Part shown: piece by piece, positions 1 through 64,000 of the stretch
Layout of the letters: the number at the start of each line of letters is the position of its first letter
How positions within the stretch are numbered: the first letter of the stretch is position 1
Origin: Nocardioides lianchengensis
Lineage (GTDB): Bacteria; Actinomycetota; Actinomycetes; Propionibacteriales; Nocardioidaceae
Reading direction: 5' to 3'
Length of the DNA stretch: 64,000 nucleotides
Assembly: GCF_900101465.1 (NCBI RefSeq)
Contig: NZ_FMZM01000001.1
Location: forward strand, 620,001-684,000
The notes under the pieces: model-generated
Database searches by the model: none
The model's input: the letters and a program-made list of their open reading frames with translations, nothing else
What the model was told of the DNA's origin: nothing
Made by a program: the position numbers and the translations under genes

Positions 1-14
1 GCCTGGACGCAGCC

Positions 15-29
15 ACGAGGATTCCTCGT
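15..29. terminator. short hairpin upstream of ahcY
   Basis: ACGAGG and CCTCGT form a perfect 6-bp stem around ATT. It may be the end of a gene lying outside the window. There is no T-run, so a terminator role is only a guess. Confidence 0.25.
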
Positions 30-46
30 TGAGCGCACGGCCGTTC

Positions 47-52
47 TAATCT
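47..52 (+). promoter_or_regulatory. candidate -10 box for ahcY
   Basis: TAATCT fits the actinobacterial TAnnnT -10 pattern and lies 41 bases before the ahcY start, leaving room for a short leader with an AGGAG-type ribosome site at 83-87. No clear -35 is visible and no SAH riboswitch core is recognisable in the 93 bases available. Confidence 0.35.
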
Positions 53-93
53 CGGAGGACGCGAACCGCCGCTATACCACCCCAGGAGCACCG

Positions 94-1524
<1,431 letters not shown>

Positions 1525-1559
1525 GTGCCTCCGAGGCTCGTGGTGGCAGGATTGATGCC

Positions 1560-2309
1560 ATGAGCCAGCCCTCCGGCGGGGCTGCCGGACTGCCCCAGGG
1601 GCAGCCGAGCAGCCCGCCCAGCGACTACGCGACCAAGGGACGCGTCCTCGTCGTCGACGACGACGCGTCCCTCGCGGAGATGCTGACGATCGTCCTGCGT
1701 CAGGAGGGCTTCGACAGCCGCATGTGCGTGCGCGGCGACCAGGCCCTCGGCGAGTTCCGCGACTACCGCCCCGACCTGGTGCTGCTGGACCTGATGCTCC
1801 CGGGCAAGGACGGCATCGACGTCTGCAAGGAGATCCGCGCGGAGTCGGGGGTCCCGATCGTGATGCTCACCGCCAAGGGCGACACCGTCGATGTCGTCGT
1901 CGGCCTCGAGTCCGGGGCCGACGACTACGTCGTCAAGCCGTTCAAGCCCAAGGAGCTGGTCGCCCGGATCCGGGCCCGGGTCCGCCGCTACGAGACCACT
2001 CCGCAGGAGACCCTGACGATCGGCGACCTGGTCATCGACGTCGCGGGCCACGCGGTGGCGCGGGCGGGTGTCCCGATCAGCCTGACCCCCCTCGAGTTCG
2101 ACCTCCTGGTCTGCCTGGCCCGCAAGCCGTGGCAGGTCTTCACCCGCGAGGTGCTGCTGGAGCAGGTCTGGGGCTACCGCCACGCCGCCGACACCCGGCT
2201 GGTCAACGTGCACGTGCAGCGACTGCGCTCCAAGGTCGAGCACGACCCCGAGAACCCCGAGATCGTCGTCACCGTCCGCGGCGTCGGCTACAAGGCGGGC
2301 AACCAGTGA
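1560..2309 (+). CDS. mtrA: response regulator MtrA (OmpR/PhoB class)
   Basis: DNA-binding response regulator of 249 aa, partner of the MtrB kinase that controls cell-wall hydrolases, division and osmotic or envelope responses in actinobacteria. The receiver domain (about residues 27-140) has acidic residues D33/D34, phospho-acceptor D77 in VLLDLMLPG, T104 and K126. The winged-helix domain (about 150-245) contains the usual LTPLEFDLL helix and the VRGVGYK wing. An N-terminal extension of about 20 Pro/Ser/Gly-rich residues precedes the domain. Only 35 bases separate it from ahcY. Its TGA overlaps an ATG (2309) that opens a four-codon reading frame, probably a relic of coupling to mtrB before the mobile element entered. 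Confidence 0.96.
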   Translation: MSQPSGGAAGLPQGQPSSPPSDYATKGRVLVVDDDASLAEMLTIVLRQEGFDSRMCVRGDQALGEFRDYRPDLVLLDLMLPGKDGIDVCKEIRAESGVPIVMLTAKGDTVDVVVGLESGADDYVVKPFKPKELVARIRARVRRYETTPQETLTIGDLVIDVAGHAVARAGVPISLTPLEFDLLVCLARKPWQVFTREVLLEQVWGYRHAADTRLVNVHVQRLRSKVEHDPENPEIVVTVRGVGYKAGNQ

Positions 2310-2320
2310 TGACGGCGGCC

Positions 2321-2484
2321 TAGGGGATGTCTCCCGAGTCCATGGCCTGCTGCGCGCCGTCCCTGGGGCACCTGGACGGCGTTGTCGTCGGTCGCCATGA
2401 CTCCGTCATGTCTCCCTCCTCCGCCTTGCCAGGCACTCCCAGGGACGACGCTCGCGACGGCCAGGACTCAGGAGACATGCCCTA
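2321..2484. mobile_element. 164-bp MITE-like inverted-repeat element between mtrA and mtrB
   Basis: The first 21 bases (starting TAGGGGATGTCTCC) and the reverse complement of the last 21 (TAGGGCATGTCTCC) match at 19 positions. A second block, GTCCCTGGG at 2359-2367, is mirrored by CCCAGGGAC at 2438-2446 at exactly the same distance from its end, so the arms are about 47 bp. TA (or CTAG) flanks both ends. No transposase is encoded. These are hallmarks of a non-autonomous miniature inverted-repeat element; the family is not identified, and TA flanks would fit IS630-type elements. Removing 2321-2484 fuses an upstream ATG ACG GCG GCC in frame with mtrB. Confidence 0.7.
2470..2474 (+). promoter_or_regulatory. 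AGGAG ribosome site inside the element's right arm
   Basis: AGGAG lies 10 bases before the GTG used by mtrB and is wholly inside the inverted repeat of the mobile element, so the element appears to supply the translation signal. The spacing is a little long. In the folded RNA this site would pair with the left arm and could be masked. Confidence 0.45.
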
Positions 2485-4107
2485 GTGTCCCGGCTCGCGC
2501 TCGGCATGCCGCCGGGCCTCCGGCGCGGGCTCACCTTCTGGCGTCGTTCGATCCAGGCGCGGGTGGTGGCCTCCACCCTCGTGCTGTCCGCGACGGTCGT
2601 GGGGGGCGTCGGCTGGTTCCTGCTCCAGCAGACCCGTGAGGGTCTCCTCGACCAGCGCGTGGACGCGGTCGTCGCCGAGGCCGACACCGAGCGTGCCGAC
2701 GCCGAGACCCGCCTGGGCTCGGTGCCCGGCACGGACGTCGACGCCACGGCCCAGCAGGCCGAGCTGATCGACCCGATCATCCAGCGCGGCCTGACCCGGG
2801 GGTTCGCGGTCGTGCTGGCCGGCCCGATCGGCGAGAACACCGGCCGGATCGCCCAGCGCGGCACCCGCTCCTCGCCGGGCCTCGACACCGGCAGCGTGCC
2901 GACCAGCCTGGAGAGCCACTTCCAGGAGCCGGCGGCCACGGCCTGGACCTACACGACGATCCGGACCCTCGACTCCGCCGGGACGGAGCTGAGCGAGGAG
3001 CCCGGCATCGTGGTCGGCACCCAGGTGACGCTGGTCGCCGACGGCGGCACCTACACCCTGTACTTCCTGTTCCCGCTCGACGAGCAGCAGGAGACGCTCG
3101 CGCTGGTGACCCGGGCGCTGCTGACCGCGGCCGTGCTGCTCCTGGTCCTGGTCGCCGGCGTCACCTGGCTGGTCACCCGCCAGGTGGTCACCCCGATCCG
3201 GATGGCCCGCCGGGTGGCCGAGCGGCTCGCCGCGGGCCGGCTGCAGGAGCGGCTCCGGGTCACGGGCGAGGACGACCTGGCCCGACTCGCGACCTCGTTC
3301 AACCAGATGGCCAGCAACCTGCAGCGCCAGATCCGCCAGCTGGAGGAGCTCAGCCGGGTCCAGCACCGGTTCGTCTCCGACGTCTCCCACGAGCTCCGCA
3401 CGCCCCTCACCACGGTGCGGATGGCCGGCGACGTCCTGTACGACGCCCGCGACGACTTCGACGCGGTCAGCTCACGCGCCGCCGAGCTGCTCCAGACCGA
3501 GCTGGACCGCTTCGAGACGCTGCTGGTCGACCTGCTCGAGATCAGCCGCTTCGACGCGGGCGCGGCCGTGCTGGACGCCGAGGACATCAACCTGGTCGAC
3601 GTCGCGCACCGGGTGGTCGAGGCCACCCGCCCGCTGGCCGAGCAGCGGGACGTGGGGGTCGTCGTACGGGCTCCGGACCACCCGTGCCTGGCCGAGGCCG
3701 ACGCCCGGCGGATCGAGCGCGTCGTCCGCAACCTGATCACCAACGCCATCGACCACGCCGAGACCGGTCGCGGCGAGGAGATCGTCGTGCAGGTGGCCGG
3801 GGACGACCACGCGGCGGCGATCACCGTCCGTGACTTCGGGATCGGCCTGGGCCCGGGGGAGTCCGCGCTGGTCTTCAACCGGTTCTGGCGCGCCGACCCG
3901 GCCCGCGCCCGCACCAGCGGCGGGACCGGCCTCGGGCTGTCCATCTCGCTGGAGGACTCCCACCTGCACGGGGGCTGGCTGCAGGCCTGGGGACGGCCGG
4001 GGGAGGGCGCCCAGTTCCGGCTCACCCTGCCGCGCCGGGTCAACGCCCCGCTGCGCCGCAGCCCGCTCCCGTTGGTCCCCGCCGACGCCAAGGAGCCCGT
4101 GACATGA
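2485..4107 (+). CDS. mtrB: sensor histidine kinase MtrB
   Basis: Membrane histidine kinase of 540 aa, partner of MtrA. Order: TM1 (about 26-47), extracytoplasmic sensor region (48-206), TM2 (207-230), HAMP (231-285), HisKA dimerisation domain with phospho-accepting H302 in DVSHELRTP, and HATPase with N-box RNLITNAIDHA, G1 DFGIGLG, F-box FNRFWRAD and G2 GGTGLGLS. The GTG at 2485 abuts the end of a MITE; an in-frame ATG at 2506 would lose seven residues. The ancestral start was probably the ATG at 2309 coupled to the mtrA stop. The 3' end overlaps lpqB as ATGA. The family is certain; the exact start is not. Confidence 0.94.
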   Translation: MSRLALGMPPGLRRGLTFWRRSIQARVVASTLVLSATVVGGVGWFLLQQTREGLLDQRVDAVVAEADTERADAETRLGSVPGTDVDATAQQAELIDPIIQRGLTRGFAVVLAGPIGENTGRIAQRGTRSSPGLDTGSVPTSLESHFQEPAATAWTYTTIRTLDSAGTELSEEPGIVVGTQVTLVADGGTYTLYFLFPLDEQQETLALVTRALLTAAVLLLVLVAGVTWLVTRQVVTPIRMARRVAERLAAGRLQERLRVTGEDDLARLATSFNQMASNLQRQIRQLEELSRVQHRFVSDVSHELRTPLTTVRMAGDVLYDARDDFDAVSSRAAELLQTELDRFETLLVDLLEISRFDAGAAVLDAEDINLVDVAHRVVEATRPLAEQRDVGVVVRAPDHPCLAEADARRIERVVRNLITNAIDHAETGRGEEIVVQVAGDDHAAAITVRDFGIGLGPGESALVFNRFWRADPARARTSGGTGLGLSISLEDSHLHGGWLQAWGRPGEGAQFRLTLPRRVNAPLRRSPLPLVPADAKEPVT

Positions 4108-5852
4108 GACGCCCCGCCACCGCGCTCCTGCTCGCGGCCGTGCTCGCCCTGGCCGCGACCGGGTGCGTGAGCCTGCCCGAGACCGGGCCGGTCGTCGAGA
4201 CCGACGGCAGCCGGACCACGCCGGAGAGCACCGGGGTGAAGTACGACCCGCTCCCGCCGCTCCCGGACGCGTCGCGCTCCGAGATCGTCAAGGGCTTCCT
4301 GGACGCCATGACCGCGGTGCCCATCCAGACGACCTCCGCCGCCGAGTTCCTCACACCCGAGGCACGGGCGTCCTGGCGACCCGAGCGCGAGACCATCACG
4401 TACGGCGACCGCTCGCCGGCCATCGACGGCAGCGAGGTCGTCAGCGTCCGGATGCTCGACGGCGCCAACCGCTTCGACTCGCGGGGCGCCTGGCGCGGGT
4501 CGCTCGGCGGCTCCGACCTCGACCTGCGCTTCGGGCTGGAGCTGGAGCAGGGCGAGTGGCGCATCTCCGACGCCCCGGACGCCCTCGTGGTCCCCGAGTC
4601 GTGGTTCGAGTCGCGCTTCCGCCGGCTGTCGCTGTCCTTCTTCGACCCGAGCGCCCGGATCCTGGTGCCGGAGCCGGTCTTCGTCGCCAACGACGGCGCC
4701 CTGGCGACCCGGCTGGTCGAGGGGCTGCTGGACGGGCCCGGCGCCGACATGGGCACCAGCTCGCGCAGCTTCTTCCCGGCCGGCGCCCGGCTCGGCGACC
4801 TCTCGGTGCCGGTGTCCTCCGACGGGGTCGCGGACGTGTCCCTCAGCGACGTCGGGCAGCAGCCGCCCGAGAGCGAGCGGCTGATGGTCGTGCAGCTCGC
4901 CGCGACGCTGCGCCAGGTCGTCGGCATCCGGTCGGTGCGGGTGACGGTCGACGGCGAGCTGGTCCAGCCCCCCGGCAGCGACGAGGGACGGTTCCCGGTC
5001 GGCCTGGGGGAGGAGTTCGACCCCGCCGTACCCGGCGCGAGCGCGATCGTCTTCGGCGTCCGCGACGGACGCCTGGTCGCGGGGATCCCCGAGGCCCTCG
5101 ACCCGGTCACCGGCCTCTTCGGGACCGGCGAGATCGCCCTGCGGTCCGCGGCCGTCAGCCTCGACGGCAGTACCGCCGCGGGCGTCACGACCAGCGGCTC
5201 CGTCGTGGTCGCCCCGGTCGGCGCCGGTGACGTCGAGCCCCGGGGGATCCTCGACCGCGGGGCCGACCTGCTCGAGCCGGCCTGGGACTTCACCGACCGG
5301 ATCTGGCTGGTCGACCGCCGTGCCGACGGCGCCCGGGTCCGCTACTACGAGGACGGTCGCCTGCGCAGCCTGGACGTCCCCGGGATCACGGGAGAGACCG
5401 TCCGCTCGTTCCTGGTCTCCCGCGACGGCTCCCGCCTGGTCGCCGTCCTGGCCCGCCCCGAGGGCGACGAGCTCGTCGTCAGCCGGATCCGGCACCGGCC
5501 ACGCGGAGACGTCCGCGGCGCCACGGAGGCCCAGGTGATCCTGGGCGCCGCGTCCGAGGCCCAGACCATCAAGGACATCGCCTGGCGCTCGCCGACCAGC
5601 CTCGCCGTGCTGACCGGCGTGGCTGGCGAGCTGTGGGAGGTGCGCTCGGTCGCGGTCGACGGCGCTCCCACGAGCCTCGAGAGCATCGCCAACCTCAACG
5701 GCCCGGTCCGCTCGCTGGTGGGTTCCCCCGTCGACGGGCAGAGTCTGCTGGTCCTGGCGCCCGACCTGGCCCTCGACCTCTCCGGCCCGGTGGCCCGCGA
5801 GATCGAGTTCGGCGAGGGCCAGCGCCCGCGCTCCCTCGAGTACGTCGGCTGA
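4104..5852 (+). CDS. lpqB: lipoprotein LpqB
   Basis: Exported lipoprotein of 582 aa that works with MtrAB; in mycobacteria LpqB binds the MtrB sensor domain and affects MtrA phosphorylation. The signal peptide ends in the lipobox LAATGC, so Cys21 would be acylated. A GerMN-type domain follows in the N-terminal half (about 190-310), then a beta-propeller-like C-terminal half (about 320-580). The start overlaps the mtrB stop (ATGA), giving a translationally coupled mtrB-lpqB pair. Length agrees with actinobacterial LpqB proteins. Confidence 0.95.
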   Translation: MRRPATALLLAAVLALAATGCVSLPETGPVVETDGSRTTPESTGVKYDPLPPLPDASRSEIVKGFLDAMTAVPIQTTSAAEFLTPEARASWRPERETITYGDRSPAIDGSEVVSVRMLDGANRFDSRGAWRGSLGGSDLDLRFGLELEQGEWRISDAPDALVVPESWFESRFRRLSLSFFDPSARILVPEPVFVANDGALATRLVEGLLDGPGADMGTSSRSFFPAGARLGDLSVPVSSDGVADVSLSDVGQQPPESERLMVVQLAATLRQVVGIRSVRVTVDGELVQPPGSDEGRFPVGLGEEFDPAVPGASAIVFGVRDGRLVAGIPEALDPVTGLFGTGEIALRSAAVSLDGSTAAGVTTSGSVVVAPVGAGDVEPRGILDRGADLLEPAWDFTDRIWLVDRRADGARVRYYEDGRLRSLDVPGITGETVRSFLVSRDGSRLVAVLARPEGDELVVSRIRHRPRGDVRGATEAQVILGAASEAQTIKDIAWRSPTSLAVLTGVAGELWEVRSVAVDGAPTSLESIANLNGPVRSLVGSPVDGQSLLVLAPDLALDLSGPVAREIEFGEGQRPRSLEYVG

Positions 5853-5916
5853 CGCGTCCTCCACAGCCCGCTCGGCGCCGGTTGAGCCGGATCGTCCCGG
5901 CTGGTGCGCTGGAGGG

Positions 5917-6636
5917 GTGCTGGACGCCGTCACCGACCTGCTGCTCGGCGGCCGGTGCGTCGGCTGCGCGCGCCCCGGACGGCTGCTGTGCGGGGGCTGC
6001 GAGGCGGCGCTGCCGGCCGGTGCCGGACCCGCCTGGCCCGTCCCGGCCCCGCCCGGGCTGGCGCCGCCCTGGGCGGCCACGTCGTACGACGGGGTGACGC
6101 GGGCGATGGTGCTCGGCCTGAAGGAGCGCCGGCTGCTCGGCCTGGCCCGCCCGCTGACCGGTCTGCTCGTCCAGGCCGTGGCCGCCGCCGCCCCCGCGGG
6201 ACCGGTCGTGCTGGTGCCGGTCCCGTCCCGGCCGGCCAGCGTGCGCGCCCGCGGCCACGACCCGACGTACACCCTGGCCGCGGGAGCGGCCGCCCGCCTC
6301 CGGCGGGAGGGGTACGACGTCCGCGCGACCCGGCTGCTCCGGACCCGGCCGGGCCTGCTCGACCAGGCCGGCCTGGACGCGGTCGCGCGGGCCCGCAACC
6401 TCGCGGGCTCGATGACCTGCCCGACGGCCGGCCTGCGCCGGCTCGCGGCGGCCGCGCCCCGCGTGCGGGTGGTGGTCTGCGACGACGTGCTGACGACGGG
6501 TGCGACCACCCGGGAGGCCCAGCGGGCGCTCGAGTCGGTGGGGCTGCAGGTGGCCGGGATCGCCGCCGTGGCGGCCACCCGGAGGCGGCGGGCCGAATCA
6601 GGGACCTCTGTCCCTTTAATCCCGGGCGCGAGGTGA
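5917..6636 (+). CDS. ComF family phosphoribosyltransferase-like protein
   Basis: Cytoplasmic protein of 239 aa with the ComF/GntX layout: an N-terminal zinc-finger region with CxxC pairs (GRCVGCARPG and LLCGGC) followed by a type I phosphoribosyltransferase fold. The PRPP loop VVVCDDVLTTGATT is near residues 187-200, and VPVPSRPASVRARG is the family's basic stretch. ComF proteins serve DNA uptake in competent bacteria, but the role in actinobacteria is unsettled. The GTG at 5917 follows GGAGG by only one base, so the start is not firm; no better in-frame start is evident. It lies between lpqB and hpf, as in mycobacteria. Confidence 0.88.
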   Translation: MLDAVTDLLLGGRCVGCARPGRLLCGGCEAALPAGAGPAWPVPAPPGLAPPWAATSYDGVTRAMVLGLKERRLLGLARPLTGLLVQAVAAAAPAGPVVLVPVPSRPASVRARGHDPTYTLAAGAAARLRREGYDVRATRLLRTRPGLLDQAGLDAVARARNLAGSMTCPTAGLRRLAAAAPRVRVVVCDDVLTTGATTREAQRALESVGLQVAGIAAVAATRRRRAESGTSVPLIPGAR

Positions 6637-6637
6637 C

Positions 6638-6643
6638 TACCGT
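6638..6643 (+). promoter_or_regulatory. -10 box for the hpf leader RNA
   Basis: TACCGT fits TAnnnT and sits one base after the comF-like stop codon. Transcription would begin near 6650, making a leader of about 368 nt before hpf. The -35 region is not distinctive. Confidence 0.4.
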
Positions 6644-6649
6644 CTCTGC

Positions 6650-6930
6650 ATGGAGTCCGTCCGGGTCCGTGGTTGCACCGCTGGTGCGCCTCTGGCGCGC
6701 GGGCGGCTAGCCGAAGCCAGTCGCAGGCGAAACGGTCCACGTAAGTCCGCCTCCGGGCGGACGATCACGGTGCGGCTTAGAGGTAAGTCCTGCCCCGTCC
6801 TTCCCGTCAGATGCGGGGACCGGCGGGAGAAGGCCAGTAGTGGCAGAGAAGCTGCGAACGTCTCAGCAGGCGATTGTGGGGTCGAAGACCAGGTCGGCCG
6901 GGCGGGCTCCATCTCATCCCTCACCGGAGC
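6650..6930 (+). ncRNA. candidate raiA-type structured RNA in the hpf leader
   Basis: This stretch is non-coding by codon use but rich in complementary segments: 6675-6679 with 6683-6687, 6745-6751 with 6756-6762 (7 bp, four-base loop), CCCCG 6793-6797 with CGGGG 6814-6818, 6799-6806 with 6824-6833 (8 bp with a 2-nt bulge), GCCA 6833-6836 with TGGC 6841-6844, GCTG 6851-6854 with CAGC 6864-6867, and GACC/GGTC at 6888-6895. Purine-rich unpaired tracts join them. Established knowledge: a large ornate RNA called the raiA motif occurs upstream of raiA/hpf genes in Firmicutes and Actinobacteria. Position and complexity fit; I could not run a covariance model, so the assignment is provisional. The rest of the leader, 6931-7017, shows only a GC-rich segment and the ribosome site. 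Confidence 0.55.
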
Positions 6931-7017
6931 ACGGGCCACTGCGCCCGCGCTCCGGCGCGCCCACAGGACGGCACGGATGAGCTGAGAAGGAAACCAACTG
7001 TTCAACGGGAGGTTCAC

Positions 7018-7647
7018 ATGGAAGTTGTGGTCACGGGGCGTCACTGCGAGATCACGGACCGGTTCCGCGATCATGCCGCGGAGAAGCTGACCCGGCTGGA
7101 GAAGCACGACCACCGGATCATGCGGGTGCATGTGGAGGTGGACTGTGAACCCAACCCGCGCCAGCACGACCGCTCGATCCACGTGGAGCTGACCGCCTTC
7201 TCGAAGGGCCCGGTCATCCGGGCCGAGGCGGCCGCCGACGACAAGATGGGGGCCCTCGACCTCGCGCTGGACAAGATGGCCGCCCAGATGCGCCGGGCGG
7301 CCGACCGGCGGCGCGTGCACCGGGGGCAGAAGACCCCGGTCTCGGTCGGCCAGGCCCTCGCCGACACCGATCCGGCTCCCATCGCCGAGACGGTCGAGGA
7401 GGAGCTGTCGAGCACCCAGGAACGTCAGGTCGGACCGATCGCGGTCACCGGCGACGGTCCGCTGGTCGTGCGCGAGAAGACCCACCCGGCCAGTCCGATG
7501 ACCCTCGACCAGGCCCTCTACGAGATGGAGCTCGTGGGCCACGACTTCTACCTCTACGTCGACAAGGAGAGCGAGCGTCCGGCCGTCGTCTACCGACGCC
7601 GGGGCTACGACTACGGCGTCATCTCGCTCGATCTCGGGGAGGAATGA
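7018..7647 (+). CDS. hpf: ribosome hibernation promoting factor, long form
   Basis: Cytoplasmic 209-aa protein that binds the 30S decoding region and dimerises 70S ribosomes into inactive 100S particles during stress or stationary phase. The N-terminal S30AE/YfiA domain is at residues 1-100 (starting MEVVVTGRHCEITDRF). A linker follows, and the C-terminal dimerisation domain is at about 150-205 with DFYLYVDKES and VVYRRRGYDYGVISL. The ATG at 7018 was chosen because GGGAGG lies five bases upstream and the family N-terminus begins there; the frame is open further upstream, but that part is leader RNA. A strong hairpin follows at 7669. Confidence 0.96.
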   Translation: MEVVVTGRHCEITDRFRDHAAEKLTRLEKHDHRIMRVHVEVDCEPNPRQHDRSIHVELTAFSKGPVIRAEAAADDKMGALDLALDKMAAQMRRAADRRRVHRGQKTPVSVGQALADTDPAPIAETVEEELSSTQERQVGPIAVTGDGPLVVREKTHPASPMTLDQALYEMELVGHDFYLYVDKESERPAVVYRRRGYDYGVISLDLGEE

Positions 7648-7668
7648 CCCGCTCGGCACGGCTCTGAT

Positions 7669-7704
7669 CTGGTCGGGGTGGCCCATCTGGGCCACCCCGA
7701 CCAG
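7669..7704 (+). terminator. terminator hairpin after hpf
   Basis: Perfect 16-bp stem: CTGGTCGGGGTGGCCC at 7669-7684 and its complement at 7689-7704, with ATCT as the loop. There is no T-run, which is common for high-GC actinobacterial terminators. Confidence 0.75.
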
Positions 7705-7748
7705 CAGTTGTGTGACCCATCTGGACGCCAGACGGGGCCCGTCCGTGC

Positions 7749-7754
7749 CATGAT
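7749..7754 (+). promoter_or_regulatory. -10 box of a probably leaderless regulator gene
   Basis: CATGAT, close to TANNNT with a changed first base, ends six bases before the GTG at 7761, and no ribosome site is present. This is the spacing expected if transcription starts at the start codon. Confidence 0.35.
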
Positions 7755-7760
7755 CTGCGC

Positions 7761-8441
7761 GTGGCCGATACACATAGCGACGCCTCGGAGCCCATCCGGG
7801 TGCTCGTCGTCGACGACCAGGAGCTCTTCCGTCGCGGGCTGACGATGCTGCTGGCGGTGGAGACGGGCATCGAGGTGATCGGCGAGGCCGGGGACGGCAT
7901 CGAGGGCACCAACCTCGCCACGACCGCTGCACCCGACGTCGTCCTGCTCGACATCCGGATGCCCAAGCGCTCCGGCATCGAGGCCTGCCTGGCCATCAAG
8001 GAGGCGGTCCCGTCGGCCAAGATCATCATGCTGACGGTCTCCGACGAGGAGGCCGACCTCTACGAGGCGGTCAAGAGCGGGGCCTCCGGCTACCTGCTGA
8101 AGGACTCCTCGATCGAGGAGGTCGCCCAGGCCGTCCGCGTCGTCGCCGACGGCCAGTCCCTGATCAGCCCATCGATGGCGGTCAAGCTGATCGACGAGTT
8201 CAAGCAGATGTCGCGCCCCGAGCGTGACCATGTCCCCGGTCTGCGGCTGACCGAGCGCGAGCTCGAGGTGCTCCGCCTGGTCGCCAAGGGCATGAACAAC
8301 CGCGAGATCGCCCGCCAGCTGTTCATCTCCGAGAACACCGTCAAGAACCACGTGCGCAACATCCTGGAGAAGCTCCAGCTGCACTCCCGCATGGAGGCGG
8401 TCATGTACGCCGTCAAGGAGAAGCTGCTCGATCTCCCTTGA
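7761..8441 (+). CDS. NarL/LuxR-family response regulator
   Basis: Response regulator of 226 aa. The receiver domain (about 12-130) carries D18/D19, phospho-acceptor D64 in VLLDIRMP, and LTVSD and LKDSS near the switch Thr and Lys positions. The LuxR-type helix-turn-helix (about 160-222) has LTERELEVLRLVAKG and the recognition helix ISENTVKNHV. No histidine kinase is adjacent, so it is an orphan regulator here and its signal is unknown. The GTG start at 7761 has no Shine-Dalgarno but has a -10-like hexamer six bases upstream. It sits between the hpf terminator and a REP-like repeat, so it is probably monocistronic. Confidence 0.93.
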   Translation: MADTHSDASEPIRVLVVDDQELFRRGLTMLLAVETGIEVIGEAGDGIEGTNLATTAAPDVVLLDIRMPKRSGIEACLAIKEAVPSAKIIMLTVSDEEADLYEAVKSGASGYLLKDSSIEEVAQAVRVVADGQSLISPSMAVKLIDEFKQMSRPERDHVPGLRLTERELEVLRLVAKGMNNREIARQLFISENTVKNHVRNILEKLQLHSRMEAVMYAVKEKLLDLP

Positions 8442-8446
8442 CGAGA

Positions 8447-8550
8447 GGCGCCCGAGGAACGAGGGCGCCGCTCGTCACGAGAGATCACCGGTGGTCGAGC
8501 GAGCAGCACGGCTGAGCCTGCGAAGCCGTGACCCGCGTGTCGAGACCGCA
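8447..8550. repeat. REP-like unit, copy A (two hairpins with fixed loops)
   Basis: Hairpin 1: a GGCGCCC stem around loop GAGGAACGA (8454-8462). Hairpin 2: CACGGCT and AGCCGTG around loop GAGCCTGCGA (8514-8523). It is flanked by GGTCGAGCGAGC before hairpin 2 and CCGCGTGTCGAGACC after it. The same two loops occur with different but still complementary stems at 36912-37006. Confidence 0.75.
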
Positions 8551-8591
8551 TCCTGACTCGCCCGCACATCACCACCGCCAGGCCCACGACC

Positions 8592-8655
8592 GGCGCAATT
8601 GCGCCGCTTGTGGGTCAGGCGGAGCCCTACCCGCCCGTCAGTAGCGCAATTGCGC
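8592..8655. promoter_or_regulatory. twin palindromes, possible operator pair
   Basis: GGCGCAATTGCGCC (8592-8605) and GCGCAATTGCGC (8644-8655) are perfect palindromes sharing the core GCGCAATTGCGC, with centres 51 bp apart, about five helical turns. They lie upstream of the -10 of the YcaQ-like gene. This is compatible with cooperative repressor binding; the regulator is unknown. Confidence 0.35.
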
Positions 8656-8711
8656 CGTTCGCGGGGCGGGCGTCCCGGCCGCCACGGAACACCGCTGTCG
8701 GCGCCCCGCCG

Positions 8712-8717
8712 TACGCT
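8712..8717 (+). promoter_or_regulatory. -10 box, leaderless start of YcaQ-like gene
   Basis: TACGCT, then seven bases, then ATG at 8725, with no ribosome site: the standard layout of a leaderless actinobacterial transcript. Confidence 0.5.
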
Positions 8718-8724
8718 CTCGCCC

Positions 8725-9951
8725 ATGCCGCGAGACGTCCTCAGCCAGGCCCAGGCCCGCCGGGTCGCGCTGGCGGCGCAGGGCTTCCTCGACAAGCGCC
8801 ACACCGTGCCCACGATGCGCACCTTCGCGCGCACGCTCACCCGCACCGGGGTGCTCCAGGTCGACTCGGTCAACGTCCTGCAGCGGGCGCACTACATGCC
8901 GCTCTACTCGCGGATGGGTCCCTACGACGTCGACCTGCTGCGTCGGGCCGCCGAGCAGCGGCCGCGTCGCCTGGTCGAGTACTGGGCGCACGTGCAGGCG
9001 TTCATGCCCGTCGAGCTGTGGCCCCATCTGCAGCACCGCAGGGAGCAGTACCGCGCCAGTCGCGGCAAGTGGTGGAACGAGGTGACCGACGAGACCGCGG
9101 CCGCCCTGCTGGCCGAGGTCGCCGCCCGCGGTCCGAGCACCGCCCGCGAGCTCGACGACGGCGCCCCGCGGAGCAAGGAGCACTGGGGGTGGAACTGGTC
9201 CGAGGCCCGCAAGGGCCTCGACTACCTCTTCATGGTCGGCGACCTGGCGGTCGCCCGGCGCAACACCCAGTTCGAGGTGGTCTACGACCTGCCCGAGCGG
9301 GTGCTCCCGGCCGAGGTGCTGGCGCAGCCGACCCCGACCCGGGCCGAGGCCACGCTCGAGCTGGTCCGCCGGGCCGCGGTCTCGCACGGGGTGGCCACCG
9401 CGCAGTGCCTGAAGGACTACTACCGGATGCACGTCGACGACGTCCGGCCGGCGATCGCCTCCCTGGTCGAGGCCGGCGAGCTCCTCCCGGTGACCATCGA
9501 GGGGTGGAAGCGGCCGGCGTACCTCCACCGCGACGCGCGGCTGCCGCGCCGGGTCGGCGCGCGAGCGCTGCTCAGCCCGTTCGACCCGGTGGTCTGGGAG
9601 CGTGAGCGCACCGAGCGCATCTTCGACTTCCACTACCGGATCGAGATCTACACCCCCGCCGAGAAGCGGGTGCACGGCTACTACGTCCTGCCCTTCCTGC
9701 TCGGGGACCGGATCGTCGCGCGGGTCGACCTGAAGGCCGACCGCCGGGCGGGCGTGCTCGTCGTCCAGGGCGCGTACGCCGAGCCGGGATCACCGCCCGA
9801 GTCGGCCGAGGAGCTCGCCTCCGAGCTGGGGGTCCTGGCCGGCTGGCTGGGGCTCGCCGAGGTCCGGGTCGAGCCCCGGGGAGACCTCGCCCCCGCGCTC
9901 GTGTCCGCCGTCGTGGCCGCCGGGCTCGGACGGTTGGCACACCCCCGATAG
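8725..9951 (+). CDS. winged-helix DNA glycosylase, YcaQ/AlkX-like (HTH_42)
   Basis: Protein of 408 aa in the HTH_42 family. Members unhook DNA interstrand crosslinks and excise bulky alkylated bases (E. coli YcaQ/AlkX; Streptomyces AlkZ, which gives azinomycin self-resistance). The catalytic-type QxD motif is visible as [13 protein letters not shown] near residues 38-50, where Q and D are key in characterised members. Tandem winged-helix segments occupy the first two thirds, ending in a C-terminal domain with [16 protein letters not shown]. The start at 8725 gives the usual N-terminus ([11 protein letters not shown]). Two palindromes upstream may regulate it. The biological substrate here is not known. 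Confidence 0.88.
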
Positions 9952-10006
9952 CATGGTCCGCGGCCCGACCCGGGGCCTGCTCGTCCTACCCAGGGAGACC
10001 CCTCTC

Positions 10007-12826
<2,820 letters not shown>

Positions 12827-12858
12827 TTCACGGTCGCGCCGAGTCGGCGTGAGTTCGG

Positions 12859-12892
12859 TGCCGAGTCGGCGCGAACTCGCGCCGACTCGGCA
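12859..12892. terminator. bidirectional hairpin after secA (GCCGAGTC family, copy 1)
   Basis: Perfect 16-bp arms beginning TGCCGAGTCGGCGCGA with AC at the centre, followed by CATTTCC. It lies between convergent secA and the Rv3235-like gene. A partial extra arm, CGCCGAGTCGGCGTGAG, precedes it. Related hairpins occur at 34060 and 55331. Confidence 0.75.
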
Positions 12893-12905
12893 TTTCCGGG
12901 GGTGC

Positions 12906-13436
12906 TCAGGCCCACTGGAGGGCGGTGCAGATCCAGCGCGGGGTGGCCTCGTGGCGGGTGCGCTTCAGCTCGAAGCGGGCGGCCAGGGCCCGCGAGCGCT
13001 CGCCGTACCGCACGTGCACGCTGACCTCGACGACGCCGCGGTCCACGAAGCAGCTGTGGATGCTGAGGACCTGGGGGCGGACGGGCTGGACCCGAGCGGT
13101 GGCGGGCTGGTGGCCCCCTGCGCGGGCAACGAGGAGCGCCCGGCGCTGCAGGTCGGCGTAGACCTCCCCGGTCGTCCAGCGCAGCAGCTGGGTCGCCGGC
13201 CGGTCACCGCCGACGATCTCGACGGCGGCCTGGGCGAACCGGTGGGCCCAGCGCTCGACCTCGCGGCGGCGCCGTACGTCGACCGGGGTGGGGTCGCCCG
13301 GCCCGGGAGCGGGCGTCGCAGCCACCCGGGGCGGCTGCTGGCGGGGCTGGAGGTCGAGCGCGAGCGTGCCCTGCACGCTGGCGACTGGGACCGGCACCCG
13401 GAGCTGGACGACATTGTCGGGACGGGACGTGCTCAT
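12906..13436 (-). CDS. Rv3235 family protein
   Basis: Conserved actinobacterial protein of 176 aa of unknown function, resembling Rv3235, which also lies near secA1 in mycobacteria. The first 60 residues are Pro/Ala-rich and probably disordered. The rest has an alpha+beta pattern with RWAHRFAQAAVEIVGGDRPA, a hallmark QLLRWTTGEVY and VVEVSVHVRYGERSRALAARFE, and it ends in RWICTALQWA. There is no signal peptide or membrane segment. Its ATG (13436) overlaps the stop of the LysM gene (ATGA), so the two are translationally coupled. Confidence 0.8.
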   Translation of the reverse strand: MSTSRPDNVVQLRVPVPVASVQGTLALDLQPRQQPPRVAATPAPGPGDPTPVDVRRRREVERWAHRFAQAAVEIVGGDRPATQLLRWTTGEVYADLQRRALLVARAGGHQPATARVQPVRPQVLSIHSCFVDRGVVEVSVHVRYGERSRALAARFELKRTRHEATPRWICTALQWA

Positions 13437-14044
13437 GACGGCTCCTGCGGGGACGGGGGCAGCCGGAGTCGCTGCCCGGGGCGGATCAGGTCGGGATCCG
13501 GTCCGACGACGGACCGGTTGAGTCGGTAGAGCTCCCGCCAGCGCCGGTCGACCTGCGCCGGGGAGGCGGTCGGGCCCAGCTCGCGCTCCGCCAGGGCCCA
13601 GAGGGTGTCGCCGGGCCGGACGGTCCTCGCCGCCGGCAGCGGTACGACGACCGCGGGCGCCGGACCACCGAGCGCCCGGTCGGGGAGCGGCAGTCCGGCC
13701 AGCCCGGGGTCGGCCGCGGCCGGCCCGGCGAGCCCCGCGGCCAGGGACGCGCCGCAGGCGAGCAGCACCGCTCGTCGCCAGGACGCGGGCACTGCGCGGG
13801 TCAGGCCCACCCGACCCCGAGCGACTTCGAGCACGACGGTGGTCGTGACGAGCCAGGCCCACCCGGCGCAGGCCAGCAGGATCACCGAACCGGCGCGGAC
13901 GAGTGCTGTCGCGAGGTCCGTGCCGGGTCCGCCCGCGAGGGCGACGGCGTCTGCGCGCAGCGCCACGCCGGCGAGCACCGCAGCAGCGGTGGTGGCGAGC
14001 CACACCAGGGTGCAGCGCAGCGGAGGTGCGCAGGCGGTGTTCAT
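13433..14044 (-). CDS. LysM domain membrane protein
   Basis: Membrane protein of 203 aa with a C-terminal LysM module. Hydrophobic segments are near residues 8-28, 45-70 and 85-108. LysM covers about 143-198 (TVRPGDTLWALAERELGP to LIRPGQRLRLPP). LysM binds peptidoglycan or chitin-like glycans, so it probably anchors to the wall from the membrane. ATG at 14044 has AAAGG seven bases upstream. It is the first gene of a two-gene minus-strand unit with the Rv3235-like gene. The promoter lies in an AT-rich patch with 10-bp spaced direct repeats. Confidence 0.82.
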   Translation of the reverse strand: MNTACAPPLRCTLVWLATTAAAVLAGVALRADAVALAGGPGTDLATALVRAGSVILLACAGWAWLVTTTVVLEVARGRVGLTRAVPASWRRAVLLACGASLAAGLAGPAAADPGLAGLPLPDRALGGPAPAVVVPLPAARTVRPGDTLWALAERELGPTASPAQVDRRWRELYRLNRSVVGPDPDLIRPGQRLRLPPSPQEPS

Positions 14045-14052
14045 CCGAGAAC

Positions 14053-14097
14053 CTTTGCGTTTGCTTCTGTTTGCTTCAGTCAAAGCGTTTTTACAGA
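14053..14097 (-). promoter_or_regulatory. AT-rich promoter region with direct repeats before the LysM gene
   Basis: GTTTGCTTC occurs at 14059-14067 and again at 14069-14077, exactly 10 bp apart (one helical turn), followed by a T-run. This is the most AT-rich patch in the area. Direct repeats in phase suggest a regulator that stacks along one DNA face; BldC-like proteins do this, but no such gene is in the window. Confidence 0.4.
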
Positions 14098-14147
14098 AGT
14101 CGTCAACGGCTTGTCCCCAGGCGCTGTTCATGTGGCAGGGTCGGACC

Positions 14148-14684
14148 ATGGCCTGGGAGGACGATCTCTTCGCGCTGCTCGACGACCTCGAGCAGCAGGC
14201 CGACGCGCTGTACGACGCGGAGCGGGCGCCGGAGCTGGCCGACCGGAGCCGGGCGGAGTACCAGCAGGTCACGCTGGCGAGCCGGCTGATGGCGTCGGTG
14301 GGGCGCGAGGTCGGGCTGGAGGTGGCCGGGGTCGGTGCCGTGGCCGGCGTCCTGGAGCGGGTCGCCGACGGGTGGTGCCTGGTGCGCGGGGCGGACCAGG
14401 ACTGGGTGGTGACGATGACCGCGGTGCGCTCGGTCAGCGGCGCCTCGGACCGTGCCGTCCCCGAGGTGGCCTGGTCACCGCTGGCCCGGCTGGGCCGGGC
14501 GTCGGTGCTGCGCCGCCTGGCCGAGGCGGGAGAGCGGTGCGTGCTCCACGACACCGCCGGAGGCCGGGTCGACGGGATCCCGCGGCGAGTCGGGGCCGAC
14601 TTCGTCGAGGTCGCGGTGGGTGAGGACGCCCGGGTGGTGCTGGTCGCGTTCGCGACCCTGGCGGCGGTGCAGAGCCGGGACTGA
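14148..14684 (+). CDS. hypothetical conserved protein, divergent from LysM gene
   Basis: Protein of 178 aa with no domain I can name. The N-terminal 45 residues are strongly acidic and helical (WEDDLFALLDDLEQQADALYDAE). The remainder is a beta-rich alternation of Val/Gly/Arg segments such as GVLERVADGWCLVRGADQDWVV and RRVGADFVEVAVGEDARVV, resembling a small barrel or SH3-like fold. There are no membrane segments. An in-frame ATG at 14130 would add six residues. Codon use is typical of real genes here. It is followed by a repeat-filled spacer. Confidence 0.75.
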   Translation: MAWEDDLFALLDDLEQQADALYDAERAPELADRSRAEYQQVTLASRLMASVGREVGLEVAGVGAVAGVLERVADGWCLVRGADQDWVVTMTAVRSVSGASDRAVPEVAWSPLARLGRASVLRRLAEAGERCVLHDTAGGRVDGIPRRVGADFVEVAVGEDARVVLVAFATLAAVQSRD

Positions 14685-14710
14685 CGAGTCAGTGTCGCCG
14701 ATCGGGCCCC

Positions 14711-14910
14711 GACACGCCGGTCGCGACCTCGTGCCCTTCGATACGACGCTCGTACCTCACGTCACTCAGGGCATCGCCTCGGTCGCGCGGCTCGCTCGAC
14801 CACCATCAGCGGGTCCGCTGGCGCGTCCCCTGGCCTCGACACGCCGGTCGCGACCTCGTGCCTCGGTCGCGCGGCTCGCTCGACCACCACCAGCGGGTCC
14901 GCTGGCGCGT
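14711..14910. repeat. two direct copies of a dispersed repeat
   Basis: Block A, GACACGCCGGTCGCGACC and onward, is at 14711-14735 and 14838-14862. Block B (50 bp, starting CCTCGGTCGCGCGG) is at 14777-14826 and 14861-14910 with one mismatch. The complement of the same sequence is at 37039-37092. The spacer 14685-14915 holds nothing else recognisable. Confidence 0.8.
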
Positions 14911-14915
14911 ACCCG

Positions 14916-15251
14916 CTAAGTCGCGTCGACGTCGTACGGGGGGACCTCGCCGTCGCCGAGCGGGCGCAGGCCGCGCCGCTTCGGGGCGCTCTCCTCCGCC
15001 TCGGCGTCCTCCATCGCCTCGACGATGTGCTTGCGCACGATCGCGCGCGGGTCGAGGTCGCGCAGCTCGAGGTCGGAGTACTCCGGGCCCAGCTCGTCAC
15101 GGAGCTCGTCGCGGGCCTGGTTGGCGAAGCGGCGGGCGTGGCGCAGCATGGCGCCCGCCTGCTTGGCCAGCTCCGGCAGCCGGTCCGGGCCGAAGACGAG
15201 AACCGCCACGAACGCGATGACCGCGAACTCCGGCAGGCCGACCCCGAACAC
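14916..15251 (-). CDS. tatB: Sec-independent translocase TatB
   Basis: Tat export component of 111 aa. A single N-terminal membrane helix (MFGVGLPEFAVIAFVAVLVF) is followed by the conserved GPDRLPELAKQAG hinge and amphipathic helix, then a charged tail. The TatB family glutamate (PEFAVI) and the GP motif are present. It works with TatC to receive twin-arginine substrates. The GTG start at 15251 lies three bases after the mrp stop, so it is translated from the mrp transcript. Separation of tatB from tatAC is usual in actinobacteria. Confidence 0.92.
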   Translation of the reverse strand: MFGVGLPEFAVIAFVAVLVFGPDRLPELAKQAGAMLRHARRFANQARDELRDELGPEYSDLELRDLDPRAIVRKHIVEAMEDAEAEESAPKRRGLRPLGDGEVPPYDVDAT

Positions 15252-15254
15252 GGC

Positions 15255-16418
15255 TCAGAACTTACTGGTCGGCGTGAGGCCGAGCTGCAGGCCGGCCAGC
15301 CCGCGGCCACGACCGGACAGCGTGGCCGCGACACCGGACAGCTCGCGGGCGGCCGGGGCGGTCGGGTCGGACTCGACGATCGGCTTGCCGATGTCCCCGC
15401 CCTCGCGCAGCGACACGTCGAGCGGGATCCGGCCGAGCACCGGGACGTCGTACCCGAAGCGGGCCGAGAGGGTGGCCGCGACCCGGTCGCCACCGCCGGA
15501 GCCGAAGATCTCCAGCCGGTGGTCCTTGCCCTCCGGGGTGCAGTGCGGGCAGGGGAGGTAGCTCATGTTCTCGACGACGCCGACGACGCGCTGGTGCATC
15601 ATCGAGGCCATCGTGCCGGCGCGCTCGGCGACCTCGGCGGCGGCCTCCTGCGGGGTGGTCACCACGACCACCTCGGCGCCGGGCAGGTGCTGGCCGAGCG
15701 AGATCGCGACGTCGCCGGTGCCGGGCGGCAGGTCGAGCAGCAACACGTCGAGGTCGCCCCAGTAGACGTCGGCGAGCATCTGGACCAGGGCCCGGTCGAG
15801 CATCGGGCCGCGCCAGGCGACGACCTGGTCGCGGCGCGGCTTCAGCATCCCGATCGAGATGACCGAGACGCCGGACGCGGTCGGCACCGGCATGATCAGA
15901 TCGTCGACCTGGGTCGGACGCGAGTCGGCCACCCCGAGCATCGCGGGCACCGAGTGGCCGTAGATGTCGGCGTCGACGACGCCGACCTTCAGCCCCTCCT
16001 TCGCCAGTGAGAGGGCCAGGTTGACGGTCACCGAGGACTTGCCGACGCCGCCCTTGCCGCTGGCGATCGCGTAGACCTTCGTCAGCGACCCGGGCTGCGC
16101 GAAGGGGATCTCGCGCTGGGCCTTGCCGTCGCTGAGGATCTCCTTCAGGCCCGCCCGCTGCTCGGCGCTCATCACGCCCAGGGTGAGGTCGACGCCGCTG
16201 ATGCCGTCGACGTTCGCCACGGCGGCCGTGACGTCACGGTTGATGGTGTCCTTGAGCGGGCAGCCGGCGACGGTCAGCAGCACCGTGAGGTGCACGAGGC
16301 CTGCGTCGTCGATCTCGACGGTGTCGACCATCCCCAGCTCGGTGATGGGCCGCTTGATCTCCGGGTCGTTGACCGTGGCGAGCGCGGCGTTGACCTGCTC
16401 GAGAAGGGCGGTGCTCAT
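15255..16418 (-). CDS. mrp: Mrp/ApbC family Fe-S cluster carrier ATPase
   Basis: P-loop ATPase of 387 aa that binds and transfers iron-sulfur clusters. The N-terminal MIP18/DUF59 domain (about 1-90) includes DPEIKRPITELGM and a Cys in TVAGCPL. The deviant Walker A ASGKGGVGKSS is near residue 120. The Switch-like DADIYGHSVP and DLPPGTGD motifs follow, and the cluster-binding pair is CPHC in MSYLPCPHCTPEG. ATG at 16418 gives the family N-terminus. It is part of a minus-strand operon between the DUF1003 gene and tatB. Confidence 0.94.
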   Translation of the reverse strand: MSTALLEQVNAALATVNDPEIKRPITELGMVDTVEIDDAGLVHLTVLLTVAGCPLKDTINRDVTAAVANVDGISGVDLTLGVMSAEQRAGLKEILSDGKAQREIPFAQPGSLTKVYAIASGKGGVGKSSVTVNLALSLAKEGLKVGVVDADIYGHSVPAMLGVADSRPTQVDDLIMPVPTASGVSVISIGMLKPRRDQVVAWRGPMLDRALVQMLADVYWGDLDVLLLDLPPGTGDVAISLGQHLPGAEVVVVTTPQEAAAEVAERAGTMASMMHQRVVGVVENMSYLPCPHCTPEGKDHRLEIFGSGGGDRVAATLSARFGYDVPVLGRIPLDVSLREGGDIGKPIVESDPTAPAARELSGVAATLSGRGRGLAGLQLGLTPTSKF

Positions 16419-16429
16419 GATCCCCGAGT

Positions 16430-16960
16430 CTAGGTGCTGGGTCGTCCCGGCTCGTCTTCGGCGGCGTGAGACTCGGCACGCTCGTCGAGCTCGCTGAGCA
16501 GCGAGCGCAGCTCGGAGCGCAGGAAGTCGCGGGTCGCGACCTCGCCGACGGCCATCCGCAGCGACGCGACCTCGCGGGCCAGGAACTCCATGTCGGCGTG
16601 CGCCCGGGCGTCGGCCTGGCGGTCCTGCTCGGCGATCACCCGGTCGCGGGCCTCCTGGCGGTTCTGGGCCAGCAGGATCAGCGGAGCGGCGTACGACGCC
16701 TGCAGGCTGAGCATCAGGGTGAGGAAGATGAACGGGTAGTCGTCCCAGCGCGCCGCCTCGGGGGCGACGAGGTTCCACACCACCCAGATCACGACGAACC
16801 CGGTCATGTAGAGCAGGAACTTCGCCGTCCCCATGAAACGGGCGAACTGCTCGGCGAACACGCCGAAGGTGTCGGAGTCGTACGCCGGGCGCCGGACCAG
16901 GGGGCGGCGGCGCAGCTCGCGGGGCGCGTCCAGCCGGGTGCGCGGCGACCGGTCAGCCAT
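16430..16960 (-). CDS. DUF1003 family membrane protein
   Basis: Inner membrane protein of 176 aa. It begins with a basic region, then FAEQFARFMGTAKFLLYMT and two membrane helices (about 45-68 and 78-98), with the family loop containing WDDYPFIFLTLMLSLQASYAAPLI, followed by a long charged coiled-coil tail (about 100-165). DUF1003 proteins are widespread and unassigned. Its start overlaps the end of the MgtE-N/CBS gene by eight bases, a pairing common in actinobacteria, which hints at joint function in membrane or divalent-cation physiology. Confidence 0.88.
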   Translation of the reverse strand: MADRSPRTRLDAPRELRRRPLVRRPAYDSDTFGVFAEQFARFMGTAKFLLYMTGFVVIWVVWNLVAPEAARWDDYPFIFLTLMLSLQASYAAPLILLAQNRQEARDRVIAEQDRQADARAHADMEFLAREVASLRMAVGEVATRDFLRSELRSLLSELDERAESHAAEDEPGRPST

Positions 16961-18254
16961 GGCCGCCTCCCGGTCGTCCGGGGCGGGCCTGGCGGCCCTG
17001 GCGGCGCTCGGTCGAGCGGATGGCCTGGTCGCGCCAGCCCTCGGGCAGCATGTGGTCGAGCAGGTCGTCGACGCTGACCGCGCCGACCAGATGGCCGGCG
17101 TCGTCGACGACGGGCGCGGCGACCAGGTTGTAGGTCGCGAGGTGGGCCGCGACCTGGTCGATGGTCGCCTCGGGGCGCAGCGGGTCCATGGAGTCGTCGA
17201 GCGCGCCCGCGACCAGGGTCGAGGGCGGCTCGCGGAGCAGTCGCTGGATGTGGGCCACCCCGAGGAAGCGCCCGGTGGGAGTCTCCAGGGGTGGCCGGCA
17301 GACGTAGACCAGTGCGGCGAGGGCCGGCGTCAGCTCGGGGTTGCGGACGTGGGCGAGCGCGTCGGCGATGGTCGCGTCCGGGCCCAGGATGACCGGCTCG
17401 GGCGTCATCATGGCGCCCGCGGTGTTCTCGACGTACGACATCAGGCGCCGGACGTCCTCGGCCTCCTCGGGCTCCATCAGCTCGAGGAGCGCCTCGGCGG
17501 TCTCGGGGGAGAGCTCCGCGATCAGGTCGGCGGCGTCGTCGGGCGACATCTCCTCCAGAACGTCGGCCGCGCGCTCGGAGTCGAGGTGGCTGAGGATCTC
17601 GACCTGGTCCTCCTCGGGCAGCTCCTCGAGGACGTCGGCGAGCCGCTCGTCGTCGAGTGCCGCCACGACCGCCGTACGACGCTCGAGGGGGAGGTCGTGG
17701 ATCATGTTGGCCGCGTCGGCGGGCCGCATCTCGTTGAGCGCGTGCACCAGGTGGGTGGCGCCCTGGGACTCCTCGCGGCGGCTCAGCCCCTCGACGTCGC
17801 GCCACTCCACGACATGGGTCTGCCCGCGGCGGCGCAGGCCCTTGGCCGGCTCCTGGACGGCCACCCGGCTGAGGACCCAGTCGCGGTTGCGGGCCTGCTC
17901 CATCGCGACGTCGTACACGACGCCGGAGACGCCGCTGGAGGAGATCGTCACGGTGCGGTCGAGCATCTGGCCGATCACCAGGGTCTCGGTCGAGCGCTGC
18001 TCGAAGCGACGCATGTTGAGCAGGCCCGTCGTGTAGACCTGGCCGGCGTCGATGTTGGTCACCCGGGTCATGGGGACGAAGATCCGTCGCCGACCGAAGA
18101 CCTCGGCCACCAAGCCCAGCACCCGGGGCTGGCTGACCTCCGAGCGGATCGCCACGACGAGGTCGCGGACCTTGCCGACCTGGTCGCCCTGGGGGTCGAA
18201 GATGGGCAGGCCGACCAGGCGGGCGACGTAGACCCGCGCGGGTGTGGTGCTCAT
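16953..18254 (-). CDS. PRC-barrel, MgtE-N and CBS domain protein without transporter domain
   Basis: Soluble protein of 433 aa. A PRC-barrel-like N-terminus (about 5-80, GLPIFDPQGDQVGKVRDLVV) leads to a MgtE N-terminal superhelical domain (about 165-275, with repeated acidic helices such as DERLADVLEELPEEDQVEIL) and a CBS pair (about 280-410). In MgtE channels these cytosolic domains sense Mg2+ and gate the pore, but no membrane domain follows here. A Gly/Arg-rich tail ends the protein. It overlaps both neighbours (ATGA with the upstream nuclease-like gene). A regulatory role in Mg2+ or nucleotide sensing is inferred. Confidence 0.88.
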   Translation of the reverse strand: MSTTPARVYVARLVGLPIFDPQGDQVGKVRDLVVAIRSEVSQPRVLGLVAEVFGRRRIFVPMTRVTNIDAGQVYTTGLLNMRRFEQRSTETLVIGQMLDRTVTISSSGVSGVVYDVAMEQARNRDWVLSRVAVQEPAKGLRRRGQTHVVEWRDVEGLSRREESQGATHLVHALNEMRPADAANMIHDLPLERRTAVVAALDDERLADVLEELPEEDQVEILSHLDSERAADVLEEMSPDDAADLIAELSPETAEALLELMEPEEAEDVRRLMSYVENTAGAMMTPEPVILGPDATIADALAHVRNPELTPALAALVYVCRPPLETPTGRFLGVAHIQRLLREPPSTLVAGALDDSMDPLRPEATIDQVAAHLATYNLVAAPVVDDAGHLVGAVSVDDLLDHMLPEGWRDQAIRSTERRQGRQARPGRPGGGHG

Positions 18255-20179
18255 GACCCCGGCACGGGGCTTCCGGACGTCAGGGCCGGGTCGAACACGT
18301 CGAGGTCCTGCTTGGTGTTGAACCGGCTGCCCGGGACGACGGGCAGCCGGAGCAGGCTGGTCACCAGGTTCGCGATCGCGCCGGTGCGGATGGGCTGGGT
18401 GCCCGTGTAGCGACGCGGCGCGCTGGCGGAGTAGCGCGGGTTGAGCTTGTACAGGTCGGACTTGATGACGCCGGGCCCCTTGACCAGCAGCGGGACGACG
18501 TTGGTCGGCATCGTGGAGGGGCCGGTGCCGCTCGCCGTGATGATCACCGTGGTCGAGGACTTGGTGCTGGCCTGGGTCCCGATCGTCTTCATCAGGCGGT
18601 TCACCCGCGCGTCGGTGACCCGGAGCGCCGCGAGGTACTGCTTGCTCCGGGGGCCGTACTTCTCCGCGGCCCGCGCCGGGTCGTCGAGCTGGACGAAGGT
18701 CAGCGCCGGGGCCGACTTCGCGAGCTGCTTGCGTGCGGCCTGGACGACCTTGCCGTCGCGGTCGGTGACGAGGGAGCGGCCCACCTTGCGGCGGCCGTTG
18801 TTCTTGCCGTTGCGGTCGACGGCGCCGTTGCGCGAGTTGTAGGAGCGCGGGATCAGCGCGGACTTGGCGTCGCCGGAGTAGAAGGCCGTGCTCAGTCCGT
18901 AGTCGTGGACCACGTCGAACATGCTCGGGACGTAGCGACCGGCGAGGCTCCGGATGGTCGCGCTGCTCCGCGGCGTCGCGGCCACCCCGTGGCCCCGGTA
19001 CTTCTTCCTGATGGCGCGGCCGGTGGCGATGCTGACGGTGTTGGGCAGCGACGTCACCCGCTCCTCGGCCGTGCGGGCGCGCAGGGTGGAGGCGCCCTTC
19101 GAGCGGATCCGGGCCAGGGTCGGGGTCTTGCGCTTGGTCACGACGTTGGAGCGCAGGCCCTCGACGTCGATGACGACGACCCGCTTCACCCCGGCCTTGG
19201 CCGCGGCGCTCGGCGGGATGCTCGCCACGGCCGAGACCAGGTCGTGGTCGCTGGACTTCTCGAGGCCCTGGCCCTGGATCCGGTAGCCGGACCAGAAGAT
19301 GTCGGAGGTGCCCATCACCCAGTCGATGAGCACCGGCTTGGCCGGCGCGCACGCGCCGCCGGGCTTGTCGACGTGGGTGCCGCCGCTCGCCGACTCGAGT
19401 TCGGTGAGGTAGGTCATCGGGCAGTAGAACCGCTCACGGTCGTTCATGTCGCCGAGGAGGATGACCGGGATGTCCGGGTTGGCCTGGCGGAGGCTGTTGA
19501 CCAGCCGGGCCTGGATGCGCTCGGCCTTGTCACGGTGCGCCTGCGCGTTGCCGCGCACGTCGGCGGCGTTGTGGGTGTTCATGACCCAGATCAGCTGGCC
19601 GGTGACGTTGTGGCGCAGCTGGATCAGCGGGCGGGCCTGCATCTCGCCGTGGAAGTACGGCGACTGGAAGGTGGTCTGGCTGACCAGGGTCCAGTCGGCG
19701 GTGCGCCAGGCGATCGCCTTGGACTGGGCGGTGCCCGGGGCGTCGAGCCCGGGCGCGATCGACCAGGTCTTGCTCATCAGGTCGGTGAAGGCCTTGTACT
19801 GGGGCGGCTCGAACTCCTGGAAGCCGACCAGGTCGACCCCCTCGGACTCGATGACCTGGGTGGCCATCCGCATCCGCTTCGGCCCCTGCTCCCAGCCGGG
19901 TCGGTCGCCGCCGGGCCGGGTGTGGCTGTGACCGAGTGCGTTGAACGTGGCGACCCGGAAGGTCGTGGCGGCGTTCTGACGAGCCGCGGCCGGGGCGACC
20001 GCCGAGGCCGCGACCGGCGCCGCTGCAGGGGCGCCGGCCGAGCTGCCGGAGGTGGTGGCGGCGAGGGTGCCGAGGCTCAGCGCCGCGGCCAGGAGGCCGA
20101 CGAGCGTCGTACGGCGTCGCCGTCGCGGACCGAGGGTGCGGAGGCCCGAGGGCTCGGTGGGACGGCTCGACTGACGCAT
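18251..20179 (-). CDS. secreted endonuclease/exonuclease/phosphatase fused to a degenerate alkaline-phosphatase-like domain
   Basis: Exported protein of 642 aa. A basic N-terminus and hydrophobic stretch (about 24-45) form a signal peptide. An EEP domain spans about 73-325 with ATFNALG, QEFE, NTHNAAD, LLGDMNDRE, DWVMG and SSDHD, which carry the expected metal and catalytic residues. The second half (about 335-610) resembles type I phosphodiesterase/alkaline phosphatase: VVVIDVEGLRSN and SLPNTVSIATGR match the first metal and nucleophile segments, but the later D..GH and SDHG motifs appear as LDDPARAAEKYGP and TASGTGP. This half is therefore probably inactive. GGGAG lies seven bases before ATG 20179. 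A shorter paralogue lies at 23234. The substrate is unknown. Confidence 0.85.
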   Translation of the reverse strand: MRQSSRPTEPSGLRTLGPRRRRRTTLVGLLAAALSLGTLAATTSGSSAGAPAAAPVAASAVAPAAARQNAATTFRVATFNALGHSHTRPGGDRPGWEQGPKRMRMATQVIESEGVDLVGFQEFEPPQYKAFTDLMSKTWSIAPGLDAPGTAQSKAIAWRTADWTLVSQTTFQSPYFHGEMQARPLIQLRHNVTGQLIWVMNTHNAADVRGNAQAHRDKAERIQARLVNSLRQANPDIPVILLGDMNDRERFYCPMTYLTELESASGGTHVDKPGGACAPAKPVLIDWVMGTSDIFWSGYRIQGQGLEKSSDHDLVSAVASIPPSAAAKAGVKRVVVIDVEGLRSNVVTKRKTPTLARIRSKGASTLRARTAEERVTSLPNTVSIATGRAIRKKYRGHGVAATPRSSATIRSLAGRYVPSMFDVVHDYGLSTAFYSGDAKSALIPRSYNSRNGAVDRNGKNNGRRKVGRSLVTDRDGKVVQAARKQLAKSAPALTFVQLDDPARAAEKYGPRSKQYLAALRVTDARVNRLMKTIGTQASTKSSTTVIITASGTGPSTMPTNVVPLLVKGPGVIKSDLYKLNPRYSASAPRRYTGTQPIRTGAIANLVTSLLRLPVVPGSRFNTKQDLDVFDPALTSGSPVPGS

Positions 20180-20275
20180 GAGGGGACTCCCGGGGAAGGT
20201 GACGACGGGATCATGGTAGGTGATTGCTGGGATTGGTGGGGTTGGTGTGACGACCCCCTGCCTGGCGGGAGCCGG

Positions 20276-21385
20276 TCAGGAACGGCGGCGCAGCCGGCCG
20301 AGGCGACCGCGCAGCGAGGACCCCTCGTCCGGCGGGGGGCCGATCGACGAGCCGCCGTCGAGGTCCTCCTCGCCCTGGGTGCCGGGCTCGGGCCGGACGT
20401 CGGTGTCGGGCAGGAACGGATAGTGGTCCTGGCCGCGCTGCGCCTCGAGGAGCGTGGCGAGCCGGGTGCGCTCGGACTCGGTCAGCAGGTCGGGGGCGTG
20501 GTCGCCCTCCAGCGGGTCGATCTCCTCGAGCAGGCCGAGGTCGCGCAGCAGGTCGACGGGGTCGGCCATGTGGCGCAGATAGATCTCCTCCACGAACCGG
20601 GACCGCTGCTCGGGCGGCAGGTCCTTCGTCAGCACGGCCTTGAGCGCGACGGCCAGCTGCAGCCGGGGCTCGCCGAAGTGCAGCCGCGGGCCCGAGCCGA
20701 CCATGGCGGTCCACTTCCGGACGAACTCCTCGCCGGAGTAGGACTCGAGGTGCAGCATCCGGAGCCCCGGCCGGTGCACGAGCGGCAGCCGGGTGTCCGC
20801 CCGGTCGGTGGCCTTGTGGATGCCGAGGAAGGCGTCGGCGCCTGGCCGGACCCCGACCTTGCCGGCCGAGTGGCTGCGGAAGTAGTGGGAGTTCGCCGGC
20901 TCCGCGAGCACACCGAGCGTGTGCAGCAGCACCAGGTCGGGCTGGCGGAGCAGTCGCTTGAACAGGCGCGGCTCGCCCTCGGGGTGCAGCTGGCTGACCA
21001 CCTCCAGCGGCTTCAGGCCGACCGCGGGACGGCGACGCGGCACCGCGGCCAGCACCTCGCGGTCGATCCGGACGATCTCGTCGGCGTCGATGTGGAAGAC
21101 CCACTCGACCCGGTCGAGCTCCCGCAGGACGATGCGGGCGACGTTGGCGTTGAGTCGCTGGCGCTTGTTCAGCAGCGGGGGTCGCTCGCCGCCCCACCAC
21201 GACTCGTCGGTGAGGACCACGGTCACCTCGGGCCGCGACTCCAGCCAGGCGCGCACCTCGTCCTCGGGGCCCGGTGCGTCGTCGAGGAAGACCACCAGGT
21301 GGTCGACGCCGCCCGCCAGGTTGCCCCGGACGAACCGCTGGACGTTGGCCAGACGGTCCTTGAGAGTGGTCACGGAGACGATCAC
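20276..21385 (-). CDS. family 2-like glycosyltransferase
   Basis: Probable cytoplasmic glycosyltransferase of 369 aa. It begins with VIVSVTTLKDRLANVQRFV and has the DHLVVFLDDAPG core strand and the metal-binding HIDADEIVRID, a DxD-type motif typical of the GT2/GT92-like 'Glyco_tranf_2_4' group. A later conserved-looking HLESYSGEEFVRKW follows. The C-terminal 60 residues are charged and low-complexity. I chose GTG 21385 because TAGAGT lies seven bases upstream (leaderless layout) and the family N-terminus starts there; a TTG at 21415 would add ten residues. It is divergent from the LicD-methyltransferase gene, suggesting surface polysaccharide work. Confidence 0.82.
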   Translation of the reverse strand: MIVSVTTLKDRLANVQRFVRGNLAGGVDHLVVFLDDAPGPEDEVRAWLESRPEVTVVLTDESWWGGERPPLLNKRQRLNANVARIVLRELDRVEWVFHIDADEIVRIDREVLAAVPRRRPAVGLKPLEVVSQLHPEGEPRLFKRLLRQPDLVLLHTLGVLAEPANSHYFRSHSAGKVGVRPGADAFLGIHKATDRADTRLPLVHRPGLRMLHLESYSGEEFVRKWTAMVGSGPRLHFGEPRLQLAVALKAVLTKDLPPEQRSRFVEEIYLRHMADPVDLLRDLGLLEEIDPLEGDHAPDLLTESERTRLATLLEAQRGQDHYPFLPDTDVRPEPGTQGEEDLDGGSSIGPPPDEGSSLRGRLGRLRRRS

Positions 21386-21392
21386 GCCCGGA

Positions 21393-21398
21393 ACTCTA
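21393..21398 (-). promoter_or_regulatory. -10 box of the glycosyltransferase gene
   Basis: On the minus strand, TAGAGT is followed by seven bases and then GTG at 21385. This indicates leaderless transcription divergent from the next promoter. Confidence 0.45.
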
Positions 21399-21416
21399 GT
21401 GTCGCGCTCGGCCAAC

Positions 21417-21422
21417 TAGCAT
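21417..21422 (+). promoter_or_regulatory. -10 box of the LicD-methyltransferase gene
   Basis: TAGCAT ends six bases before ATG 21429, and no ribosome site is present. The two divergent -10 boxes are only about 20 bp apart, so the polymerases would compete. Confidence 0.45.
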
Positions 21423-21428
21423 GACGCC

Positions 21429-23000
21429 ATGCCACCCCGGACGACGGCGCCCGTGACGGACCTCGCCGTCGACGACCGAGGCCTGCTGCTGACCGTCGGC
21501 GCCGACGTCCCGGTCAACGTGCTCTTCGACGACCAGCGGGTCTTCTCCTTCTGGCTCGAGCGCGACACCCAGCCCGAGGGGGAGCGGCGCCGCTACCCGT
21601 GGCCGCCGGCGTTGCACAGCTTCCTCGACGGAGCGGTCGACGTCGCGCTGGCCGATCCGGTCGACGGCGCCGTGTGGCTCTCGACCGCGGCGCGGTTGGG
21701 CAGCGGGGTGGGACCGGTGCGCGTGCAGGACGGCCACGGCAACCCGTTGGCGCTCGACAAGAGCCTCCGGCTGACCCGGCTCTTCGGCGACCGCGACCCC
21801 GAGCAGATGGTGCCGCTGCTGGACACCATCGAGGTCGTCCTCAGCGCGCTGGAGGCGGCCGGTGTCGAGCCGTTCGTGGCCTACGGCACGCTGCTCGGCG
21901 CGGTGCGCGACCAGGACTTCATCGGCCACGACTCCGATGCCGACCTCGGCTACGTCAGTCGCTTCGAGCACCCGGCGGACGTCGTGCGCGAGTCCTTCGC
22001 GCTCCAGCGCCGGCTGCGCGAGATGGGCTTCCCGGTGCACCGCTACAGCGGGCTGGGCCTGAAGGTGGTGGCACGCGAGGCCGACGGCTCGCCCCGTGGC
22101 CTCGACGTCTTCGGCGGCTTCGTCCACGACGACGTCCTCTACCTGATGGGGGAGGTCGGGCACCCGTTCCGGCGGGAGTGGCTCTACCCCCGCAGCACGG
22201 TCGTGCTGGCCGGCCGTGAGCTCCCGGCCCCGGCCGAGCCGGACCACCTCCTCGAGGCGATGTACGGACCGACCTGGCGCACGCCGGACCCGGCGTACAA
22301 GTTCACGACGCCGCGGAGCACGCAGCGCCGGCTCTCCGGCTGGTTCCGGGGCATGCGGGTGGGGATCGACGAGCGCTGGGCGCGGCGCCGCGCCGGTCTG
22401 GACTCCGCCGGGCGGATCACCCCCAGCGGGTTCGTCCGCTGGGTCCGCGAGCAGGAGCCCGAGGCTGCCACCTTCGTCGACGTCGGCTGCGGCGAGGGCA
22501 CGGACACGAACTGGCTCAGCCGCGGTGGCGGTCGGGTCGTGGGCCTGGACTTCTTCGGTCCCGACCTCCGCAAGGGCGGTGGGCGCGCGGAGCGCAAGGG
22601 CCTCTCGACGGAGTTCGCGTGGGCCAACCTCAACGAGCTGCGCTCGGTGCTGGCGGTCGGCGCCTGGCTGGCCCGCGAGCCGGGCCCGCGCAGCGTCCTC
22701 GCCCACCACGTCGTCGACGCCGTCGACCGGACCGGGCTGACGAACCTGCTCCGGCTGGCCCGCACGGTCACCCGCGACTCGGGCCGGTGCTACCTGCAGT
22801 TCCAGACGGTGGCGACGCCGTACTCCCGCGACGCCGGCCTGGACCCGGTGCCGGCCGAGCGGGTCGCCGAGGCCGTCCGCGCCCGGGGTGGTCGCGTGGA
22901 GCAGTGCCTCGACCTCACCGAGGAGCAGGCGGGCGTCCCCGGGGCGGTCGCCGGCACCGACCCGACGTTGTGCAGGATGGTGGTCTCATGGAGTCGCTGA
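21429..23000 (+). CDS. LicD-family transferase fused to a SAM methyltransferase
   Basis: Bifunctional protein of 523 aa. Residues about 125-295 are LicD/FKRP-like, with AYGTLLGAVRDQDFIGHDSD and ADLGY giving the DxD metal site of this nucleotidyltransferase fold; LicD enzymes add phosphocholine or similar groups to teichoic acids or glycans. Residues about 345-520 form a class I methyltransferase with motif I VDVGCGEGTDT (350-360) and an acidic post-I strand VVGLDFFG. The first 120 residues resemble a beta-rich cap. The fusion suggests that a transferred group or sugar is methylated. The 3' end overlaps the next small gene by 13 bases. Confidence 0.82.
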   Translation: MPPRTTAPVTDLAVDDRGLLLTVGADVPVNVLFDDQRVFSFWLERDTQPEGERRRYPWPPALHSFLDGAVDVALADPVDGAVWLSTAARLGSGVGPVRVQDGHGNPLALDKSLRLTRLFGDRDPEQMVPLLDTIEVVLSALEAAGVEPFVAYGTLLGAVRDQDFIGHDSDADLGYVSRFEHPADVVRESFALQRRLREMGFPVHRYSGLGLKVVAREADGSPRGLDVFGGFVHDDVLYLMGEVGHPFRREWLYPRSTVVLAGRELPAPAEPDHLLEAMYGPTWRTPDPAYKFTTPRSTQRRLSGWFRGMRVGIDERWARRRAGLDSAGRITPSGFVRWVREQEPEAATFVDVGCGEGTDTNWLSRGGGRVVGLDFFGPDLRKGGGRAERKGLSTEFAWANLNELRSVLAVGAWLAREPGPRSVLAHHVVDAVDRTGLTNLLRLARTVTRDSGRCYLQFQTVATPYSRDAGLDPVPAERVAEAVRARGGRVEQCLDLTEEQAGVPGAVAGTDPTLCRMVVSWSR

Positions 23001-23224
23001 AGAACGTCCTCAACCGCCGCCACGCCTCGACGGAGGCGCTCGAGGCCCGGGTCCGGGTCCTCGAGCAGGAGGTGCAGGAGTGCCGGCAGCTGAACGTGCG
23101 CCTCGCCGAGCTGTGCGACGTGGTCACCGAGCTGCTCCTCCCGGTCGCCGACCGGGACGAGGCCACCGTGCGTGCCGTGCTCGAGAAGTACCGCGCCGAC
23201 GTGGGCGACCCGCTCGCCCGCTGA
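22988..23224 (+). CDS. small coiled-coil protein (DUF6752-like)
   Basis: Protein of 78 aa that is almost entirely a predicted coiled coil (STEALEARVRVLEQEVQEC and RLAELCDVVTELLLPV). It resembles short actinobacterial DUF6752 proteins seen beside glycan genes. The start ATG (22988) lies inside the end of the LicD-methyltransferase gene, so it is translationally coupled. It may oligomerise or scaffold the upstream enzyme; there is no direct evidence. Confidence 0.7.
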   Translation: MESLKNVLNRRHASTEALEARVRVLEQEVQECRQLNVRLAELCDVVTELLLPVADRDEATVRAVLEKYRADVGDPLAR

Positions 23225-23233
23225 GCCCCTCGC

Positions 23234-24463
23234 TCAGTCCTTCGGGCAGTACCAGACCACGCCGTCGCGGGAGATCCGCGGCTCGCAGCCGGGCCGCTCC
23301 TCGACGCCGGGCAGAGCGGCGGTCGCCGTGATGAGCGGGTGGTCGGTCAGCTTGCGGTCCTGGCTCGACCGGTCCGACTCGAACGACGAGAAGGTCAGGT
23401 CGCGGGTGCCGAAGATCCAGTCGACGTCCATCCGCTCGGGCACCACGCACGAGCCGCCCTCGTGGGCGGCGCCGTTGGGGGAGACCATCCCGCTCGCGGC
23501 GGCGAACGGGCAGGCGAACTCGCGGCGGTCGTTCATGTCGCCGGTCATGATCACCGGCGTCCCGTCGGCGCTGAGCTCACGGGCCAGGTCGGCCTCGATC
23601 TGGAGGGCGCGGGCGCGGTGCTGGCGGGCCTCGCCGGCGACGTTGGCCGGGTTGTGGAAGTTGCCGAACCAGACTCGGCGTCCCGACGTCCGGTGCTCCA
23701 GCAGCACGTAGGGCATCGGGATCATGTTGCCGTGGAAGTAGGGGACGTCCACCGTGCGCGTCTCCACGACCTGCCATTGGTCGTTGCGCCAGATGATCGA
23801 GTTGTCGGCGCGCCAGTTGCCGAGCTCGAGGCCCGGGAAGATGCCCCAGGCATCGCCGGTCAGGTCGCGCAGCTGGTGCACCTGGGGGTACTGGAACTCC
23901 TGGAGGCCGGCGACGGTGATCTCCTTCGCGGCCAGCATCTCCAGCTGAGCGGGCAGTCGCGACTCGGCCGAGCCGTAGCCCGGGCGCCGGTTCTTGCCGC
24001 GCGTGTGGCTGGCCCCGAGCACGTTGAACGAGGCCACGTTGAACGCCGCCCCCTCCCAGGCCTTGCCGGGGACGCGGGTCAGGCCGCGCTTGCCCATCGC
24101 CTGGTCGAGCTGCTCGATGGACGGGAACGACATCGCCGGAGCGGTGATCGCCGGCGCGGTCGGGCTGGCCGAGGTCGGGGGCGCTGACGGCGGGGGAGAC
24201 GGAGCGGGCGACGGCGAGCCTGACCCGGACGCCGACGGCGACGGGCTCGACAGTGCCGGCGTGTACGGCGCCTCCGCCGCGGGCGACTCGTTCCCGGCGG
24301 GGGCGCTCGAGGGGGTGATCGCGTCGAGCGTCGAGGGGAAGAGCGTCACGACCAGCGCGGTGGACATCACGAGGACGGCGCCGACGGCCACCAGGGTCTC
24401 GACGAGGGACGGACGGCCGCGCGCGGAGCGCCGCGCGCCGCGGGCACGGGGCCATCTGGTCAC
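23234..24463 (-). CDS. membrane-anchored endonuclease/exonuclease/phosphatase family protein
   Basis: Protein of 409 aa with a membrane anchor at about 21-42, a Pro/Ser/Ala-rich exposed linker (50-115) and an EEP domain (about 140-390). Motifs FNVASFNVLG, LQEFQYPQ, GNFHNPANV, MTGDMNDRREF, VDWIFGTRD and LTDHP keep the catalytic Asn, Glu, Asp and His positions. It is a paralogue of the N-terminal half of the protein at 18251-20179 (shared SHTR and PYFHGxM segments), without the phosphatase-like half. It may be an extracellular DNase or phosphodiesterase. The GTG start at 24463 has GGAGG ten bases upstream. Confidence 0.83.
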   Translation of the reverse strand: MTRWPRARGARRSARGRPSLVETLVAVGAVLVMSTALVVTLFPSTLDAITPSSAPAGNESPAAEAPYTPALSSPSPSASGSGSPSPAPSPPPSAPPTSASPTAPAITAPAMSFPSIEQLDQAMGKRGLTRVPGKAWEGAAFNVASFNVLGASHTRGKNRRPGYGSAESRLPAQLEMLAAKEITVAGLQEFQYPQVHQLRDLTGDAWGIFPGLELGNWRADNSIIWRNDQWQVVETRTVDVPYFHGNMIPMPYVLLEHRTSGRRVWFGNFHNPANVAGEARQHRARALQIEADLARELSADGTPVIMTGDMNDRREFACPFAAASGMVSPNGAAHEGGSCVVPERMDVDWIFGTRDLTFSSFESDRSSQDRKLTDHPLITATAALPGVEERPGCEPRISRDGVVWYCPKD

Positions 24464-24551
24464 GCGATCTCATCCTCCGGGGTGCAGCACGGCGAGCCAT
24501 GATCGTAGCCGCCGGGCGGTCGTCGTACCGCTCGGGCGGGAGGCCGACGTA

Positions 24552-24584
24552 CGTCACAGTGCGGGTGGACATTCGTCACAGTGC
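24552..24584 (+). promoter_or_regulatory. direct repeats before the acyl-CoA dehydrogenase gene
   Basis: CGTCACAGTGC at 24552-24562 and 24574-24584, 22 bp apart (two turns of DNA), each with the small palindrome CACAGTG. They sit just upstream of the -10 at 24603, a typical repressor or activator position. Confidence 0.4.
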
Positions 24585-24602
24585 TGCTAAGTGACTCGTG
24601 GG

Positions 24603-24608
24603 TATTGT
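24603..24608 (+). promoter_or_regulatory. -10 box of the acyl-CoA dehydrogenase gene
   Basis: TATTGT matches TAnnnT. Transcription would begin near 24615, giving a leader of about 33 nt with a GAGGAG ribosome site. Confidence 0.4.
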
Positions 24609-24647
24609 TCCCCGGGTCGTGCCCAGCCAGACATCGAGGAGCGCCCC

Positions 24648-25844
24648 ATGGGTCGTTTGTGCCAGACCGAGGGACTGACCGAGGACCAGAACGAGATCCT
24701 CAAGGCGGTCCGGACGTTCGTCGAGGAGAAGATCCTCCCGGTGGCCACCGAGCTGGAGCACGCGGACGAGTACCCGCAGGAGATCGTCGACGGGCTCAAG
24801 GAGCTCGGGATCTTCGGGCTGATGATCCCCGAGGAGTACGACGGCCTCGGCGAGTCGTTGCTGACCTACGCGCTCTGCGTGGAGGAGATCGCCCGCGGCT
24901 GGATGAGCGTCTCGGGCGTCATCAACACCCACTTCATCGTCGCCTACATGCTGATGCGCCACGGCACCGAGGAGCAGAAGCAGAAGTACCTGCCGCGGAT
25001 GGCCACCGGCGAGGTCCGCGGCTCCTTCTCGATGTCCGAGCCGGGTCTGGGCTCGGACGTGTCGGCCATCAAGACCAAGGCCGTCAAGGACGGGGACGAC
25101 TACGTCATCGACGGCCAGAAGATGTGGCTGACCAACGGCGGCACGTCCAACCTGATCGCCGTGCTGGTGAAGACCGACGAGGGCAACGACAGCGTCTACA
25201 AGAACATGACGACGTTCCTGGTGGAGAAGGAGTCGGGCTTCGGCGAGACCGCGCCGGGCCTGACCATCCCGGGCAAGATCGACAAGATGGGCTACAAGGG
25301 CGTCGACACCACCGAGGCGGTCTTCGAGGGCCACCGCGTGGGTGCCGGGCAGGTCCTCGGTGGCGAGACCGGGAAGGGCTTCTATCAGATGATGGACGGT
25401 GTCGAGGTGGGTCGCGTCAACGTGGCGGCCCGCGCCTGCGGCATCGCCAACCGGGCCTTCGAGCTCGGCATCGCCTACTCCCAGCAGCGCGAGACCTTCG
25501 GCAAGCAGATCGCCGACCACCAGGCGATCCTGTTCCGGCTCGCGGAGATGGCGACCAAGGTCGAGGCCGCCCACGCGATGATGGTCAAGGCCGCTCGCCT
25601 CAAGGACAAGGGCGAGCGCAACGACGTCGAGGCGGGCATGGCCAAGATGCTGGCCGCGGAGTACTGCAACGAGGTGGTCCAGGACTCCTTCCGCATCCAC
25701 GGCGGATACGGGTACTCCAAGGAGTACGAGATCGAGCGTCTCTACCGCGAGGCGGCGTTCATGCTCATCGGCGAGGGCACGTCCGACATCCAGAAGATGA
25801 TCATCGGCCGCAGCCTGCTGAAGGACTACGCCCTGCGTTCATAG
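24648..25844 (+). CDS. acyl-CoA dehydrogenase
   Basis: FAD-dependent acyl-CoA dehydrogenase of 398 aa (first beta-oxidation step or a branched/short-chain acyl-CoA). It has the N-terminal helical domain, the middle beta domain with FSMSEPGLGSDVSAIKT and WLTNGG for FAD and substrate, and the C-terminal helical domain with QQRETFGKQIADHQ and RIHGGYGYSKEYEIERLYR. The catalytic-base glutamate lies in LIGEGTSDIQKMIIGR. ATG 24648 has GAGGAG six bases before it. It stands alone amid surface-polymer genes. The specific substrate cannot be told from sequence alone. Confidence 0.95.
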   Translation: MGRLCQTEGLTEDQNEILKAVRTFVEEKILPVATELEHADEYPQEIVDGLKELGIFGLMIPEEYDGLGESLLTYALCVEEIARGWMSVSGVINTHFIVAYMLMRHGTEEQKQKYLPRMATGEVRGSFSMSEPGLGSDVSAIKTKAVKDGDDYVIDGQKMWLTNGGTSNLIAVLVKTDEGNDSVYKNMTTFLVEKESGFGETAPGLTIPGKIDKMGYKGVDTTEAVFEGHRVGAGQVLGGETGKGFYQMMDGVEVGRVNVAARACGIANRAFELGIAYSQQRETFGKQIADHQAILFRLAEMATKVEAAHAMMVKAARLKDKGERNDVEAGMAKMLAAEYCNEVVQDSFRIHGGYGYSKEYEIERLYREAAFMLIGEGTSDIQKMIIGRSLLKDYALRS

Positions 25845-25866
25845 GTTCCCCTGAGAGGCTGCGGGC

Positions 25867-26973
25867 ATGGTCGAACGCGTCTTCCTGCACATCGGGCAGC
25901 CCAAGACCGGGACGACCTACCTGCAGGGCATCCTGTGGGAGAACCGGGAGCGGCTGCGCGGCGAGGGCGTGGTGCTGCCGGGGCGCGGGCACCGCGAGCA
26001 CCTGTGGGCGGCCCTGGACGTCCAGCAGCGCAAGCACCTGGAGCGCCGGGACCCGCGCGCCCCCGGCAGCTGGGAGCGGCTCTGCGCCGAGATGGACACC
26101 GAGAGTGGCACCGGCCTGGTGACCCACGAGTTCCTCTGCGGGGCGGGCGCCGGTCAGGTGCGCCGCGCCGTACGACGGCTCGCACCGGCCGAGGTGCACG
26201 TCGTCGTGACCGCCCGGCACACCGCCGGCATGCTGACGGCCGGGTGGCAGGAGATGGTCAAGAACGGCAGCCAGAAGCAGATCCGGGAGGTGGCCGAGGC
26301 GCAGAACCGCTCCGAGTTCGGCTGGCGGACCTGGGACCTGGCTGGCGTGCTGGAGCGCTGGAGCCGGGCGGTCCCGCCCGAGCGGGTCCACGTGCTGCCC
26401 GTGCCCGGACGCGGCGAGCCGCCGGATCGCCACTGGCGCAACTTCGCCGGCGTCCTGGGACTGACCGGGGACTACCCGCTTCCCGACCGCCCGGCGAACC
26501 CGTCCCTGGGCGCGGTCCAGGTCGAGCTGCTGCGCCGGGTCAACGCCCACCTCGGCGCGTTCCACACCGCCCTCGATCGGGGCGAGTGGATCCGAGGCTT
26601 CCTCGCCGAGCGCAACCTCGGCGCCCAGCAGGGGGAGCGGTTCGGCCTCGACGACGACCTGCTGGCGGACTGCCGTGCCCGCAGCCGGCGGGCGGTCGAC
26701 CTGATCGTCGAGCGCGGCTTCCACGTCGTCGGCGACGTGGAGCAGCTGCTGGTGCCCGACGACCTGCCGCCCGGTCGGGCGCTGGCATCGGTCACCGACG
26801 GCGAGATGCTCGCGGTGGCCACGGAGCTGGTCGGGACCCTGATGGAGGACGTCCGGGACCTGTCCGACCGGCTCCGTCGGGACGGCGGGACCCCGGGCGG
26901 GGCGACGCGCTCCACCCTGCGCCGCGCCGTCGGCACGGTGCTGGGGCGCCGCGGCGAGGACCCGGCAAAGTAA
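25867..26973 (+). CDS. sulfotransferase-like protein
   Basis: Protein of 368 aa starting with HIGQPKTGTTYLQ (residues 8-20), which matches the 5'-phosphosulfate-binding loop of PAPS-dependent sulfotransferases (P-K-T-G-T-T). A second segment, VHVVVTARHTAGMLTAGWQEM, resembles the 3'-phosphate-binding strand and helix. There is no membrane segment. The C-terminal 30 residues are basic and low-complexity. It follows the acyl-CoA dehydrogenase by 22 bases with GAGAGG as a possible ribosome site. A surface glycan or lipid acceptor is inferred from neighbours; it could also be an inactive relative. Confidence 0.75.
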   Translation: MVERVFLHIGQPKTGTTYLQGILWENRERLRGEGVVLPGRGHREHLWAALDVQQRKHLERRDPRAPGSWERLCAEMDTESGTGLVTHEFLCGAGAGQVRRAVRRLAPAEVHVVVTARHTAGMLTAGWQEMVKNGSQKQIREVAEAQNRSEFGWRTWDLAGVLERWSRAVPPERVHVLPVPGRGEPPDRHWRNFAGVLGLTGDYPLPDRPANPSLGAVQVELLRRVNAHLGAFHTALDRGEWIRGFLAERNLGAQQGERFGLDDDLLADCRARSRRAVDLIVERGFHVVGDVEQLLVPDDLPPGRALASVTDGEMLAVATELVGTLMEDVRDLSDRLRRDGGTPGGATRSTLRRAVGTVLGRRGEDPAK

Positions 26974-26993
26974 AATCAGCGGCTCGCGCCGGG

Positions 26994-26999
26994 TAGGTT
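26994..26999 (+). promoter_or_regulatory. -10 box, leaderless start of the phospholipase D-like gene
   Basis: TAGGTT is followed by seven bases and then GTG at 27007; no ribosome site is present. Confidence 0.5.
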
Positions 27000-27006
27000 G
27001 CGGGGC

Positions 27007-28323
27007 GTGACGACGTCCTCCCCGAAGCCCGTCGCCCGCCTCGCGCTCGTGCTCGTGGCGATGGTCGCGCTGACGCTCGTCGCCCTGCCCGGGTCGGCTC
27101 TCGCGCAGGCCGCGGAGCGGAAGGCCTGGCGTCCCACGGCCGGGGTGAAGTTCAACGTCGCCCGCGTCGGCGGCGAGCGCCAGTTCCGGCTCGAGCAGCA
27201 GATCATCGCGGCCATCCGGCACGCCCGGCCGCGCTCGACCATCAAGATGGTGATGTTCTCCTACGACCGCATGCAGGTCACCGACGCGCTGCTCGAGGCG
27301 CGTCGTGAGCGCAAGGTCCACGTCCAGGTCATCGTCAACGGCCACGAGCTGCCCGCCGCCCAGCGCACGCTCAAGAAGGCGCTCGGCAGCAAGCGCGGCA
27401 AGCGGAGCTTCTTCTACCAGTGCGCGGCGAGCTGCCGGGGCCAGGGCGACGTCCAGCACAGCAAGTTCGTGCTGTTCTCGAAGACCGGTGCGGCCCGCGA
27501 CGTCGTGATGCTCGGCTCGCTGAACATGAAACTCAACGGGGCCCTCAACCAGTACAACGACCTGCTGACCGTCACGAACCGGCCACGTCTCTACCGGACC
27601 CTCGACACGGTCTTCGACGAGATGCGGCGCGACCGCCCGGCGCGGACGTCGTACGTCGTGCGGGACGCCGGGCCGTACCGCCTCTTCGTGCTCCCGTTCC
27701 CGCGCCCGCCCAAGTCGACCCGCAAGACGAGGTGGACGCCGCGGCGCGACCCGATCTCGCGGCTGCTCGCCCCGGTCCGCTGCCGCGGGGCGCACACCGA
27801 CTCCGGTCGCACGATCATCCGGGTCGACATGCACGCCTGGGACGGCGACCGCGGGGTGATGATCGCCCACCGGCTGCGCGACCTGTACGCCGCCGGCTGC
27901 GACGTGAGGGTCCTGGTCGGCTACGCCGGCGAGCGGGTCCGTGGCATCTTCGCCAACCCCACGAAGCGCGGGCGGATGCCGGCCCGCAGCACCGGCTTCG
28001 ACACCGACGACGACGGCGAGATCGATCTCTACAGCCACACGAAGATCCTCACGATCGACGGGCACTACGACGGCGAGCGGGGTCGCAAGGTGGTCGTCAC
28101 CGGGTCGAGCAACTTCCAGGACGGTGGCCAGTACGGCGACGAGCTGATCCTCCGGGTCTTCAGCAGCGCCCTCCACCGGCAGTACGACAACCACTGGGGC
28201 GTCATGTGGCGCACCCGCAGCCACGCCTTCGGGGAGAGCGCCTCCCTCCGCGAGTCCGGTCGCGGATCGACGCGGCCCGCCGAGGTCCTCGGCACCGACA
28301 GCCCGGAGTGGCGCGACGAGTGA
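27007..28323 (+). CDS. secreted phospholipase D-like protein
   Basis: Exported protein of 438 aa with two HKD-type half-sites of the PLD superfamily. A signal peptide (about 12-34, ending near ALAQA) precedes the domains. Half-site 1 is QHSKFVLFS with LGSLNMKLNG about 25 residues on. Half-site 2 is SHTKILTIDG followed by VTGSSNFQDGGQYGDE. Superfamily members cleave phosphodiesters in lipids or nucleic acids via a phospho-histidine. With the two exported EEP proteins nearby, this region encodes three secreted phosphodiesterase-type proteins. GTG 27007 is chosen from the leaderless -10 spacing and because the signal peptide starts there. Confidence 0.88.
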   Translation: MTTSSPKPVARLALVLVAMVALTLVALPGSALAQAAERKAWRPTAGVKFNVARVGGERQFRLEQQIIAAIRHARPRSTIKMVMFSYDRMQVTDALLEARRERKVHVQVIVNGHELPAAQRTLKKALGSKRGKRSFFYQCAASCRGQGDVQHSKFVLFSKTGAARDVVMLGSLNMKLNGALNQYNDLLTVTNRPRLYRTLDTVFDEMRRDRPARTSYVVRDAGPYRLFVLPFPRPPKSTRKTRWTPRRDPISRLLAPVRCRGAHTDSGRTIIRVDMHAWDGDRGVMIAHRLRDLYAAGCDVRVLVGYAGERVRGIFANPTKRGRMPARSTGFDTDDDGEIDLYSHTKILTIDGHYDGERGRKVVVTGSSNFQDGGQYGDELILRVFSSALHRQYDNHWGVMWRTRSHAFGESASLRESGRGSTRPAEVLGTDSPEWRDE

Positions 28324-28408
28324 GCCGCCGGGTGCCTTAACCCGTCGACGGCTGCCCACCGGCGTGCTTGGCTGGGGTGACCGATCGCACTCGACCCTCG
28401 GAGGACCC

Positions 28409-28594
28409 ATGACGGACGCCCACGGAGCCAACGACGATCTCAAGGCGAAGATGCGGGAGGCCCTCGACCGGAAGAACACCCGGGAGAAGGGCGTGCACGA
28501 GGACGGCCCGCTGAAGGAGAAGGCGCACGGGCCCGAGGTCATCGACTCGGCCCCCAAGCTGCACCGCCGGAAGGCGGGCGGCGGCGGCAGCTGA
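28409..28594 (+). CDS. DUF5302 family small protein
   Basis: Highly charged 61-aa actinobacterial protein of unknown function, matching DUF5302: DDLKAKMREALDRKN near the start, then HGPEVIDSAPKLHRRK and a Gly-rich tail. It is probably disordered and cytoplasmic. ATG 28409 has GGAGG five bases upstream. A very large hairpin follows immediately. Confidence 0.82.
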   Translation: MTDAHGANDDLKAKMREALDRKNTREKGVHEDGPLKEKAHGPEVIDSAPKLHRRKAGGGGS

Positions 28595-28600
28595 GGCCGC

Positions 28601-28718
28601 CGGTGGTTGAGCAGGGAAGGCGCTCTGGCGCCTGACCGTGTCGAAACCCCCGCACCCGACGACGGCGGTCGGGTGCGGGGGTTTCGACACGGTCGCTGCG
28701 CGAACTGCTCAACCACCG
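28601..28718. repeat. two-tier giant hairpin with REP-like ends
   Basis: Outer arms CGGTGGTTGAGCAG (28601-28614) and its complement (28705-28718). Inner arms of 27 bp are perfectly complementary (28634-28660 and 28668-28694) around a 7-nt loop. The REP-type words GTTGAGCAG and GTGTCGAAACC are included. It probably terminates transcription after the DUF5302 gene. The rest of the spacer to 28833 contains the MaoC promoter elements. Confidence 0.8.
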
Positions 28719-28777
28719 CGGGGGCCGGGGCGGGCGGCGGTGGCGGCTGAGGGGTGGTGCGGTCGGACCGGGTGACA

Positions 28778-28791
28778 TTACCCACAAGTAA
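28778..28791. promoter_or_regulatory. possible TetR-type operator upstream of maoC-like gene
   Basis: TTACCCACAAGTAA has perfect 4-bp outer arms (TTAC/GTAA). The spacing resembles palindromes bound by TetR regulators of lipid metabolism, and the word resembles CTACCCGTCCGTAG found upstream of the TetR gene at 42461-43099. Weak evidence. Confidence 0.3.
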
Positions 28792-28821
28792 CACCAGGTG
28801 CGCGCGGACCGTCGTACCGGG

Positions 28822-28827
28822 CATAGT
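28822..28827 (+). promoter_or_regulatory. -10 box, probable leaderless maoC-like gene
   Basis: CATAGT followed by six bases and ATG 28834. It resembles TATAGT. Confidence 0.4.
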
Positions 28828-28833
28828 CGGGCC

Positions 28834-29367
28834 ATGCAGTTCGGACGCAGCTACGAGGAGTTCGAGGTCGGCGCGACCTACCAGCACTGGCCCGGCAAGA
28901 CGGTGACCGAGTACGACGACCACCTGTTCTGCCTGCTCACCATGAACCACCACCCGTTGCACCTCGACGCGAACTACGCGGAGGAGACGACCCAGTTCGG
29001 CAAGAACGTCGTGGTCGGCAACTACGTCTACTCGATCCTGCTCGGGATGAGCGTGGCCGACATCTCCGGCAAGGCGATCGCCAACCTGGAGGTCGAGTCG
29101 CTGCGGCATGTGGCGCCGACCTTCCACGGCGACACCCTGTACGGCGAGACGACGGTCCTCGACAAGACCGAGTCGAAGTCCAAGGACGACCGGGGCGTGG
29201 TCTACGTCGAGACCATCGGCTACAACCAGGACGGCAAGGTCGTGTGCATCTTCCGCCGCAAGGTGATGGTGCCGAAGCAGTCCTACCTCGACGCGCGCGG
29301 CGGCGAGCAGCCCGGGCGACCGGTGCCCCAGCCGGACAAGAACTGGAGCCCCCGCGACCCGAGCTAG
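28834..29367 (+). CDS. MaoC-like hot-dog dehydratase
   Basis: Enoyl-CoA hydratase-type protein of 177 aa with a single MaoC hot-dog domain. The hydratase-2-like segment LTMNHHPLHLD supplies the expected Asn/His region, followed by the substrate-lid portion NYVYSILLGMSV and VAPTFHGDTLYGETTVL. It probably hydrates a CoA thioester in the cytosol. It starts from its own promoter, with no ribosome site. The specific pathway is not evident. Confidence 0.9.
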   Translation: MQFGRSYEEFEVGATYQHWPGKTVTEYDDHLFCLLTMNHHPLHLDANYAEETTQFGKNVVVGNYVYSILLGMSVADISGKAIANLEVESLRHVAPTFHGDTLYGETTVLDKTESKSKDDRGVVYVETIGYNQDGKVVCIFRRKVMVPKQSYLDARGGEQPGRPVPQPDKNWSPRDPS

Positions 29368-29394
29368 CCCGGGGTCGCGATCAGCGGCGCCGGC

Positions 29395-30555
29395 TCAGCC
29401 GCGGACGGATGCCGCGACCCGCGGCGTGAAAGCCGCGGCGAGCGGGATGATGCCGAGCACCAGCACCATCGGGACGGCGAAGCCGACCCGCAGCGAGTCG
29501 GCCCCGACCAGCCCGGTCATCACCGAGCCGAGCAGCGCGCCGAGGTAGTTGAACTGGTTGAAGCGGGCGATCACGGCGTCGACCCGGGCCTGGCGCACGG
29601 CGGGGTCGAGGCCCTCGCCGCCCGCGATCCGCGCCGCGGCGGAGAAGCTCAGCGGCGCGACCACGGCGACACCGGCCCCGAGCAGCGAGAATCCCGCGAC
29701 CGCCATCGGCCACGACGTGGAGAAGACCACGACGGCCAGAGCGGCGGCCCCGACCAGCGCGCCGACCCGGAGCACCGCGACGGCGCCGTACCGCCGCACG
29801 AGCGGGTCCCCGGCGATCCGGACGGCGCCGCTCGCGAGCAGGTAGCCGAGCGCGGAGAGTGAGACGTAGCGCTCGGGGGTGCTGAAGGTGTGGTCGAGGA
29901 AGAGAGGTCCCCAGGTCTGGACGGCCGTGTCGACCATGTAGAAGAGCACCATCGCGATGCCGACCAGGACGATCGGGCGCCACGGGACGGCGACCTGGGC
30001 GGCGAGCTCGGTCGGGCCGTGGTCGCGCGGCAGGAAGGCCGCGAAGGCGACGGACAGCGGGATGACGCCGAGCGCGGCGCCGGCCTCCAGGGGCAGGTCC
30101 GAGGTGGCCAGGGTCAGCAGCGCGCCGAGCACGCCGCCGAGGGTCCACGCGCCGTGGAAGGACGGCAGGATGGGCCGCTCGTAGCGGTGCTCGAGCGCGA
30201 CCGCCTGCATGTTGGTGCTCGCGTCGACGACCCCCAGGGCCAGGCCGTACGCCGCGACGCCGGCGACGAACACCGCCGTGGTGGGCGCGAGGCAGATGAC
30301 GGGGACGGCGACGCCCACGAGCAGCAGCCCGGCCCGCAGCAGCAGCGCGCTGTCGCGGCGCTTGGCGAGCGCCTCGGCGACCACCGAGCCGACGCCGGCC
30401 AGCAGGATCATCATCAGCAGGACCAGCGACAGGGCGACGTCGGAGAGGCCCCACTCGTCCTGCAGCTCGGGCAGCCGGGTGGTCAGGCTGAGGAGCACCA
30501 GGCCCTGGGCGAGGAACGCGGCGGCGACGGCCACACGGGACCGGGAGAGCGGCAT
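29395..30555 (-). CDS. major facilitator superfamily transporter
   Basis: Membrane transporter of 386 aa with about 12 predicted helices in two halves. MFS loop signatures are weak (RLPELQDEWGLSDVALSL after TM1, YERPILPSFHGAWTLGG in the middle). The overall pattern resembles sugar/efflux MFS proteins such as the FucP/YbjJ-like group. The substrate is unknown. ATG 30555 lies seven bases after TAGGTT, so it is likely leaderless. It converges on the maoC-like gene with 27 bases between the stops. Confidence 0.88.
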   Translation of the reverse strand: MPLSRSRVAVAAAFLAQGLVLLSLTTRLPELQDEWGLSDVALSLVLLMMILLAGVGSVVAEALAKRRDSALLLRAGLLLVGVAVPVICLAPTTAVFVAGVAAYGLALGVVDASTNMQAVALEHRYERPILPSFHGAWTLGGVLGALLTLATSDLPLEAGAALGVIPLSVAFAAFLPRDHGPTELAAQVAVPWRPIVLVGIAMVLFYMVDTAVQTWGPLFLDHTFSTPERYVSLSALGYLLASGAVRIAGDPLVRRYGAVAVLRVGALVGAAALAVVVFSTSWPMAVAGFSLLGAGVAVVAPLSFSAAARIAGGEGLDPAVRQARVDAVIARFNQFNYLGALLGSVMTGLVGADSLRVGFAVPMVLVLGIIPLAAAFTPRVAASVRG

Positions 30556-30562
30556 GGGCGTC

Positions 30563-30568
30563 AACCTA
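30563..30568 (-). promoter_or_regulatory. -10 box of MFS gene
   Basis: Minus-strand TAGGTT, seven bases, then ATG 30555. The same hexamer and spacing occur before the phospholipase D-like gene. Confidence 0.5.
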
Positions 30569-30653
30569 GTCAGTTTCGGCACCGGGGCGGGCTCAGTTGG
30601 GAGACGATTCGGCCGTAGGAACACGGCAGGACCTCTTGAAGGAGCACACAGGG

Positions 30654-32627
30654 ATGGCACGGACCGGGCAGCAGCTGCGTCGACGTACCGCGAAGGCGGT
30701 CCAGGAGCGCAAGAGCGCCGGCACCTCGCCGAAGAAGGGTGCGGCGACGCCGAAGTCGGACCTCGGAGACAAGCTCCGCTACTGGTTCGACAACTCGATG
30801 TCGCGGGGCACACCGGCGCTGGTCGCCTGGCTGAGCGTGGCGACGCTCGCGCTGATCGTGTTCTTCACCGTCGTGACCACCGTCTTCGGACTCCGCCCGG
30901 ACGACGGCGGCGTGGACGACGGGTTCTTCCGCGAGCTGTTCCAGAGCCTGTTCCACGCCCTCGATCCCGGCACCATCGCCGGCGACGGCTACCTGTCGTG
31001 GAAGTTCCTGCTGCCGATGCTGGTGCTCACCATCGGCGGCCTGTTCATCGTCAGCGCGCTGATCGGCGTGATCGCGGCCGGCATCGACGAGAAGCTCGCC
31101 GACCTGCGCCGCGGGCGCTCGCTGGTCCTGGAGACCGACCACACGCTGATCCTGGGCTGGTCGGACTCGATCTTCACGATCGTGCGCGAGCTGACCCTGG
31201 CCAACGAGAGCCGCAAGAAGCCGGTGGTGGTGATCCTCGCCGACCGCGACAAGGTGGAGATGGAGGAGCAGCTGGCCGCCAAGGTGCCCGACCTGCGCGG
31301 GACCCGTCTCGTGTGCCGCAACGGCTCGCCCATGGACCTCGACGAGCTCGCGGTCGGCTCGCCGGCCAGCGCCCGCTCGGTCATCCTGCTCGCGCCCGAC
31401 TCCGACGACCCGGACGCCGAGGTCATCAAGACCCTGCTCGCGCTCAACCACGGCGTGCCCGACCCCGACTCCGGCCCGCGGATCGTGGCCGAGATCCGTG
31501 ACCCCGGCAACCTCGCCGCGGCCCGGCTGGTCGGCGCCCGTCGTACCGCCCTGCTGGACATCCGCGAGACGGTGGCCAAGCTGGTCGTGCAGACCTCCCG
31601 GCAGTCGGGGGCCGCGGCGGTCTACACCGAGCTCTTCGACTACGACGGCGACGAGATCTACTTCTTCGAGGACCACGGCCTCGGGGGCACGACGTACGGC
31701 GAGGCGCAGCAGTTCTTCGAGAACGCCTCGGTCATCGGCCTGGTCGGCGAGCACGGCACCAAGCTCAACCCGCCCGCCGACACCCTGGTCGGCCCGCAGA
31801 CCCTGATCGTGGTCGCCGAGGACGACAGCGCGCTGTCCGCGACCGCCCGCGCGACCGCGCGCCCCGACCTCGACGCGCTCGGCGAGGAGACCGGCACCGA
31901 CGCGCACGCGACCACCGCGGTGCTGATCGGCTGGAACGAGAGGGCGGCCATCGTGCTGCGCGAGCTCGACCACTACGCCGAGCCGGGCTCGAGCCTCACG
32001 GTCGTCACGTCGTACGGCGTCCCGGTGATCCCGGCGCTGGAGAACCTCGCGGTGAGCGTCGTCCAGGCGTCGACGACCGACCGCGCCGTGCTGGAGAGCC
32101 ACCTGGTCGAGGGCCTCGACCAGGTCCTGGTGCTCTGCTACTCCGACGACCTCGACGTCCAGACCGCCGACGCGCGGACCCTGGTCACCCTGCTGCACGT
32201 GCGCGACATCGTGTCCCGCTTCGAGGAGCAGCCGCCGATCGTCAGCGAGATGCTCGACGACCGCAACCGGGTGCTGGCCCAGGTCGCCGACATCGACGAC
32301 GTCGTGGTCAGCGGCGAGATCGTCAGCCTGATCGTCACCCAGCTCTCCGAGGACCAGCGTCTGGAGGGCGTCTTCGGCGAGCTGCTCGGCTCCGAGGGCA
32401 GCGAGATCTACCTGCGGCCCGCCGAGTGGTACGTCCGGGCCGGCCAGGAGGTCACCTGGGCGACGGTCGTCGCCGGCGCCGTACGACGGGGCGAGACCGC
32501 GATCGGCTTCAAGTCCGCGGCCCTGGCCGAGGGCGACGCCGACTTCGGCGTCGCCGTGAACCCGGCCAAGTCCGACCTGCTCGTCGTGGAGCCCGGCGAC
32601 CGGGTGGTCGTGCTCGCGGAGGCCTGA
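30654..32627 (+). CDS. CASTOR/POLLUX-related ion channel with RCK-like domains
   Basis: Membrane protein of 657 aa. A basic N-terminal tail precedes TM1 (about 54-78). A pore-like segment FFRELFQSLFHALDPGTIAGDGY is followed by TM2 (about 117-142). Two large cytoplasmic halves each begin with a Rossmann strand (DHTLILGWSDSIFTIVREL and TTAVLIGWNERAAIVLREL). This matches bacterial relatives of plant CASTOR/POLLUX cation channels. The ion and ligand are unknown; nucleotide or Ca2+ gating by the RCK-like domains is inferred. ATG 30654 has AAGGAG nine bases upstream. Confidence 0.85.
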   Translation: MARTGQQLRRRTAKAVQERKSAGTSPKKGAATPKSDLGDKLRYWFDNSMSRGTPALVAWLSVATLALIVFFTVVTTVFGLRPDDGGVDDGFFRELFQSLFHALDPGTIAGDGYLSWKFLLPMLVLTIGGLFIVSALIGVIAAGIDEKLADLRRGRSLVLETDHTLILGWSDSIFTIVRELTLANESRKKPVVVILADRDKVEMEEQLAAKVPDLRGTRLVCRNGSPMDLDELAVGSPASARSVILLAPDSDDPDAEVIKTLLALNHGVPDPDSGPRIVAEIRDPGNLAAARLVGARRTALLDIRETVAKLVVQTSRQSGAAAVYTELFDYDGDEIYFFEDHGLGGTTYGEAQQFFENASVIGLVGEHGTKLNPPADTLVGPQTLIVVAEDDSALSATARATARPDLDALGEETGTDAHATTAVLIGWNERAAIVLRELDHYAEPGSSLTVVTSYGVPVIPALENLAVSVVQASTTDRAVLESHLVEGLDQVLVLCYSDDLDVQTADARTLVTLLHVRDIVSRFEEQPPIVSEMLDDRNRVLAQVADIDDVVVSGEIVSLIVTQLSEDQRLEGVFGELLGSEGSEIYLRPAEWYVRAGQEVTWATVVAGAVRRGETAIGFKSAALAEGDADFGVAVNPAKSDLLVVEPGDRVVVLAEA

Positions 32628-32666
32628 CCTCAGGTCCGACCTCAGTCCGGCCTCAGTCCGGCCTCA
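32628..32666. repeat. tandem 11-bp repeat at convergent gene ends
   Basis: CCTCAGTCCGG is repeated, with one 12-bp variant and a final partial unit, between the channel gene and the lipoprotein gene. Slippage-prone; no function is apparent. Confidence 0.7.
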
Positions 32667-33713
32667 GGGCTGGCGGTCGCTGCCCTCCACCAGGAAGGTC
32701 GCGTACTCGCCGGAGTCCTCGTCGTCGGTCGGGATCACCGGGCTGACCGGGGTGCAGGCGAGGGTGCGCAGCTCGCAGGTCACGACCTGTCGTGCGCGGA
32801 GCACGTTGACGAGGTGGTTCTCGTCGATCTGCTCGGCGACGCCGTAGAACGTGTCGTCGTCGCTCCAGCCCGCCAGGGTGAAGTGGTCCCAGGGGGCGTC
32901 GATCCGGCGCCGGTCGCCGGACGCCTCGTCGTAGACGACCGCGGGGGTGGGCCACATCGAGACGTCGAAGATCGTGCTCCGGTCCGGCGACAGCAGGCCG
33001 ACGCCGGACAGGGTCGAGCCGGACAGCTCGCGGTGCGCCCCCCGGCCCTCGATGCCGACGTGGTAGCCGAGGGGGAAGAGGGTCTCGGCGTACCCGTCGA
33101 AGACCTCGATGCCGTCCGCGTCGGTGGTCGTCGGCTCGCGCGAGCCGTCGGCGAGCCGGATGGTCGCGCCGTCGAAGAAGAGGAGCTCGTCGCTGACCCC
33201 CTGCAGGAGCGGCATGATCTCGCTGTAGAGGTCGGCCAGGTCGGCGCGGTCGTCCGGCTCCTCGTCGGGCGTGCGGTAGAGCTGCTCGCCGGTGCGGGTG
33301 TCGAACGCCGCCGCCTGGATGACGTGGGTGTCGTAGCGGTCGGTCGGTCCGCGCGACTGGTCGACGGTCGCGAACACCGAGTGGTCCGCCGACACGGCGA
33401 GGTTGCCCCAGCGCACGTCCTCGACCTCCTGGGTCGCCCCCTCCACGCTGGTGAACATCAGCGTTCCCTCGCTCATCCAGTACGCGCCGGTGGCGCCGAG
33501 GACGAACCGGTCCACCTCGGCTCCGAGCTCGACCGTCTGCTCGCCGACGTGCAACGTGCCGTCGTGGTACCAGGCCGGGGCGGTGACGTCCCACTCCGTC
33601 GCGCCGACCGGCAGCGTGAAGGGCTCGCCGTACGACGCGCTCCCGGTGGACTCGCCGCAGCCGGACAGGGCCAGGCAGGCGATGACTCCGACGACCACCC
33701 CACGTGTGCGCAT
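32664..33713 (-). CDS. putative lipoprotein
   Basis: Exported lipoprotein of 349 aa. The signal peptide ends in lipobox LALSGC, so the mature protein starts at Cys19. The remainder is a run of short beta-strand repeats with Asp/Gly turns (WYHDGTLHVGEQTVEL, VIQAAAFDTRTGEQLYRTPD, YDEASGDRRRIDAPWDHFTLAG), which looks like a beta-propeller. I cannot name a family. The C-terminal region has two Cys in TCELRTLACTP that may form a disulfide. The stop overlaps a tandem repeat. Confidence 0.8.
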   Translation of the reverse strand: MRTRGVVVGVIACLALSGCGESTGSASYGEPFTLPVGATEWDVTAPAWYHDGTLHVGEQTVELGAEVDRFVLGATGAYWMSEGTLMFTSVEGATQEVEDVRWGNLAVSADHSVFATVDQSRGPTDRYDTHVIQAAAFDTRTGEQLYRTPDEEPDDRADLADLYSEIMPLLQGVSDELLFFDGATIRLADGSREPTTTDADGIEVFDGYAETLFPLGYHVGIEGRGAHRELSGSTLSGVGLLSPDRSTIFDVSMWPTPAVVYDEASGDRRRIDAPWDHFTLAGWSDDDTFYGVAEQIDENHLVNVLRARQVVTCELRTLACTPVSPVIPTDDEDSGEYATFLVEGSDRQP

Positions 33714-33767
33714 CGCCCCATGCTCGCATCCGCGCCCGTGCACCCAGGGGTCCGGCATGCTGGCGGC

Positions 33768-34028
33768 ATGACGAAGCCGGACCGTGACATCGAGCAGATC
33801 TACGCCACCGACGAGGTCGTCGCCAAGCTGCGGCGGCTGGCCGACGCGCTGGAGACGGGGGAGTCCTTCCGCATCCAGATCGCGGGGGAGCGCTTCCGCG
33901 TGCCGGCCCGCGCGACGTTCTCGATCGAGCACGAGCGCGGCGACGGCGAGGAGGAGGTGGAGTTCCAGCTCAAGTGGACCCACGACCAGGAGCCCGACGA
34001 CGACGCCGAGGACACCCCGATCGTCTGA
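33768..34028 (+). CDS. amphi-Trp domain protein
   Basis: Small 86-aa protein: helix VAKLRRLADALETGESFRIQIAGERFRVP, then strands with ATFSIEHERG and VEFQLKWTHDQE, and an acidic tail. This matches the amphi-Trp domain family of short beta-sheet proteins of unknown function. Cytoplasmic. ATG 33768 was taken as the start; no clear ribosome site is present. It is followed by a strong palindrome. Confidence 0.8.
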   Translation: MTKPDRDIEQIYATDEVVAKLRRLADALETGESFRIQIAGERFRVPARATFSIEHERGDGEEEVEFQLKWTHDQEPDDDAEDTPIV

Positions 34029-34059
34029 CGCCCGCCGGCACCCCACCTGTGGAGAACCC

Positions 34060-34093
34060 CGCCGAGTCGGCGCACATGTGCGCCGACTCGGCG
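34060..34093. terminator. perfect 34-bp palindrome (GCCGAGTC family, copy 2)
   Basis: CGCCGAGTCGGCGCACA is followed directly by its complement, then ATTTCG. CTGTGGA (34047-34053) and TCCACAG (34100-34106) extend the symmetry. It is located after the amphi-Trp gene and is a likely terminator. Confidence 0.75.
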
Positions 34094-34124
34094 ATTTCGT
34101 CCACAGGCGGGGAGACTCGGGCTC

Positions 34125-34685
34125 ATGGCAGATGAGCTGTGGCTGGTGCGGCACGGGCAGACCGAGTGGAGCCGGGACGGGCGGCACACCTCCGTCACCG
34201 ACCTGCCGCTGCTGCCGGAGGGCGAGGAGGTCGCGCGCGGGCTGCCCGCGAAGCTGGCCGGGGTCGACTTCGTGCAGGTGCTGACGAGCCCGCGGCAGCG
34301 CGCCCGTCGTACGGCGGAGCTGGCCGGGTACGCCGACGCGGAGGTCGACGAGGACCTGGTCGAGTGGGCGTACGGCGACTACGAGGGCGTCACCACCGTC
34401 GAGATCCGCAAGACCCGGCCGGGCTGGTCGGTCTGGACCGACCCCGTGCCGGGCGGCGAGTCCGCCGCACACGTCACGGAGCGCCTGGACCGCGTCGTGG
34501 CCCGGGCGCGGGCCGTCGACGGGGCCACGCTGGTCTTCGCCCACGGTCACTCCCTCCGGGCGCTCGCGGCCCGCTGGCTCGGCCTGCCGGTCAGCGAGGG
34601 ACGGCTGCTCCGGCTCGACACCGCCACCGTGTCGGTCCTCGGCGAGGAGCGCGACAACCCCGTCGTGCTGCGCTGGAACTCTTGA
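34125..34685 (+). CDS. histidine phosphatase family protein
   Basis: Phosphoglycerate-mutase-like phosphatase of 186 aa. The catalytic RHGQTEW motif gives the phospho-accepting His10, with supporting Arg in TSPRQRARRTAEL, the acid/base Glu in DEDLVEWAYGDYEG, and the second His in FAHGHSLRALAARW. The presence of all four suggests an active phosphatase rather than a mutase (no mutase insert). The substrate is unknown. It starts just downstream of a palindrome, so it probably has its own promoter. Confidence 0.92.
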   Translation: MADELWLVRHGQTEWSRDGRHTSVTDLPLLPEGEEVARGLPAKLAGVDFVQVLTSPRQRARRTAELAGYADAEVDEDLVEWAYGDYEGVTTVEIRKTRPGWSVWTDPVPGGESAAHVTERLDRVVARARAVDGATLVFAHGHSLRALAARWLGLPVSEGRLLRLDTATVSVLGEERDNPVVLRWNS

Positions 34686-34716
34686 CCTGGGCGGGGTCGC
34701 GTCCCACGGTGTAGCC

Positions 34717-35352
34717 ATGCCCGACCCCGGTTGCCCCCGCTGCCCCACCCCGGTCGCCGCGCTCGGGGCCGACGGTCTGGTCGCGTGCCCCGAGCACGGG
34801 GCGGTCGCCCCGCTGTGGCGACCCGACGAGCCGTCGTACGACGGGTTCGCCGAGCACCTGCGCCGGGCCGACCACTTCCCGACGTACCTGCCGTGGCCGC
34901 TGAGCCCGGGCTGGAGCGTCACCGACTTCGCCGCGGTCGGCGGACCGGAGCGGCCGCGGGCGACGATGACCTGCGTGTCCGGCACCAGCGAGCTGGACGG
35001 GCCCGTCGACGTCGTGGTGGTGGCCGAGGAGGCCGGCACCGGCGTCGGGGCACGGATCGCGGGCACCCACCACGACGACCCGGGCGCCGACATCGCCGAG
35101 GGGCCGCCGGCGGTGCAGGTGCGGATCGGCAGCCAGGCGGTCCGGCTCTGGCCGGTGTCGACCAGCCGCGGACCGGGGGAGTGGGACCGGTCGGTGGTGG
35201 CCGGCGAGGCGGCCGGGCGCTGGCTGTGGATCGTGCTGCGGCCGGCGTCGGCGATGCTGCTGCTGCGTGACGACTGGATCCTGCGCGACGTGTCGACGGT
35301 GGGTCCGCCGCTGGTGGAGCTCCCGTTCGGGGGCCCGCGGCCGCCCTGGTGA
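34717..35352 (+). CDS. DUF6758 family protein
   Basis: Actinobacterial protein of 211 aa of unknown function. An N-terminal zinc-ribbon-like segment (CPRCPTP and a second Cys in VACPEHG) leads to a conserved aromatic region HFPTYLPWPLSPGWSVTDF and a beta-rich core. It usually lies next to PHP and MarC genes, as here, so a shared role is suspected. Residues near 110-190 alternate hydrophobic strands without membrane segments. Confidence 0.78.
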   Translation: MPDPGCPRCPTPVAALGADGLVACPEHGAVAPLWRPDEPSYDGFAEHLRRADHFPTYLPWPLSPGWSVTDFAAVGGPERPRATMTCVSGTSELDGPVDVVVVAEEAGTGVGARIAGTHHDDPGADIAEGPPAVQVRIGSQAVRLWPVSTSRGPGEWDRSVVAGEAAGRWLWIVLRPASAMLLLRDDWILRDVSTVGPPLVELPFGGPRPPW

Positions 35353-35409
35353 GGGCCTGGTGAGCGGGTTCACCCCCGTTCGGAATCGGCACGCGCCCGG
35401 ATCGCTCAC

Positions 35410-35415
35410 TAATCT
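35410..35415 (+). promoter_or_regulatory. -10 box, leaderless start of PHP gene
   Basis: TAATCT, six bases, then GTG 35422; no ribosome site. Confidence 0.5.
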
Positions 35416-35421
35416 GGGCCG

Positions 35422-36294
35422 GTGCGCATCGACCTCCACACCCACTCCCGGGCGAGCGATGGCACCCAGACCCCTCGCGAGCTCGTGCAGGCGGCCGCCG
35501 CGGCCGGGCTCGAGGTGCTGGCGATCACCGACCACGACACGGCCGAGGGCTGGGCGGAGGCGGCCGAGGCGGCGTCCGGGTCCGGCGTCGAGCTGGTGCG
35601 CGGCATGGAGATCAGCACCAAGCACGGGCACCGCGGCGTGCACCTGCTGGCCTACCTGCCGGACCCGTCGTACACCCCGCTCGTGACGGAGCTCGACGCC
35701 GTCCTCGACGGTCGGCGGGCCCGGGTCCCGATGATGCTGGAGCGGCTCCGGTCGCTGGGCGTGGAGATCACCGAGGACGACGTACGACGGGCCGGGCCCG
35801 GCACCGCCGCGACCGGTCGGCCGCACGTCGCCGACGCGCTGGTGACGCTCGGTGTGGTCGGCGACCGCACCGAGGCGTTCGACCGCTTCCTCGGCGCCGG
35901 CCGGCCCGCCAACGTCGACCGGTACGCCGCTCCGCTGCTCGACACGATCCGGCTGGTCGCGGCGGCCGGTGGGGTGAGCGTGGTCGCGCACCCGTGGGGC
36001 CGGAGCCTGCACCGGCTCTCCGAGGCCGACCTGGCCGGCTTCCAGGACGCCGGACTGTCCGGCCTCGAGGTCGACCACCAGGACCACGACCCCGCCGCCC
36101 GCGCGGAGCTGCGGGCGATCGCGGACAACCTCGGGCTGGTCGTCACCGGCTCCAGCGACCACCACGGCGCCGGCAAGCTCGACCACGAGCTCGGCGTGAA
36201 CACCACCGCCCCCGAGGAGTACGCCCGGCTCCTCGACCTGGCCGCCGCCGCTGCGTCCGCCTCGGGCCGGGAGACCCCGCCGGTGGTCCGCTGA
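35422..36294 (+). CDS. PHP domain phosphoesterase
   Basis: Metal-dependent phosphoesterase of 290 aa. Metal ligands are visible as HTH in IDLHTHSRASDGT, D and H in ITDHDT, Glu in GMEIST, H in GVHLLAYL, H in VVAHPWG, and DHH in GSSDHHG. This is the trpH/YciV-like group; characterised relatives remove 3'-phosphates or trim RNA 5' ends (RNase AM, 3',5'-nucleoside bisphosphate phosphatase). TGATG overlap links it to marC. The exact substrate is inferred only from family. Confidence 0.92.
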   Translation: MRIDLHTHSRASDGTQTPRELVQAAAAAGLEVLAITDHDTAEGWAEAAEAASGSGVELVRGMEISTKHGHRGVHLLAYLPDPSYTPLVTELDAVLDGRRARVPMMLERLRSLGVEITEDDVRRAGPGTAATGRPHVADALVTLGVVGDRTEAFDRFLGAGRPANVDRYAAPLLDTIRLVAAAGGVSVVAHPWGRSLHRLSEADLAGFQDAGLSGLEVDHQDHDPAARAELRAIADNLGLVVTGSSDHHGAGKLDHELGVNTTAPEEYARLLDLAAAAASASGRETPPVVR

Positions 36295-36908
36295 TGGGCG
36301 TCCTCGACACCGTCCTGCTCGTCGAGGTCTTCGTGACCCTCTTCGTGATCATGGACCCGGTCGGCACCGTGCCGATCTTCCTGTCCCTGACCAGCGGCCG
36401 GTCCGCCGCGACGGCGCGCCGGGCGGCCTGGCAGGCGGTCGCGGTGTCGTTCTTCGTGATCACCTGCTTCGCCTTCTTCGGCCAGCAGATCCTGTCCTAC
36501 CTGCATATCTCGCTGCCCGCCCTCCAGGCCGCCGGCGGGCTGCTGCTCCTGCTGGTCGCCCTCGAGCTGCTGACCGGCAAGGAGGACTCGATGGTCGCCT
36601 CGACCGGCGGCAACGTGGCCCTGGTGCCCCTCGGCACCCCGCTGCTGGCCGGCCCCGGCGCGATCGTCGCGACGATGCTGTTCGTCGAGCAGGTCGACGA
36701 CTCCGCCACCTTCCTCGCGGTCGGGCTCGGGGTCATCGGCGTGCACGCCTGCCTGTGGGCGGCGATGCGGTTCTCGCTGCCCATCCTGCGGCTGATCCGC
36801 GAGAGCGGCGTCCTGCTCGTCACCCGGATCGCCGGTCTGCTGCTCTCGGCCATCGCGGTTCAGCTGGTGGCGGACGCCGTACGCGCCTTCATCGCCGGCG
36901 AGGGCTGA
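36294..36908 (+). CDS. MarC family membrane protein
   Basis: Integral membrane protein of 204 aa with six predicted helices. Family motifs include FVIMDPVGTVPIFLSLT near the N-terminus, ALQAAGGLLLLLVALELL and VPLGTPLLAGPGAIVATML. MarC/UPF0056 proteins were once linked to antibiotic resistance, but that role was not supported; function is unknown. The ATG overlaps the PHP stop by one base, so the two are co-translated. Confidence 0.93.
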   Translation: MGVLDTVLLVEVFVTLFVIMDPVGTVPIFLSLTSGRSAATARRAAWQAVAVSFFVITCFAFFGQQILSYLHISLPALQAAGGLLLLLVALELLTGKEDSMVASTGGNVALVPLGTPLLAGPGAIVATMLFVEQVDDSATFLAVGLGVIGVHACLWAAMRFSLPILRLIRESGVLLVTRIAGLLLSAIAVQLVADAVRAFIAGEG

Positions 36909-36911
36909 GCG

Positions 36912-37006
36912 GCGGCAGCGACCGAGGAACGAGGACGCTGCCGCGAGAGCGAAGGGTTGAGCGAGCGCCGGCCCGAGCCTGCGAGGGCCGGACCGCGTGT
37001 CGAAAC
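36912..37006. repeat. REP-like unit, copy B
   Basis: Hairpin 1: GCGGCAGCG...CGCTGCCGC with loop GAGGAACGA (36924-36932). Hairpin 2: CCGGCCC and GGGCCGG around GAGCCTGCGA (36975-36984). It ends in CCGCGTGTCGAAACCC. Loops are identical to copy A at 8447-8550, while stems differ but remain complementary. Confidence 0.78.
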
Positions 37007-37038
37007 CCATCCGGTGTTCGCGATCCCATGAAGCGGGG

Positions 37039-37092
37039 ACGCGCCAGCGGACCCGCTGATGGTGGTCGAGGTCGCGACGGCGTGTCGAGACC
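37039..37092. repeat. inverted copy of the 14.7-14.9 kb dispersed repeat
   Basis: Starts ACGCGCCAGCGGACCCGCTG, the reverse complement of block B at 14777-14826, and runs on to GGCGTGTCGAGACC. It lies in the marC-SDR spacer, directly after REP-like copy B. Confidence 0.75.
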
Positions 37093-37114
37093 GATCCTGG
37101 TCCCGCAAGCAGGA

Positions 37115-37885
37115 TCAGCGACGCCCCAGCGCCTGGAACCGCTGCAGCAGCGAGTTCGGCACCAGCCGGGCGGCGGTGGTGATCACCTTGTACTGCGCGC
37201 CGGGGATCGAGTAGACCCGGCCCTTGTCGTAGTCGGCGAGGGCCCGCACGACCAGGTCGTCGGCGTCGAGCCAGAGGAAGTCGGGCGCCGAGCCCCGGCT
37301 GACGTCCATCCGCTCGTGGAACTCGGTCTTCGTGAAGCCCGGGCAGAGCGACATGACGGTGACTCCGTGCGGCCGGTACTCGTTCGCCGCCCACTCGCTG
37401 AAGCTGTTGACCCACGCCTTGGCCGCCGCGTAGGTGCCGCGGGGCAGGAAGGCGGCCACGCTGGAGACGTTGATGACGCCCCCGCGGCCGCGCTCGGCCA
37501 TCGGCCCGAGGGCGGCGTGGCTGAGCCGGAGCACGGCGGTCACCAGCACGTCGAGCATCGCGGTCTCGGCGTCGGCGTCGTTGTCGAGGAACCGGTGCTT
37601 GAGGCCGAAGCCGGCGTTGTTGACCAGCAGCTCGACCGGCCGGGCGGGATCGCGCAGGCGGGCCTCGACGGTCGCGAGCGCGGCGCGGTCGGTCAGGTCG
37701 GCGGGGAGCACCTCCACCTCCACGCCGTACGACGCCCGCAGCTCGCCGGCCACCTCCTCCAGACGGGCGACGTCGCGGGCGACCAGGACCAGGTCGTGCC
37801 CGCGACGGGCCAGCTGGTCGGCGAAGGACCGGCCGATGCCTGCGGTGGGTCCGGTGACGAGGGCGGTGCCGGTGCGGGAGGACAT
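37115..37885 (-). CDS. short-chain dehydrogenase/reductase
   Basis: Classical SDR of 256 aa. The NAD(P)-binding TGPTAGIG is at residues 11-18, NNAGFG is the conserved stabilising motif, and the catalytic Ser/Tyr/Lys appear in INVSSVAAF and TYAAAKAW. A basic residue after the glycine loop (VARD) suggests NADP. The substrate is unknown; the C-terminal sequence resembles SDRs acting on lipids or steroids. It is convergent with marC across a repeat-rich spacer and divergent from parA. Confidence 0.93.
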   Translation of the reverse strand: MSSRTGTALVTGPTAGIGRSFADQLARRGHDLVLVARDVARLEEVAGELRASYGVEVEVLPADLTDRAALATVEARLRDPARPVELLVNNAGFGLKHRFLDNDADAETAMLDVLVTAVLRLSHAALGPMAERGRGGVINVSSVAAFLPRGTYAAAKAWVNSFSEWAANEYRPHGVTVMSLCPGFTKTEFHERMDVSRGSAPDFLWLDADDLVVRALADYDKGRVYSIPGAQYKVITTAARLVPNSLLQRFQALGRR

Positions 37886-37945
37886 GCGGTGAAGTCTGGC
37901 AGGGCCTCCCGGTCGTGCGCCTCCCCGTCGGGCATGATGGACCCG

Positions 37946-38746
37946 ATGACGACGACACTCGCGGTCGCCAACCAGAAGGGCGGCGTCGCCAAGACCACCT
38001 CGGTGGCCTCGATCGGCGCTGCGCTCGCCGAGCTGGGCCACTCGGTGCTGCTCGTCGACCTCGATCCCCAGGCCTGCCTCACCTTCTCCCTCGGCGTCGA
38101 TCCCGAGGACCTCGAGCTGTCGGTCCACCACGTCCTCACGAAGGGCGTCGAGCCGGGCGAGGTGATCCTCGAGACCGAGGACGGCGTCGACCTCCTCCCG
38201 GCCACCATCGAGCTGGCCCGCGCCGAGGCCGACCTGCTGACCCGGACCGGCCGCGAGCACGTCATCAAGACCGCGATCGAGGACCTCGACGTCGACTACG
38301 ACTGGATCCTCCTCGACTGCCCGCCGTCGCTCGGCGTCCTCACCGTCGCGGCCCTGACCGCGGCCACCGGCGTCCTGGTGCCGCTGCAGTGCGAGACGCT
38401 CTCCCACCGCGGGGTCGGCCAGCTGCTCGACACCGTCCACGACGTACGGCGCTTCACGAACAAGAAGCTCGAGGTCTGGGGCGTCCTCCCCACCCTGTAC
38501 GACGGCCGCACCACCCACGCGCGCACGGTCCTGGAGACCATCTCCGAGACGTACGACCTCGAGGTCGTCGAGCCGCCGATCCCGAAGACCATCAAGTTCG
38601 CCGAGGCGCCGGCCGCGGGTCGGTCGATCCTGGCCACCAGCCGCTCCAGCAAGGGCGCGGCCGCCTACCGCGAGGTGGCCGCCAATCTGGTCACCCGGTC
38701 GCAGCGGAAGCCGGCCCGGCCGGCCAAGCGGGCGAAGAAGAAGTGA
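37946..38746 (+). CDS. ParA family ATPase
   Basis: MinD/ParA-type ATPase of 266 aa. The deviant Walker A QKGGVAKTT is near residues 10-18, Walker A' is DLDPQACLTFSLG, and Walker B is DWILLDCPPSLG. A Lys/Arg-rich tail (PARPAKRAKKK) could bind DNA or membrane. No parB lies nearby, so it is an orphan ParA rather than the main chromosome-segregation copy. ATG 37946 is seven bases after CATGAT (possible leaderless -10); ATG 37937 is in frame. GTGA overlap couples it to the next gene, an L,D-transpeptidase. Confidence 0.92.
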   Translation: MTTTLAVANQKGGVAKTTSVASIGAALAELGHSVLLVDLDPQACLTFSLGVDPEDLELSVHHVLTKGVEPGEVILETEDGVDLLPATIELARAEADLLTRTGREHVIKTAIEDLDVDYDWILLDCPPSLGVLTVAALTAATGVLVPLQCETLSHRGVGQLLDTVHDVRRFTNKKLEVWGVLPTLYDGRTTHARTVLETISETYDLEVVEPPIPKTIKFAEAPAAGRSILATSRSSKGAAAYREVAANLVTRSQRKPARPAKRAKKK

Positions 38747-39438
38747 GCCGTCACAAGGCGACCTCGGTCCGCCCCCGCTACGGCCGGATCTCGGTGCTCG
38801 GCGCCTCGCTGGCCGTGACCCTGGTCGCCGTGCTCGGCGGCACCGGCGCGCTGCCGGCGGCGCTCTCCGGCGCCGGGAGCCCGTCGGCGGCCATCGCCCG
38901 GGACGACCCGGCGCCGGCCGCCGCGGAGCCGACCCCGAGCGGCACCCCGGCGCCCTCGACCGAGACGCAGGCGGACACGCAGGCGGAGGTCGAGACGCAG
39001 GCCGAGCCCGAGGTCGATCCCGCCGCCGACACCACGCTCCCGGCCGACTCGGGCAGCGGACGCCGGATCGTGTTCAGCGAGAGCCGCCAGCGGGTGTGGC
39101 TGATCGAGGACGACGAGCAGGTCCGCCGTACCTATCTGGCGTCGGGGAGCCTCACCGACAACCTCGACCCCGGCACGTACGACGTCTACTCGCGCTCCGA
39201 GGACGCCGTCGGCATCGACGACTCCGGGACGATGAAGTACTTCGTGCGCTTCACCCGCGGCGACACCGGCGCGGCCATCGGGTTCCACGACATCCCGGTG
39301 GACGAGGGCAAGCGGGTCCAGACCCTGGCCCAGCTCGGCACCCCGCAGTCGCACGGCTGCATCCGCCAGAAGCGCTCCGACGCGATCGCCCTGTGGGACT
39401 TCGCCCCGCTCGGCACCACCGTCGTCGTCACCGCGTAG
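38743..39438 (+). CDS. L,D-transpeptidase (YkuD domain), membrane-anchored
   Basis: Cell-wall enzyme of 231 aa. An N-terminal membrane anchor (about 17-38) and an exposed Ala/Pro/Thr/Glu-rich linker (45-105) lead to a YkuD domain (about 108-231) with catalytic GFHDIP and SHGCIRQ; the Cys is the nucleophile. L,D-transpeptidases make 3-3 crosslinks in peptidoglycan or attach proteins. The GTG start overlaps the parA stop, an unusual coupling. A strong terminator follows 12 bases after the stop. Confidence 0.9.
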   Translation: MSRHKATSVRPRYGRISVLGASLAVTLVAVLGGTGALPAALSGAGSPSAAIARDDPAPAAAEPTPSGTPAPSTETQADTQAEVETQAEPEVDPAADTTLPADSGSGRRIVFSESRQRVWLIEDDEQVRRTYLASGSLTDNLDPGTYDVYSRSEDAVGIDDSGTMKYFVRFTRGDTGAAIGFHDIPVDEGKRVQTLAQLGTPQSHGCIRQKRSDAIALWDFAPLGTTVVVTA

Positions 39439-39449
39439 GCCCGAACGCG

Positions 39450-39488
39450 CCGGAGCCCCCGGCGTACCAGGTACGCCGGGGGCTCCGG
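39450..39488. terminator. terminator between L,D-transpeptidase and DEAD helicase genes
   Basis: 19-nt arms (CCGGAGCCCCCGGCGTACC and its complement) around a single A. It lies between two convergent stop codons, so it probably works in both directions. Confidence 0.85.
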
Positions 39489-39507
39489 GTCGATCGGTCG
39501 GGGACGC

Positions 39508-40965
39508 TCAGGCGTCGGCCGGGGCGGCGCTCGCCTGGCCCTCGCCGGAGCCGCCCTGCCCACCCGAGCCGCCGCGCCGACGGCGACGACGGTTGCGGCT
39601 GGCGCCGGCGGGACGCTCGCCGCCCTCGGCCGGGGCACCCTCGGCCGCGGGGGCCGAGCCCTCGGCGACGGTCTCGCCGCTGCGGGTGCGGGTGCGGCTG
39701 CGGTTGCTGCGGGCGCGCGCGGGGCGGTCGCCGTCGCGGCGGTCCCGGTCCTCACGCGGCTTGCGCTCGACGGGGGCCGGGTCGACGACGCGGCCCTTGG
39801 TGCCGGGGGCGATGCCCTGGTCGTGGAAGAGGTGCTCGGAGGTGGAGTAGGTCTCGACCGGCTCGTCGAACGGCAGGTCGAGGGCCTTGTTGATCATCTT
39901 CCAGCGGTGCAGGTCGGCCCAGTCGACGAAGGTGATCGCGATGCCGGAGGCCCCCGCGCGGCCGGTGCGGCCGATCCGGTGGACGTAGGTCTTGTCGTCC
40001 TCGGGGCAGGTGTAGTTGATGACGTGGGAGACGCCCCGGACGTCGATGCCGCGGGCGGCGACGTCGGTGGCGACCAGGACCTGGATCTTGTCCTCGCGGA
40101 ACTTGGTCAGCGCCTTCTCGCGCGCCACCTGCGCCATGTCGCCGTGCAGCGGGCTGGCCTTGAAGCCGCGCTCGGTCAGGTCGTCGGCGACCCGCTGGGC
40201 CTGCCGCTTGGTGCGGGTGAAGACGATGATCTTCTCGACGTCCTCGGCCTGCAGGATCCGGCCGATGATCTCGGGCTTGTCGAGGTCATGGGCCTGGTAG
40301 ATGAACTGCGCGGTCGCCGGCACCGTCGCGTTCTCGTACGACGACTCGGCGCGGATGTTCATCGGGTGCCGCATGTGCATGCGGGCCAGGGACACGATCG
40401 CCGACGGCATGGTGGCCGAGAAGAGCATGGTCTGGCGGGTCTCGGGCGTCATCCGCAGCAGCCGCTCGACGTCGGGCAGGAAGCCCAGGTCGAGCATCTC
40501 GTCGGCCTCGTCGAGGACCAGCGCGTGAACGTGGGACAGGTCGAGGGCCCGGCGGTTGGCCAGGTCGATCAGCCGACCGGGCGTGCCGACGACGATGTCG
40601 ACGCCGGACTCGAGGGCCTCCAGCTGCGTGTCGTAGCCGACGCCGCCGTAGACGGTCAGGACCCGGAGACCGGTGTCCTTGCTGGCCACCGACATGTCGC
40701 TGGAGACCTGGAGCGCGAGCTCACGGGTCGGCGCGACGATGAGGGCCTGCGGCTTGCCCTGGGGCAGGTCGGCGTACGCCGGGTCGGTCGGCGAGACGCT
40801 GCGCTGCAGCACCGGGATGCCGAACGCGAGGGTCTTGCCGGTGCCGGTGCGGGCCTGCCCGATCAGGTCGGTGCCCATCAGCGCGACGGAGAGGGTCATC
40901 TCCTGGATGGCGAAGGGGGTGGTGATGCCGGCGCGCTCGAGCGCGTCGCAAATCTCGGGAAGCAC
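39508..40965 (-). CDS. DEAD-box RNA helicase
   Basis: RNA helicase of at least 485 aa. Motifs: Q-motif PFAIQ, I ARTGTGKT, Ia PTRELALQV, II DEAD, III SATMP, V ATDVAARGIDV, VI HRIGRTGRAG. A basic RGG-like tail follows (about 400-485). It remodels RNA in ribosome assembly or cold adaptation. The GTG at 40965 is the first standard start, but it excludes the upstream TTFRELG segment that carries the conserved Phe before the Q-motif. The frame stays open for 16 codons with only CTG codons (40989, 41013) as possible starts, so the true N-terminus may use CTG. Confidence 0.9.
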   Translation of the reverse strand: MLPEICDALERAGITTPFAIQEMTLSVALMGTDLIGQARTGTGKTLAFGIPVLQRSVSPTDPAYADLPQGKPQALIVAPTRELALQVSSDMSVASKDTGLRVLTVYGGVGYDTQLEALESGVDIVVGTPGRLIDLANRRALDLSHVHALVLDEADEMLDLGFLPDVERLLRMTPETRQTMLFSATMPSAIVSLARMHMRHPMNIRAESSYENATVPATAQFIYQAHDLDKPEIIGRILQAEDVEKIIVFTRTKRQAQRVADDLTERGFKASPLHGDMAQVAREKALTKFREDKIQVLVATDVAARGIDVRGVSHVINYTCPEDDKTYVHRIGRTGRAGASGIAITFVDWADLHRWKMINKALDLPFDEPVETYSTSEHLFHDQGIAPGTKGRVVDPAPVERKPREDRDRRDGDRPARARSNRSRTRTRSGETVAEGSAPAAEGAPAEGGERPAGASRNRRRRRRGGSGGQGGSGEGQASAAPADA

Positions 40966-41127
40966 CCCGAGCTCTCGGAACGTGGTCAGGATCTTGTCGC
41001 TTTCGTGAGTCAGCCGGGATCAACCGAATGATTGTCGGAAGCGGCGGACTCAGGAGCGGTCTGCCGCGCACATACCGGGCGGCTCGCCATCGGGGCGGGC
41101 GCGCCCTCTCGGCGCCCATTCTATCGG

Positions 41128-41133
41128 TAGGGT
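41128..41133 (+). promoter_or_regulatory. -10 box, leaderless ferritin-like gene
   Basis: TAGGGT, six bases, then GTG 41140; no ribosome site. The spacer 40966-41139 also holds the divergent helicase promoter, where I see no clear box. Confidence 0.5.
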
Positions 41134-41139
41134 GCGCCC

Positions 41140-41841
41140 GTGGCCCCATCGACAGCGGACGAGACCCCTCTGGCGTTCCAGGACCCGGTCTACCGCGAGG
41201 CGGTCGTCGACCTGCTCGGCGTGATCGCCTACGGCGAGATCTCGGCGTTCGAGCGACTCGCCGAGGACGCCAAGCTCGCGCCCACCCTCGAGGACAAGGT
41301 GGCCATCGCGACGATGGCCAGCAAGGAGTTCTCGAAGGTGGCCTCGATCCACCAGCGGCTCACCGAGCTCGGGGCCGACCCGTTCGCGGCGATGCAGCCG
41401 TTCAGCGAGGCCATCGACCTCTTCCACGAGCACACCGCGCCCTCGGACTGGTACGAAGGACTCGTCAAGGCGTACGTCGGGGACGGCCTCGCCGACGACT
41501 TCTACCGCGAGATCGCGGCGTACCTCGACACCGGCACCCGCGACCTGGTCGTGGCCTCGATGGAGGACACCGGTCACGCGGCCTTCGCCGTCGAGAAGGT
41601 GCGGGCCGCCATCGCCGCCGACCACCGCCTCGGCGGCCGGCTGGCCCTGTGGGGGCGCCGGCTGATGGGGGAGGCGCTGATCCAGGCGCAGCGGGTCGCG
41701 GCCGACCGCGACGCGCTCTCGGCCCTGCTGGCCGGTGGCGTCGACCGCCCGGGCCTCGACCTGGCCGCGATCGGCCGGATGTTCACCCGGCTCACCGACC
41801 GGCACACCGAGCGGATGGCCGAACTCGGCCTCGCCAGCTGA
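41140..41841 (+). CDS. ferritin-like fold protein
   Basis: Helical protein of 233 aa of the ferritin-like superfamily. Helices carry YGEISAFERLAEDAK and KEFSKVASIHQRLTEL, giving Glu and ExxH-like ligands of a possible di-iron site, with later AAYLDTGTRDLVVASMEDTGHAAF. It resembles tRNA-hydroxylase (MiaE)-like folds. The same gene sits beside the DEAD helicase and DUF3107 in many actinobacteria. Whether metal is bound is not established. Confidence 0.83.
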   Translation: MAPSTADETPLAFQDPVYREAVVDLLGVIAYGEISAFERLAEDAKLAPTLEDKVAIATMASKEFSKVASIHQRLTELGADPFAAMQPFSEAIDLFHEHTAPSDWYEGLVKAYVGDGLADDFYREIAAYLDTGTRDLVVASMEDTGHAAFAVEKVRAAIAADHRLGGRLALWGRRLMGEALIQAQRVAADRDALSALLAGGVDRPGLDLAAIGRMFTRLTDRHTERMAELGLAS

Positions 41842-41892
41842 CCCGTCGATCCCAAACCGACACGCCGCGAGAAGCGGACATCCAGTGACGGG

Positions 41893-42165
41893 TCAGGGGC
41901 GCTGGCGGGCGGCGGCTGCGGCGGCGAGGGTGACCAGGCCGGCGGCGACGCCGACCTGCCAGACGTGGCGCCACCAGTCGAACCCGGGGGTCGTGGGCGA
42001 CCAGATGCTGGTGTAGACGGCGTTGCCGATCAGCACCCCGCCGACCCCGCACAGCACGGTGACCCACAGGGGCACCTCGTCCCGACCGCGCGGAGCCAGC
42101 CACTTGCCGAGGATGCCGACGACCGCGCCGCCCACCAGGGCCCACAGCAGGTCGCTGACGATCAT
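41893..42165 (-). CDS. GlsB/YeaQ/YmgE family small membrane protein
   Basis: Membrane protein of 90 aa with three hydrophobic segments (about 5-24, 34-52, 68-85) and Gly-rich helix patterns (LVGGAVVGILGKWLAP, VLCGVGGVLIGNAVY) typical of the transglycosylase-associated family, usually stress-induced and of unknown function. It converges on the ferritin-like gene; 9-bp inverted arms (TGACCCGTC, 41839-41847 and 41887-41895) bracket the two stops. Confidence 0.83.
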   Translation of the reverse strand: MIVSDLLWALVGGAVVGILGKWLAPRGRDEVPLWVTVLCGVGGVLIGNAVYTSIWSPTTPGFDWWRHVWQVGVAAGLVTLAAAAAARQRP

Positions 42166-42202
42166 CGGTCGGGGTCGTTCCGGGCGGTCGGGTCGGGACG
42201 GG

Positions 42203-42424
42203 CTAGCTGCGGAAGCCGACCTGGCCGGCGACGCCGCCGCCGACCTCGACGTACGAGATGCCCGCGGCGGGGACGATGATCTTGCGGCCCTTGGTGTCGG
42301 TCAGGGCGAGGACGCCTCCGGCCGCCACGGCGTCCGCGAGCAGCTTCTCGACGTTCTCGGCCGTCTCGTCGGTGTCGACCACCAGCTCGCGCGGCGAGTG
42401 CTGCACGCCGATCTTGACCTCCAC
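42203..42424 (-). CDS. DUF3107 family protein
   Basis: Actinobacterial protein of 73 aa: VEVKIGVQHSPRELVVDTDE, a central helix, then IIVPAAGISYVEVGG. The fold is a small alpha/beta unit; function is unknown. GTG 42424 has AGGAG six bases upstream. It follows the tetR gene on the same strand, a pairing conserved across actinobacteria. Confidence 0.88.
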   Translation of the reverse strand: MEVKIGVQHSPRELVVDTDETAENVEKLLADAVAAGGVLALTDTKGRKIIVPAAGISYVEVGGGVAGQVGFRS

Positions 42425-42460
42425 GTGGTGCTCCTTCAGGTAGTTGATGTTGGGCTTGCG

Positions 42461-43099
42461 TCAGTGCTCGTCGGTCTTGGGGTAGCCGCGGATCCCGCGC
42501 CAGGCCAGCCCGGCGACCAGGGCCGCGGCGTCGTTCTGGGCGATGCCGCCGGCCTCGGTGAGCCAGAACCGGGCCGAGACCTGGGCCATTCCCACGAGCG
42601 AGACGGCCAGCAGGCGCGAGGCCTCGTCGGGCAGGCCGGTGTCGTCGTGGATGACCTCGGCGATCAGGGTCGCGCACTCGGCGGTGACCCGGTCGACGTG
42701 GGAACGCACGGCGGGCTCGTTGGTCAGGTCGGACTCGAAGACCAGCCGGAACGCGCCGGTGTCCTGGGCGACGTACTCGTAGAAGACGTCGATCGTCGCG
42801 GCCACCCGCTGCTTGTTGTCCTGGGTGGACTCCAGCGCGCGGCGGCAGTTGTCGATGATCGCGTCGCAGGAGACGTCGAGCAGCGCGAGGTAGAGGTCGA
42901 GCTTGCCGGGGAAGTGCTGGTAGAGCACCGGCTTGGACACCCCGGCCCGCTCGGCGATGTCGTCCATCGCGGCGGCGTGGTAGCCCTGCGCGACGAAGAC
43001 GCCGAGCGCCGACTCGAGCAGCTGGGCGCGCCGCTCGCGCCGCGGCATGCGGCCACCCCGGGGGCGGGCCCCCTCGACGTCGTACTGCCCTGCGCTCAC
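42461..43099 (-). CDS. TetR family transcriptional regulator
   Basis: Repressor-type protein of 212 aa. The N-terminal helix-turn-helix (about 19-66) has ALGVFVAQGYHAAAMDDIAERAGVSKPVLYQHF. The C-terminal ligand domain is helical (about 75-205). GTG 43099 has AGGAG five bases upstream. Between it and divergent moeZ lies CTACCCGTCCGTAG, and 13 of these 14 bases recur after moeZ at 44497, so these may be its operators. Ligand and targets are unknown. Confidence 0.92.
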   Translation of the reverse strand: MSAGQYDVEGARPRGGRMPRRERRAQLLESALGVFVAQGYHAAAMDDIAERAGVSKPVLYQHFPGKLDLYLALLDVSCDAIIDNCRRALESTQDNKQRVAATIDVFYEYVAQDTGAFRLVFESDLTNEPAVRSHVDRVTAECATLIAEVIHDDTGLPDEASRLLAVSLVGMAQVSARFWLTEAGGIAQNDAAALVAGLAWRGIRGYPKTDEH

Positions 43100-43133
43100 T
43101 GTTGCTCCTCCAAGCGGTCAACCGTCCAGAACC

Positions 43134-43147
43134 CTACCCGTCCGTAG
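43134..43147. promoter_or_regulatory. candidate TetR operator
   Basis: CTACCCGTCCGTAG with matching CTAC/GTAG ends, 35 bases upstream of the tetR start. CTACCCGTCCGTAA recurs at 44497-44510. Confidence 0.4.
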
Positions 43148-43258
43148 CCGCGGTCCGGATGACGGGACGCGGTACGACGGGGCGTGGCGTCGCGGGGAAC
43201 ATGGACGGGACGCGCGGTGTTGCCCGAGCGTTGACGACCTAGCAACGAGGAGAGAGTC

Positions 43259-44458
43259 GTGTCCTTCCCGCCCCTGGTGGAGCCCGCGGACGAGCTGACC
43301 ATCGACGAGGTGCGTCGCTACAGCCGCCACCTGATCATCCCCGACGTCGGGATGAGCGGGCAGAAGCGCCTGAAGAACGCCAAGGTCCTCGTGATCGGCG
43401 CCGGCGGCCTCGGCAGCCCCGCGCTGCTCTACCTGGCCGCTGCCGGCGTGCACACGCTCGGCATCGCCGAGTTCGACGAGGTCGACGAGTCCAACCTGCA
43501 GCGCCAGATCATCCACGGGCAGTCCGACATCGGGAAGTCCAAGGCGCAGTCGGCCAAGGAGTCGATCGCCGAGACGAACCCCTACGTCGACGTGATCGTG
43601 CACGAGGTCCGCCTCGACAACGACAACGTCATGGAGATCTTCAAGGGCTACGACCTGATCGTCGACGGCACCGACAACTTCGCGACCCGCTACATGGTCA
43701 ACGACGCGGCGTACTTCCTCGGGATCCCCTACGTCTGGGGCTCGATCTACCGCTTCGACGGCCAGGCCTCGGTCTTCGCCCCGACGATGGCGGACGACGC
43801 GCCCTGCTACCGCTGCCTCTACCCCGAGCCGCCGCCGCCGGGCATGGTCCCGAGCTGCGCCGAGGGTGGCGTGCTCGGCGTCCTGTGCGCCGCGATCGGC
43901 TCGATCCAGGTCAACGAGGCCATCAAGGTCCTCACCGGCATCGGCGACCCGGCCATCGGCAAGCTGGTCATCTACGACGCCCTCGAGCTGGAGTGGCGCA
44001 AGCTGAAGGTCCGCAAGGACCCCAACTGCGCGCTGTGCGGCGAGAACCCCACCGTCACCGGCCTGATCGACTACGACGCCTTCTGCGGCGCGATCTCCGA
44101 CGAGGCGGCCGACGCCGCCGCGGGCTCGACGATCTCGGTCACGACGCTGGAGCACATGCTCAAGGAGCGTGAGGAGGGCACCCGCGACTTCGTCCTCGTC
44201 GACGTGCGCGAGCCCAACGAGTTCGAGATCAACCGGATCCCCGGGTCGGTGCTGATCCCGAAGGGCGACTTCCTCAACGGCTCCGCGCTGGAGAAGCTGC
44301 CGAGCGACAAGCAGGTCGTCATGCACTGCAAGTCGGGCGTCCGCTCCGCGGAGACGCTGGCGATCGTGAAGGGTGCCGGCTACGCCGACGCCGTGCACGT
44401 CGGCGGTGGCGTGGTGGCCTGGGTCAACCAGATCGACCCCTCGCAGCCGTCGTACTGA
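43259..44458 (+). CDS. moeZ: adenylyltransferase/sulfurtransferase MoeZ
   Basis: Fusion of 399 aa: an E1-like ThiF/MoeB adenylyltransferase (about 20-270) and a C-terminal rhodanese domain (about 290-395). GAGGLGSPALLYLAAAG is the ATP-binding loop; a zinc site uses CYRC and CALCG. Rhodanese Cys is in MHCKSGVRSAE. It activates and thiocarboxylates small sulfur-carrier proteins for molybdopterin, thiamine, cysteine or thioamide pathways; molybdopterin is relevant because this window encodes a molybdenum hydroxylase. GTG 43259 follows GAGGAG. It is divergent from tetR. Confidence 0.95.
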   Translation: MSFPPLVEPADELTIDEVRRYSRHLIIPDVGMSGQKRLKNAKVLVIGAGGLGSPALLYLAAAGVHTLGIAEFDEVDESNLQRQIIHGQSDIGKSKAQSAKESIAETNPYVDVIVHEVRLDNDNVMEIFKGYDLIVDGTDNFATRYMVNDAAYFLGIPYVWGSIYRFDGQASVFAPTMADDAPCYRCLYPEPPPPGMVPSCAEGGVLGVLCAAIGSIQVNEAIKVLTGIGDPAIGKLVIYDALELEWRKLKVRKDPNCALCGENPTVTGLIDYDAFCGAISDEAADAAAGSTISVTTLEHMLKEREEGTRDFVLVDVREPNEFEINRIPGSVLIPKGDFLNGSALEKLPSDKQVVMHCKSGVRSAETLAIVKGAGYADAVHVGGGVVAWVNQIDPSQPSY

Positions 44459-44495
44459 CCCACCTGGAATGACCACCCGGGCCTGGCCCGGAATG

Positions 44496-44524
44496 ACTAC
44501 CCGTCCGTAACCCGGACGGGTAGT
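44496..44524. terminator. hairpin after moeZ containing a repeat of the TetR-site word
   Basis: 12-bp stem (ACTACCCGTCCG and its complement, loop TAACC). GGAATGACyACCCG occurs twice just before or within it (44467 and 44491). It could be the moeZ terminator, a regulator site for the next gene, or both. Confidence 0.55.
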
Positions 44525-44586
44525 CGGCGTTACAGGGGTGTATCCGATCCGACCGGCGACGTCGCCGGCTGCCTGAGGAGGACCCC

Positions 44587-45468
44587 TTGCTGAAGCTCAC
44601 CACCCGCCGGATCTCCGGTGCCGTCGCCGTGGCGGCCAGCGCCGTTCTCGGGACGGCGCTGGCCACCGCCACACCCGCCACCGCCGACGCCGCTGCGGCC
44701 TGGGCCCCGGCCGACTCGGCCACGATCACGCCCGGCGTGCAGATGTACACCGAGGGTGCCCAGTGCACCGGCAACTTCGTGTTCACCGACGGCGCGGGCG
44801 CGGTCTACGTCGGGTACGCCGCGCACTGCGCCGGCCTCGGTGAGGCCACCGACACCGACGGCTGCCAGGCCGCGTCGCTGCCGCTCGGCACCCGGGTCAC
44901 CTTCAACGAGGGCGGCAGCCTGGTCAGCGAGGGCACCCAGCTCGGTGCCGGCACCCTGGCCTACTCCTCCTGGCTCACCGAGAAGCAGCTCGGCACCACC
45001 GACCCCAACACCTGCGCCTACAACGACTTCGCGCTGGTCAAGGTCGACGCCGCGGACGTCGCCAAGGTGAACCCGTCGATCCCGTTCTGGGGCGGCCCGA
45101 CCGGCATCGACACCGACGGCACCGCCGCCGGCGACCGCGTCTACTCCTACGGCAACTCCAGCCTGCGCGGCGGGCTGACCGTGCTGTCCCCGAAGACCGG
45201 CATCAGCCTGGGCGACGCGGCGGCCGACGGCGGCTGGTCGCACCCGCTCTACACCGTGACCCCGGGCATCCCCGGTGACTCGGGCTCGGCGTTCGTGAGC
45301 GCCGACGGCAAGGCGATCGGCACCCTGTCGACCCTGGGTCTGGCCCCGCTGCCGCTGTCGAACAACATCGGCGACCTCGCCAAGGAGCTGGCCTTCGCCC
45401 AGCAGCACTCCGGCATCTCCGGGCTCCAGCTGGTCAACGGCACCGAGCCCTTCTCGCCGATCCTCTGA
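44587..45468 (+). CDS. secreted chymotrypsin-like serine protease (S1 fold)
   Basis: Exported protein of 293 aa. The signal peptide (about 1-33) ends near ATPATADAA. The catalytic triad is apparent: His in YAAHCAG, Asp in CAYNDFALVKV and Ser in IPGDSGSAFVS. Cys pairs (QCTG/AHC and GCQA/NTC) suggest disulfides. The target is unknown. The start is TTG 44587, with GAGGAG six bases upstream; no nearer ATG or GTG fits. A strong hairpin follows the stop. Confidence 0.87.
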   Translation: MLKLTTRRISGAVAVAASAVLGTALATATPATADAAAAWAPADSATITPGVQMYTEGAQCTGNFVFTDGAGAVYVGYAAHCAGLGEATDTDGCQAASLPLGTRVTFNEGGSLVSEGTQLGAGTLAYSSWLTEKQLGTTDPNTCAYNDFALVKVDAADVAKVNPSIPFWGGPTGIDTDGTAAGDRVYSYGNSSLRGGLTVLSPKTGISLGDAAADGGWSHPLYTVTPGIPGDSGSAFVSADGKAIGTLSTLGLAPLPLSNNIGDLAKELAFAQQHSGISGLQLVNGTEPFSPIL

Positions 45469-45485
45469 CGGACCGCTCCCTCCGC

Positions 45486-45518
45486 GCACGCCCCCGGCCG
45501 TTACGGTCGGGGGCGTGC
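45486..45518. terminator. hairpin overlapping the next gene's promoter and start
   Basis: 14-bp stem (GCACGCCCCCGGCC with GGTCGGGGGCGTGC, one G-T pair) around GTTAC. It can end protease-gene transcripts while including the -10 (45502-45507) and GTG start (45515) of the next gene. Confidence 0.7.
45502..45507 (+). promoter_or_regulatory. -10 box, leaderless alkyltransferase-like gene
   Basis: TACGGT, seven bases, then GTG 45515. It lies in the loop and right arm of the terminator hairpin. Confidence 0.5.
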
Positions 45519-45820
45519 GTCATCCGGAGGAGTACGTCGAGGCGGTGCTGGCGATCGTGGAGCAGGTCCCGCGCGGGCGGGTCACGACGTACGGCGCCAT
45601 CGCGGACGCGATCGGCCGCTTCGGTCCGCGCCGCGTCGGCAACGTGATGGCCACCCACGGCGGTGGGGTCCCGTGGTGGCGGGTGGTCCGCGCCGACGGC
45701 TCGCTGCCGCCCAGCCACTCCGACGAGGCCCGGCAGACCTACCTGGAGGAGGGCACCCCGCTGCGGCCCTCCGGCAGCGTCGACATCAAGGCCGCCTTCT
45801 GGCTGCCGCCGGAGGCCTGA
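45515..45820 (+). CDS. alkyltransferase-like (ATL) DNA repair protein
   Basis: Small 101-aa protein with the DNA-binding domain of O6-alkylguanine alkyltransferases: VPRGRVTTYGAIADAIG, the Arg-finger-region helix RRVGNVMATH, and PWWRVVRADG in place of the active PCHRV. With Trp where the acceptor Cys would be, it cannot accept alkyl groups. ATL proteins bind O6-alkylguanine and flag it for nucleotide excision repair. There is no ribosome site; TACGGT seven bases before GTG suggests leaderless translation. Confidence 0.92.
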   Translation: MRHPEEYVEAVLAIVEQVPRGRVTTYGAIADAIGRFGPRRVGNVMATHGGGVPWWRVVRADGSLPPSHSDEARQTYLEEGTPLRPSGSVDIKAAFWLPPEA

Positions 45821-45826
45821 CCGTTC

Positions 45827-48187
45827 TCAGCGCAGGCGGCCGACGTACGTCCCGGCCCGGCGGAGCTCGACGACCCGCCGCTCCCAGGTCACGCCGACCA
45901 CGGTGAGCAGCGCGCCGGCGGTGCCGATGAGGACCCACTGCGGGGTCTCGGCGAGGTACGGCGCCGCCTCCCGCAGGACGACCACGGAGCCGACGACCGC
46001 GCCGACCATCAGCGGCGCGCTCCAGCGCAGCCGGGCGCCGAGCAGCACCAGGGCCAGGCAGCCGGCCCCGAGCAGCACCGCCCGCGGGCCGATCGGGTCG
46101 GCCAGCACCCAGGCGAGCGTCGGGACGGTCGCCAGGCCCAGACCGGGCAGCAGCGCGGTGCTGGTGTCGGAGTCCGGGTGACGCAGCAGCCGGTGCAGGC
46201 CGACCGCGACCAGGGCGAGCGCGCTCGGGAGCGTGTAGGCCTCGGGGGCGACCACCCCGATCTCGGCGAGCCGAACCCAGGTGGCGGCGGCGAGCAGCAG
46301 ACCGCCCGGCCAGGCCAGCAGCCGGCGGTCGCGGTGCAGCAGCGCACTGGTGGTGACCAGGCCGCCCGCGAGGGTCAGGTGGACCGCGAGCTCGGTGCTG
46401 GTGTGGATCCCGCCCGCCGCCGCCGCGAGCGCGGCGAGCAGGGCGGCGACCTCCACCTCCGGCCGCGGACGCGGGACGGCGAGCGCGGCGACCACGACCA
46501 GCACCAGCAGGGAGCGGTACGTCGGGTCGAGTCCCGCGACCTCGCCGCCGGCCCAGATGACGGTGGCGACCGCGGGCGGGAGGCCGGCCCCGCCGAGGAC
46601 CCGGCTCGTGGCGTCGGCCCGGAGCGCGAGCAGGCCCGCGGCCGCGGCCAGCGAGACCGCGGCCCCGGTGGTGAGGGCCGCGCTGGGCAGCGCGACGAGC
46701 ACGGCGGCCACGAGCAGTCCGAGGCCGACGGCGGCGGGTCCGGGCCCGCGCACCAGCAGGGCGATCAGGCCGAGGACGGCGAGGACCAGGACGACCAGCG
46801 CCAGCGGGACGGCGGTCAGGGCGACGGTCGCGAGCGCGAGCAGCGCCAGCGGCGCGGCGGCCCAGCGCAGCAGTCGCGGCCGTTCGGCGGCCGGCAGGCC
46901 GGCGAGACCGGCCGCGAGCAGCGCGACGGCGGCGGCCAGCAGGACGACGGGGTGCGGGTCGCCCACGGACGGCGCGAGCCGGACCTGGGCGTCCTGCGTG
47001 AACGGGGCGCCCAGCGTCGTCGCGCGGACCGCGGCCTCACCTGCCAGGGTCAGCACCGCGCTGGCCAGCGGCAGGGCCAGCAGCACGACAGACGGCAGCA
47101 CCGGCTCGCGCCACCGGCGGGGGAGCACCACGGCCGCGGCGGACCAGCCGAGCGACGCCGCCGCGGCGGCGAGCAGCTGCACCGTCGCGGACTCGTCGAC
47201 GGCGGGCAGCAGGAGCACGCCGGTCAGCACCGTCGCGGCGAGCGCGAGGCAGCCGAGCAGGAGGGGGCGGAGGGTCGGCAGGAACGCCACCGGCAGGGCC
47301 AGCAGGGCGGCGGCGGCCAGCAGCGTCACCGCGCCGCCGCCGAGCCACAGGCTGCGCAGGGAGGGGTGGTCGGCGGCGACCAGCAACCCGGTGACGAGCA
47401 GCGCGGTCCAGCACAGCGCGCCGCCGGCCAGCGCGACCCACGGCAGGGCGCGAGCCACGAGCAGCCGGCCGAGCCAGGCCAGGGCGGCGTACGAGAGCAC
47501 GCCGGCCAGCAGGATCAGCCGGACCTGGTCGCCGTCGGCCGCCTGGGCCGCCACGACGGTGCCGAGCCCGGCCCCGACGGCCAGCTGCGGGGCGACGAGG
47601 CGCAGCGGGTGGGCCAGCAGGAGCAGACCGGCCACGGCCAGCGCGACGCCGTACGCCTCGGGCGGGACGCCGCCCGCGTGGGTGCCGAGCCAGCCGGCCC
47701 GGCCCGCGCCCGCGACGTCGAGCAGGACCAGGCCGAGCGCGACCACGCTCAGCGCCTCGGCGGCGACCCGCAGGCCGCGCCCGCCGAGCAGCAGCCCGGC
47801 CGCGCCGCTGCCCGCGGTCAGGCCGACCAGGACCGCCGTACGACCGCCGACGCCGAGCCAGGACCAGGCCACCGCCAAGAAGACCATCGCCGCGACCAGC
47901 AGGCACAGCGCGCCCAGGCCGAGCAGCACCGCCGGCACCGAGCTGACGCGCGGGCCGCGGGAGACCGGGGCCGCCACCGCCGGAGCGGGGTACGGCGCCG
48001 CCGCCACCGGCGCGGGCCGACGGAGCTGGGCGAGCAGCTGGTCGGCGTACCGCAGCGCGCTCTGCAGCTGGACCGCGGTCTGGCCGGTCAGGCGGAGGTC
48101 GCAGGCGGGGCAGGCATCCGCGTGGGCCGGAGGAGCCGGGAGCTCCGCCCCGCAGTCGGGGCACCGCGTGGGGTCGTAGAAGCGCAT
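45827..48187 (-). CDS. SCO7613-type multi-spanning membrane protein
   Basis: Large 786-aa membrane protein. The N-terminus has a zinc ribbon (RCPDCGAE and ACPACDL), then an Ala/Pro linker (50-80), followed by about 20 or more hydrophobic segments from residue 85 to the end, with very high Leu/Ala/Val content. This matches the 'SCO7613 C-terminal domain' actinobacterial membrane proteins of unknown function. ATG 48187 begins the zinc ribbon. It is monocistronic and convergent with the alkyltransferase-like gene (six bases between stops). Confidence 0.85.
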   Translation of the reverse strand: MRFYDPTRCPDCGAELPAPPAHADACPACDLRLTGQTAVQLQSALRYADQLLAQLRRPAPVAAAPYPAPAVAAPVSRGPRVSSVPAVLLGLGALCLLVAAMVFLAVAWSWLGVGGRTAVLVGLTAGSGAAGLLLGGRGLRVAAEALSVVALGLVLLDVAGAGRAGWLGTHAGGVPPEAYGVALAVAGLLLLAHPLRLVAPQLAVGAGLGTVVAAQAADGDQVRLILLAGVLSYAALAWLGRLLVARALPWVALAGGALCWTALLVTGLLVAADHPSLRSLWLGGGAVTLLAAAALLALPVAFLPTLRPLLLGCLALAATVLTGVLLLPAVDESATVQLLAAAAASLGWSAAAVVLPRRWREPVLPSVVLLALPLASAVLTLAGEAAVRATTLGAPFTQDAQVRLAPSVGDPHPVVLLAAAVALLAAGLAGLPAAERPRLLRWAAAPLALLALATVALTAVPLALVVLVLAVLGLIALLVRGPGPAAVGLGLLVAAVLVALPSAALTTGAAVSLAAAAGLLALRADATSRVLGGAGLPPAVATVIWAGGEVAGLDPTYRSLLVLVVVAALAVPRPRPEVEVAALLAALAAAAGGIHTSTELAVHLTLAGGLVTTSALLHRDRRLLAWPGGLLLAAATWVRLAEIGVVAPEAYTLPSALALVAVGLHRLLRHPDSDTSTALLPGLGLATVPTLAWVLADPIGPRAVLLGAGCLALVLLGARLRWSAPLMVGAVVGSVVVLREAAPYLAETPQWVLIGTAGALLTVVGVTWERRVVELRRAGTYVGRLR

Positions 48188-48230
48188 GCGTCCATCCAGC
48201 CGCAGCGCGCGGGCGCGGGGGAGCGGCGTC

Positions 48231-48252
48231 GTACTTCAGTCGCCCTGAGTAC
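48231..48252. promoter_or_regulatory. imperfect inverted repeat before the GH10 gene
   Basis: GTACTTCAG (48231-48239) and CTGAGTAC (48245-48252), differing by one base, lie in the divergent spacer between the SCO7613-type and GH10 genes. Possible operator; weak. Confidence 0.25.
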
Positions 48253-48339
48253 GCATGCTCATCCCGGGGACGCGGGCAGCCGGGTGTTGTTGCATCATCG
48301 AGCTCCGCCCAGTCCCACGCCCGTCGTCAGGATGTCGTG

Positions 48340-50265
48340 ATGCTCCGCTCAGGTCGATCGAGCTCTGACCGTTCTTCGTCACGTGACTCCGACGCCATCG
48401 ACAGCGCGCACCGCCCTGAGCCCCGCACCCGGGAGGGCGGCGACGACCCGGCCGTCGAGCCTCGGTCGTCGTCCGTGCTGAGCAGGGCCCTGGCCGCCGG
48501 GGTGTGCGCGGTGATCCTGGCGGGCTGGTCCGGCGTCAGGATCGACCGGGCCACGCAGGCGGTGGAGACACCGGAGGTCACCCCGGCGGCGGTGTCCCAC
48601 CCGGCCGCCGAGAAACGCACGCAGAGTGTGCTCCGAGCGAGCGACTGGCGCTACGTGCCGGGCGTCTCGGCCCGGAACGGCAAGCTCCACGTCGCTCGCA
48701 CCGGCCTCGCGACCCTCCGCACGTCTCCTGAGGACCAGAAGACGCGCCAGCCGACCTATCAGCCGAACCCGCCCGTGGCGTTGGCCGGTCCGCACGTCGT
48801 CCTGGCCCGGAGGAACGATGTCGGCATCACTGCTCGACTCCAGCGCATCCGCGGCGCCGCGACCGTCTCGTTCCTGAGCGGGCCGAACCGGCGCTTCGAC
48901 GAGCGCGTCGAGCACCAGGCCGGCATCGACGTGTCCCTCACGAGGTCGGTGGCCACGCTGAGGATCTGGAACGGCGAGGATCGCCGGCCCCGTCGCCTGA
49001 GGATGAGGCTCGAAGGCCCGAGGAGGAGCCATGCGCAGATCACGGTGCGGCAGCTCGACCACCGACTGACGGTCGCGGTCGACGGCCAGAGGTTCCCGGT
49101 GCGACGCGAGGTGTTCGAGGACCAGGTCTGGTTCGGCCTGAGCGCGACGAAGAGGTTCGTCGTCAGCGCGTTGGACGTCTATCCGCTCGGGGGCACCAGG
49201 CTGCGGATCACCGACCGGGCGAGAGACCCGTTCGCCCGGGTGACGCCGAGCCGCACCGGCCTGGCTTCGCTGGCCGCCGCCCGTGGCCGCGGCGACAAGC
49301 AGATCGGGACGGCGGTGGACCTGGCGCAGCTGCTCGCCAACCCCGCGTACACGAGGTACGTCCTGCGCAACTTCAACGAGATCCAGACCGAGACGCTGGC
49401 CAAGTTCCAGGCGCTCCAACCCCGTCGGGGCAGGTTCCAGTTCGGTGAGCTCGACGCGCTCGTCGCGTTCGCCGAGCGGCATGACCTCGAGGTGCAGGGG
49501 CACGCCCTGATCTTCGGTGAGGCCTACCCCCGGTGGCTCCACCGGACCCTGAGAGGAGCCAGCAGGGACGAGGCCCTCGCGATCATGCGCGAGCACATCA
49601 CCACGGTCGTGCGCCGCTACGACGGTCGACACGGTCATGGACTGATCAAGCGCTGGGACGTGGTGAACGAGCCCTTCGATCCCGATCACTGGGGTCGCCT
49701 CAACCAGGACACCATCTGGTACCGGGCGATCGGTGAGAGCTACATCGCGGAGGCGTTCAAGGCCGCCCGGGCCGCCCATCGCGACGGCGAGTTCGGCCTG
49801 AACGACTGGTCCATCGAGACGGATCGCGTCCGGCGCCAGGCGGTGATCGATCTGCTGAGGCGACTGCCGCGGGGCACCGTCGACTACGTCGGCCTGCAGG
49901 CTCACTTCGACGAGGACACCGTGGACGACGACGAGGTGATGGAGGCGATCCTCGGCGGGAGCCTCCCGGGGATCTTCCAGGAGTTCGCCGACCTCGGTGT
50001 CCAGGTGCGCGTCTCGGAGGCCTCGGTGGCGCAGAACGGCGATGCCCGGACCCAGGCCGCGGTCTACGCCACGTTGATCGGTGCCTGCCTGCGCTCCACG
50101 AGCTGCCTCGGCTTCAACATGTGGGGCGCGACCAGCAACGAGTGGTACTTCACGACGACGCCGGAGGGCGGAATCGGCGACGACGCGCCGACCCGGCAGC
50201 GGGGCAACGGTCGTATCGTCGAGCGCCCCGCGATGTCGGCCATGCGCCGGGCCGTCACTCGGTAG
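48340..50265 (+). CDS. exported GH10-family glycoside hydrolase
   Basis: Probable endo-beta-1,4-xylanase-like enzyme of 641 aa. It has a charged cytoplasmic N-terminus, a membrane segment (about 48-68), a beta-sandwich-like region (about 100-285), then a divergent GH10 barrel (about 310-635). The acid/base Glu444 is in RWDVVNEPFDPD and the nucleophile Glu560 in VRVSEASV. The usual GHTLVW word is replaced by GHALIF, so specificity may differ from xylan. ATG 48340 has AGGA seven bases upstream; GTG 48337 is an alternative. It uses AGG for Arg repeatedly, unlike its neighbours, suggesting acquisition by transfer. Confidence 0.86.
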   Translation: MLRSGRSSSDRSSSRDSDAIDSAHRPEPRTREGGDDPAVEPRSSSVLSRALAAGVCAVILAGWSGVRIDRATQAVETPEVTPAAVSHPAAEKRTQSVLRASDWRYVPGVSARNGKLHVARTGLATLRTSPEDQKTRQPTYQPNPPVALAGPHVVLARRNDVGITARLQRIRGAATVSFLSGPNRRFDERVEHQAGIDVSLTRSVATLRIWNGEDRRPRRLRMRLEGPRRSHAQITVRQLDHRLTVAVDGQRFPVRREVFEDQVWFGLSATKRFVVSALDVYPLGGTRLRITDRARDPFARVTPSRTGLASLAAARGRGDKQIGTAVDLAQLLANPAYTRYVLRNFNEIQTETLAKFQALQPRRGRFQFGELDALVAFAERHDLEVQGHALIFGEAYPRWLHRTLRGASRDEALAIMREHITTVVRRYDGRHGHGLIKRWDVVNEPFDPDHWGRLNQDTIWYRAIGESYIAEAFKAARAAHRDGEFGLNDWSIETDRVRRQAVIDLLRRLPRGTVDYVGLQAHFDEDTVDDDEVMEAILGGSLPGIFQEFADLGVQVRVSEASVAQNGDARTQAAVYATLIGACLRSTSCLGFNMWGATSNEWYFTTTPEGGIGDDAPTRQRGNGRIVERPAMSAMRRAVTR

Positions 50266-50321
50266 GGGCCGCGGTCGGCGGCGACGTACTCGACGGGGGT
50301 GGGTGCGGGTACTCGGGGCGC

Positions 50322-50507
50322 ATGATCACCCTCTTCACGAACGTGTTCACCGCGATCGGGACCTGCGTGCTGGTCGGCCTCGTCGGCGGGATCGTCTACG
50401 GCTTCATGATCGACGACATCCCGACCAGCCTGGGCTTCGGCGTCGGGATCGGCGCCGCGGCCGGTGCGGTCTTCGGGATCGTCGCGGCGTTCAGGACGAA
50501 GACGTAG
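50322..50507 (+). CDS. small two-helix membrane protein
   Basis: Protein of 61 aa with two Gly-rich membrane segments (about 5-28 and 37-55) and a short basic end (FRTKT). No family is recognised. Its last 17 bases overlap the convergent DUF1116 gene. ATG 50322 is the first start; the translation signal is unclear. Codon pattern and hydrophobic periodicity support a real gene. Confidence 0.6.
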   Translation: MITLFTNVFTAIGTCVLVGLVGGIVYGFMIDDIPTSLGFGVGIGAAAGAVFGIVAAFRTKT

Positions 50508-51879
50508 CCCGAGCCAGCTCGGCCAACCGGGCCAGCGCCTGCGGGAAGATCTCGGCCGGCGGCGTGACGAGCCCGGCGCCGACCTGGCCGGTGCCGGCGA
50601 CCCGCCCGGCCATGCCGGTGTTGATCTGCGGCAGGATCCCGGTGCGGCAGACCCGGGTCACGTCGATGCCGGTCGGGGTGCCCTGGAAGTCGAGGACCGG
50701 GACCGACCAGCGCGGGTTCTCGCCGAGGGTGATCTCGTGCATCCGACGGGTGGTCGCCAGCGCGTCGGGCACGGTGCCGCCGACCAGCCGCACGATCGCG
50801 GGGGCGGTCGCCATGGCGAAGCCGCCGATGCCGGCGGTCTCGGTGATGGCCGAGTCGCCGATGTCGGGGTTGGCGTCGTCGGGCCCGTAGTCGCCGAGGT
50901 AGAGGCCGTCGGCCACCTGGGCCGGGCCGGTGAACCACTCGTCGCCGGTGCCGGCGACCTGGATGCCGAAGTCGGTGCCGTTGCGGGCCATGGCGACGAC
51001 CATCGTCGAGCCCTCGATCCCGCGGGCGGCGTCGAGGGCCAGCTTGCAGGCGGGCATGGCCAGGTTGAGGAAGAAGTGGTCGTTGGCGCCGACGAAGCGC
51101 ATCCCCTCGGCCACGTCGGCGACCTCCAGCCCGCTGCGGACCATGGCCGGCGCGAGGTCGCGCAGCAGCATCAGGGTGCCGGCGCGGTTGCGGTTGTGGG
51201 CCTCGTCGCCCATCTGCAGCATCTGGGTGAGGATGCCGGTCACGTCGACCGGCTCGCTCGCCCGGACGGCGGCCTGCAGCAGCGGACCGAGCACGTCGCC
51301 CATCCAGCGCAGCCGGGTCAGGACCTCGGGGGAGTAGGCGCCGTACCGGAGCACCTTGCCGAGGCCCTCGTTGAGCGAGCAGTGCGTACGACGGCCGGTG
51401 GCCGGGTCCTCCAGCACGAACATCCACATGCTCGGCGTCACCACGCCGGCCATCGGCCCGACGGTGGCCCGGTGGTGGCACGGCTCGAGGCTGACCGAGC
51501 TGCCCGCCTCGAAGAGCGCGACGGCGTCCTCGGGGTCCTCGACCAGCCCCTCGAGCGCGGCGCCGGCCATCAGCCCCCCGCGCAGCGGACCGGACGCGCG
51601 GGCCCAGTCGATCGGCGGACCGGCGTGCAGGAACTCGCCGCGCTGCAGGCCGAGCACCTCGCTCGCCGGGGCGACGTCGACCAGCCGGGCGGTCACGCCG
51701 AGCACCGCCTCGAGCGCCCGACGATTGGCGTCCTGGCGGCGGGGATCGGCGGCGACGGTGGCCAGGTCGGCCTCGGTGCCGGGCATCGGCGGCCGCCAGT
51801 CGACCCGCTCGACGTCGACGGCCTGCCCCGCCACGGCGTCGGCGAACAGGTCGGCCCCGACGTTGACGATCGTGGTCAC
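50491..51879 (-). CDS. DUF1116 protein, AllG/YlbE-like subunit of a carbamoyltransferase
   Basis: Cytoplasmic protein of 462 aa of the DUF1116 family (YlbE/YahG). In E. coli the FdrA, YlbE (DUF1116) and YlbF (DUF2877) proteins have been described as the three parts of oxamate carbamoyltransferase, which converts oxalurate plus phosphate to oxamate and carbamoyl phosphate. Recognisable segments include VGPMAGVVTPSMWMFVLED, QMGDEAHNRNRAGT and GANDHFFLNLAMPACKLALD. ATGA overlap couples it to fdrA, and all three genes run as one unit from the promoter near 53958. The true substrate in this organism is inferred. Confidence 0.88.
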   Translation of the reverse strand: MTTIVNVGADLFADAVAGQAVDVERVDWRPPMPGTEADLATVAADPRRQDANRRALEAVLGVTARLVDVAPASEVLGLQRGEFLHAGPPIDWARASGPLRGGLMAGAALEGLVEDPEDAVALFEAGSSVSLEPCHHRATVGPMAGVVTPSMWMFVLEDPATGRRTHCSLNEGLGKVLRYGAYSPEVLTRLRWMGDVLGPLLQAAVRASEPVDVTGILTQMLQMGDEAHNRNRAGTLMLLRDLAPAMVRSGLEVADVAEGMRFVGANDHFFLNLAMPACKLALDAARGIEGSTMVVAMARNGTDFGIQVAGTGDEWFTGPAQVADGLYLGDYGPDDANPDIGDSAITETAGIGGFAMATAPAIVRLVGGTVPDALATTRRMHEITLGENPRWSVPVLDFQGTPTGIDVTRVCRTGILPQINTGMAGRVAGTGQVGAGLVTPPAEIFPQALARLAELARATSSS

Positions 51880-53264
51880 AGGGGTCCTCCGACGAGCTCG
51901 AGCGCGCGCCGGGTGGCGCCGGCGTTGGACAGGTGGACCTCGGCCCCGGTGTCGGCGAGTGCCCGGACCTGGCGGTCCAGGCCCTGCGGGTCGCCCGTGG
52001 TGCCGACGACCGCGATCACGACCGGCTTCCCGAGGCCGGTGAGCGCCGGGGCGAGGAGTGTCGCGGGGTCGGGCTCGGCGCCGTGGCCGAGCACGACGTC
52101 GAGCAGGAGGACGCCCGTGGCCGGGTCGGCGGCCGCCCGCGCGAGGTGCTCCAGGCGCAGCGACGGGTCGATCATCGGGTGCGCGCGGCCGGCGGTGTAC
52201 TCGTCGTCGCCGAAGTCGACGAACGTGTGGCCGGCGTCGGTGCCGGCGATCAGCCGGGCCTCGGAGGCGAGGGTGCCGCCGACGAACAGGCCCCGGATCA
52301 CGCCGTCGGCCGGACCGGCCGCGCCGGTCACCGGCCAGGCGGGTACGGCGTGGCCGAGCCGCCGCAGCACCGCCTCGGCGGCCGCGGTCAGGTCGGGGCG
52401 GCCGGGACCGAGCAGCGCGTACTCGACCGGGGTGGCGAGAGTGGCGGCGTACTCCTCGATGTCGGCGGCGACGTCGTCGGCCGGGGGCTTGGAGACGAGC
52501 ACGATCAGCTCCACCGCCGGGTCCCGGTCGAGGCGGCGCATCGCCTCCCGGGTGGCCAGGCCACGGACCTCGGAGGAGAGGTCGCGGCCGCCGACCCCGA
52601 GCGCGGAGGAGACCCCGACCCCCGCGTGGTCGAGGAGGGCGAGCAGCTGCTGGCAGCCGGTGCCGGAGGCGGCGACCAGGCCCACCGGGCCGGGACGGAC
52701 GACGTTGGCGAAGCCGAGGCCCACGCCGTCGACGACCGCGGTGCCGCAGTCGGGTCCCATGACCAGCAGCCCGCGCTCGGCGGCGGACCGCTTGAGGGCG
52801 AGCTCGTGGTCGAGCGGGACGTTGTCGCTGAAGACCATGACGTCGCTGCCCGCGTCGAGGGCGTCCATGGCCTCGACCAGCGCGTGCCGGCCGGCGACCG
52901 AGACCAGGACCAGGCCACCGGGCTGCTCGCGCAGCGCGGTCGCGGTGGTGCGGTGGGGGGCGAGGTCGACGTCGCCGCCGGTGGTACGACGGCGGGTCTC
53001 GGCCAGCGCCTCGGCGACCGCGGCCAGGGCCCGCTCGAGGACCGTCTCGTCCTCGACCCGGACCGCGACCACCAGGTCGTTCGTCGTCGCCTCGGACGGG
53101 ACGTCGAAGCCCATCTCGGCAAGGACCTCGAGGTTGAGCGCGGTGGCCATCGCGACCTGGGCGGCGAGCACGCCGTCGACCTGCTGGACGCTGCGGCTGA
53201 CCTGGAGCAGAGCGACCGAGTCGGCGTAGGCGCCGGGGCGCAGCTCGACGTACGTGCTGCTCAT
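51876..53264 (-). CDS. fdrA: FdrA family protein (AllF-like)
   Basis: Protein of 462 aa with the succinyl-CoA synthetase alpha/beta-like Rossmann fold of FdrA. It starts TYVELRPGAYADSVALLQVS. A CoA-ligase-like core includes LVMGPDCGTAVV, VGLVAASGTGCQQLLALLDH and a glycine-rich ALGVGGRDLS; the second half has LVVGGTLA-type strands (RGLFVGGTLASEA) and GHGAEPDP. The family pairs with DUF1116 and DUF2877 to carry out phosphorolytic carbamoyl transfer. ATGA overlaps link it to both neighbours. Confidence 0.9.
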   Translation of the reverse strand: MSSTYVELRPGAYADSVALLQVSRSVQQVDGVLAAQVAMATALNLEVLAEMGFDVPSEATTNDLVVAVRVEDETVLERALAAVAEALAETRRRTTGGDVDLAPHRTTATALREQPGGLVLVSVAGRHALVEAMDALDAGSDVMVFSDNVPLDHELALKRSAAERGLLVMGPDCGTAVVDGVGLGFANVVRPGPVGLVAASGTGCQQLLALLDHAGVGVSSALGVGGRDLSSEVRGLATREAMRRLDRDPAVELIVLVSKPPADDVAADIEEYAATLATPVEYALLGPGRPDLTAAAEAVLRRLGHAVPAWPVTGAAGPADGVIRGLFVGGTLASEARLIAGTDAGHTFVDFGDDEYTAGRAHPMIDPSLRLEHLARAAADPATGVLLLDVVLGHGAEPDPATLLAPALTGLGKPVVIAVVGTTGDPQGLDRQVRALADTGAEVHLSNAGATRRALELVGGPL

Positions 53265-53950
53265 GCGGCCGTCCCCGAGCGGCGGCCGAGGCCGGCGAGG
53301 GCGCGGCGGCCGCCGGTCAGCAGCCCCCGACCGGAGGTGTGGCCGATCGCCGCCAGGGCGGCGGCCCGGCCGCGCTCGGCGGGGGTGCCGACGACCTGCA
53401 GCCAGTCGCCGAACTCGGGCAGCACCTCGCCGTGCAGGGCGCAGTCGAGGAGGGTCGCGGAGAGCAGGGTGGTGCGGTAGGCCATCGCCCGCACGGCCGC
53501 GTCGACCTCCGGGGTCGGGACCCCGGCCGCGCGGTGCACGGCCAGCCAGCCGCAGAGCTGGTCGTCGCCGTACGGCGTGAGGCCGTCGCCGGCCCCGACC
53601 AGCGTGCGGACCTCGGCGGTGCCGAGCGGGGCGGGCCGATCGGCGTCGAGCGCGATCCGCGGGACGGTGACGCGGGCGAAGCGCCCCACGGCCAGGGGCC
53701 GGTCGTCGAGGTGGAGCACCCCGTCGCGGACCTCCGCCGAGCGGGCGGGCAGCTCGGCGAGCGCCCCGGTCGGGGTGCGCATCGCGCAGGGCACCAGGGC
53801 GGCGCGGGCGTCGACGACGCCGGTGCACCAGCCGTGCAGGTCGACGTAGACGGCGTGCGGGCCGCGGTGGAGCACCGGGACCGGGCCGTCGGGCGCGGCG
53901 CGGAGGCGCTCGTGGACACGTGGCGGGGCACTGACCGGAAGGGGCCTCAC
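53261..53950 (-). CDS. DUF2877 family protein (AllH-like)
   Basis: Protein of 229 aa, first gene of the three-gene unit. It carries the DUF2877 signature TLVGAGDGLTPYGDDQLCGWL, a Gly/Asp motif that may bind phosphate or metal, and a C-terminal GHTSGRGLLTGGRRAL. It partners FdrA and DUF1116. The frame is open far upstream, but GTG 53950 is chosen because TAGCGT stands seven bases before it, the leaderless arrangement. It is divergent from pucR. Confidence 0.86.
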   Translation of the reverse strand: MRPLPVSAPPRVHERLRAAPDGPVPVLHRGPHAVYVDLHGWCTGVVDARAALVPCAMRTPTGALAELPARSAEVRDGVLHLDDRPLAVGRFARVTVPRIALDADRPAPLGTAEVRTLVGAGDGLTPYGDDQLCGWLAVHRAAGVPTPEVDAAVRAMAYRTTLLSATLLDCALHGEVLPEFGDWLQVVGTPAERGRAAALAAIGHTSGRGLLTGGRRALAGLGRRSGTAA

Positions 53951-53957
53951 CCGGACG

Positions 53958-53963
53958 ACGCTA
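53958..53963 (-). promoter_or_regulatory. -10 box of the DUF2877-fdrA-DUF1116 unit
   Basis: Minus-strand TAGCGT, seven bases, then GTG 53950. Confidence 0.5.
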
Positions 53964-53974
53964 GCGGGTCGCTC

Positions 53975-53980
53975 TAGGGT
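53975..53980 (+). promoter_or_regulatory. -10 box of pucR
   Basis: TAGGGT, six bases, then ATG-TGA at 53987. It is only about a dozen bases from the divergent -10, so the two promoters overlap. Confidence 0.45.
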
Positions 53981-53986
53981 GGCCCC

Positions 53987-53992
53987 ATGTGA
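53987..53992 (+). other. start-stop element (ATG TGA) at the predicted pucR 5' end
   Basis: The predicted first transcribed bases are ATG followed directly by TGA. A ribosome loading here would stop at once. The pucR start lies 39 bases further on with its own ribosome site, so this could reduce or time pucR translation. Inference from position only. Confidence 0.35.
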
Positions 53993-54025
53993 GGATGTGC
54001 CAACGCGTCGAGCGGAAGGGTGCAC

Positions 54026-55297
54026 ATGTTGATAGGCAACGGAGACGGCGGCGCCGCCGAGGCGCTGGCCCGGGTCGACGCGCTCCACACGGGGCTGACC
54101 CAGATCGCCCTCGAGGGAGGCGACCTGCGCGGGATCGCCGCCGAGGTCGCGCGGGTCCTCGACGTCGGCATCCTGGTGACCTCGACCGACGGTCGCGAGC
54201 GTGCGGGCGCGCTGGTCGACGAGCAGCGGGCCCAGCTGGCCGCGCACGACCTGGTCGATCCCTCGGGGCGGGTCCGGGTGGAGCGGATCGGCGGCCACGG
54301 GGTCGTCGTCGGGGACGGCGAGGTGCGCACCCTGCGGGTCGCGGCGGCCGGCACCGACCTGGCCCGCCTGGTCTGCGTACGGCCGGGCGCCCCCATCTCC
54401 TCCGACGACGTGCACGCGCTCGAGCGGGCGGCTGCGATCGCCGCGCTGGTCATCACCCGCGAGCAGGCGGTGTCGGCGGTCGAGAACAAGTACCAGGGCG
54501 ACTTCCTGCGCGATGTGTTCCTCCGGCGCGCGGGCGGCGAGGAGTACGTCGCCGAGCACGCCGACACCTTCGGCTGGGACCTGCGCCGGCCGGTCGTCGT
54601 GGTGGCGGCCGAGATCGACCCGCCCGGCCCGGACGACGCCCCGGTCGCGCGGGCGGTCCGGCGGCAGTGGCAGGAGCGGTTCGCGGCCGCGTGGCGCCAG
54701 GTCGGCCGAGGCGTCGACGCCGGCATCCCCTGCGTCGACTTCTCCTCCGAGGTGGTCAGCCTGCTCCCGGTCCCGACCGGCGCCGACGAGACGGTGGCCG
54801 GCGAGGCCGTCGTACGACGGATGGTGACGGGGGTCGCCGGTGACAAGGGCGGCGGCCGCCGGCCGTTCTCCGTCGGGGTCAGCCGGGTGGCCGCCGACCT
54901 GGAGGACCTGCCGGGCGCCTACGCCCAGGCCCGTCGGGCGGTCGAGGTCGGCCGCCGGGTGCACGGCGGCGGCTCGACGACGTTCTTCGACCAGCTGGGC
55001 CTGCACCGGCTGATCGCGCTGATCACCGACGACCGCGAGCTGCAGGCCTTCACCCGTGACGTGCTCGGCCCGCTGGCGACCTCCACGACGGAGGCCGCCG
55101 ACCTGCGCGAGACCCTCCAGGTGCTGCTCGACACCAACTTCAACGTGGCCGAGGCCGCCCGGGTCCAGTTCTTCCACTACAACACGATGCGCTACCGGGT
55201 CGCGAAGCTGGAGCGGCTCCTCGGACCGCTGTCCTCCGACCCGCACCTGCGCCTCGACGTCGCCGTCGCCCTCCGCGTCCTCGAGATCGCCACCTGA
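54026..55297 (+). CDS. pucR: PucR family transcriptional regulator
   Basis: Regulator of 423 aa. The C-terminal PucR helix-turn-helix (about 358-415) reads LLDTNFNVAEAARVQFFHYNTMRYRVAKLERLLG. The middle holds the GGDEF-related CdaR domain (about 180-300) and the N-terminus a sensory region. PucR/CdaR proteins control purine catabolism or sugar-acid genes. It is placed between the two catabolic blocks, so it probably regulates both. ATG 54026 follows GAAGGG by five bases; GTG 54020 is an in-frame alternative. Confidence 0.9.
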   Translation: MLIGNGDGGAAEALARVDALHTGLTQIALEGGDLRGIAAEVARVLDVGILVTSTDGRERAGALVDEQRAQLAAHDLVDPSGRVRVERIGGHGVVVGDGEVRTLRVAAAGTDLARLVCVRPGAPISSDDVHALERAAAIAALVITREQAVSAVENKYQGDFLRDVFLRRAGGEEYVAEHADTFGWDLRRPVVVVAAEIDPPGPDDAPVARAVRRQWQERFAAAWRQVGRGVDAGIPCVDFSSEVVSLLPVPTGADETVAGEAVVRRMVTGVAGDKGGGRRPFSVGVSRVAADLEDLPGAYAQARRAVEVGRRVHGGGSTTFFDQLGLHRLIALITDDRELQAFTRDVLGPLATSTTEAADLRETLQVLLDTNFNVAEAARVQFFHYNTMRYRVAKLERLLGPLSSDPHLRLDVAVALRVLEIAT

Positions 55298-55330
55298 CCT
55301 AGGGCCCTCCTCGCCGAGTCAGCACCAGTG

Positions 55331-55369
55331 GTGGGCCGAGTCAGCACTAGTAGTGCTGACTCGGCCCAC
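55331..55369. terminator. hairpin after pucR (GCCGAGTC family, copy 3)
   Basis: 19-bp stem (GTGGGCCGAGTCAGCACTA and its complement) around one base. A partial arm, GCCGAGTCAGCACCAG, precedes it, as in copy 1. It separates pucR from the permease operon. In the remainder of the spacer to 55551 I see no riboswitch; GAGGGAGGG at 55537-55545 is the permease ribosome site. Confidence 0.78.
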
Positions 55370-55551
55370 GATTGCTGCTGGCTCGGCGTTGCGGACGGGT
55401 TGCGGGGGCGTGTCGGCTGGCGACTTCTCACAACTGGTGCCAGGGGATCCGGTGTTCCTTCGGCACGAGTCGCCGTCGAGGGTGTGTCATGGGGCTCACT
55501 ACGTTGTGGGTTCTCCGCGGCCGAGTGGCCGCCGGCGAGGGAGGGTGCGGC

Positions 55552-56913
55552 ATGTCGTTGTTCTCGTGGGAGAAGGTCGATCCGGCTCCGGGGGTGGCCG
55601 TCGCGCCGCACCAGCGGTTGAGCTGGGGCAAGACGGTGGGCCTGGGCGCCCAGCACGTCGTGGCGATGTTCGGGGCGACGTTCGTCTTCCCGCTGGTCAT
55701 GGGCCTCGATCCCAACCTGGCCATCCTCTTCTCCGGGCTCTGCACGGTGTTGTTCCTGCTGGTGTGCAGCAACCGGGTGCCGAGCTACCTCGGCACCAGC
55801 GCCTCCTTCGTCGGCGGCGTCTTCGCGATCCGGGCTCAGGGCGGCGACTCGAGCGACGTCACCGGAGCCATCCTGATCGCGGGCCTCGTCCTGCTCGCGG
55901 TGGGAGTGCTGGTCCACTTCGCAGGCGCGGCCCTGATCCACCGGGTGCTGCCGCCTGCCGTCACCGGCGCGGTGGTCATGCTCATCGGGTTCAACCTCGC
56001 GCCGGTGGTGGCCGACACCTACTGGCCCCAGGACCAGTGGGTCGCTCTTCTGACCGCGACCTTCATGGTGCTGGCCGCTGTGCTGCTCCCCGGATTCTGG
56101 TCGCGCATCGCGGTTCTGCTCGCCCTCGTCTTCGGCTACCTGCTGTCGTGGCTCTTCGACGGCGTCTTCGGGACCATCAACTCGCCCAACCAGGCCAACA
56201 ACCTGACGGTCGAGGCCCACGACCGGGTCAATCTCGGCGCGGTCGGCGACGCGAGCTGGTTCGGCCTGCCGAGCGGCGTCCTGCGCGACGGCGTCGACGT
56301 CGTGCACGGCCCGAGCTTCTCGCTCACCTTCATCCTTCTCGTGCTGCCGGGCGTGATCGCCCTGATCGCGGAGAACACCGGACACGTCAAGGCCGTGGCC
56401 GAGATGACCGGTGACAACCTCGACCCCTACATGGGCCGGGCGCTCGGCGCCGACGGCGCCGCGACCGCGCTGGCCAGCCTGTTCGGCGGCAGCCCGACCA
56501 CGACGTACGCCGAGAACATCGGCGTCATGAGCGCGACCAAGGTCTACTCGACGGCGGCGTACTACGCCGCGGCGGCCGTCGCGATCCTGCTCGGGCTGTG
56601 CCCGAAGTTCGGTGCGATCGTCAACGCGACCCCGGGTGGCGTCCTCGGCGGCATCACGGTCGTCCTCTACGGGATGATCGGCCTGGTGGGCGCCAAGATC
56701 TGGGTCGACAACCGCGTCGACTTCGCCAACCCGGTCAACCTCGTAGGCCTGGCCGCCGGCATCATCATCGGCGTCGGCGACGTCAGCCTGAAGATCACCG
56801 ACGACTTCACCCTCACCGGCATCGCGCTCGGCACGATCGTGGTGATCGTCTTCTACCACCTGGTGGCCCGCAACAAGAGCACGACCTCGGGCGAGGTGAC
56901 CCGCAACCTGTGA
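55552..56913 (+). CDS. NCS2 family purine/pyrimidine permease
   Basis: Membrane transporter of 453 aa with about 12-14 segments of the nucleobase-cation symporter 2 (UraA/UapA) fold. Features: QHVVAMFGATFVFPLVMG in TM1, NRVPSYLGTSASFVGG in TM3, IALIAENTGHVKAVAEMTG with the substrate-contacting Glu in TM8, and the signature ASLFGGSPTTTYAENIGVMS in TM10. It imports uracil, xanthine or a related base with H+ or Na+. ATG 55552 has GAGGGAGGG six bases upstream. GTGA overlap joins it to the FAD-subunit gene, placing uptake and oxidation in one operon. Confidence 0.92.
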   Translation: MSLFSWEKVDPAPGVAVAPHQRLSWGKTVGLGAQHVVAMFGATFVFPLVMGLDPNLAILFSGLCTVLFLLVCSNRVPSYLGTSASFVGGVFAIRAQGGDSSDVTGAILIAGLVLLAVGVLVHFAGAALIHRVLPPAVTGAVVMLIGFNLAPVVADTYWPQDQWVALLTATFMVLAAVLLPGFWSRIAVLLALVFGYLLSWLFDGVFGTINSPNQANNLTVEAHDRVNLGAVGDASWFGLPSGVLRDGVDVVHGPSFSLTFILLVLPGVIALIAENTGHVKAVAEMTGDNLDPYMGRALGADGAATALASLFGGSPTTTYAENIGVMSATKVYSTAAYYAAAAVAILLGLCPKFGAIVNATPGGVLGGITVVLYGMIGLVGAKIWVDNRVDFANPVNLVGLAAGIIIGVGDVSLKITDDFTLTGIALGTIVVIVFYHLVARNKSTTSGEVTRNL

Positions 56914-57731
56914 AGCCCGCCCCGTTCGCGTACCACCGCCCCTCGACCCTCGACGAGGCGCTCGCGACGCTGGCCGCCGACCCGCACGCCAAGGTGCTGG
57001 CCGGCGGTCAGAGCCTGGTGCCGCTGCTGTCGATGCGGCTGGCCCAGCCGAGCGCGCTGGTCGACATCAACGGGCTGGCCGAGCTCGACACGATCCTCGT
57101 CGACCAGAGCGTCGTCCGGATCGGGGCGCTGGCCCGGCACGCCGACGTCCTCGCCAACCCCGCCGTACGACGGGCGCAGCCGCTCGTCGCGCTCGCCCTG
57201 TCCCACGTCGCCCACGCGACGATCCGCAACCGCGGCACCACGGTCGGCTCGCTGGTGCACGCCGACGCGGCCGCGGAGATGCCGGTCGTGCTGACCCTGC
57301 TCGGCGGCTCGGTGCGGGTGGCGTCGGTCCGCGGGCAGCGCGACATCCCGGCGGCCGAGCTCTTCCTCGGCCCGCTGGAGTCGTCGCTGGCGCCCGACGA
57401 GATCGCGGTGTCGGCCGACTTCCCGGTGCTGCCCACGGGCGCGGGCGTGGCCTTCGAGGAAGTGGCACGGCGGCACGGCGACTACGCGCTGTGCGGGGTG
57501 GCCGCGGTCGCGGACGGCGACACCATCAGGGCGGGGTTCGTCTCGGTCAGCGACGTGCCGACCGTGGTCGACCTGACCGGCGTGCCGGCGGGCGAGCGCG
57601 GCGAGGCGGCGCTGGCGCAGCTGGAGCCGCAGGCCGACATCCACGCGACGGCGGCGTACCGCTCCCAGCTGGTGCGGGTGCTCACCGAGCGCGTGGTTGA
57701 GTCGGCAGTCCAGGACAGGGGGGTGGCATGA
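56910..57731 (+). CDS. FAD-binding subunit of a molybdenum hydroxylase (CoxM/XdhB type)
   Basis: Medium subunit of 273 aa. It passes electrons through FAD. The FAD-binding segments are VLAGGQSLVPLLSMRLAQP and TIRNRGTTVGSLVHADAAAEMP; the C-terminal CO-dehydrogenase flavoprotein domain starts near residue 170. It starts at GTG 56910 overlapping the permease stop, and its own end overlaps the iron-sulfur subunit (ATGA). With its partners it forms a xanthine-dehydrogenase/CO-dehydrogenase-type hydroxylase. Confidence 0.93.
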   Translation: MKPAPFAYHRPSTLDEALATLAADPHAKVLAGGQSLVPLLSMRLAQPSALVDINGLAELDTILVDQSVVRIGALARHADVLANPAVRRAQPLVALALSHVAHATIRNRGTTVGSLVHADAAAEMPVVLTLLGGSVRVASVRGQRDIPAAELFLGPLESSLAPDEIAVSADFPVLPTGAGVAFEEVARRHGDYALCGVAAVADGDTIRAGFVSVSDVPTVVDLTGVPAGERGEAALAQLEPQADIHATAAYRSQLVRVLTERVVESAVQDRGVA

Positions 57732-58384
57732 GCGAGGAGCTGCACGACGTACGCCTGACGGTGAACGGAGCGGCGCACGACCTGCGGGTCCCGGCCCGCC
57801 GCCTGCTGTCCGACGCGCTGCGCCACGACCTCGGCCTGACCGGCACCCACGTCGGGTGCGAGCACGGCGTCTGCGGGGCCTGCACGGTGCTGCTCGACGG
57901 TCAGCCGGTCCGGGCCTGCCTGCTGTTCGCGGTCTCCGTGCAGGGCCAGGAGGTCACCACGGTCGAGGGCCTCACGCGGCCCGACGGCAGTCTCAGCAAC
58001 GTCCAGCAGGGGTTCGCGGAGTGCCACGGCCTGCAGTGCGGCTTCTGCACGCCGGGCTTCCTGACCACCATCACCGCCGGCCTGCGCGACAACCCGACGC
58101 CGACCCACGAGGAGTGCCGCGAGATGGTCGCCGGCAACCTCTGCCGGTGCACGGGCTACCAGAACATCGTGAAGGCCGTGGAGCGTGCGGCCGAGCTGGG
58201 TCTCGATACGCCCGCTGGTTCCTCGCGGGCTACTCGACCAACGGAAGCAGCACCGCCCGCGGGGGCTGCTCAAGCGACGAATGTCGCTGGTCGAGTAGCG
58301 AGCGCCAGCGATCCTCGGAGGTCGAGTAGCGAGCGCAGCGAGCGTATCGAGACCCGTATCGAGACCCCCGAGGACGGCTCATGA
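57728..58384 (+). CDS. 2Fe-2S subunit of the molybdenum hydroxylase (CoxS type) with repeat-derived tail
   Basis: Small subunit of 218 aa, longer than the usual 150-165. The plant-ferredoxin cluster is GCEHGVCGACTV with a fourth Cys in RACLLF; the second 2Fe-2S cluster is CGFCTPGF and NLCRCTGYQNI. The family fold ends near residue 158 (AVERAAELG). The remaining 60 residues are Ser/Arg/Ala/Glu-rich and encoded by REP-like sequence (58199-58354), so the tail is probably disordered and recently added. The stop overlaps the large-subunit ATG. Catalytic parts are intact. Confidence 0.93.
   Translation: MSEELHDVRLTVNGAAHDLRVPARRLLSDALRHDLGLTGTHVGCEHGVCGACTVLLDGQPVRACLLFAVSVQGQEVTTVEGLTRPDGSLSNVQQGFAECHGLQCGFCTPGFLTTITAGLRDNPTPTHEECREMVAGNLCRCTGYQNIVKAVERAAELGLDTPAGSSRATRPTEAAPPAGAAQATNVAGRVASASDPRRSSSERSERIETRIETPEDGS
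58199..58354. repeat. REP-like units inside the coding end of the 2Fe-2S subunit
   Basis: Left unit 58199-58238 reads GGTCTCGATAC..., with GCCCGC and GCGGGC around TGGTTCCTC, the complement of the GAGGAACxA loop of copies A and B. Right unit 58320-58354 has GGTCGAGTAGCGAGC at its left end and GTATCGAGACC at its right. Both are in frame and contain no stop. Confidence 0.72.
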
Positions 58385-60762
58385 CCACCAAGCTGATGGG
58401 CCAGGGCGTCCAGCGGGTCGAGGACCAGCGCTTCCTGCGCGGTCAGGGCCGCTACGTCGACGACGTCGCGGTCGACCCGGCCACCCTGCACGCGGCGGTG
58501 CTGCGCAGCCCGCACGCGCACGCCCGGATCGTCGACATCGACGTCGACGCGGTGCTCGACCTCGAGGGCGTGCACGCGGTCTGGACCCACGACGACCTGA
58601 CCGGCCCGATGGCCGAGCCGCTCCCGCTGCTCATCCCGCACCCGACGCTGACGCACGGCCGCACCCAGTACGCCCTGGCCAAGGACGAGGTGAACTACGC
58701 CGGCGAGGCGGTCGCCTTCGTCGTCGCCGACGACCGCTACGTCGCCGAGGACGCCCTCGACGCCATCCGGGTCACGTACGACGTGCTGCCGCCGGTCGTC
58801 GGGATCGACGCGGCCCGCGCGGCCGACCAGCTGGTCCACGACGACGTCCCCGGCAACATCGGTGCCCGGATGGAGCAGAGCACCGGCGACGCGCAGGCGG
58901 CGATCGCGCAGGCGCCGCATCGGCTCGCCCTCGACCTGACCGTCGAGCGCAGCGCCTGTACGCCGATGGAGGGCCGCGGGACGGTCGCCCGCTGGGACCC
59001 CGACACGAACCGGATGCAGGTGTGGACCTCGACCCAGAGCTCCACCGGCGTGCGGGCCGTCGTGGCGGTCAAGCTCGGCCTCGACCTCGGTCAGGTCGAC
59101 GTGATCACGCCCGACGTCGGCGGCGGCTTCGGGGTCAAGATCAACCACCCCTGGCCCGAGGAGCTGCTGGTCCCGCTGGCGGCCCGCGCTCTCGGCCGCA
59201 CGGTGAAGTTCACCGAGGACCGTCGCGAGCACTTCATCTCCAGCGCCCACGAGCGCGGCCAGGTCCAGCACATCGAGGTCGGCTTCGACGACGACGGCCG
59301 GCTGCTGGGGCTGGACGTCGAGTTCTGGCACGACCACGGCGCCTACACGCCGTACGGCCTGATCGTCCCGATCATCACCTCGACCCAGCTGCTCGGGCCC
59401 TACAAGCCCGAGGTCTACCGGGTCGTCTTCGAGTCGCTCTACACCAACACGGTGATGGTCACGCCCTACCGCGGCGCCGGCCGGCCGCAGGGCTGCTTCG
59501 CGATGGAGCGCACCATGGACGCGATCGCGGCGTACCTCGGCAAGGACCGGGCCGAGGTCCGGGCCAGCAACTTCATCCAGCCCGACGAGTTCCCCTTCGA
59601 CCAGGGGTTGATCTTCCAAGACGGCCGCGAGCTGGAGTACGACTCCGGCGACTACCCGGCCTCGCTGGAGAAGATCAAGGCTCTGGTCGGCTGGGACGAG
59701 TTCCCGGCGTTCCAGAAGGAGATGGCGGCCCTCGGGCGGAAGGTCGGCATCGGGCTGGCCTGCTACGTCGAGGGCACCGGCGTCGGCCCCTACGAGGGGG
59801 CCCACGTGCACATCGAGACGACCGGCAAGGTGAAGGTCGCGACCGGCCTGACCACCCAGGGCCAGGGCCACGCCACGGTCTTCGCCCAGCTGGTGGCCGA
59901 CGAGCTGGGCGTGAAGTTCGAGGACGTCGAGGTCGTCACCGGCGACACCCGACGGATGCCGTACGCCGTCGGCACCTTCGCCTCGCGCGCCGCGGTGATG
60001 AGCGGCTCGGCCATCCACCTGGCCGCCAAGCGGGCCAAGGAGAAGGTGCTGAAGATCGCCGCCGACGCGCTCGAGGCGTCCGAGGACGACCTGCAGATCG
60101 TCGACGGGGTGGTCAGCGTGAAGGGATCGCCTGGCACCTCGCTCGACCTGGGCACGATCTCGGTGCTCTCCAACCCGCTGCGCTACGCCTTCGACGAGGC
60201 GTCCAAGGCGGCGACCCAGTTCTCGGTCGGCGACCCCGGCAAGCCGCCGGTGCCGGAGGACGAGGAGCCCGGCCTCGAGGGCCGCGACTTCTACAGCCCC
60301 GAGCGCGCCACCTTCGCCTCCGGCATGCACGCCGTCATCGTCGAGACCGACCCCGACACCGCCGAGATCAAGATCCTGAAGTACGCCGTCGTCCACGACT
60401 GCGGCCGGCTCATCAACCCGATGATCGTCGAGGGCCAGATCCACGGCGGCGTCGCCCAGGGCGTCGGAGGCGCGCTCTACGAGCGGATGGCGTACGACGA
60501 GGACGGCCAGCTGCAGAACGCCTCCTTCATGGACTTCCTGATGCCCTACGTCACCGAGATCCCCGACGGCATCGACATCGACCACCTCGAGACCCCCTCG
60601 CCCCTCAACCCGCTCGGCATCAAGGGCGCGGGCGAGGCCGGGGTGATCCCCTCGGCGGCGGTGTTCGCCGCCGCCATCGAGGACGCCGAGCGGATCCCGA
60701 TCACCGCGATGCCGATCTCGCCGTCCGAGCTCTTCCACCTGCGACAGGAGCACCAGCCGTGA
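58381..60762 (+). CDS. molybdopterin-binding large subunit (CoxL/XdhA type)
   Basis: Catalytic subunit of 793 aa carrying the Mo-molybdopterin cofactor. Motifs: GQGRYVDDV near the N-terminus, PDVGGGFGVK, PYRGAGRPQG, TTQGQGHATVFAQ, and GIKGAGEAGVIP with the catalytic Glu. The PYRGAGR loop is of the form seen in xanthine dehydrogenases and form II CoxL-like enzymes, not the CSFR loop of true CO dehydrogenase. A hydroxylase for an N-heterocycle is therefore the best reading; the exact base is not shown. It overlaps both neighbours (ATGA, GTGA). Confidence 0.93.
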   Translation: MTTKLMGQGVQRVEDQRFLRGQGRYVDDVAVDPATLHAAVLRSPHAHARIVDIDVDAVLDLEGVHAVWTHDDLTGPMAEPLPLLIPHPTLTHGRTQYALAKDEVNYAGEAVAFVVADDRYVAEDALDAIRVTYDVLPPVVGIDAARAADQLVHDDVPGNIGARMEQSTGDAQAAIAQAPHRLALDLTVERSACTPMEGRGTVARWDPDTNRMQVWTSTQSSTGVRAVVAVKLGLDLGQVDVITPDVGGGFGVKINHPWPEELLVPLAARALGRTVKFTEDRREHFISSAHERGQVQHIEVGFDDDGRLLGLDVEFWHDHGAYTPYGLIVPIITSTQLLGPYKPEVYRVVFESLYTNTVMVTPYRGAGRPQGCFAMERTMDAIAAYLGKDRAEVRASNFIQPDEFPFDQGLIFQDGRELEYDSGDYPASLEKIKALVGWDEFPAFQKEMAALGRKVGIGLACYVEGTGVGPYEGAHVHIETTGKVKVATGLTTQGQGHATVFAQLVADELGVKFEDVEVVTGDTRRMPYAVGTFASRAAVMSGSAIHLAAKRAKEKVLKIAADALEASEDDLQIVDGVVSVKGSPGTSLDLGTISVLSNPLRYAFDEASKAATQFSVGDPGKPPVPEDEEPGLEGRDFYSPERATFASGMHAVIVETDPDTAEIKILKYAVVHDCGRLINPMIVEGQIHGGVAQGVGGALYERMAYDEDGQLQNASFMDFLMPYVTEIPDGIDIDHLETPSPLNPLGIKGAGEAGVIPSAAVFAAAIEDAERIPITAMPISPSELFHLRQEHQP

Positions 60763-61382
60763 AGATCCAGGGCTCGAACGTCATCGACGCACCGGTCGAC
60801 CAGGTCTGGGCCGCCCTCCTCGACCCGTCGGTCCTGGTCGCGACCATCCCGGGCTGCGAGCGGCTGGCCTCCACCGGCGAACACGCCTACGACATGACCG
60901 TCACCGCCGGGGTGGCCGCCATCAAGGGCACCTACGCCGGGAGCTGCGCGCTCTCCGACCTGGTCGAGCGCCAGTCGCTGACGATGACCCTCTCCGGCGC
61001 GGGCGCCCCCGGCACGGTCGACGCCCGGGTGGCCGTGTCGTTCACCGCGGTCGACGGCGGCACCCAGGTCTCGTACGACGCGGACGCCACCGTCGGCGGG
61101 CCCGTCGGCGGGGTCGGCCAGCGGATGCTGACCAGCGTCTCGAAGCGGATGGCGGCTGAGTTCTTCGGCAACGTCGGCCGGGCCATCACCGACCCGGCTC
61201 CCGCCGCCGCTGCGCCCGCCGCTGCTCCGGTCGCCGGTTCCGCCGCTGCTCCCGCGCCGACCGTGTTCACCGCGCCCGCGAAGGCGTCCTCGCCGGACGA
61301 CTTCCTCCGCGGGGTGGCGGTCGGTGCCGGCCTGGTCGTGCTGGGCGTGGTCGTGGGCTCGCTGTTCGGGCGGCGGCGGTGA
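60759..61382 (+). CDS. CoxG family SRPBCC protein with C-terminal membrane anchor
   Basis: Protein of 207 aa. Residues 1-140 form an SRPBCC (CoxG) domain (IQGSNVIDAPVDQVWAALLD, IPGCERLASTG, VGGVGQRMLTSVSKRMAAEFF). A Pro/Ala linker (about 145-180) and a membrane helix (FLRGVAVGAGLVVLGVVVGSLF) follow. In aerobic CO oxidation CoxG anchors the hydroxylase at the membrane; the same task is likely here, linking the enzyme to the respiratory chain. GTG 60759 overlaps the large-subunit stop. Confidence 0.88.
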   Translation: MKIQGSNVIDAPVDQVWAALLDPSVLVATIPGCERLASTGEHAYDMTVTAGVAAIKGTYAGSCALSDLVERQSLTMTLSGAGAPGTVDARVAVSFTAVDGGTQVSYDADATVGGPVGGVGQRMLTSVSKRMAAEFFGNVGRAITDPAPAAAAPAAAPVAGSAAAPAPTVFTAPAKASSPDDFLRGVAVGAGLVVLGVVVGSLFGRRR

Positions 61383-61490
61383 GCTGGCCACCGATCGGGC
61401 GTGGCGAACGGTGGCTGGCCCACCGCCGCCCGGCGGCCCGCCGTACCCGCGGTGAGCTGGCCACCGATCGGTCGGCTCGAACGGTGGACG
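61379..61490. repeat. 73-bp-spaced direct repeats before the amidase gene
   Basis: GTGAGCTGGCCACCGATCGG occurs at 61379-61398 and 61452-61471, each followed by GAACGGTGG after a short variable stretch, so each copy can also form a CCACCG/CGGTGG hairpin. The first copy begins at the end of the CoxG-type gene. Possible operators or a local duplication. Confidence 0.65.
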
Positions 61491-61518
61491 GCTCGCCGCC
61501 GTCCCGGGACCGGCGCGG

Positions 61519-62919
61519 ATGAGCACGATCACCCCCGACTCCACCGCGCGCGCTATGGCCGCCGCGGTGCGGGACCGCCGGATCAGCGCGCGCGAGCTCC
61601 TCGAGCTGCACCTGGAGCGGATCGCCGAGCGCAACCCCGAGCTGAACGCGGTCGTCAGCCTCGACGCCGACCGGGCGCGGGCGGGGGCCGACGCGGCCGA
61701 CCGCTACCAGGCCGGCGGCGGTCGGCTCGGCGCGCTGCACGGGCTGCCGTACGCCCCCAAGGACACCCACGCCACGGCGGGCTGGCGGACGACGTACGGC
61801 TCACCGCTGCGCGCCGACCACGTCCCCGATACCGACGAGCTGATCGTCGAGCGGGCCCGCCGTGCGGGCGTCGTCGTCGTCGGCAAGACCAACGTGCCGG
61901 AGTTCGCGGCCGGCTCGCACACCTTCAACCCGGTCTTCGGCACCACCCGCAACCCGCACGACCCGAGCCGCAGCGCGGGCGGGTCGAGCGGGGGAGCGGC
62001 GTCAGCGCTCGCGTCCGGGATGGTGCCGCTCGCCGACGGCTCCGACATGGGCGGCTCGCTGCGCAACCCGGCGTCGTTCTGCGGCGTCGTCGGCCTGCGC
62101 CCGAGCCTGGGTCGGGTGCCCGAGTGGCCGCTCTACAACCAGTGGGAGACCACCTCGGTCGGCGGCCCGATGGCCCGCACCGTCGACGACCTGGCCCTGC
62201 TGCTCGGGGTGCTCGCCGGCCCCGATCCGCGGGTCCCGCACGCGCTCGGTGACCCGGGCCGGGTCTTCGCCGAGCCGCTGCCGACCGGCACCGGCGCGCT
62301 CGACGGGCTGCGCGTCGCACTCAGCGTCGACCTCGGTGGCGCCTTCGAGGTCGACCACCGGGTGGCGGCGGTCGTCGAGGCGGCCGGGACCACCTTCAGC
62401 CGGGCCGGGGCGCAGGTCGTCGGCGCCCACCCTGACCTCCGCGAGGCCGACGACACCTTCCGCACCCTGCGCGCCTGGCACCTGCAGGCCAAGCTCGGAC
62501 CGCTGCTGGCCGAGCACCCCGACGGGATGAAGCAGAGCCTGGCCGACAACATCCGGCTCGGCGCGGACCTCACCGGCGCCGACGTCGCCCGCGCCTACAC
62601 CCAGCGCACCACGCTCGCCGAGCGGATGCGCCTGTTCTTCACCGAGTACGACGTCCTCGCGCTGCCCGTCTCGCAGGTGCCGCCGTTCCCGGCCGACCAG
62701 GAGTACCCCGCCGAGATCAACGGCCGGCCGCAGGCGACGTACCTCGACTGGATGCGCTCGGCCTACCTGATCACCGTGACCGGCTGCCCGGCGATCGCCG
62801 TACCCGCCGGGCGGACGCCGGAGGGCCTGCCGGTCGGGGTCCAGCTGGTCGCCCCGCACGGGTCGGACCGGAGGCTGCTGGAGGTCGCGGCGGCGTTCGA
62901 GGCGGCCGCCCGGGAGTAG
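61519..62919 (+). CDS. amidase signature family protein
   Basis: Amidase of 466 aa with the Ser-cisSer-Lys triad: Lys in GLPYAPKDTHAT, and the Gly/Ser-rich SAGGSSGGAAS followed by DGSDMGGSLRNPA. The C-terminal part has GCPAIAVPAGRTPEGLPVGVQL. It hydrolyses a C-N amide bond; with its neighbours it may act on a ureido acid or amide from a nucleobase (for example ureidomalonase- or allophanate-hydrolase-like), but this is inferred. It is separated from the CoxG-type gene by repeats, so it may have its own control. Confidence 0.9.
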   Translation: MSTITPDSTARAMAAAVRDRRISARELLELHLERIAERNPELNAVVSLDADRARAGADAADRYQAGGGRLGALHGLPYAPKDTHATAGWRTTYGSPLRADHVPDTDELIVERARRAGVVVVGKTNVPEFAAGSHTFNPVFGTTRNPHDPSRSAGGSSGGAASALASGMVPLADGSDMGGSLRNPASFCGVVGLRPSLGRVPEWPLYNQWETTSVGGPMARTVDDLALLLGVLAGPDPRVPHALGDPGRVFAEPLPTGTGALDGLRVALSVDLGGAFEVDHRVAAVVEAAGTTFSRAGAQVVGAHPDLREADDTFRTLRAWHLQAKLGPLLAEHPDGMKQSLADNIRLGADLTGADVARAYTQRTTLAERMRLFFTEYDVLALPVSQVPPFPADQEYPAEINGRPQATYLDWMRSAYLITVTGCPAIAVPAGRTPEGLPVGVQLVAPHGSDRRLLEVAAAFEAAARE

Positions 62920-62937
62920 CACCGGGTACCGGCAGGT

Positions 62938-64000
62938 GTGACTGCCGACCTCGTGTACGTCGTCGCCGGAGGCAGCCTCCTCCTCGCGATCGTGCTCCCC
63001 GCGCTGCTGAGCCGGTGGGCCGTCTCGGCGCCGATGGTCCTGGTCGGCGTGGGGATGCTCCTGGGCCTGACGCCGCTGCCCGACGGCCTGCCGCTCGACC
63101 CGCAGGAGAACCGCGCGGCCATCGAGCACGTGACCGAGCTGGTCGTGATCGTGGCGCTGATGGGCGTCGGGCTGGCCCTGGACCGGCCGCTCGCCGTACG
63201 AGACCCCAGGACCTGGGGCGGCTGGGCCCCGACCTGGCGGCTGCTCGGCATCGCGATGCCGCTGACCATCGGCGCGATCGCGCTGCTCGGCTGGTGGGCC
63301 GGCCTGCCGGTGGCCGCGGCGGTGCTGCTCGGGGCGGTGCTGGCCCCGACCGACCCGGTGCTGGCCAGCGACGTGCAGGTCGCCGGGCCGCAGACCGGGC
63401 TGGAGGAGGAGGTCGACGAGCACGACGAGCTCCGGTTCACCCTCACCTCCGAGGCCGGGCTCAACGACGGGCTGGCCTTCCCGTTCGTCTACCTGGCGAT
63501 CCTGCTCGCCACCGAGGGCACGCTGCACGCGTTCGGCCTGGAGTGGTTCGGCCTGTACGTCGTGCTGAAGGTCGTCGTCGGGGTCGCGGTCGGGATCGGC
63601 GTGGGCCGGCTGCTGTCGCTGGTCGCGTTCCGGTCGCGCAGCGCCTCGTTGCGGGTCGCCGAGCGGGGCGAGTCGCTGCTCGCCCTGGCGGCGCTGCTGG
63701 CGGCGTACGGCGTCGGGGAGGTCGCGCACGGCTACGGCTTCCTGTCCGTGGTCGCCTGCGCGATGACCTTCCGCTCCGCGGAGCGCTCGCACGACTACCA
63801 CGCGGCGATGCACGAGGTGGCCGAGCGGCTGGAGCGGCTGCTCACCCTCTTCGTGCTGCTGGTGCTCGGCATCGCGCTGACCCGCGGGCTGCTGGACGCG
63901 CTCGACTGGCGCGGGGTGGCGATCGGGCTGGCGCTGCTGCTGGTGGTCCGGCCGGTGTCGGGGTTCGTCGCGCTGGCGGCGTTCGCCCGCCGCACCCACC
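62938..64000 (+). CDS. cation:proton antiporter, CPA1/NhaP type (cut by window end)
   Basis: Membrane antiporter; the first 354 codons are in the window. It starts GTG 62938 (VTADLVYVVAGGSLLLAIVL) and has about ten hydrophobic segments so far. The conserved PTDPVLASDV motif is followed by SEAGLNDGLAFPFVY, the Asp-containing ion site of Na+/H+ exchangers. It sits 18 bases after the amidase stop, perhaps on the same transcript. Role: export of Na+ or K+ against protons; a link to catabolism is not evident. Confidence 0.88.
   Translation, partial: MTADLVYVVAGGSLLLAIVLPALLSRWAVSAPMVLVGVGMLLGLTPLPDGLPLDPQENRAAIEHVTELVVIVALMGVGLALDRPLAVRDPRTWGGWAPTWRLLGIAMPLTIGAIALLGWWAGLPVAAAVLLGAVLAPTDPVLASDVQVAGPQTGLEEEVDEHDELRFTLTSEAGLNDGLAFPFVYLAILLATEGTLHAFGLEWFGLYVVLKVVVGVAVGIGVGRLLSLVAFRSRSASLRVAERGESLLALAALLAAYGVGEVAHGYGFLSVVACAMTFRSAERSHDYHAAMHEVAERLERLLTLFVLLVLGIALTRGLLDALDWRGVAIGLALLLVVRPVSGFVALAAFARRTH

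Follow-up and report, generated by a model that had tools for sequence, protein, structure and literature searches.

The leader of the hibernation promoting factor gene hpf in the window (the whole 64,000-nt stretch of DNA analyzed, numbered from its first letter) is an ordinary member of the raiA RNA family; what is new is the pattern of a start codon at its predicted first base and a reading frame that stays open through the structured RNA. In the window, this leaderless frame (6650–6985, + strand) comprises 111 codons and a TGA, runs from the predicted start through the raiA RNA into the linker and stops 32 nt before hpf. Judged by comparison with related loci, the frame in raiA RNAs of the class Actinomycetes is very probably kept open by selection.

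The covariance model of the raiA family (RF03072) matches 6656–6906 on the + strand over its full length (model positions 1–209) with 145.1 bits (E 6e-36), against a gathering score of 101.3 bits, and from this match we regard it as virtually certain that the leader of hpf is a genuine raiA RNA. An earlier note on this DNA had named a candidate raiA RNA before hpf, had given the accession correctly and had described a leader of about 370 nt; the distance from the predicted start at 6650 to hpf at 7018 is 368 nt. No Rfam family other than raiA scores above its gathering score in the 64 kb, and a search of the genome found no second raiA. When P1 is extended by its six additional closing pairs (ATGGAG with CTCCAT), the RNA occupies 6650–6912 (+). 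On its 5′ side lies a phosphoribosyltransferase gene (5917–6636, +; Pfam PF00156), which we take to be comF-like, the name being our own assignment. On its 3′ side lies hpf (7018–7647, +), which encodes the long form of the factor with an S30AE and a C-terminal domain (PF02482, PF16321) and is preceded by GGGAGG (7007–7012, +), read as its likely Shine-Dalgarno site; GAGG-type runs also precede hpf in the linkers of relatives. Behind hpf follow a NarL-type regulator, an AlkZ-like gene and secA. A 24-bp palindrome (GGGGTGGCCCATCTGGGCCACCCC, 7675–7698) 3′ of hpf has no T run and probably forms a terminator hairpin. In Nocardioidaceae, hpf lies on the same strand 3′ of the raiA RNA at 70 of 70 loci, and comF was aligned 5′ of it at 68. 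According to the accessible part of a recent study (PMC11706538), comF-raiA-hpf is the commonest known synteny, with comFC as a neighbor in 74% and the raiA gene in 66%. The RNA was found in 70 of 149 Nocardioidaceae genomes, 189 of 215 genomes of the genus, 101 of 393 genomes of a class-wide draw and 137 of 396 of a phylum-wide draw; the filters used for these counts lose some weak matches.

The earlier claim of a structured leader is borne out both by folding and by comparison. The predicted fold of 6650–6912 has a free energy of −136.6 kcal/mol versus −119.9 (sd 5.0) for 200 dinucleotide shuffles (z −3.3), none of which folds as well. Across 49 related sequences, the 68 pairs of the structure (counted as nested, without pseudoknots pk1 and pk2) are kept in 92.5% of cells; for slid structures the value is 34–47%. 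Covarying pairs in related hpf leaders, a check proposed in the earlier note, are present, with changes on both sides of 37 pairs versus 21.4 in shuffles. Bases 6793–6833, for which the earlier note had proposed mutually exclusive helices, correspond to P6 and its junction in the Rfam structure. Helix P1 is 6 bp longer than in the Rfam model, with compensatory changes in the extension: its pairs 1–4 are kept in 70, 69, 70 and 70 of 70 Nocardioidaceae loci and in 30, 30, 26 and 30 of 30 class loci, whole pairs are swapped (GGAG/CTCC in the window, GGCA/TGCC elsewhere), and double changes from GC to AU and from AU to CG occur among the 49 sequences. At 10 of the 70 family loci, the Rfam 5′ anchor was wrong and was moved using a motif that contains ATGG, a step that favors the start codon and the P1 extension at those 10 loci. 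Hairpin P2 (6678–6706, +) is formed in 48 of 49 sequences and ranges in length from absent to 61 nt. Outside the class (L307–L336), many of the best-scoring raiA RNAs are without P2 (GTTGAAAGTC), and several begin near GAAGGC, behind TATAAT-type −10 elements.

The −10 element TACCGT (6638–6643, +; TANCGT in relatives) lies one base behind the comF stop codon (TGA, 6634–6636), directly after the previous stop as the earlier note had it. Its position is fixed by conservation in 61 loci of the genus: with the A of the conserved ATGG taken as +1, T−12 is found in 98%, A−11 in 98%, C−9 in 97%, G−8 in 97% and T−7 in 98%. Because these positions are conserved relative to ATGG, the raiA RNA probably starts at its own first P1 base (6650); this exact start is inferred and has not been mapped. 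By eye, a CACAGCGAAWCTTCAG-like motif is seen just 5′ of the −35 region in a subset of loci of the genus (for example L037, L105, L109 and L118), and a GAACTTCGGGTGAAG-like motif is seen in the raiA upstream regions of another subset.

The base pattern at this predicted start is that of an initiation codon at nearly all sampled loci of the class type. Among 266 distinct loci of the Actinomycetes type, the first codon is ATG in 251 and GTG in 13, for a total of 264 with RTG. This set was reduced from 280 loci by dropping three without an A1 anchor (L032, L107 and L247) and removing 11 duplicates. It includes metagenome-assembled genome (MAG) records named only as Actinomycetota, and a search pattern in which T and G of the start codon were fixed supplied 120 of the 280 scanned loci. 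One MAG titled Spirochaetaceae (L210) carries a raiA RNA of the Actinomycetes type, probably a binning error. Measured from another anchor than the ATGG motif, and with the loci in the class being covariance-model finds alone, RTG stands 15 nt before GTCCGTGG at 130 of 130 Nocardioidaceae loci, 28 of 30 loci of the class draw and 1 of 46 loci outside the class. In this outside set (70 loci fetched, 24 not parsed, 46 used), RTG at other offsets is scattered (commonest −14, in 7 of 46) and never comes with an open frame.

The frame set by this codon has no stop within the RNA at 248 of 264 loci, whereas the other two sense frames are open in 20 and 19 (L207 and L301, which have no RNA end, were left out here and among the later-fetched loci described below). 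The same bias is seen in 69 divergent representatives, with sense frames open in 64, 4 and 5, and in 107 distinct loci fetched after the idea arose, with sense frames open in 103, 11 and 11. These later loci stem from the pattern with T and G fixed in the start codon, and relatives of earlier loci are among them. The antisense frames are open in 69, 77 and 21 of the 264 loci, which indicates that openness as such is not rare in raiA sequence. The open frame could then be a by-product of G+C content and conserved RNA letters in a plain trans-acting raiA/ModT RNA that merely shares the hpf transcript. In keeping with such an explanation are the two antisense frames open in 69 and 77 loci, the conservation of structure together with the absence of codon bias, and the trans action demonstrated in Clostridia in what could be consulted of PMC11706538. 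It does not fit the low counts for the two remaining sense frames, nor the 46 raiA RNAs from outside the class, none of which has any open sense frame even though 24 are above 60% G+C.

The variable hairpins carry a second signature against which a by-product has to be weighed. The length of P2 appears set to keep the reading frame in relatives: across P2, the distance from the start codon to the invariant AGYCGANGCCAG block leaves a remainder of 2 on division by three in 240 of 266 loci, of 1 in 26 and of 0 in none. Frame 0, the one that no locus uses, would read ACGTAA and contains a stop. In frame 1, a T at the preceding base would create TAG; this base is A in 26 of 26 loci that use the frame, and it is T in 112 of the 240 frame-2 loci. 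Of 109 later-fetched loci, 94 use frame 2 at A1 and the other 15 use frame 1, each of these with A at that base; frame 0 is absent. Length differences between greedy nearest neighbors, each used once, are multiples of three in 39 of 49 differing pairs for P2 (binomial p 4e-11 if the pairs are independent) and in 29 of 41 for P4 (1e-6), and in 13 of 54 for the linker, 2 of 12 for P7/8 and 0 of 3 for P6. Since P2 and P4 move in threes while the linker does not, and since the stop-containing frame at P2 is used by none of the 266 loci, we consider the by-product explanation quite improbable.

Openness is also in excess along the entire molecule. In 250 loci (16 of the 266 without an anchor were left out), the frame in use is open through block A1 in 247 (162 expected for random frames), A2 in 248 (167) and A3–A5 in 237 (159). 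Over the next 90 nt behind the RNA, it is open in 125 loci versus 150 expected. The excess thus spans the whole RNA and vanishes just behind it. The first stop precedes the hpf start at 145 of 251 loci in the ATG frame and at 106 of 239 and 89 of 231 in the other frames.

No conserved peptide accompanies this pattern, because codon bias is absent and the frame of the peptide changes between loci. At A2, frame 1 is used in 113 loci and frame 2 in 135, with unrelated peptides as the result, and at A5, where nearly every frame is open, the frames are divided 158/46/46 among 250 loci. Codon-position G+C is flat both in P2 (0.755/0.707/0.746) and in the window ORF (0.676/0.703/0.712, versus 0.82/0.649/0.95 in comF), and the ORF has no Pfam match. 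The earlier note had seen non-coding codon character in the leader; the flat composition agrees with it, and the open frame at 6650–6985 and its retention in relatives were missed. On these grounds a conserved protein was rejected, and selection, as far as it can be read from aligned loci, acts on openness and not on a protein. If the RNA had a second role as the message for a small, functional, basic protein (MESVRVRGC...), this would explain why start codon and openness are conserved. With two frames common at A2 and three at A5, no codon bias, no Pfam match and no conserved C-terminus, we hold such a protein to be very improbable.

Another proposal is a classical riboswitch: raiA would sense a ligand and control hpf by means of an expression platform in the linker. 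In favor of it are the Rfam type of the family, Cis-reg; riboswitch, and the position of hpf 3′ on the same strand. The linkers of 70 relatives nevertheless range from 30 to 172 nt, are variable and, by eye, not conserved (the linker of L068, listed as 174 nt, includes 20 nt of a mis-anchored RNA end and was left out of the range). A conserved terminator or switch in the linker was rejected, no T-run terminator being seen by eye in the 70 linkers. The hairpin predicted in the window linker (6924–6955, +; from the minimum free energy fold of the leader) has no T run and is lineage-specific, not general; the whole linker of L012 is 49 nt. Trans complementation in Clostridia is, moreover, said to rule out a cis riboswitch in the available portion of PMC11706538. 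The chance that a riboswitch of this type operates here appears very slight.

The open frame is associated with hpf itself. Where hpf follows the RNA, the frame is open at 243 loci and broken at 11; at the seven loci without hpf on the 3′ side (L137–L140, L143, L159 and L164), it is open at 1 and broken at 6, and both loci without a start codon belong to these seven. The gene in place of hpf is presumably secA in four and an MFS-type transporter in three, named by us from the sequences. This contrast was noticed after the fact and comes from two families (f6 and f40) with genomes of 1.2–1.8 Mb; three loci that were too short, along with L207 and L301, were left out.

Genomes that have hpf without the RNA offer a complementary view, hpf being present in 148 of the 149 Nocardioidaceae genomes and the raiA RNA in 70. 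In 17 of 20 raiA-negative leaders (L167–L186), the promoter is kept and followed by ATGG before hpf, versus 1.2% in shuffles. The raiA promoter is therefore probably also the hpf promoter, insofar as sequence retention can tell. Of these 17 leaders, 16 no longer contain the exact P1 partner of the initial hexamer, and pairing therefore does not explain the start codon, which probably outlives the helix around it after raiA is lost. A cryptic raiA remnant was rejected, since none of the 20 leaders gives an Rfam raiA match at E values up to 1; 5′ stubs of 27–32 nt found by blastn in three of them (L168, L170 and L171) are read as scars. In leaders that have lost the RNA, the frame spans just 2–75 codons. 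Leaderless ORFs of 28–30 codons are seen in 7 of the 17 (L167, L168, L172, L173, L174, L178 and L184).

To account for a frame that is kept open without a protein product, we propose that the leaderless ORF lets ribosomes cross raiA for hpf expression, in competition with folding. Translation and mechanism are both inferred, and we favor this proposal only slightly over its being wrong. A sigma-A-like promoter (TACCGT) belonging to the RNA would drive transcription of 6650–6912 as the hpf leader. In Actinomycetes, the transcript would begin with the start codon and so be a leaderless mRNA, with a frame that stops in the linker or close to it (at 6985 in the window). Two fates would then be possible. 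Folding would close the start codon into the last pairs of P1 and yield a stable raiA RNA; alternatively, a ribosome would load on the 5′ start codon before P1 closes, read through and keep the RNA unfolded. Translation would prevent premature (Rho-type) termination in the leader of about 370 nt, RNA polymerase and ribosomes would then reach hpf, which would use its own GGGAGG site, and untranslated transcripts would become mature raiA RNA. Folding predictions are compatible with a start codon that is partly free in nascent RNA, in a mixed and not clean manner, and closed in the complete RNA: the pairing probabilities of its three bases are 0.31/0.36/0.40 for the first 60 nt, 0.01/0.61/0.88 at 120 nt, 0.12/0.42/0.60 at 200 nt and 0.63/0.91/1.0 in the full RNA. 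The 11 hpf-bearing loci with a broken frame count against read-through, as do the shortness of the frame where the RNA has been lost and the trans action of raiA in Clostridia, and a literature search found no published evidence for translation of raiA. That read-through for hpf expression is the actual reason for the open frame, a link that is likewise inferred, falls somewhat short of an even chance in our estimation.

The same competition may be extended to regulation. The transcript would have two states, a folded trans-acting RNA or a leaderless leader, and the race between 70S loading and P1 closure would gauge free ribosomes and determine how much raiA RNA and how much hibernation factor are made; we offer this only tentatively. 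A fuller version, a switch on ribosome availability in which leaderless initiation senses free 70S ribosomes and the balance of translation and folding governs both hpf output and the amount of mature RNA, as a feedback on hibernation, is in our judgment unlikely. In the full fold as predicted, the leaderless start codon pairs within P1; the downstream gene is hpf, and the frame decays where hpf is absent, all of which would suit such a switch; there is, however, no direct evidence of regulation, and P1 pairs 1 and 2, which would hide the ATG, are only weakly kept (22 and 33 of 49).

Upstream of the promoter, the 3′ end of comF contains a lineage-specific DosR/DevR-like box (GGGACCTCTGTCCC, 6601–6614, +), assigned by its core match to the DosR consensus alone and centered at −42.5 from the predicted start. 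The genome carries devR and devS and has boxes beside cydAB and an acg-like gene, all of these names being our own assignments from the sequences. Besides 6601–6614 before raiA, boxes lie at L072:3017 and L072:4201 (near cydA, and between the acg-like gene and devR), and L073:3102 is near-perfect. In the whole genome, GGGACYNNNGTCCC has 25 strand matches versus 4 for a reversed control. At the same offset, at least 9 of 10 core bases are found at 4 of 160 raiA loci (column-shuffle mean 0.05, reached in 0 of 20000) and all 10 at 3 of 160 (mean 0.002). One boxed locus (L103, genome G279) has a DevR 99% identical to that of the window genome and was not counted as independent of L001; the kinship of L011 and L112 was not measured. 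A DosR box general to raiA promoters was rejected, with the full core at 2 of 70 family loci and at least 9 of 10 core bases at 4 of 160 (−55 offset). One raiA-negative genome of the genus (L167) also carries a complete DosR-like core (GGGACCTGAGTCCC); it overlaps the stop codon of comF and lies 66 nt 5′ of the start codon. On sequence alone, the window resembles the DosR/DevR hypoxia regulon in its GGGACCN3GTCCC box at −42.5 and in the presence of devR and devS, and differs in that a box with 9–10 of 10 core bases accompanies raiA at just 4 of 160 loci. A literature search found no DosR link of raiA.

Bacteria conserve raiA very well and its structures have been solved, but its mechanism is not known. 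A constraint across the class by which it stays translatable at loci with hpf downstream would point to a testable cis role beside its trans role and would link the RNA to ribosome availability. If true, raiA would be one of the few conserved RNAs with a tertiary fold that ribosomes must also read.

Among known systems, the closest is the raiA motif RNA/ModT itself (RF03072), with which the window RNA shares a full-length covariance match, the comF and hpf neighbors and the conserved core, and from which it differs by P2, six more P1 pairs, the start codon and a frame kept open. As far as the accessible text of PMC11706538 extends, raiA/ModT is an abundant RNA with trans action that influences sporulation and the growth transition in Clostridia, its gene neighborhood is judged a poor guide to function, and ModT of C. 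difficile is described without an ORF, the terms "ORF", "open reading frame" and "leaderless" having 0 occurrences there. Structures of raiA have been solved, according to the parts of PMC11751092 and PMC12286853 available to us. No reading frame in raiA was found in the available portions of the literature (including PMC11706538, PMC12286853 and PMC11477304), which did not cover Soares et al. 2024 (PNAS). The leaderless small ORFs of mycobacteria, as presented in the accessible part of PMC4633059, likewise have ATG or GTG at the 5′ end of transcripts upstream of other genes; the raiA ORF differs in that it overlaps a highly structured, conserved RNA and its peptide is not conserved. Control by leader peptides and upstream ORFs, such as that of Corynebacterium ilvBNC (PMC10272879, available in part), similarly places a translated leader before the controlled gene, whereas at raiA selection appears to act on openness over roughly 90 or more codons.
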